21,418 nt of DNA from a virus. The notes under the pieces are model-generated. The model had not been told where the DNA came from. It did no database searches and saw only the letters and a program-made list of their open reading frames with translations. This document shows positions 1 to 21,418 of the stretch, one piece after another; position 1 is the first letter of the stretch; every line of letters begins with the position of its first letter. The translations under genes were made by a program, and so were the position numbers. The DNA lies in IMG/VR virus record IMGVR_UViG_3300037119_000986, positions 1 to 21,418 of that record, one strand, 5' to 3'.

Positions 1-2
1 CT

Positions 3-662
3 CATGGAATTTTTCCCATCGTCGGCTGTTCGCCACAGTTGCAGCCGTTGTTCGCCAAATGGCGCGCGGAAAAACGCAACTATATCTATTGGGATCGCGG
101 ATATCTGCGTCGCGTGTTCGCCACTTGGTTGCCGCGCGGAGCGAATGGCGGATATTATCGCTGGCACATCAATGCGTTTCAGATGGAAAGAATTCGCGAT
201 GTGCCCGATGATCGATGGCGCGCGCTCAACATCGCAGGCGAAGTTCGGCCATGGCGTAAGGGCGGCGGCAAGATCGTAATCGCCGACACGCTGCCGGACT
301 ATTGGAACGTGCGCGGACTGCCGGTCGATTGGTCGAAACGGATGGCGGAACATCTGCGCACCAAGACCGATCGGCCGATCGTGGTGCGAGACAAGGAAAG
401 CAAGCGGCCGCTGTACGACGAGATCAAGGACGCACATTGCCTTGTTGCGCACGGTAGCATCGCGGCGGTCGAGGCTGTGGTGATGGGCTGTCCGGTGTTC
501 GTCGAGCAGGAGTCGGCGGCGGCGCTAGTCGGTCGCGTTGGCTTCGACGATATCGAACACCCGGTCTATCCCGAGCGGCAGCAATGGCTGAACTCGCTGG
601 CCTATCATCAGTTCAACGAAATAGAATTGGTGAATGGAACACTGTGGAAGATGATCGAGTGA
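3..662 (+). CDS. Glycosyltransferase-like (GT-B, capsule-synthesis style) protein, 5' end cut by window
   Basis: The frame is open from the first complete codon at position 3, so the true start lies upstream; the TTG at 39 is internal. The 219 visible residues end at TGA 660-662. Near nt 447-506 is the segment AHGSIAAVEAVVMGCPVFVE. This kind of Ser/Gly, helix, Gly-x-Pro-Val motif lines the nucleotide-sugar site in GT-B and capsular polysaccharide transferases. Aromatic and Arg-rich segments (YWDRGY; the C-terminal QQWLNSLAYHQF) recall uncharacterised phage proteins found beside glycosyltransferases. It is the first gene of a six-gene sugar/methyl cassette and lies 4 nt before the GT9-like gene. 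The coding call is strong. The glycosyltransferase call rests on one motif and on context; no donor or acceptor can be read from the sequence. Confidence 0.6.
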   Translation, partial: HGIFPIVGCSPQLQPLFAKWRAEKRNYIYWDRGYLRRVFATWLPRGANGGYYRWHINAFQMERIRDVPDDRWRALNIAGEVRPWRKGGGKIVIADTLPDYWNVRGLPVDWSKRMAEHLRTKTDRPIVVRDKESKRPLYDEIKDAHCLVAHGSIAAVEAVVMGCPVFVEQESAAALVGRVGFDDIEHPVYPERQQWLNSLAYHQFNEIELVNGTLWKMIE

Positions 663-666
663 AATA

Positions 667-1425
667 ATGGGCCGCGGGGATGAGATCATTGGCTCGGGAA
701 TGGCCAAAGGACTGCGCGGCTTCAAGCGGCTTGCGTTCGGGGACTTAAAGCGAATTATTTGGGGGCCGTTTTGTGAGGAAATCTTCAAGAACAACCCACA
801 CATCGCAAGACCGGGTGACGAACGTGCCGCTGATCTTTACTGGATCGACTATTATAGTGGCAGTCGCAAATACAACCGCATGAACCCAGCGCGAACGCGC
901 TGGCTTTGGAATTACGAATTTAAATGTGAGCCCGGCGAGATTTATCTTTCGCCCTACGAAATACAGTTTGCCAAGACAGTTGGCAAAGATTTCATTCTGA
1001 TCGAGCCTAACGTGCCGTGGCACAAATCCGTGGCCGTGAATAAGGATTGGGGCTTGCAGAGATACCAAGCGGTTGCCGATCGGCTGCTGTCGGCCGGCCA
1101 TGACGTCGTGCAATTCAGCCACGGTCGCGATCGATTGCACAACGTGCGAACGATTGCCACGCCAACGTTCCGGCATGCGCTTGCGGCGCTGTCCAAAGCC
1201 AACGCGGCGGTGTTGCCGGAAGGCGGCCTGCACCATGGCGCGGCGGCGCTCGGCGTGCCTGCGGTGGTCATCTTCGGCGGGTTCATTCCGCCGCAGGTCA
1301 CCGGTTACAAGATACACACCAATCTGACCGGCGGCGCGGAAGCGTGCGGTTCTCTAAGCGAGTGCCACCATTGCCGGAAGGCGCTCGACAGGATCAGTGT
1401 CGACGATGTTGTCGGGCGGATATGA
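667..1425 (+). CDS. Glycosyltransferase family 9 (heptosyltransferase-like)
   Basis: This 252-residue protein has the C-terminal GT-B half of the GT9 family. A strand-loop segment FILIEPNVPWHKS (about residues 109-121) is followed by the donor-site signature LPEGGLHHGAAALGVPAVV at about 183-201, then IFGG and a TGY..H.NL tail with CG.....C..C (C227, C233, C236). GT9 enzymes such as the ADP-heptose:LPS transferases move a sugar from a nucleotide donor to lipopolysaccharide. The N-terminus (MGRGDEIIGSG) resembles the GxGDEI first strand-loop of shorter GT9-like phage and alphaproteobacterial proteins, so the gene looks complete although it is shorter than the roughly 340 residues of cellular heptosyltransferases. 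There is no clear Shine-Dalgarno sequence; the start is 4 nt after the previous stop, which suggests coupling. The next gene overlaps at ATGA. Donor and acceptor are unknown. Confidence 0.8.
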   Translation: MGRGDEIIGSGMAKGLRGFKRLAFGDLKRIIWGPFCEEIFKNNPHIARPGDERAADLYWIDYYSGSRKYNRMNPARTRWLWNYEFKCEPGEIYLSPYEIQFAKTVGKDFILIEPNVPWHKSVAVNKDWGLQRYQAVADRLLSAGHDVVQFSHGRDRLHNVRTIATPTFRHALAALSKANAAVLPEGGLHHGAAALGVPAVVIFGGFIPPQVTGYKIHTNLTGGAEACGSLSECHHCRKALDRISVDDVVGRI

Positions 1426-2003
1426 TGCTTGATCCGCGCTACATCAACCGGCCAATTCAAGACGATGCTGAACTAGAAATGTTCGTGCAGTTCGTGCGCG
1501 AGCAAGGAGTCCGGCGCTATCTTGAGGTCGGCGCAAAGTACGGTGGTTCGCTGTGGCATGTCGTGAACGCTATGCCGAAGGGCTCAATCGCAGTTGCAGT
1601 TGATCTGCCATTCACCAGCACGTTCAAGCGTCCAGTGAGTGAACCCTATCTACAACAGACAGTCAGCATGTTGCGGCAGAGTGGCTATGACGCTCATCTT
1701 GTTCTCGGCGACAGCACAAGTTTTGAGGTGATCAACACGGTGAGAAAACACGCCCCGTATGATCTCTGCTTCATCGATGCAAACCACAGCGAACCGTTCG
1801 TGCGGACGGACTGGGCAAATTACGGACCGATGGCGAAGATTGTTGCGTTCCACGACATCTCATTCGATATGAGCCGCAACGAAGGCAAGCTGATGCCGAT
1901 CGACGTGCCCAAGGTTTGGAATGAAATCAAAGCCGACTTCCGGCACCGAGAGATCAGGGCGAGCAAGAAACGTGAGAACGGCTTCGGGATTTTATGGCGC
2001 TGA
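1422..2003 (+). CDS. Class I SAM methyltransferase (Methyltransf_24 type), first paralogue
   Basis: The chosen start, ATG 1422, overlaps the preceding TGA as ATGA and gives 193 residues; an upstream in-frame start would run deep into the GT9 gene. SAM-binding motif I is YLEVGAKYGGSLW (about residues 33-45). The acidic strand CFIDANHSEP (about 116-125) and the later VAFHDI (about 141-146) match the D-x-x-H ... FHD pattern of the Methyltransf_24 / cephalosporin-hydroxylase-like group. These enzymes often methylate sugar or antibiotic hydroxyls. The protein is clearly paralogous to the one encoded at 2602-3150: the blocks around motif I, FIDANH, the NYGPMA segment and the C-terminus NGFGILWR are shared. 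Its last 10 nt overlap the TylF-like gene. A sugar substrate is inferred from the neighbours only. Confidence 0.78.
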   Translation: MMLDPRYINRPIQDDAELEMFVQFVREQGVRRYLEVGAKYGGSLWHVVNAMPKGSIAVAVDLPFTSTFKRPVSEPYLQQTVSMLRQSGYDAHLVLGDSTSFEVINTVRKHAPYDLCFIDANHSEPFVRTDWANYGPMAKIVAFHDISFDMSRNEGKLMPIDVPKVWNEIKADFRHREIRASKKRENGFGILWR

Positions 2004-2605
2004 ACTGGTCGCATCTAGATTGGATACGGCCGTACACGAAATCGTCGCCCGAGCGGTTGGCGGCGATGGCGAAGGCATGTCAGCGGATCGACAATGAAGG
2101 CATCGAGGGCGACATCGTCGAATGCGGCGTCTGGCGTGGCGGCAACATCATCCTTGCGCGGTTCTACTGTCCCGATCGCGTTTGTTGGCTGTTCGATACG
2201 TTCGCTGGCATGGCAAACCCGAGCGTATGGGATTTCAAACGCGGCGGCTTTCGGATGAACATCGGCAAGGCAGCGGTCACGGTCGAGGACGTGACGGAGA
2301 ACTTGCGCACAACAGGAACGCTCGACGAGCGCAAACTACGGTTCGTCGAGGGGCTGGTCGAGAACACGCTGCGCGCCAGCAACCTACCGGAACGGATTGC
2401 GTTGCTGCGGCTCGATACCGATTGGTACGAGTCGACCAAGATTGAGCTAGAGGTTTTATGGCCGAAGGTCGTGCCCGGCGGCATCATGATCGTCGACGAC
2501 TATGGCCATTGGCTCGGCGCGCGCAAAGCGGTGGACGAATACTTCAAGGGCGACGTGCAGTTCGAACGCATCGACTACACGGCCGTCTTGACGGTGAAAC
2601 AATGA
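1994..2605 (+). CDS. TylF/MycF-type O-methyltransferase
   Basis: This 203-residue protein has the TylF (macrocin O-methyltransferase) layout. Motif I is VECGVWRGGN (residues 42-51), followed by LFDTFAGM (about 66-73), the metal/substrate segment LRLDTDWYEST (about 138-148), and PGGIMIVDDYGHW (about 161-173) with the paired aspartates that hold the divalent metal in this family. TylF enzymes methylate a hydroxyl on a 6-deoxysugar. The family also appears in phage and bacterial surface-polysaccharide clusters. Start ATG 1994 lies inside the last codons of the upstream methyltransferase (10-nt overlap), and its stop overlaps the next ATG (ATGA). It is therefore sandwiched between two paralogous methyltransferases. 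Substrate is unknown; a sugar hydroxyl is the natural inference. Confidence 0.82.
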   Translation: MALNWSHLDWIRPYTKSSPERLAAMAKACQRIDNEGIEGDIVECGVWRGGNIILARFYCPDRVCWLFDTFAGMANPSVWDFKRGGFRMNIGKAAVTVEDVTENLRTTGTLDERKLRFVEGLVENTLRASNLPERIALLRLDTDWYESTKIELEVLWPKVVPGGIMIVDDYGHWLGARKAVDEYFKGDVQFERIDYTAVLTVKQ

Positions 2606-3150
2606 TCAAGGCCAAGAGCGGCGCGCTGCAAAACCCGGCTGAACTGGTCGAGTTCCTGCGCATGGTTCGGCGTGAGGAAATTCGCAGCTATCTTGAGATC
2701 GGATCGAAGTTCGGCGGCTCGCTGTGGGCGGTCACGATCGCAATGCAGCCACACTCGCGCGCCGTTGCGGTCGATCTGGAAGGCCGTGCCGAACTAAAAG
2801 AATGCGTCAGCAGATTGCAGAACCTTGGTCACGAAGTTCACTTGTGGGTCGGCGATAGCTGTGATCCGAAGATCGTCGAGTCGGTGTGGTTGCTTGCGCC
2901 CTACGATCTTGTGCTGATCGACGCGAACCATACCGAGCCATACGTCAGGATGGACTGGCTCAACTATGGTCCGATGGCGCGCATCGTCGCGTTCCATGAC
3001 ATCGGGTACGACTTAGGCGATCGGCCGGTTCCGACGTGGAAGATCGAAGTGCCGAAAGTCTGGAACGAAATCAAGCAGGGCTACCGGCACGAAGAGATCA
3101 AGCTAGACCCAACCAAGCGCGATAACGGCTTCGGGATTCTGTGGCGCTAG
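2602..3150 (+). CDS. Class I SAM methyltransferase (Methyltransf_24 type), second paralogue
   Basis: Start ATG 2602 overlaps the TylF stop as ATGA and gives 182 residues. Longer in-frame starts lie inside the TylF-like gene and are not credible. Motifs follow the paralogue at 1422-2003: YLEIGSKFGGSLW (motif I), LIDANHTEPYVRMDW, NYGPMARIVAFHDI and the C-terminus RDNGFGILWR. It lacks some of the N-terminal and mid-protein sequence of the first copy and is 11 residues shorter. Its last 10 nt overlap the following GTG-started glycosyltransferase, exactly as the first copy overlaps TylF. Differences outside the motifs suggest divergence to a different substrate or position, rather than a recent copy. 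Function beyond SAM-dependent methyl transfer cannot be stated. Confidence 0.78.
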   Translation: MIKAKSGALQNPAELVEFLRMVRREEIRSYLEIGSKFGGSLWAVTIAMQPHSRAVAVDLEGRAELKECVSRLQNLGHEVHLWVGDSCDPKIVESVWLLAPYDLVLIDANHTEPYVRMDWLNYGPMARIVAFHDIGYDLGDRPVPTWKIEVPKVWNEIKQGYRHEEIKLDPTKRDNGFGILWR

Positions 3151-3833
3151 TTGTTTGCACGTGGTTGTGGGGCGAGAAATACACGCCGACCTACGTGGAG
3201 CGGTTGCACGCGGGCTTGCGAAAGCATCTCAAGCAGCCGTTTCGCTTTCTGTGCATAACGGAAAGCGATCGCATCGCGCATCTCTCAAACGGGATCGAGC
3301 GTCATGGCATCCAAGATACGTCGCTCACGGCAATCAAAGGATGCTTTGCTCGGCTCCGCATGTTTGATCCCGCATGGCAATCACAACACGACATCACCGA
3401 TCGTCTCGTCTGTCTGGACTTGGATGTTGTTCTCACCGGGCCGCTCGATCCGTTGTTTGATAGACCCGAGGCATTGGTGGTTCTGCAAGGTGCTAATGCC
3501 GCAAATCCGTGCCCGTATAACTGCTCGGTCATGATGCTGCGCAAGAACGCGCATCCCGAACTGTGGACCGACTTCAAGCTTGATCAGCTAAAACATATCC
3601 CATGCCATGAGTTTCCTGATGATCAGGGTTGGCTCTGGTATCGCGCACCGAAGTTGGCTGGTTGGCAGGTCGGAGCGCGCAGCGGCATCTATGCGTTTCA
3701 AAAACCGGGCTGGCCGCCCGGTAAAGATGGCTTGCCGTCCGACGCGCGCCTCGTTTCGTTCATCGGTTGGCGCGATCCAAACACGTTCACAAAACTGCCA
3801 TGGGTCCGGCAGCATTGGTTAGGAGGCAACTGA
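3141..3833 (+). CDS. Glycosyltransferase, GT-A fold (GT8-like, DxD)
   Basis: This 230-residue protein starts at GTG 3141, inside the last 10 nt of the upstream methyltransferase. The N-terminus (ALVVCTWLWGEKY, then FRFLCITE) is the first strand of a nucleotide-diphospho-sugar transferase. CLDLDVVLTGPLDPLF contains the metal-binding DxD (D93, D95). NCSVMMLRKN corresponds to the strand that usually reads N-S-G-x-M/L, and FPDDQGWLW to the D-D-Q-x-W segment. The C-terminal SFIGWRDPN sits where related enzymes carry a His-Gly...Lys-Pro element, so the last donor-contact motif is altered. It probably transfers a hexose or similar sugar in the cytoplasm, using the same pathway as the preceding transferases. 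It ends 1 nt before the next gene, which has its own strong AGGAGG at 3821-3826. Confidence 0.8.
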   Translation: MALVVCTWLWGEKYTPTYVERLHAGLRKHLKQPFRFLCITESDRIAHLSNGIERHGIQDTSLTAIKGCFARLRMFDPAWQSQHDITDRLVCLDLDVVLTGPLDPLFDRPEALVVLQGANAANPCPYNCSVMMLRKNAHPELWTDFKLDQLKHIPCHEFPDDQGWLWYRAPKLAGWQVGARSGIYAFQKPGWPPGKDGLPSDARLVSFIGWRDPNTFTKLPWVRQHWLGGN

Positions 3834-3834
3834 A

Positions 3835-4254
3835 ATGTCTAATGCCGTATATCCTTTCTACAAGCAATCCATTCTGAATGCCGACGCCAACGTCTCGTTG
3901 AGCGTCGACACGACTACCGATGGGCCGTTCTGCTCGCTTATCGATACGGGCACGACGGCATACAATTCTTCGCACCAATTCTTCAGTTCCATGGCCTCTG
4001 CCGCTATTGGCACAGATCAGCGGATCACCGCGCCAACGGTCACGGTCGGCACGTTGGACGGCAGCGATCTGACGTACACGGCAGTTTCGGGGGCAAGCGT
4101 CGAGGCGCTGGTCATCTATCGGCATAATTCCGGTGCCAACACGACGTGGCGGCTGGTGCTGTACATGGATACGTCGGTCACAGGGTTGCCGGTTACTCCG
4201 AACGGGGGAAACATAACTATTACTTGGTCTGGGTCTGGCATATTTACCATTTAA
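3835..4254 (+). CDS. Small conserved phage protein, probable virion component
   Basis: The ATG at 3835 is preceded by a perfect AGGAGG at 3821-3826 (8-nt spacing), by far the strongest ribosome site so far, so this gene is likely made in high amount. The 139 residues are Ser/Thr/Gly/Ala-rich and beta-stranded, with no membrane segment. The middle and end (AVSGASVEALVIYRH, then GLPVTPNGGNITITW and GIF at the C-terminus) match the pattern of a widespread small phage protein, usually unnamed, whose N-terminus reads Y.FYK...L....V.L.VD. It is normally encoded among head or tail genes. A minor virion or decoration role is plausible. The sugar cassette ends immediately before it and structural-style genes follow. 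The exact function is unknown. Confidence 0.65.
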   Translation: MSNAVYPFYKQSILNADANVSLSVDTTTDGPFCSLIDTGTTAYNSSHQFFSSMASAAIGTDQRITAPTVTVGTLDGSDLTYTAVSGASVEALVIYRHNSGANTTWRLVLYMDTSVTGLPVTPNGGNITITWSGSGIFTI

Positions 4255-4263
4255 GGAATTTAA

Positions 4264-4299
4264 ATGCGCGTCCAAATTGGAGGCGCGCAGATTGACTGA
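4264..4299 (+). other. Possible 11-codon leader ORF overlapping the next start
   Basis: AAGGAA at 4253-4258 is followed 5 nt later by ATG 4264. The reading frame encodes MRVQIGGAQID and stops at TGA 4297-4299, overlapping the chosen TTG start of the next gene (4292). Because of size this is weak evidence. It could be a translated leader, or the original N-terminus of the next gene separated from it by a frame change. Confidence 0.25.
4266..4288 (+). promoter_or_regulatory. RNA hairpin covering the Shine-Dalgarno of the TTG-started gene
   Basis: Bases 4266-4274 can pair with 4278-4288: five GC pairs, a two-base GG bulge, four more pairs and a 3-nt AAT loop. The right arm contains GGAGG (4279-4283), the only good ribosome site for TTG 4292. 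Translation through the 11-codon ORF at 4264 would open the stem, which suggests translational coupling. No T-run follows, so it is not a terminator. Confidence 0.35.
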
Positions 4300-4642
4300 T
4301 CCGGTTGATCCGCTGCGCAATCCAAACGATCCGTTGCGCAACACCGCGCCCGACGTCTCGCTCGAACTGTTCCGAGCGTTGGGCAAGATAGTCGCGGGCA
4401 AACCGACCGAAGCGGTGCTCAACGCCGCATCTAACCTGTTGATCAACGCAATCCGGCAGAGTGCGGGCAACTGGCACGCCGCCGAGATCGCCTTCGACGA
4501 AGTCTTCGGTCGCTCCAAACAAGTGCTGAAAAATCATTACGACGCACTCGGAAGAAAGCGCGGCATCTTCCCGTTCGATCAGGTTATCCGCCCGGAACTG
4601 TTCATGGACGACGAAGACTTCCATCGCGGGAGGAAGCAATAA
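4292..4642 (+). CDS. Small phage protein of unknown function, TTG start
   Basis: The 116-residue product is read from TTG 4292, chosen because GGAGG (4279-4283) sits 8 nt upstream; an alternative TTG at 4277 lies on that site. The N-terminus is repetitive and Asp/Pro-rich (DPVDPLRN then NPNDPLRN). The rest is predominantly helical (LELFRALGKIVAG; AVLNAASNLLINAIRQ; AAEIAFDEVFGRSKQ), with a charged end (MDDEDFHRGRKQ). The segment with paired hydrophobic helices and a later HYDALGRKRG could be a small helical bundle. I do not recognise a family. It lies between two small beta-rich virion-type genes, which favours a structural, assembly or regulatory role in late expression. There is no membrane segment and no signal peptide. 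Confidence 0.6.
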   Translation: MTDPVDPLRNPNDPLRNTAPDVSLELFRALGKIVAGKPTEAVLNAASNLLINAIRQSAGNWHAAEIAFDEVFGRSKQVLKNHYDALGRKRGIFPFDQVIRPELFMDDEDFHRGRKQ

Positions 4643-4732
4643 ATGGCTGACAATTATCTCTTTACACCGGCGACGCAACTGGTGCGGCTGCGGTTGGCGA
4701 CAACATCAGCAGCGCCTAGTGTCAACACCTGA
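4643..4732 (+). pseudogene. 29-codon ORF, possible decayed small virion gene
   Basis: GGGAGGAAG (4628-4636) stands directly before ATG 4643, so ribosomes should start here, but only 29 codons follow (N-terminus MADNYLFTPATQ) before TGA 4730-4732. From about 4666 another forward frame reads TGDATGAAAVGDNISSA up to TAG 4717-4719. That looks like the natural continuation of a MADNYLFTP... virion protein. The pattern suggests a small indel near 4664-4675 in a former gene that then lost its distal part. It could also be a real micro-ORF. The following 37 nt to the next gene hold a short inverted repeat (4734-4739 / 4746-4751) without a T-run. Confidence 0.4.
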
Positions 4733-4769
4733 TGTTACCCGCCGAGGTAACGCTTAAGGAGACTGAAAG

Positions 4770-5183
4770 ATGACTATCCAACTCTCTGATGTCGTTCGAA
4801 ACGCCATGTTGGACGCGATCGAGACGGCCATCGGCACGACTGCCGTTATCAAGCTCAAGAGCGGCGCGCAGCCGGCGAACGCTGCTGCGGCGGACAGCGG
4901 CACGGTGCTCGCGACGATCACCCTTGCGTCGGACTGGATGTCTGCGGCCTCCTCGGGCTCTAAGGCGTTCAGCTCTACGCCGTTGACTGACTCGTCTGCC
5001 GACGCGACCGGCACACTCGCGCACTATCGGGTGTATGCCTCGAACGGCACCACTTGCCACATGCAGGGCAGCATCACCGCGACGGGCGGCGGCGGCGACA
5101 TGACCGTGGACAACACCAGCGTGACGTCTGGCCAGTCCATCTCGATCACGTCCTGGTCGATGAACATGGCTGGTCATGCCTGA
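4770..5183 (+). CDS. Small conserved phage protein, probable virion component
   Basis: This 137-residue protein starts at ATG 4770 with AAGGAG at 4756-4761 (8-nt spacing). It begins with a short helix (LSDVVRNAMLDAIETAIG), then continues as Ala/Ser/Thr-rich strands: VIKLKSGAQPANAAAADSG, TVLATITLASDWM, and DSSADATGTLAHYRVYAS, ending in VTSGQSISITSWSMN. This order matches a common phage family of unnamed proteins of about 110-140 residues encoded near head and tail genes. I infer a virion surface or minor structural part. No catalytic motif is visible. A strong hairpin (5198-5220) follows 14 nt after the stop, so its message may end or be stabilised there. Confidence 0.65.
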   Translation: MTIQLSDVVRNAMLDAIETAIGTTAVIKLKSGAQPANAAAADSGTVLATITLASDWMSAASSGSKAFSSTPLTDSSADATGTLAHYRVYASNGTTCHMQGSITATGGGGDMTVDNTSVTSGQSISITSWSMNMAGHA

Positions 5184-5197
5184 TTGTTGATGGGTCG

Positions 5198-5220
5198 GCG
5201 GAGCGGAACAACCGCTCCGC
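5198..5220 (+). terminator. Strong GC-rich hairpin after the small virion gene (terminator-like, no T-run)
   Basis: GCGGAGCGG (5198-5206) and CCGCTCCGC (5212-5220) are perfect inverted 9-mers around a 5-nt AACAA loop, in the only 78-nt gap between coding regions in this part of the window. The bases after the stem (TGGCTTCACG) are not T-rich, so this is not a textbook intrinsic terminator. It may be a partial terminator or an RNA-processing or stability element separating the short structural genes from the beta-helix gene. Confidence 0.5.
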
Positions 5221-5261
5221 TGGCTTCACGTTCGAGGGCTCCACGCTCGGGGGTTTACGTC

Positions 5262-6089
5262 ATGGCTGCACTTGTCGCGGTTAAGATTGCTGCTGCGTCA
5301 AGTAGCGGGCTCGCTGTCGCACAGTCGGCGGCGGCTGCGACAGTAGCCGGATGGCCTGACGCAACCAATACCGGCGTGCCCTCTGGAGTGACGCTCACGC
5401 CACACGTCGGCAACCTGACTATCAGCACGCCTGGGGCGACCACCAGCGGTCTCGATATTCAGGGCACCGTATCGATCACTGCCGCGAACGTGACGTTGGT
5501 GAACTGCAAGATCCGTTCTTCCCACGAGAACGCTCTCGTCGGCATCTCGGCAAGCGGCACCGGTGTAACTATTCAGGATTGCGAGATCAATGGCGGCGGA
5601 TCATCAGCGTATGGAATTCTCAACCGCTCCGGCGGCAGCGGTAACACGTATCTTAGATGCAACATTCATGGCAGCGAGAACGGAATTGATCCGGGTGATG
5701 ATGATGAGATACGAGACTGTTATATCCATGGTATTTTGAATACCGACAATGTGGACCCCCACTATGACGGTATTGAATTTGATGGCGGCAATGGTCTTCT
5801 GGTCGAACATACCACGATTGACATGTCCGAACTCGACACCAATGCCGCGATCATGATCGACAATTATTTCTCTGGGCTTTCAAACGTCACCGTAAACAAT
5901 TGCCTGTTACGCGGCGCGAATTATACCATGTGGTTGGATGGAAGATTCAGTGGTGGCACGGTCAGCAACATCACCATCACAAATAATCACATTCAAACAG
6001 GTAACCATGGCTACTATCTCTACCAAGGCACGTATACTCCTATTCATACTGGAAACGTGGATTGGATCACGCTCGTGAGCATTGATTGA
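5262..6089 (+). CDS. Right-handed parallel beta-helix protein (spike or decoration type)
   Basis: From ATG 5262 (GGGGG at 5249-5253, 8 nt upstream) the product is 275 residues; an in-frame TTG at 5184 and an ATG at 5190 would put the hairpin inside the gene. An Ala-rich stretch of about 35 residues is followed by WPDATNTGVPSGVTLTP, a lead-in seen on secreted or virion beta-helix proteins. Then come short rungs of the pectate-lyase-like type: LDIQGTVSITAANVTLVNC, GVTIQDCEINGGG, YLRCNIHGSENGI, LLVEHTTID, NVTVNNCLLRGA and SNITITNNHIQTGNHG. Asp/Glu/His clusters (DDDEIRDCYIHG, DPHYDGIEF) could form a polysaccharide-cleaving or metal site. Across 5641-5940 hand-counted GC is 46 %, well below neighbouring genes, which suggests acquisition from elsewhere. 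A capsule-binding or depolymerising spike is possible but unproven. Confidence 0.7.
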   Translation: MAALVAVKIAAASSSGLAVAQSAAAATVAGWPDATNTGVPSGVTLTPHVGNLTISTPGATTSGLDIQGTVSITAANVTLVNCKIRSSHENALVGISASGTGVTIQDCEINGGGSSAYGILNRSGGSGNTYLRCNIHGSENGIDPGDDDEIRDCYIHGILNTDNVDPHYDGIEFDGGNGLLVEHTTIDMSELDTNAAIMIDNYFSGLSNVTVNNCLLRGANYTMWLDGRFSGGTVSNITITNNHIQTGNHGYYLYQGTYTPIHTGNVDWITLVSID

Positions 6090-6715
6090 TGGCAACGTAT
6101 CGCTTCTATGTCGCCAGGACAATAGGCGATGGCCTGTCAAGGGCTACGGCATTTCGTTCCAAGCTGTATGAGTATCTTGTTAACGACGGCACGCAGGACT
6201 TCTGGTCCTGGTCTAATCGCGCGTGGCCAAGGCAATTCTGTCTTGCTTTTTGCGACACCACGCTTCACGCGACGATGGCGGCCGACCCTGACATTGTTGC
6301 ACTCTCGCCGGAATTGGCTGATGTGCCTGCGGTTTCGACATGGCTAGATGGTCCCGTTGGCACGTTACCGGCAGGCATTGTTACTGCTCTGGAGAATGGA
6401 GGCATCCCGGTCGATTGGGTTGACGGCACGACGACCCGTCGTCAGCTCTGGCGATTTGTTTCTGGGTGGCATTTTATAGTGCAGCGGTTCTCCGGTTCGG
6501 GCGATGTAGATGGATTCGCGTTCATGCAGCGCAATCTTGATAACACTGTCAGTCAGGTTCCGGTGGGGGCACGCAATCGCATCTCGGCGTGGATGACTGC
6601 CAACGGCATTGATTCAAGCTGGATTGTCGGGGCCACACCAGTTCGTGCTGTTGTCAGGTTCATTCTTGTTAATGGCAATTTCCCGATCATGGGTCACGGC
6701 CCGGTTAGCTTCTAA
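6089..6715 (+). CDS. Uncharacterised phage protein
   Basis: ATG 6089 overlaps the last base of the upstream TGA (TGATG; a TTG at 6086 is an alternative), and the stop overlaps the next ATG as TAATG. The 208 residues begin MATYRFYVARTIGDGLSRAT, continue with an aromatic-rich segment (FWSWSNRAWPRQFCLAFC) and a helix-turn stretch about alanines and prolines (SPELADVPAVSTWLDG). They end with NGIDSSWIVGATPVRAVVRF. I recall phage proteins with the same opening (MATYR.YV...IGDGL...TAFR) but no assigned role. Trp/Phe content suggests a compact globular domain. Tight overlap with the beta-helix gene and the long repeat gene makes a shared structure or a chaperone for them a reasonable guess, no more. 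Confidence 0.6.
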   Translation: MATYRFYVARTIGDGLSRATAFRSKLYEYLVNDGTQDFWSWSNRAWPRQFCLAFCDTTLHATMAADPDIVALSPELADVPAVSTWLDGPVGTLPAGIVTALENGGIPVDWVDGTTTRRQLWRFVSGWHFIVQRFSGSGDVDGFAFMQRNLDNTVSQVPVGARNRISAWMTANGIDSSWIVGATPVRAVVRFILVNGNFPIMGHGPVSF

Positions 6716-8421
6716 TGACCGACGCAACCGACAATTTTAACCGGGCGTCCATCGGCGCCAACTGGACGATGGGGATTAACTCCATCGTCATATCCGCGTC
6801 TACTATCGTCAAGGGTGGTACGGCATCCGACGAAAATACCGCTTGGTGGAATGCCAACACGTTCCCAAGCAATCACTACTCCCAGTGTACGATTGCCACG
6901 GACACTGACGGCGGCGGTTGCGCCGTTCGTTACCAATCCGGCGCTAATACTTTTTATACGTTCTATGGTTCGACGGGAGGAACCGGCGGGACGCTATTCG
7001 AGGTCACTGGCGGCTCATTTGCCGCATTGGGTGCCGACTATAGCATAGACGTAGCCGTCAACGACACTATCAAACTGGACGCTACGGGGTCAACACTCAC
7101 CCCATCTTTCAACGGCGTTGCACAGGCTACCCGCACCGACGCATCGATTACCGGCGGTAGTCCGGGACTACATATTTTCGGTACCGCCACAGCTTTCGAT
7201 AACTGGCTTGGTGGGCCGATTTCGGCAAGCGCCTTATCCGCGACGGCCACGCAAAGCCTCTCGATAGGGCAAAGCGCACCGGCTGCAGCCGCGGTCAAAG
7301 GCACGGCGACGCAATCGCTCGGGATCGGACAGAGTGTGGCTGCCGCGGTGCTTGTCGCAGCACTCGCGGCGCAAAGCCTCGGGATAGGGCAGTCGGTCCC
7401 GGCCAAGGTGCAGGTTGCCGGCACGGCAACGCAGTCGCTTTCGATCGGGCAGAGCGCACCCGCGACCGTGGCTGTTGCTGGTGCGGCGGCGCAGTCGCTT
7501 TCGATCGGGCAAACAGCGACGGTTGTGCCGACGTCGATCTCGGCGACGGCCACACAATCCCTGACCATTGCGCAGACGGTCGCGGCTACGGTCACGGTCA
7601 AGAGCGCGGCGGCGCAAGGGCTCGGGATCGGACAGACGGTCGCGGCTACGGTCACGGTCAAGAGCGCGGCGGCGCAAGGGCTCGGGATCGGACAGACGGT
7701 CGCGGCTACGGCACTCGTCGCAGGTACCGCGACGCAATCGCTTTCGATCGGCCAGTTCGCCACGACGGACGGCGCACAAACCCTAAGCATCGGCCAGTCT
7801 GCTGCGACTACGGTGCTCGTTGCCGGCACGGCAACGCAAAGCCTCGCGATCGGGCAGACTGCAAATATAGGCGCCGTCCCTGTCCAGGGCTCGGCGGCAC
7901 AGTCGCTCGCGATCGGGCAGAGTTCGCCGGCGACCGTGCTCGTCGCGGGTGTCGCGGCGCAAAGTCTGGTCATCGGGCAGAGCGCACCGGCTACGGCGCT
8001 GGTCGCTGCAACGGCTGCGCAATCCCTGACCTTCACGCAGACCGCGCCGGTCGTCGTGACAGTCACATTCGCGCTAACACCGGGGCTGTATACGGACGCT
8101 GACGCCTTCTTCTCGCCGACCGTGTTGTCGGTCAAACCGCTATCGCCGACGGCGTTCTCGGATGCGGATATATTCTTCTCGCCGATCATATCGGTGCTCA
8201 ATAATCTGTTGCCAACCACGTTCGTCGATCTCGACACGTTCCATAATCCAATCATTGGCACGCTCAACGATCGGCATCTGTTCGCCGAACACTTCGAAGA
8301 CGTGGATATGTTCTTCGTTCCGCACATCCGAGGCGGCAACATGGGAGTGATCCCAAGGCGGGAATGGTACGAGCAAGCGACGCCACGGTCATCGATAACG
8401 CCATCCGTTCCGAGGTCTTAA
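6715..8421 (+). CDS. Large repeat protein: lectin-like domain, 14 x ~20-residue repeats, 4 x 22-residue repeats
   Basis: ATG 6715 overlaps the previous stop; the product has 568 residues. Residues 1-170 begin with TDNFNRASIGANWT and end DNWLGGP, a beta-sandwich of the LamG/concanavalin type as found in carbohydrate-binding phage proteins. Residues 176-453 are fourteen units of the form A[TA]Q-S-L-x-IGQ-x-x-A... spaced 20 residues (15-21 in a few). Residues 454 to about 540 hold four 22-residue units centred on D-x-D-x-F-(F/H)-x-P. The last ~25 residues are charged (RREWYEQ). The protein has no signal peptide. The array would make an elongated, Ser/Thr/Gln-rich shaft. The gene abuts the head-tail adaptor gene. 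A virion fibre or minor tail protein is my inference. The Ser/Thr-rich shaft would also suit glycosylation by the upstream enzymes, but nothing in the sequence proves that. Confidence 0.7.
   Translation: MTDATDNFNRASIGANWTMGINSIVISASTIVKGGTASDENTAWWNANTFPSNHYSQCTIATDTDGGGCAVRYQSGANTFYTFYGSTGGTGGTLFEVTGGSFAALGADYSIDVAVNDTIKLDATGSTLTPSFNGVAQATRTDASITGGSPGLHIFGTATAFDNWLGGPISASALSATATQSLSIGQSAPAAAAVKGTATQSLGIGQSVAAAVLVAALAAQSLGIGQSVPAKVQVAGTATQSLSIGQSAPATVAVAGAAAQSLSIGQTATVVPTSISATATQSLTIAQTVAATVTVKSAAAQGLGIGQTVAATVTVKSAAAQGLGIGQTVAATALVAGTATQSLSIGQFATTDGAQTLSIGQSAATTVLVAGTATQSLAIGQTANIGAVPVQGSAAQSLAIGQSSPATVLVAGVAAQSLVIGQSAPATALVAATAAQSLTFTQTAPVVVTVTFALTPGLYTDADAFFSPTVLSVKPLSPTAFSDADIFFSPIISVLNNLLPTTFVDLDTFHNPIIGTLNDRHLFAEHFEDVDMFFVPHIRGGNMGVIPRREWYEQATPRSSITPSVPRS
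7240..8073 (+). repeat. In-frame tandem array, about 60-bp unit, 14 copies
   Basis: The unit encodes about 20 residues of the pattern A(T/A)QSLxIGQ followed by a variable Ala/Val/Thr-rich half. Most units are exactly 60 bp; the fifth and eleventh are 63 bp, the ninth 45 bp and the tenth 57 bp. Copies have diverged at synonymous and variable positions, so the array is old, apart from one very recent duplication (see the entry at 7573). Confidence 0.92.
7573..7711 (+). repeat. Perfect 60-bp tandem duplication inside the array
   Basis: Bases 7573-7632 and 7633-7692 are identical over all 60 positions, and a third partial copy continues to 7711. Both encode QTVAATVTVKSAAAQGLGIG. Such identity, against diverged flanking units, shows recent slippage or unequal exchange and predicts length variation between relatives or within a population. 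Confidence 0.93.
8074..8331 (+). repeat. Four 66-bp coding repeats with D-x-D-x-F core
   Basis: Units start at 8074, 8140, 8206 and 8272. They encode 22-residue repeats with cores DADAFFSP, DADIFFSP, DLDTFHNP and DVDMFFVP, each followed by two or three aliphatic residues. The DNA is well diverged but the spacing is exact. The acidic pair repeated in register could bind metal or form a beta stack; similar units occur in other phage tail proteins. Confidence 0.85.
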
Positions 8422-9048
8422 ATGCCGAGCCCATATCGCACAGACATCATCATGCCCGGCCTGTCGATTGACTTGACCGTGCTCGCGACCGTCAAAACAG
8501 AATTGGGAATCACAGACACGGCAAGCGATGCATTGCTGCAAAGCAAGATCACGCAATCGTCGGCCGCGATCGCGTCGGCGTGCGGCCGCGTGTTCCAGAA
8601 GGAAACCGTCGCCGATCATTTCAATCTCGAATGGAACTCGTGTGTCGGCGGCTTGACCCTGTCCCGGTATCCGGTTGAGGAAATCGTGTCGGTAACGGAA
8701 GGAACACAGATGTTGACGGGCTCCGACTATCAGTTTCAAAGCAGCAACGGCCTGTTGTACCGGCTGCAGAGCAACATGCGGTCGATTTGGCAGGGCGGGC
8801 AGATCGTTGTTACCTACGCCGCCGGCTACGAACTGTTGGAGACCTTGCCGCACGATCTTGAGCAAGCCTGCATCATCCTCGTAAAGCAGCAGTACTACAG
8901 CCAGACGCGCGACCCGTTGATCAAGGGCATCACCATTCCCGGCGTCTCAACATACGAGTACTGGGTCGGCAGCGTTGGGCAAGGCGGCGGCATGCCGCCC
9001 GAGGTGCAAAGCTTGCTGGCCGGCTACAAGGATTTGGTCGCGGTATGA
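8422..9048 (+). CDS. Head-tail connector (adaptor) protein, HK97 gp6-like
   Basis: The 208-residue product starts at ATG 8422 directly after the preceding TAA; an internal ATG at 8452 (MPGLSIDLTVL) fits the family start slightly better and cannot be excluded. The helical N-terminal half LATVKTELGITDTASD, ALLQSKITQSSAAIASACGR is the signature of the gp6-like / YqbG family. It is followed by LTLSRYPVEEIVSV, the SDYQFQSSNGLLYRL segment and IVVTYAAGYE, then a helix LPHDLEQACIILVKQQYYS. Such proteins form a ring under the portal and join head to tail. It overlaps the next gene by ATGA. It opens the conserved connector block, so the portal and capsid genes should lie upstream of this window, displaced by the accessory cassette. 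Confidence 0.88.
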   Translation: MPSPYRTDIIMPGLSIDLTVLATVKTELGITDTASDALLQSKITQSSAAIASACGRVFQKETVADHFNLEWNSCVGGLTLSRYPVEEIVSVTEGTQMLTGSDYQFQSSNGLLYRLQSNMRSIWQGGQIVVTYAAGYELLETLPHDLEQACIILVKQQYYSQTRDPLIKGITIPGVSTYEYWVGSVGQGGGMPPEVQSLLAGYKDLVAV

Positions 9049-9419
9049 CGCCGACGCAGATCAAAGCCGACTATCGTGCCCATCTCGCGGCGACCGGCGA
9101 GACGATCACGATCCGCCGCTATACCGGCACCGGCACCAACCGCCCGCGGATCGACCGCACCGTGCTCGCCCGCGTCACCGGATACGGGCCGACCGAGCTT
9201 GTGGGAACTATCAATCAGGGCGACCGCCGCGTCATCGCCTTGGCCGACGATATCACGCAGCCGACCACCGACAGCCCGCCGCAGACGCTGACGCTGCCGA
9301 TTACGACGTCGGACAAGATTGTGCTGCGCGGCAAGGAACTGCAAATCATCGCCAGCGATGATTCAACCCGGCGCGTCGCAGGCGTGCTGATCGCGCTCGA
9401 AATACAGGCCCGTGGTTAG
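9045..9419 (+). CDS. Probable head-closure (stopper) protein
   Basis: The 124-residue product overlaps the adaptor gene at ATGA. It has the small beta-barrel style of stopper/head-closure proteins: TITIRRYTGTGTNRP, VLARVTGYGPTELVGTINQG, DRRVIALADDI and the closing DKIVLRGKELQIIASDD. Its position between a gp6-like adaptor and a gp10-like protein is where SPP1 gp16-like stoppers and equivalents sit. These proteins plug the portal channel before the tail joins. Sequence similarity to named stoppers is not evident by eye, so the call depends on synteny and fold style. The stop is overlapped by the next gene (8 nt). Confidence 0.65.
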   Translation: MTPTQIKADYRAHLAATGETITIRRYTGTGTNRPRIDRTVLARVTGYGPTELVGTINQGDRRVIALADDITQPTTDSPPQTLTLPITTSDKIVLRGKELQIIASDDSTRRVAGVLIALEIQARG

Positions 9420-9984
9420 CTGGAAAGATCAGGCGGCCATTGTGGTCGGCTCCGGTCCAAGCGCAGCCCAGACCCCCTTAGAACTCGCCATGGGCAGGGC
9501 GCGGGTCGTGGCCGTCAACGAGTCCTGGCGACTCGCCCCGTGGGCGGATGTCCTGTTCGCAATGGATGGCGTGTGGTGGGTCGACAATGGCGGCGTGCCG
9601 CAGTTCGCCGGGCGGCGGGTGACGGCGTCACCTCATGCCACCGAAATGTTCGGTCTCGATTGCTTCAGTTCCAACGGCGCGACGAGCGGCTTGCGGGCTA
9701 TCTATCTGGCCGAAAGGCTGGGAGCCAAGCCGATCTTGCTGGTCGGCTTCGAAATGCATTCGGGCAACGGCGTGCACTGGCATCCGCCGCATAGCACTCG
9801 CGTCGGGCTTCGCAATCCCGGCGAAAACGAAATGAAGATTTGGCGGGATGACGTCGAGCGGGTTGCCGACAAGTTCGCCGCGCGCGGAACCGTAATTCTG
9901 AACTGCACGCCGGGTTCGGCGCTGACGTGTTTCCCGCATGTGCCTTTTGAGCAGGCGCTGGATGGCTGTCACCGTCCGCGTTGA
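9412..9984 (+). CDS. Rossmann-like MptE/DUF115-type protein, accessory gene in the connector block
   Basis: GTG 9412 overlaps the stopper gene by 8 nt; 190 residues. The N-terminus AAIVVGSGPSAAQTPLEL has the G-x-G-P-S nucleotide or sugar-nucleotide turn (G12, G14) of the DUF115 / 6-hydroxymethylpterin diphosphokinase MptE-like group. The middle has SSNGATSGLRAIYLAERLGA and KPILLVGFEMHSGNGVHWH, with a His-rich loop. The C-terminus NCTPGSALTCFP is shared with many unnamed phage proteins of this type. In bacteria, DUF115 members such as Maf/FlaA1-like motility accessory factors transfer nonulosonate sugars to proteins. The substrate here is unknown. Placement among assembly genes is unusual and suggests a late role, possibly glycan-related like the cassette at 3-3833. 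Confidence 0.65.
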   Translation: MVSWKDQAAIVVGSGPSAAQTPLELAMGRARVVAVNESWRLAPWADVLFAMDGVWWVDNGGVPQFAGRRVTASPHATEMFGLDCFSSNGATSGLRAIYLAERLGAKPILLVGFEMHSGNGVHWHPPHSTRVGLRNPGENEMKIWRDDVERVADKFAARGTVILNCTPGSALTCFPHVPFEQALDGCHRPR

Positions 9985-10582
9985 ATCGGTCGCCAAGGAC
10001 ATCGACGTTCTCGTCGGTGGCCTTAAAGGCCAAGACGCTTCGGAACTGCTCGCCGAATTTGCCGCCGCTGAAATCGAGGATGCAAAGGCCACCAATGCCG
10101 GCGTGCTCGGCCGCGTGCCGCCTTACAAGGTATTCGTCGACGGCAAGCAAGGCGCCCCGCTGCAGTCGGTCCGGCCGGATGGAGTCATCGTTGCCGACTT
10201 CCAATTGGTCTCGGATGTTCTGATCTGGATTTCGCAACAGTTGGCGATGTTCTCGCCGGTCAAGACCGGGACTTATAAACGTTCACACGTTCTGTTCGCC
10301 GATGGCGTTGAGGCGGACCCGACTGCCGTCGTTCCAGCCGCCGCAGAATACGTGTTCATGAATAGCGTGCCGTATGCGCGCAAGGTTGAGCGCGGATCGT
10401 CGTCGCAAGCACCAAACGGCGTTTATGAAGCCGTGTCCGTATTAGCGCGGCAGCGGTTCAAAAATCTTGCGCGTATCACTTACGGTTTCCGCACAGCAAT
10501 GAGCGGGTCACTAATCCGCGGCAGTCAAGGCGATCGTGCATCTAACCGCAACCCCGCAATCATCGTGAGAACAGATGCCTAG
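9962..10582 (+). CDS. HK97 gp10-like tail completion / minor tail protein
   Basis: ATG 9962 gives 206 residues; a farther upstream ATG (9938) would extend the overlap with the MptE-like gene to 47 nt and adds a Cys/Arg-rich leader of poor quality. The family features are visible in order: helical N-terminal region with LLAEFAAAEIEDAKA, FQLVSDVLIWISQQLAMFSPVKTG, the TYKRSHVLFADG turn, and YVFMNSVPYARKVE. HK97 gp10-like proteins sit at the head-tail joint or tail end and help tail completion. It overlaps the next gene by 8 nt. The C-terminus contains a basic, disordered-looking stretch (SLIRGSQGDRASNRNP). No special regulation is seen. Confidence 0.82.
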   Translation: MAVTVRVESVAKDIDVLVGGLKGQDASELLAEFAAAEIEDAKATNAGVLGRVPPYKVFVDGKQGAPLQSVRPDGVIVADFQLVSDVLIWISQQLAMFSPVKTGTYKRSHVLFADGVEADPTAVVPAAAEYVFMNSVPYARKVERGSSSQAPNGVYEAVSVLARQRFKNLARITYGFRTAMSGSLIRGSQGDRASNRNPAIIVRTDA

Positions 10583-10994
10583 CAAAGCAGTAGCGGACGC
10601 GGTTGAGGCGCGGTTGTTGGAAAACTTCACTGCTGTTCCGCTCATTCCGTATGACACGCAAGCGCAGCCGCCCGACGACGCCGAAGCATTCATGGTCGTG
10701 CAATACCCGGTCGCGAATGGTGTTCGACCTGCGCTCGGACGAACGTTCTTCGAGGAAGGTGCAATCAATATCATTCTCAACGTCGTGCGCGGCGTCGGCT
10801 TGGCGCAAGGGCTGACGTGGTCCGACGAGATCGCACACATATTCCGCGCGGTGAAATTCGGCGACGTGCTGACGTTCGAGCCGAGCGGGCCAATCATCGA
10901 CAATACGATCGAGGAAGGCAATTGGGTCATGTACTCGATCATCGTTCCCTATCGCTATGAGTTCGTATCTGCCGTGTACGAACCTAGCGTTTAA
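10575..10994 (+). CDS. Tail terminator protein
   Basis: The 139-residue protein overlaps the gp10-like gene by 8 nt. It begins with a helix (AVADAVEARLLENFTAV), followed by PLIPYDTQAQPPDDAEAFMVVQYP, then GRTFFEEGAINIILNVVRG, a helix WSDEIAHIFRAVKF, and strands FEPSGPIIDN and WVMYSIIVPYRYEF. This alternating pattern and order match the phage tail terminator family (gpU-like / DUF4128), which caps the growing tail tube and fixes its end against the head. Size (130-150 residues) and position just before the tail tube gene fit. Only 29 nt separate it from the next gene. Confidence 0.8.
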   Translation: MPSKAVADAVEARLLENFTAVPLIPYDTQAQPPDDAEAFMVVQYPVANGVRPALGRTFFEEGAINIILNVVRGVGLAQGLTWSDEIAHIFRAVKFGDVLTFEPSGPIIDNTIEEGNWVMYSIIVPYRYEFVSAVYEPSV

Positions 10995-11023
10995 CAAAAT
11001 CACGGCGAATAGGAGTCACTGCG

Positions 11024-11506
11024 ATGGCATTCGTCACGGCATCGGGTACGCTTGTCTATATTGGCACGTCGGTCACCTCTCTGGAGGCTGACAGCTTGGC
11101 CGAGTTCGAAGCAATGTCGAACTGGACCGAGATCAGAAACATTGAAAGCGTCGGCGAGTTCGGCGATCAGTCGAACGACGTCACGTTCGCCTCGCTTGGT
11201 GATGCTCGCACACAGCACGCCAAGGGCGCTCGCGACGCCGGTCAAATGACCATCACGGTCGCGCACGATCCAACCGATGTTGGTCAGGCGGCAATGGAGG
11301 CAGCAGAACAAACCAACTTCAACTATGCGTTCAAGGTCGTCTTGCCGGACGCGCCAACGGCAACGTACTCCGACACGGTGCAGTATTTCCGTGGGCTAGT
11401 GCAGTCGCGGCGGAAAAACGTCGGCACCAACGATAACGTCATTCGCAATACCTATAATGTCGGCGTCAACTCCGAACTGTTCACCAATCTCTCGCACTCG
11501 GTCTAA
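11024..11506 (+). CDS. Major tail tube protein
   Basis: ATG 11024 has AGGAG at 11011-11015 (8-nt spacing), one of the best ribosome sites in the block, as expected for the most abundant tail protein. The 160-residue sequence has the tube-protein outline: SGTLVYIGTSV, W TEIRNIESVGEFG, NDVTFASLGDARTQHAKGAR, DAGQMTITVAHDPTD, a helix QAAMEAAEQTNFNYAFKV, and DTVQYFRGLVQSRRKN with the closing NTYNVGVNSEL. These match phage tail tube proteins of the Phage_tail_3-like type, which stack as hexameric rings. It sits between the tail terminator and the tail chaperones, the universal position. It has short (~30 nt) flanks on both sides, and the downstream gene has its own strong site. Confidence 0.88.
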   Translation: MAFVTASGTLVYIGTSVTSLEADSLAEFEAMSNWTEIRNIESVGEFGDQSNDVTFASLGDARTQHAKGARDAGQMTITVAHDPTDVGQAAMEAAEQTNFNYAFKVVLPDAPTATYSDTVQYFRGLVQSRRKNVGTNDNVIRNTYNVGVNSELFTNLSHSV

Positions 11507-11535
11507 CGCTCCGACAACAAGGAAGGACTCTATAC

Positions 11536-12006
11536 ATGAAGATGAAAGACGTAGCGGTCGATTCCGCCCGCGCCGAAGCCGGCGATTGGGTTGATGAAAT
11601 CCAAGACATGGAGGGGCTTCGCATCAAGTCGCGCGGCTCTCAAAACCGGGATTGGCGGCGATTGCAATCGAAGCTGATCCAGGCCGTCCCACGCAAGAAA
11701 CGAATGAACGGCACTCTCGATCCCGAGGAAGCCGATCGCATCACCAGTTTATGCCTGCTCAACACGGGCGTGCTGGATTGGGATGGATTGGAAGACGACG
11801 ACGGAAATCCGATCCCATATTCGCGCGATATGGCCGAGAAACTTCTGACCGATCCAGATTATCGGCGCTTCCGCGATGCGGCGGTGTATGCGGCGAACAA
11901 GGTGGCTGACGACAACGCGGAAGATCGGAAGGAAGACGTGGGAAACTTGTTGCGGCTCTCACATGGCAACACCGCCACGGAGGGCCGCAAGCTGAAAGCG
12001 TCGTGA
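11536..12006 (+). CDS. Tail assembly chaperone, gpG-like (upstream half)
   Basis: ATG 11536 is preceded by AAGGAAGGA (11519-11527); ATG 11542 is an alternative in the same frame. The 156 residues are charged and helical (WRRLQSKLIQAVPRKKRM, EEADRITSLCLLNTGVLDWD, DMAEKLLTDPDYRRFRDAA). They correspond to the first of two overlapping tail chaperones found between tube and tape measure genes in siphoviruses. These bind the tape measure during tail assembly and are not kept in the virion. It carries a G GGA AAC slippery heptamer in frame (11940-11946), so a fraction of ribosomes should shift by -1 and make a longer protein with the following ORF. Without shift it ends at TGA 12004-12006. Confidence 0.84.
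   Translation: MKMKDVAVDSARAEAGDWVDEIQDMEGLRIKSRGSQNRDWRRLQSKLIQAVPRKKRMNGTLDPEEADRITSLCLLNTGVLDWDGLEDDDGNPIPYSRDMAEKLLTDPDYRRFRDAAVYAANKVADDNAEDRKEDVGNLLRLSHGNTATEGRKLKAS
11940..11990 (+). promoter_or_regulatory. -1 programmed ribosomal frameshift signal: heptamer plus 11-bp stem
   Basis: G GGA AAC at 11940-11946 has the exact X XXY YYZ phase relative to the chaperone frame (codons GTG GGA AAC). Three bases later, 11950-11960 pairs with 11980-11990: TTGCGGCTCTC against GAGGGCCGCAA, 11 pairs with one G-U and a 19-nt loop. After slipping, translation resumes at 11946 in the frame of the next ORF, which stays open through 12387. The predicted fusion is 284 residues: 137 from the first frame plus 147 from the second. 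The lambda gpG-gpGT system is the model. Confidence 0.8.
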
Positions 12007-12389
12007 AAAAGATGGAAGAGGGCATCGAACCGCCAACTTGGTATGTTGATCGCCCCGAGATCGAACCGCATCTGCAGTTCCACTGGGATGCATTCAACGA
12101 GCTTGCCACCGAGCGGCAAATCGGTATGGCGATGGGTCCGATTCCGCGATCGGCAATCAAGGCATATGCGGCCGAGTTTTCCTTCACCGCAGATGAATTC
12201 GACGACTTCAATCAAATCATTCGCGCGATGGATGCCGAATATATGTCGCTGATTCATAAGAAGCCGCAGCAGGAAAAGGGAATGGTTGCGCCGGTCGATG
12301 ACCTTGAGGCTACAAAAGCGGTCTTTGACGTGATCAAAGCACGAGCTGCGTCGGCAAACAAACGACAGGTGAAACGGAAAACCCACTGA
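12003..12389 (+). CDS. Tail assembly chaperone, gpT-like half (expected as -1 frameshift product)
   Basis: The free-standing ORF from GTG 12003 (GTGA overlap) would encode 128 residues. Its only purine-rich tract, GGAGGG at 11979-11984, is 18 nt away and buried in the stem, so independent initiation is doubtful. The -1 frame is open back through the slippery site: after ..EDVGN the fusion continues LVAALTWQHRHGGPQAESVV before joining this ORF. The body has EPHLQFHWDAFNELATERQ, IGMAMGPIPRSAIKAYAAEF and DFNQIIRAMDAEYM. This resembles chaperone T-domains with a W..F..L...R..G pattern, in which an acidic helical region contacts the tape measure. The C-terminus is basic (ANKRQVKRKTH). The ATG of the tape measure gene overlaps its TGA. 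Confidence 0.8.
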   Translation: MKKMEEGIEPPTWYVDRPEIEPHLQFHWDAFNELATERQIGMAMGPIPRSAIKAYAAEFSFTADEFDDFNQIIRAMDAEYMSLIHKKPQQEKGMVAPVDDLEATKAVFDVIKARAASANKRQVKRKTH

Positions 12390-15300
12390 TGGCCACCAAC
12401 CTCAATCTTGTTCGGACGCTGACGGTCCAAGCCAAGACCGCGGGCGTTGACGAGGCGGCGGCCAAGCTCGGCAGGCTGGCGGGCGAGCAGGAGAAAGTCG
12501 CCGCATCCGCAAGCAAACAAGAAAAGGCAACCTTGAGCGTCGATGCCGCGCTGCAGAAGTTGCAGCGACGGTATGATCAGGAATTGCGCGCGCAGCAAGA
12601 CCTTGCCAAGGCACAACAAACGCTCGACCGCGCCCGTCAGCAGGGACTGATCACACAGGATCGTCAAAACCAACTGATGTCGCTGGCGATCCGGCAGCAC
12701 AATAGTTCGGCGCAGGCGATCGGCGGGCACGCAAAGGCGATGCAGGAATTGCAGGCGCATGCAACAGCCGCGGCAAGTCGTCTCGGCAGTCTCGGAAGTA
12801 TCTTAGCCGCGTTGGGGCCGGCCGGCCTAGCGGCAGGGGCCGCGCTCGGTGCGCTGGCGATCGGCTTCAAGGCTGCGGCTGACGCTGCGTTGGCCATGGG
12901 CCAACGCGCGGGTGCGTTGCGCGATATGAATGAGACGGTCGGGCTGTCCGTCGAGTCGTTACAGGCATTGCAAATTGCGGCCGGCCGCACGGGTGTTTCA
13001 TCCGAACAATTAACGACCGGAATAGAGAAGTTTTCCGCGTCGTTGTCAGAGATCAGGGAGCAAAGCGGCGCGGCGTTTGAAGCCTTGGAACGAATTAATC
13101 CAGCGCTGGCGCGGCAAGCGGCAGGAGCGGCCACAGTCGAGGATGCATTTGCGGCGATCTCCGAAGCGCTGAAAGAGGCCACGAAGGAAGACGCAAACTT
13201 CGCCGCTAAAAGCATCTTCGGCAAGGGCGGCATTGGAATGGTCCGCGTCATCAAAGAGATGAGTGACGGACTCGAGGACTTTACTCAGGGAGTTCGTAAC
13301 TCGATCGTCATCACCGAAGAGATGTCGACGAAGTGGGACGACCTGTCAGACTCCATTAGCGAGAATATGCGGCTATCGAAAGAAACTCTTGAGTCGATTG
13401 TCACTGAATCAATGCTCGAGATTTTAGAGAAGGCCAGCGAAGCGTTTCTTGACATGTCGCAAGCGATTGCGGCGGTCGATTGGGACGCCGTCACAACCGG
13501 CATTAGCAGCACCGTTTCAGCTTTAACAAGATTGGTTCCGATATTGAACACGGTGGCTACGTTATGGCGCTTGCTGCCATCGGCGAAGGACGTGCCCGGC
13601 ATGATCACTGGCGCAACCGGATCGCCTGCCGGGCTACCCGGCGGAAATCCTGCCGGTCCCCCTGCAAGTGGATCGGCAGCCGGCTTGCCCGATCCGAAGA
13701 CGCTTGAGGCGAAGTACAAGGACTTGAACAAGACCGTCAAGCAGTCGGGCAAGGACGCGCTCGACTTCGCCGACATTCTAAAAGCCAACGTCAGCGCACT
13801 AGGCGACGCGGCCACCGAGGCAGAGAGGTATCAATCCAAGCTCGCCGACTTGGCAAAGAAACTGCAGGAAGGAACGATCAGTCAAGACACGTTCAACCGC
13901 GCTGTGTCCCAACTCAACCCTGCCGTCGTCACCATCAAAGAAGTTGCAGGCGATCTCGGCAAGGCATTGAGTAGCGCATTCATCAATGGACAGAGTGCGG
14001 CCGAGGCGTTGAACAATTCGCTAAAGTCGCTGGCGACGACGGCATCCGGCAAGGCATTCGACAAGCTGATCACCGGATTGACTGGCGGCGGTTTTGATCT
14101 GCCGTCGATCGCCACGAGCGGCCTTGTCGCGGTCGGTGCGACGCTCATCAGCAAACTATTCGGCGGCGACAAAGAGGATCAACAGAGGCAACAGCAAGCG
14201 GCCGAGGAAGCCGAGCGCAAGAGGGTCGAGCGCGAAAACGAAATTGCTGAAGCGCAAATCCGTGCCGCCGACTATACGCTGCGCGCCGCAGAGGCAATCG
14301 AAAAATCTGACTTCATCAACCAAGTCAGGCGTTTTGACGCTGAGTCGCAGAAGGCGTTCGACGTTGAGTCCAAACGCGCAGGCGACGTTGCGATCTGGCA
14401 ATTGGTGGCAGCTAGGGCAGCAGAGCGCACTAAGTTAATTTCCGACACGATTGACGCGGCAACGGCAACTCTTGCTGGCACCGAAATGTCCGAAGTTCAA
14501 ACTCGGCTAAAGGAAATTTCTGAGGCTGCTAAAACACTGTCGGAGGCGTTAATTGAGCAAGGGGCAAGCACCGAAGCCGCTGCAGAGGCTGTGAATGAAA
14601 AGTTAAATCCAGCTCTTGATAAATTGCGTGGTGGGTTTTTGGATACACTGACGCAGCAGGTGAATGAGCTTGCCGGTGGCGCATGGATCAATCAAGCCGT
14701 CGAGCTATCCAAGAAAGTACAGCAGATGCGCGCCGATGCGGCAGCGCTTGGAGTGTCCACGGCGTTAATCGACTCATTCTTCGTCCTATCGGCGCAGAAG
14801 ATTGTAGACGGAGCCAAGTTGGCAGGCGATTCATTTTCTGCACTCGAAAGAATGCTCGGGCTCGCTGGTTCCGGCTTGCATGAATTTGCCGCCGCCGTCG
14901 AGGACGTCGCCGCCGCTGCAAAGCGATCGACAGACGAAATCCAAAGCACGATCCAAGGCTATCGGGACCAACTGTTCACGTTGCAGCAAGATCAGAACAC
15001 GCTCGGCGGCTCGCTGGCCGTCTTTAATTTGACGGCACAGCGTGCGCGCGAAGAGGAAATCAAAAAGGGTGGCGAGGCGCTCACCGATCTCGAGGCGCTG
15101 CAGGCACAACAGCGGTTCAACATCATCAACGACTTCAATCAGCGCGCACTCGATGCGCAGAAGCAAGCGGCCGACGAAGCCTTGCGTGCACAGCAAGCCG
15201 CGGCTGACGAGCAGGCGCGCATCATCAAAGAGGCGCAGGACTTCCTCGAAGGCTCATTGCGACGTATCCAAGATTGGATCGCGCATTTCCAAGCCAGCAC

Positions 15301-16498
15301 ACAATCGAACCTGTCGCCATCAGCGCAGTTGGCCGCAGCGCAGTCGGCATTCCAGACGCAACGGACGCAAGCCTTGGGCGGCAACCGCGATGCGCTGACG
15401 AACATCACCGGCTATGCGCAGGACGTCGTCGACGCCGTGCGCCGTTACTACGGCTCGGGCGCGGCCGGACAGACGATTGTTGATCAGCTTATCGGGCAAC
15501 TGCAGGCATTGCCGACGCAGGTGTCGGCCGAGCAATTCATCGTCGACGGCGTAACGGATTCGATTACGAGTCAAACCGATACATTGTCCGATGAACTCAG
15601 CCTCATAAAGTTTGCGGTGCAGAGTGGCGACGCGCAAGCTGTGGCCACTGCTCTTGCGCCATACTTCAATAATCTGGATATCAACACTGACGGGTTGCTC
15701 GATTTCAATGAGTTCCAGCAAGGCTTGGCTGGAATGGCGAGCAATGCCCAACTGCGCGATATGTTCACGCGGTTGGATACCGATGCTTCAGGCGGCATAT
15801 CTAGGTTGGAGTTGATTAATCAATCTCTCGGTGGCGGGTCCGGTTTTCCGGGCAATCAACTGCCTGCAATTGGCACCAACACCGGAACGACCGCGTCGGA
15901 GACGGCCTCGATTGACACCAAGTCCGATCGGTTGGGGTTCATCGACAACAACACGAACACGGCTGCTCTACAGCTTGTAACCGCGAATAATACGCTGTCG
16001 ACTTCACAATCCATTCTCGCGACAGTCCGTGACTCAACCTCATTCCTGAATTCGATCAACAACAACATCATCACGATGACTAGCACGCTAACGCAGTTGA
16101 ACAACACGCAGACTGTAGCAGATTCGAGGCTGGCGATTATTTCCGGTTGGGCGGCGGGCAGCAATCACGCACAGGGCGGTTGGATCACCGGCGGAACGTC
16201 TGGCCGCGATAGTGTCCGCGCAAACCTGACGCCGGGCGAGTTTGTCGTCCGTGAGCCGATCGCGCGCAACAATCCGTGGCTGGCGGACTTCAATAGCACC
16301 GGCATCATGCCGATGTACGGGGCGGCCAATGATAACGGTTCTGTCGTCATGGCCATCCAGACGCAAACGGTTGTGCTCATGCGCGGGATCGCCGCCTTGA
16401 TCCAGGCCGAACTGCAGGCGGCCGGAATCATCTCGCGCCCGATCGAAGAGGCGAACAAGCTGCAGCGCACGCGCCGTGGTGAAAAGAAAGCCGCGTGA
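12389..16498 (+). CDS. Tape measure protein with two EF-hand loops
   Basis: ATG 12389 overlaps the chaperone stop (TGATG). At 1369 residues this is the longest complete gene of the window. Order: Ala/Gln/Lys coiled coil (about 1-130), hydrophobic Gly/Ala segment (132-168), long helical region with VGLSVESLQALQIAAG, a Gly/Pro linker (about 408-430), charged coiled coils near 594-640 and 924-960, the SNLSPSAQLAAAQSAF segment, then two calcium-loop motifs DINTDGLLDFNE (1097-1108) and DTDASGGISRLE (1130-1141). Last comes the tape-measure C-terminal motif GGWITGGTSGRDSVRAN...LTPGEFVV (from 1263). By the usual 0.15 nm per residue, the tail would be about 205 nm. The protein fixes tail length, is ejected first, and can insert in the membrane. 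No muramidase or peptidase motif is visible. Confidence 0.93.
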   Translation: MATNLNLVRTLTVQAKTAGVDEAAAKLGRLAGEQEKVAASASKQEKATLSVDAALQKLQRRYDQELRAQQDLAKAQQTLDRARQQGLITQDRQNQLMSLAIRQHNSSAQAIGGHAKAMQELQAHATAAASRLGSLGSILAALGPAGLAAGAALGALAIGFKAAADAALAMGQRAGALRDMNETVGLSVESLQALQIAAGRTGVSSEQLTTGIEKFSASLSEIREQSGAAFEALERINPALARQAAGAATVEDAFAAISEALKEATKEDANFAAKSIFGKGGIGMVRVIKEMSDGLEDFTQGVRNSIVITEEMSTKWDDLSDSISENMRLSKETLESIVTESMLEILEKASEAFLDMSQAIAAVDWDAVTTGISSTVSALTRLVPILNTVATLWRLLPSAKDVPGMITGATGSPAGLPGGNPAGPPASGSAAGLPDPKTLEAKYKDLNKTVKQSGKDALDFADILKANVSALGDAATEAERYQSKLADLAKKLQEGTISQDTFNRAVSQLNPAVVTIKEVAGDLGKALSSAFINGQSAAEALNNSLKSLATTASGKAFDKLITGLTGGGFDLPSIATSGLVAVGATLISKLFGGDKEDQQRQQQAAEEAERKRVERENEIAEAQIRAADYTLRAAEAIEKSDFINQVRRFDAESQKAFDVESKRAGDVAIWQLVAARAAERTKLISDTIDAATATLAGTEMSEVQTRLKEISEAAKTLSEALIEQGASTEAAAEAVNEKLNPALDKLRGGFLDTLTQQVNELAGGAWINQAVELSKKVQQMRADAAALGVSTALIDSFFVLSAQKIVDGAKLAGDSFSALERMLGLAGSGLHEFAAAVEDVAAAAKRSTDEIQSTIQGYRDQLFTLQQDQNTLGGSLAVFNLTAQRAREEEIKKGGEALTDLEALQAQQRFNIINDFNQRALDAQKQAADEALRAQQAAADEQARIIKEAQDFLEGSLRRIQDWIAHFQASTQSNLSPSAQLAAAQSAFQTQRTQALGGNRDALTNITGYAQDVVDAVRRYYGSGAAGQTIVDQLIGQLQALPTQVSAEQFIVDGVTDSITSQTDTLSDELSLIKFAVQSGDAQAVATALAPYFNNLDINTDGLLDFNEFQQGLAGMASNAQLRDMFTRLDTDASGGISRLELINQSLGGGSGFPGNQLPAIGTNTGTTASETASIDTKSDRLGFIDNNTNTAALQLVTANNTLSTSQSILATVRDSTSFLNSINNNIITMTSTLTQLNNTQTVADSRLAIISGWAAGSNHAQGGWITGGTSGRDSVRANLTPGEFVVREPIARNNPWLADFNSTGIMPMYGAANDNGSVVMAIQTQTVVLMRGIAALIQAELQAAGIISRPIEEANKLQRTRRGEKKAA

Positions 16499-18111
16499 TC
16501 TTTCTCGTGGAATTTGACATCCATGATGGTGTGACGACGCGCAAGCTGTACGTCGGCACGCACGGCGTTCGATCCGCGCCGAGCGATACGCCTGCCAATC
16601 AGTATTACTCGCGACGTCTTTCGTCGGTCGGTCGGCTAGAGCGATCGATGTTCGGCAGCGGCGACGGCTTGAGCGGCGGCACGACCACCGGCCAATCAGA
16701 GGTCGGCTTCGGTAATATTACGGTTCTCAACGGCGGTCCTGGCGGTTATGAAGAATATATCGACGAGTGGAAGGACTATGCCTTTCGCACGGTTAGCATT
16801 TACAGCATGACCAGCCTAATAGAGCCGTTCTCGCAACGGGCGACGCGGTTCGTCGGCTCGGTCGAACAGTTGGTCTCGACCAATGCGCTAGAGCAGTATG
16901 ACATCATCATCCACGATCGATTGCAGGACATCGACAAGCCGCTGTTGGTCAACACGTATCTCGGCACGACTACCGCAGGCGGACAAGGCACCGTCCAGGG
17001 TGACACCGATCTAAAGGACCAGATCAAGCGCAAGGTGTGGGGCACGGTCCACAATGTCGATTGTGTCGACGTCAATCACTTTGATCTTGTTCGGCAGACT
17101 AACGATGGTGCGGTGACGTCGCAGACCGTTTACGACGGTGGCGTTGCGCTGACACTCGATGGCGACGTGGGCACTCTTACTGCGCTATTTGCCGCCACCA
17201 TCGCACCGGGCCATTACGCCACATGCAATTCGCTCGGGCTGTTCCGCTTGGGCACGGCTGCGCAAGGCGCGGTGACGGCCGATGTGGTCGAGGGCGCGAA
17301 TGCCGCAGTACGAACGGCCGGACAGATCGCGCGGCGCATGATGCAATGGTTTCAATCCATGTATCCGGGCACAACGGTCACGCTGTCGCTGTCTGACGTG
17401 ACTGCGCTCGACGTGCTCAACTCGGCGGAATGCGGAGTCGTCGTTACCGACACCGAGTCCGCGTTATCCGCCATCATGCGCGTGCTCAATTCGGTCGGCG
17501 CGTGGATGTTACCGCAGAGTGATAACGCCACGATGTTCGATACCGGCCGGCTGGATTTGCCGAGCGGCACGGCAATCGCCTCATACGACTTTGACGACAA
17601 CATTGGCGGCAATCCCGAGCGGATTGAAAGCGGCGATGATAGCAAAGGCATTCCGGCATGGAAGGTCATTGTAAAATACGACCAACTCGACGTCGTGCAA
17701 ACCAGCGGCGAACTGTTCGGGGTGGTGGTCGAAAACAATCCGTTGCGTGCACAGTATCTCGCAACGGAATGGCGGCAGGTTAGCGTCGAGAATACAGCTA
17801 TCCTTACGAAGTGGCCGCACGCACCAACGATTACGATCGAGACGCGCTTGCTGACGCAGGCGGCGGCTCAAGCCGAATGCACGCGGCTGTTCAACATCTA
17901 TAGCCAGCAACGCGACATCTGGCGGATCAAGGTGCCGATGTCGGACGATCCGGCAGACGATCCTGGCATCGGTGAAATAGTCGAGCTTACATCGCGAACA
18001 GGCCGCATGGGGCTCGGCACCGAGCCGGGGTTCGGTGAGATTTATCGGATCATCGGTCGCACCGATGATTTCGATGAAGTGCCGACACTGACATTGACCC
18101 TCTATGGTTGA
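16495..18111 (+). CDS. Tail hub / baseplate-type protein
   Basis: Start GTG 16495 overlaps the tape measure stop (GTGA); 538 residues. The sequence begins with a compact beta region (MIFLVEFDIHDG, KLYVGTHGVRSAP) and runs through repeated beta strands (EVGFGNITVLNGGPGGYEEY; FVGSVEQLVS; VNTYLGTTT). It reaches SLGLFRLGTAAQGAVTADV (about residues 246-264), then a helix AAVRTAGQIARRMMQWFQ, and a C-terminal beta domain that includes EIVELTSRTGRMGL. The GLFRLG...G.VTADV segment is typical of tail hub proteins in many proteobacterial phages, which close the tail tube around the tape measure tip. No lysozyme or NlpC motif is visible. It is followed by the tail-tip gene. Confidence 0.72.
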   Translation: MIFLVEFDIHDGVTTRKLYVGTHGVRSAPSDTPANQYYSRRLSSVGRLERSMFGSGDGLSGGTTTGQSEVGFGNITVLNGGPGGYEEYIDEWKDYAFRTVSIYSMTSLIEPFSQRATRFVGSVEQLVSTNALEQYDIIIHDRLQDIDKPLLVNTYLGTTTAGGQGTVQGDTDLKDQIKRKVWGTVHNVDCVDVNHFDLVRQTNDGAVTSQTVYDGGVALTLDGDVGTLTALFAATIAPGHYATCNSLGLFRLGTAAQGAVTADVVEGANAAVRTAGQIARRMMQWFQSMYPGTTVTLSLSDVTALDVLNSAECGVVVTDTESALSAIMRVLNSVGAWMLPQSDNATMFDTGRLDLPSGTAIASYDFDDNIGGNPERIESGDDSKGIPAWKVIVKYDQLDVVQTSGELFGVVVENNPLRAQYLATEWRQVSVENTAILTKWPHAPTITIETRLLTQAAAQAECTRLFNIYSQQRDIWRIKVPMSDDPADDPGIGEIVELTSRTGRMGLGTEPGFGEIYRIIGRTDDFDEVPTLTLTLYG

Positions 18112-18119
18112 CCGGGCAA

Positions 18120-19004
18120 ATGAGTAGTTTCACCATCTATCACACCAACAGGATTGATAGCTCGCAGATATCCGGCGGCTCGTGGCAACCGAACCTGCCG
18201 TTGAGCAACCTCTATGTGCCGGTCATGACGCGACGTGCGCGATCGACCAATGCGCAGTTGACCAGCACGCAATTCACGGTGGCGATGGCAGAACCATTGA
18301 CCGCACTCGGCATTCAGATCATCGCGACCAATCTGTCGTCGGCCGCGCAATATAAACTCTCTTGGTACAGTGATCTTGCGTTCACGACGTTGAATGGAAC
18401 CACGGGCTTTATCCCGGTTGGCACCAGCATCGATTGGACGAATGTGCTGGTATGGTTCGATTGGCTTGACGTGAACTTCTGGTTAGGTGCGCAACCGTTC
18501 TTTGATCCAGACAATCAAGGCCGCGACATCAGACATCACTTTTCGACGCCGACATCGATTCAGTATTTGAAAGTCGAATTTGACGACACTACCAACGCCG
18601 AAGGATTTGTTGAGGTCGGCTATGTGTTCATCGGTCAGCCATTTGTCCCGTCAATCAACATCGCGACCGATCCGAGCTTTAGCCGGTTGTCGCTGACTTC
18701 GAAGCAGGAGACGGCTGGCGGAAGTCAGTATTTCGTTCGGCGTGCATCACGCAGGCGATTGTCTGTCACGTGGCCACTGTTGCCCAGAGAGGAAGTGTTC
18801 GGCGAGCTAGATGAGATCATCGAAATCCACGACATCGATCGGCCCGTGTTTGTCGACGTCGATCCCGACAGCATATCGGATAGCGCGCGCAAGATGGCGT
18901 TTCTGGCGCGCATGGAACAGATGCCGGAAACGAAGCTGCTGCAAGCCTATGTCGACAGTGACACCGGGGCCGCAATCGGCTTCGAATTTACACAGGTGCT
19001 GTAA
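18120..19004 (+). CDS. Tail-tip / minor tail protein
   Basis: ATG 18120 gives 294 residues; TTG 18108 would add four and overlap the hub stop by 4 nt, and neither has a clear ribosome site. The N-terminal part has repeated strands: TNRIDSSQISGGSWQPNLPL, LYVPVMTRRARSTNAQLTS, and IIATNLSSAAQYKLSWYSD. It resembles a discoidin (F5/8 C) or beta-sandwich module common in phage distal tail proteins. It is followed by YLKVEFDDTTNAEGFVEVG and the C-terminal SVTWPLLPREEVFGELDEI with IDRPVFVDVDPD, also seen on such proteins. A role at the tail end, linking the hub to the fibre, follows from its place between the hub and fibre genes. Enzyme motifs are absent. Confidence 0.65.
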   Translation: MSSFTIYHTNRIDSSQISGGSWQPNLPLSNLYVPVMTRRARSTNAQLTSTQFTVAMAEPLTALGIQIIATNLSSAAQYKLSWYSDLAFTTLNGTTGFIPVGTSIDWTNVLVWFDWLDVNFWLGAQPFFDPDNQGRDIRHHFSTPTSIQYLKVEFDDTTNAEGFVEVGYVFIGQPFVPSINIATDPSFSRLSLTSKQETAGGSQYFVRRASRRRLSVTWPLLPREEVFGELDEIIEIHDIDRPVFVDVDPDSISDSARKMAFLARMEQMPETKLLQAYVDSDTGAAIGFEFTQVL

Positions 19005-21418
19005 TGGCTTTTGATTGGGGCACAGACGTCAATCAGGCGACCGAGGATGCAATCGCTCGGTTGCCTAATTACAACTCCAGCAACTTCAACCCGGCGACGA
19101 ATCCGCAAGGGCTCGCCGGTGGCGGGCATATTACGAACTTTCCCGCCGCGCTTGCCGACACTTCGACCACGGCCAACGGGTTCAAACTGTTCGCCGATCT
19201 CATGGTCACCTATGCCAACGCCTCTGCGGCGTCGGCTGTCACGGCTGCGGCGTCGGCTGCAAATCTGTCTGGCACTTCGACGTCGAGCGTGGCGCTATCA
19301 ACCGGCGTCAAGTCGTTTGCCACACAGGCAGGTAAGACATGGCCTGCCGGCTCCTACCTGCTGATCTCGTCAGATGCCAATCCGACGACGCATTGGATGG
19401 TGCTGCTGGTCACGTCCTATTCGGGCACGGCGCTCCAGGGCACCAGCGTCGAGTTCTCGGGTTCCGGCTCGCGCGCGGATTGGACGATACGGACGACCGG
19501 CGTGCCGGGGCGGCAATCCGGGGTGGCCTATCTGTGGTCGACGGTCACGACGGCGACGCCGTCTGATCCCGGCACCGGCAAACTGCGCTTCAACGCGGCG
19601 GTAGGATCGGCGACCGCCGTCCATATCTCCGAAACCGATTTTGATGGCAATTCGGTCGGTACACTGCTGGCGACGTTGGATGACTCCACATCCACGATCA
19701 AAGGCCGCCTGTTCATTCGCAGCGTTACGCAACCGACGAACTTCGCCATCGTCGACCTGAATTCGACTATGACGGATCAAGGCGTCTACGATTCATGGTC
19801 CTGCATCTCGGTTGCTAATGGCGGCACGCTTGCCGATGGGATGCAAGTCAATCTGATCTTTGTGCCGAGCGGTAATGCGGGCGATACCGGCCCAGCCGGC
19901 CCGAGCTACGCTGCGACCAGTACGACCAGCCTCACGATCGGCACCGGCACCAAGGTCTTCACCACGCAAACCGGGTTGGCTTATCTCGCTGGCACACGTG
20001 CGCGCGCCACCGACGTCGCCAACACGGCGAACTGGATGGAAGGTGTCGTCACTGCGTACAGCGGAAGCACGCTGACAATCAGCGTCGACTCGACAAGCGG
20101 CTCGGGGTTAATTGCCAACTGGAACTTGAGCGTTGCGGGCGAACGTGGTCCGACAGGCACGACCGGCGCAAGCGGCGATGACGCTGGCTTCGAATTCCAA
20201 TTCAATACCGCGATCTCAGGTGATCCAACCACCGGCAAGTTCCTATTCAATAATGCAACGTTTGCCAGTGCAACGCAGTGGTACGTTAGCGAGACTGACA
20301 ACAACGGATTGGCGATCGGCGCGCTGTTGAACGCAATCGACAACGGCACCGGCGCGAACAAAATCTTGGTGTTCGTGATCAAGCAGGGGGGGACCGCTTA
20401 CTTCTCGTTTTACGTGACGTCGGCGCTCACGGATGCCGGTGCTTACGACACCTTCAACATCACGCCGATCTCGACAGCGGGCACGATCGCTAACAACGAT
20501 ACTTTCCACGTCATCACTATCCCGCTCGAGCCGGGAGCGACAGGTGCAACAGGAGCCGCCGGTCCAACCACTGCACCAGTGTGGACGTTCGACTCTGGCA
20601 CCACGGCTGTTGATCCCGGCACCAACGAATTTGCACTCAACAATGCATCCGCAGCGTCGGCCACAATTCTATACATCAATGAGACGGGGCCGGGATCGAG
20701 CGATCTCTCGGCCTATCTCGCGGGATGGGATGACTCGACGAACAGCGCGCATCGTGGAACGCTGTACATCATTCAAACGACCGATCCGTCCAAATATGCG
20801 ATCTACACCACGGGCACGGTCACCGATAACGGCACCTATGACTCGGTTGCATTGACCTACGTCGCCGGTCCCGGTGCGTTCACTGCCGGGCAAGCTTGCG
20901 CCTTTTCGTTCACGCGCTCGGGCAATGCCGGTGCTGGCTCTGGCGATGTCGTCGGGCCTGCATCCGCAACAAATATGGCCATCTCGCTGTTTGATGGCGC
21001 GACCGGCAAGCTGCTGCGCAATAGCCAAGTCGATCAAACGACAGGCGCGCTCTCGCCGATCACGACCGACACCGTTGCGCTCGGCACCACCACGAAGATG
21101 TGGTCCGACATCTTCCTCGCGACCGGGGCCGTCATCAACTACAACAACGGCAACGCCACGATCACGCATTCGTCCGGCGTGATCAATGTCACGATTGGCG
21201 ACTTCCAAGTTACGACGGCAGGCAGCGCCTCGTCGTCTGTGGTGACGGTTGGTGGCACACAGACACTCACCGGCAAGACGCTCACATCCCCGGTGATCAA
21301 TACGCCAACCGGCATCGTTAAGGGCGACGTTGGGCTCGGCAACGTCGACAACACCAGCGACGCCAACAAGCCGATCTCGACGGCAACGCGCGCCGCGCTT
21401 GACATCCGCTCGGATGTG
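19004..21418 (+). CDS. Tail fibre / receptor-binding protein, continues past the right edge
   Basis: ATG 19004 overlaps the previous TAA (TAATG), and the frame is open through 805 codons to the window end, so the C-terminus is missing. AGGTG at 18994-18998 may serve as ribosome site. Modules: N-terminal region to about 93; two related modules A at 94-163 and 305-378 (TGVKSFATQ...YSG; TGTKVFTTQ...YSG); three related modules B from 188, 406 and 537 (GTGKLRFN...ISETDFDG; TTGKFLFN...VSETDNNG; GTNEFALN...INETGPG). Short collagen-like triplets separate them at 290-301 (GNAGDTGPAGPS), 379-393 and 509-522. The last residues, from 777, read GLGNVDNTSDANKPIST, a common phage tail fibre motif. It should bind host surface glycan or protein and set host range. 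Confidence 0.85.
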   Translation, partial: MAFDWGTDVNQATEDAIARLPNYNSSNFNPATNPQGLAGGGHITNFPAALADTSTTANGFKLFADLMVTYANASAASAVTAAASAANLSGTSTSSVALSTGVKSFATQAGKTWPAGSYLLISSDANPTTHWMVLLVTSYSGTALQGTSVEFSGSGSRADWTIRTTGVPGRQSGVAYLWSTVTTATPSDPGTGKLRFNAAVGSATAVHISETDFDGNSVGTLLATLDDSTSTIKGRLFIRSVTQPTNFAIVDLNSTMTDQGVYDSWSCISVANGGTLADGMQVNLIFVPSGNAGDTGPAGPSYAATSTTSLTIGTGTKVFTTQTGLAYLAGTRARATDVANTANWMEGVVTAYSGSTLTISVDSTSGSGLIANWNLSVAGERGPTGTTGASGDDAGFEFQFNTAISGDPTTGKFLFNNATFASATQWYVSETDNNGLAIGALLNAIDNGTGANKILVFVIKQGGTAYFSFYVTSALTDAGAYDTFNITPISTAGTIANNDTFHVITIPLEPGATGATGAAGPTTAPVWTFDSGTTAVDPGTNEFALNNASAASATILYINETGPGSSDLSAYLAGWDDSTNSAHRGTLYIIQTTDPSKYAIYTTGTVTDNGTYDSVALTYVAGPGAFTAGQACAFSFTRSGNAGAGSGDVVGPASATNMAISLFDGATGKLLRNSQVDQTTGALSPITTDTVALGTTTKMWSDIFLATGAVINYNNGNATITHSSGVINVTIGDFQVTTAGSASSSVVTVGGTQTLTGKTLTSPVINTPTGIVKGDVGLGNVDNTSDANKPISTATRAALDIRSDV

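Follow-up and report, generated by a model that had tools for sequence, protein, structure and literature searches.

A cassette of glycosyltransferase and O-methyltransferase genes embedded among the head genes of a soil phage and its relatives, with a probable role in virion glycosylation

Few phages, most of them mycobacteriophages, have to our knowledge been shown to carry glycosylated proteins in their particles. Glycans are present on the major capsid protein of phages Che8 and Rita (PMC11256854), and in mycobacteriophages they have been found at the C-termini of capsid and tail-tube proteins (PMC12619734). In the case of phage Corndog, the genes of an O-methyltransferase and three sugar transferases lie between the portal and protease genes, and modification of the capsid with glycans and methyl groups has been proposed (PMC4351075). 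The cassette described here, which had no name so far, combines enzymes that transfer sugars with enzymes that add methyl groups, and its genes nearly always lie among those for head building. Our search of the open-licence PMC literature revealed no described cassette of this kind, an absence which is by itself weak evidence.

Like the virion glycosylation systems of the Che8 and Corndog kind, the cassette consists of phage-encoded glycosyltransferases, with or without methyltransferases, beside virion genes. Judging by the published description, the Corndog (cluster O mycobacteriophage) genes of gp35-gp38 resemble it in combining O-methyltransferase and glycosyltransferase genes in the head block, but they are only four and serve an actinobacterial host. 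The likeness to Che8 gp108-gp110 concerns the presence of phage-encoded glycosyltransferases. The only matching part of gp108-gp110 is the TylF-like domain of gp108, related to the product of g4 (28% identity, 3e-11). The profiles of g1, g2, g6, the Methyltransf_24 proteins and the sialyltransferase-like proteins found no counterpart in Che8, the transferases of which are of GT2 and GT25 type and do not match at E 0.01. Moreover, the Che8 genes are located at the right genome end and not in the head block. In Tetraselmis viridis virus S20, a marine phage, genes of a sialyltransferase-like protein, a glycosyltransferase, a methyltransferase and a g6 homolog follow each other between the genes of a head protein and head closure, but the g6 homolog is only 29% identical, the region contains no match to GT9 or g1, and it has been annotated gene by gene and not as a cassette. 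Caulobacter phages of Dolichocephalovirinae (phage C1 and others) encode in one row sialyltransferase-like, g1-, GT8- and GT9-related proteins and an FkbM methyltransferase; they differ in being jumbo phages and in the lack of g6 or Methyltransf_24 matches in this region. The homologous genes of C1 neighbour a large tail-like gene and a lysozyme gene and not head genes, which counts against our reading of the cassette as one that serves the virion. A nucleotide search against isolate phages gave no match.

The analysed stretch of DNA (hereafter the window) is a genome fragment of 21.4 kb from a soil phage, in which the cassette occupies positions 3-3833 (Table 1). Open reading frames, gene junctions, Pfam and PHROG matches and structural models bear out the initial annotation, in which six touching genes of one strand were read as a GT-B gene, a GT9 gene, two Methyltransf_24 genes, a TylF gene and a DxD glycosyltransferase gene running into virion genes; an adaptor gene, a closure gene and later tail genes indeed follow downstream. 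The genes g1 and g2 are separated by 4 nt, g2 and g3 overlap by 4 nt (1422-1425), g3 and g4 by 10 nt, g4 and g5 by 4 nt, and g5 and g6 by 10 nt, while a single nucleotide separates g6 from the gene at 3835. The 5' end of g1 lies beyond the window edge. In a close relative, contig L004, the ortholog of g1 encodes 269 aa, and the cassette extends two genes upstream of it, encoding a sialyltransferase-like and a GT8-like protein. Comparison with L004 (protein identity 79-89%) yielded dN/dS values of 0.13-0.18 for g1, g2, g5 and g6, and these four genes are thus, as judged from substitution patterns, under purifying selection.

Table 1. Genes of the cassette and of its virion-gene context in the window
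Gene	Predicted product	Position	Strand	Evidence
g1	GT-B glycosyltransferase, KpsC/WbbB-like fold, no named family	3..662	+	AF2 model, fold match
g2	GT9-superfamily glycosyltransferase	667..1425	+	Pfam Glyco_transf_9 1.7e-7
g3	Methyltransf_24-type O-methyltransferase, g5 paralog	1422..2003	+	Pfam 1.4e-7
g4	TylF-type sugar O-methyltransferase	1994..2605	+	Pfam TylF 7.8e-41
g5	Methyltransf_24 / RMNT_CmcI-like O-methyltransferase	2602..3150	+	Pfam 2e-8 and 1.6e-6
g6	GT-A glycosyltransferase, invariant DLD	3141..3833	+	phrog_1962 1.9e-15, AF2/Foldseek
	Head-tail adaptor (context, not cassette)	8422-9048	+	phrog_442 1.6e-31
	Head closure (context, not cassette)	9045-9419	+	phrog_161 1.3e-7
	Sialyltransferase-like protein, second locus in connector block	9412..9984	+	phrog_4603 9.6e-41
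	Neck/tail completion (context, not cassette)	9938-10582	+	phrog_169 7e-9
	Tail terminator	10575		
	Tail tube	11024		
	Tape measure	12389		

The product of g1 matches no Pfam or PHROG family, and profile searches of PDB sequences with it and with the sialyltransferase-like protein returned nothing useful. The AF2 model of its L004 ortholog (pLDDT 88) adopts a GT-B fold, and its best 14 matches by Z, at 9.0-11.8, are all retaining beta-Kdo transferases (KpsC, WbbB or KrkA). With these enzymes (GT107, GT99 and GT140, respectively) it shares a modified GT-B fold (Z 8.9-11.8 over 208-238 residues) but no sequence similarity. The QXXXD motif, which contains the nucleophile of retaining beta-Kdo transferases (PMC12887879), is not conserved: at the equivalent post-strand position, placed by hand from secondary structure like that of the other motif, Q occurs in 0 of 26 sequences, D in 14 and T in 11. 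Nor is the HP CMP-binding motif, usually (K/R)XHP, which is replaced by R-X-K-E in 25 of the 26. CMP-Kdo, suggested as a donor by the fold, is thus unsupported by the motifs. The cassette may hold a new GT-B family that uses a Kdo-transferase scaffold with a different donor, a proposal which we make only as part of the tentative wider reading given below.

The assignment of g2 to GT9 is based on a Pfam score of 31.2 bits (cut-off 22), with the match covering the C-terminal half of the profile only, and on a profile match to ADP-heptose LPS heptosyltransferase II (1psw, 1.1e-6); GxGD and EGGxxHxAAA are invariant in its family. This membership had been taken as a pointer to LPS, and proves a weak one, as g2 scores 19 bits against equivalog cut-offs of 134.6 and 185.3 for LPS heptosyltransferases I and II. 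In the case of g6, the PHROG glycosyltransferase match is the only one at family level; no Pfam family was matched at E 0.1, and it is not assigned to Glyco_transf_8 (GT8 proper). Its AF2 model (pLDDT 93) is clearly GT-A: Foldseek returned 331 matches at E<0.001, with LARGE1, GT6 and glycogenin at the top, and E is about 1e-8 for these as well as for LgtC. The DLD motif is invariant in 22 sequences.

The methyltransferases encoded by g3 and g5 are paralogs, 51% identical to each other. Both exceed the Methyltransf_24 cut-off of 26.3 bits (32.7 and 35.5 bits), and g5 (28.4 bits) but not g3 (15.6 bits) exceeds that of RMNT_CmcI (23.2 bits); IDxxH and FHDI are invariant in the g5 family. The g4 product scores 140.5 bits against the Pfam TylF cut-off of 23 and matches NovP (4.9e-23) and MycE (5e-18). 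LDxDWY and VDDY are invariant in its family, and alignment with NovP reveals the aspartates of LRxDxDxYEST and VDDY, which we take to be metal ligands. Families, folds, conserved residues and synteny together give good support to the initial reading of the cassette as one of glycan transfer and methylation.

Of the 136 non-redundant contigs surveyed (those of IMG/VR and the window), 125 contain at least three cassette genes, and 66 of the 77 contigs that hold all five core genes retain the core order. The recurrence of the gene set in order in many contigs and the dN/dS values indicate that the cassette is not a chance assembly. Complete cassettes of relatives encode, in this order, a sialyltransferase-like protein, a GT8-like protein, GT9, one to three methyltransferases, GT-A and GT-B, with genes of either enzyme class, methyltransferases and glycosyltransferases, swapped from one relative to the next. 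In contigs with recognised neighbours on both sides, the insertion sites are adaptor|closure (18), collagen|adaptor (11), MCP|portal (10) and a few more, every one of them of head or neck. In 16 of the 20 contigs with 6 kb of flanking sequence on both sides, recognised virion genes lie on both, and in the other four on at least one. The cassette phages have at least three kinds of portal (HK97/PAJU2-type, phrog_145 and phrog_21), and in Rhizobium phage RHph_X2_26 a related head module lacks the cassette, its adaptor and closure genes being adjacent. The claim that sugar-nucleotide genes are missing holds within the window but not in 3 of 24 long relatives, where epimerase genes lie within the cassette or immediately upstream of it; no NTP-transferase gene was found in these 24.

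Gene content, families, folds, conserved residues, selection, gene order, location among head genes and the epimerases of some relatives form the basis of our reading, namely that the cassette is a mobile, modular unit which probably decorates a virion protein with an O-methylated glycan, as is known for Che8 and proposed for Corndog. From these features we infer enzymatic activity, a single product glycan, its acceptor and a purpose, which may be the shielding or tuning of the particle surface. The six genes of the window would represent most of a cassette for a short O-methylated glycan. Their soluble products would be made together with late head and neck proteins and would draw nucleotide sugars from the host, possibly changed in some relatives by a phage epimerase. 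The sugars would be added one by one, in the cytoplasm, to a protein of the virion, for which the capsid or a different head or neck protein is the likeliest choice, and methyl groups would cap hydroxyls of the glycan. Swapping of enzyme genes could make the exposed glycan differ between close relatives. A wider reading, for which our confidence falls a little short of even, is that of a widespread, unnamed virion-decoration island of Alphaproteobacteria phages that moves as a unit between unrelated head modules, lands in the head block, reshuffles its enzymes, giving close relatives distinct methylated glycans, and includes the new GT-B family.

The initial annotation left both virion and host surface as targets, and the former is now favoured. 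Late editing of host LPS or capsule, which would keep progeny and debris from re-adsorbing and so serve superinfection exclusion or release, would suit Gram-negative hosts and enzymes of GT9 and KpsC-like folds, typical of surface-polysaccharide synthesis: g2 is related to LPS heptosyltransferases and g1 folds like the Kdo transferases of capsule and O-antigen synthesis. We consider it unlikely, since the cassette keeps its place among head and neck genes even in phages whose head modules are unrelated, resembles the Che8 and Corndog systems, and encodes proteins with no predicted membrane segment (no 19-residue stretch has a mean hydropathy above 1.67). It also lacks genes of a membrane-bound priming enzyme, flippase, polymerase or lipid carrier, and surface conversion by phages is usually encoded elsewhere than in the head block. 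Gene position does not, by itself, prove that a product acts on the virion. The cassette is found also in prophages of Mesorhizobium, Bradyrhizobium and their relatives, among them those of the soil isolates Mesorhizobium jarvisii LMG 28313, Mesorhizobium sp. CA8 and Bradyrhizobium sp. URHD0069, and the full sets on Mesorhizobium and Bradyrhizobium chromosomal contigs would agree with lysogenic conversion, i.e., expression in the prophage state altering the surface or metabolites of the lysogen. Genes of this kind usually reside at prophage ends under their own promoters, whereas the cassette genes are co-directional and overlapping, form part of the head operon and show no enrichment in promoter-like sites, and we regard such conversion as very improbable. 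Hypermodification of DNA, in which the enzymes would glycosylate modified bases, is conceivable insofar as DNA is a possible substrate of phage glycosyltransferases (Pyle et al. 2024, as cited in PMC12619734), but it is scarcely credible for a cassette that lies in the head block and not among replication genes and whose methyltransferases are of TylF and Methyltransf_24 types acting on small molecules or sugars, not DNA methylases; a non-systematic inspection brought no genes for base modification to light.

No single acceptor family is common to every cassette phage, a point against virion glycosylation. The proteins encoded at 3835 and 4770, earlier named as candidates, were dropped as not conserved together with the cassette: the survey revealed their relatives in no more than 2 and 4 contigs, respectively, and both are found in many isolate phages that do not belong to this lineage. 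Capsid or neck proteins make likelier acceptors. The C-termini of MCPs are not Ser/Thr-rich, and therefore a plain copy of mycobacteriophage C-terminal glycosylation does not fit. It is rather doubtful that the acceptor is instead a collagen-like protein or repeat fibre encoded beside the cassette, which would leave virion glycosylation itself correct. Of 47 contigs that have both portal and cassette, 32 contain a collagen-like gene, and repeat-rich proteins flank the cassette in the window (6715-8421) and in contig L008, but Ser makes up only about 2% of the GXY repeats, cassettes accompany quite different head modules as well, and the collagen gene may simply be part of its own. As a universal acceptor the collagen-like protein was rejected on these grounds.

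If our reading is true, the conservation of the cassette in more than 100 viral contigs, and its relatives in prophages of culturable rhizobia, would turn virion glycosylation from an exotic into a common trait. Genetic work would gain a tractable system, and new glycosyltransferases and sugar O-methyltransferases could be drawn from the cassette. Such a system would also bear on the question why phages outside animals vary their surface chemistry, antibody evasion being no possible reason there. In the window, the sialyltransferase-like gene of the connector block is a homolog of the first gene of the complete cassettes of relatives.

The first 3.8 kb of the window (a 21.4 kb IMG/VR virus record) is occupied by six co-directional genes (g1 to g6), neighbouring members of which either overlap or are separated by at most 4 nt, and the gene at 3835 begins 1 nt past g6. 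The paralogs g3 and g5 (51% identity) flank g4. Genes of head-tail adaptor, head closure, neck, tail terminator, tail tube, and tape measure proteins follow in the 3' direction. The initial annotation of this region as a glycan-transfer and methylation cassette running into virion genes is confirmed, and what was observed proves larger than was reported there.

Coordinates of cassette genes and associated features in the window and in related loci
Locus	Feature	Coordinates	Assignment or observation
Window	g1	3-662	GT-B fold by model (L004 ortholog), without family match
Window	g2	667-1425	GT9 by Pfam
Window	g3	1422-2003	Methyltransf_24 by Pfam
Window	g4	1994-2605	TylF by Pfam
Window	g5	2602-3150	Methyltransf_24 by Pfam
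Window	g6	3141-3833	Glycosyltransferase by PHROGs
Window	Repeat-rich protein	6715-8421	Near cassette; QSLxIGQSAxA, 60-bp tandem units, repeat core 7573-7755
Window	Additional sialyltransferase-like gene	9412-9984	phrog_4603; between head closure and neck
L004 (close relative)	Portal	889-2312	Split across frames
L004	Collagen-like protein	2273-3208	Weak CBM_5_12 match; adjoins portal gene
L004	g6	8540-9222	Split across frames
L008	GAG-rich repeat protein	1099-2583	Near cassette
L014	g1-like fragment	11999-12217	Far end of 67 kb relative contig
PAJU2 (L281)	Sialyltransferase-like gene	7738-8346	Between closure and neck
Jumbo Caulobacter phage C1 (L011)	Row of sialyltransferase-, g1-, GT8-, FkbM, and GT9-like genes	4340-8870	Mostly annotated hypothetical

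The proposed survey of related phages for co-occurrence bore this reading out. Four IMG/VR profile scans yielded 147 (g1), 148 (g6), 323 (GT9), and 129 (Methyltransf_24) relatives, and the best 80 of each, merged and dereplicated with the window, gave 136 contigs, 125 of which carry at least three cassette genes; these counts are lower bounds skewed to close relatives of the query. Only two opposite-strand hits were found. The usual order is sialyltransferase-like, GT8-like, GT9, methyltransferase(s) (usually one to three), GT-A (g6), and GT-B (g1); of the 77 contigs with all five core genes, 66 preserve their order. Where both neighbours were recognised, with neighbours taken solely from virion profiles, the cassette is flanked by adaptor and head closure genes (18), a collagen-like gene and adaptor (11), major capsid protein (MCP) and portal (10), or a few further head/neck pairs. 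In a separate check of contigs with at least 6 kb on each of the two sides (n = 20), a recognised virion gene was present on both sides in 16; in the remaining four, head genes occur on one side or more.

The portals of most carriers are HK97-type and PAJU2-related, while three contigs (L047, L059, and L073) encode phrog_145 portals and two (L138 and L170) phrog_21 portals, in each case with their own head genes surrounding the cassette. Judged by these neighbourhoods, the cassette is one that crosses between head modules. Rhizobium phage RHph_X2_26, with related MCP, portal, adaptor, closure, and neck genes, has no cassette gene, and its adaptor gene adjoins the closure gene. PAJU2 has only the sialyltransferase-like gene of the cassette. 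The phrog_4603 genes of the window and PAJU2 are homologous to P1 pmgO/pmgP; homologs also occur in PAJU2-like Pseudomonas phages without the remaining cassette. It is a widespread connector-region gene. Tetraselmis virus S20 has a homologous gene row, flanked by head and closure genes, and such rows are also present in Caulobacter Dolichocephalovirinae.

The closest comparison is offered by L004 (contig IMGVR_UViG_3300044699_000032, 67 kb), which is 85% (g1), 79% (g2), 89% (g5), and 87% (g6) identical to the window. The dN/dS values of 0.13-0.18 indicate that these four genes have been retained for their function. In place of g3 and g4, L004 encodes another methyltransferase and another transferase between its g2 and g5 genes; the cassette is modular. 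Upstream of g1 it carries GT8-like, sialyltransferase-like, collagen-like, and portal genes, and therefore the window's own cassette probably begins beyond the window edge. The split L004 portal and g6 genes are probably assembly errors or recent frameshifts; the L014 fragment may represent a second cassette or reflect an assembly join.

The product of g4 matches the sugar O-methyltransferases NovP (4.9e-23) and MycE, with conserved aspartate motifs. The g2 profile matched LPS heptosyltransferase II at 1.1e-6; against the heptosyltransferase equivalogs g2 itself scored just 19 bits, with 135-185 required. The confident g6 model (pLDDT 93) has a GT-A fold resembling glycogenin, LARGE1, GT6, and LgtC, and its DLD motif is invariant across 22 relatives. 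No family in Pfam or PHROGs was matched by g1. The good model of its complete L004 ortholog (pLDDT 88) is most similar to KpsC, WbbB, and KrkA (Z 8.9-11.8, 208-238 residues), all retaining beta-Kdo transferases. Papers on these enzymes define QXXXD as their nucleophile motif and HP as the one that binds CMP (PMC12887879, PMC10148158). By hand placement in 26 sequences, the QXXXD-equivalent place lacks Q and has D in 14, and that of (K/R)XHP reads R-X-K-E in 25. Because these motifs differ, g1 was not assigned as a Kdo transferase, although the fold is common to both. No 19-residue segment of the cassette proteins exceeds a mean hydropathy of 1.67, so they are probably soluble.

A GTDB scan with g1 returned five loci, in Bradyrhizobium sp. 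URHD0069, Mesorhizobium sp. CA8, M. jarvisii LMG 28313, a Hyphomonadaceae MAG, and a Phenylobacterium MAG; both Mesorhizobium loci contain the entire cassette between MCP and portal. Sugar donors had been expected from the host or from genes outside the window. An NTP-transferase gene was found in none of 24 long relatives, and host-supplied donors are suggested in most carriers, but phage genes may sometimes help: NAD-dependent epimerase/dehydratase genes occur in three of the 24, between g6 and g1 (L277), between GT8 and GT9 (GalE-like; L279), or as several genes directly upstream (L278), which ties the cassette to nucleotide sugars.

Most likely, the enzymes would be made alongside head proteins in late expression; acting in the cytoplasm, they would build up on a virion protein a short glycan, which the cassette methyltransferases would methylate. 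The original interpretation is supported in part: of the two sites envisaged for the glycan, the virion is favoured over the host surface. Precedents are known. In phage Corndog, an O-methyltransferase and three sugar transferases are encoded between portal and protease genes, and capsid modification was proposed (PMC4351075); Che8 and Rita have glycans on capsid proteins (PMC11256854, PMC12619734). A TylF-like domain in Che8 gp108 shows relatedness to g4 (28% identity, E 3e-11), while the Che8 transferases belong to families other than those of the cassette. The cassette would therefore be the same kind of system as in Corndog and Che8, with mostly different enzymes.

The acceptors appear to differ from those first suggested, the Ser/Thr-rich (27-28%) proteins encoded at 3835 and 4770, as their relatives are confined to two and four surveyed contigs, respectively. 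The MCP C-termini show no Ser/Thr enrichment. Of 47 contigs that have both a portal gene and the cassette, 32 encode a collagen-like protein, but its repeats are poor in Ser/Thr. Our best guess is capsid or neck proteins, since these are common in kind to all carriers. Repeat proteins are also encoded near the cassette in the window and in the related locus L008 (see table).
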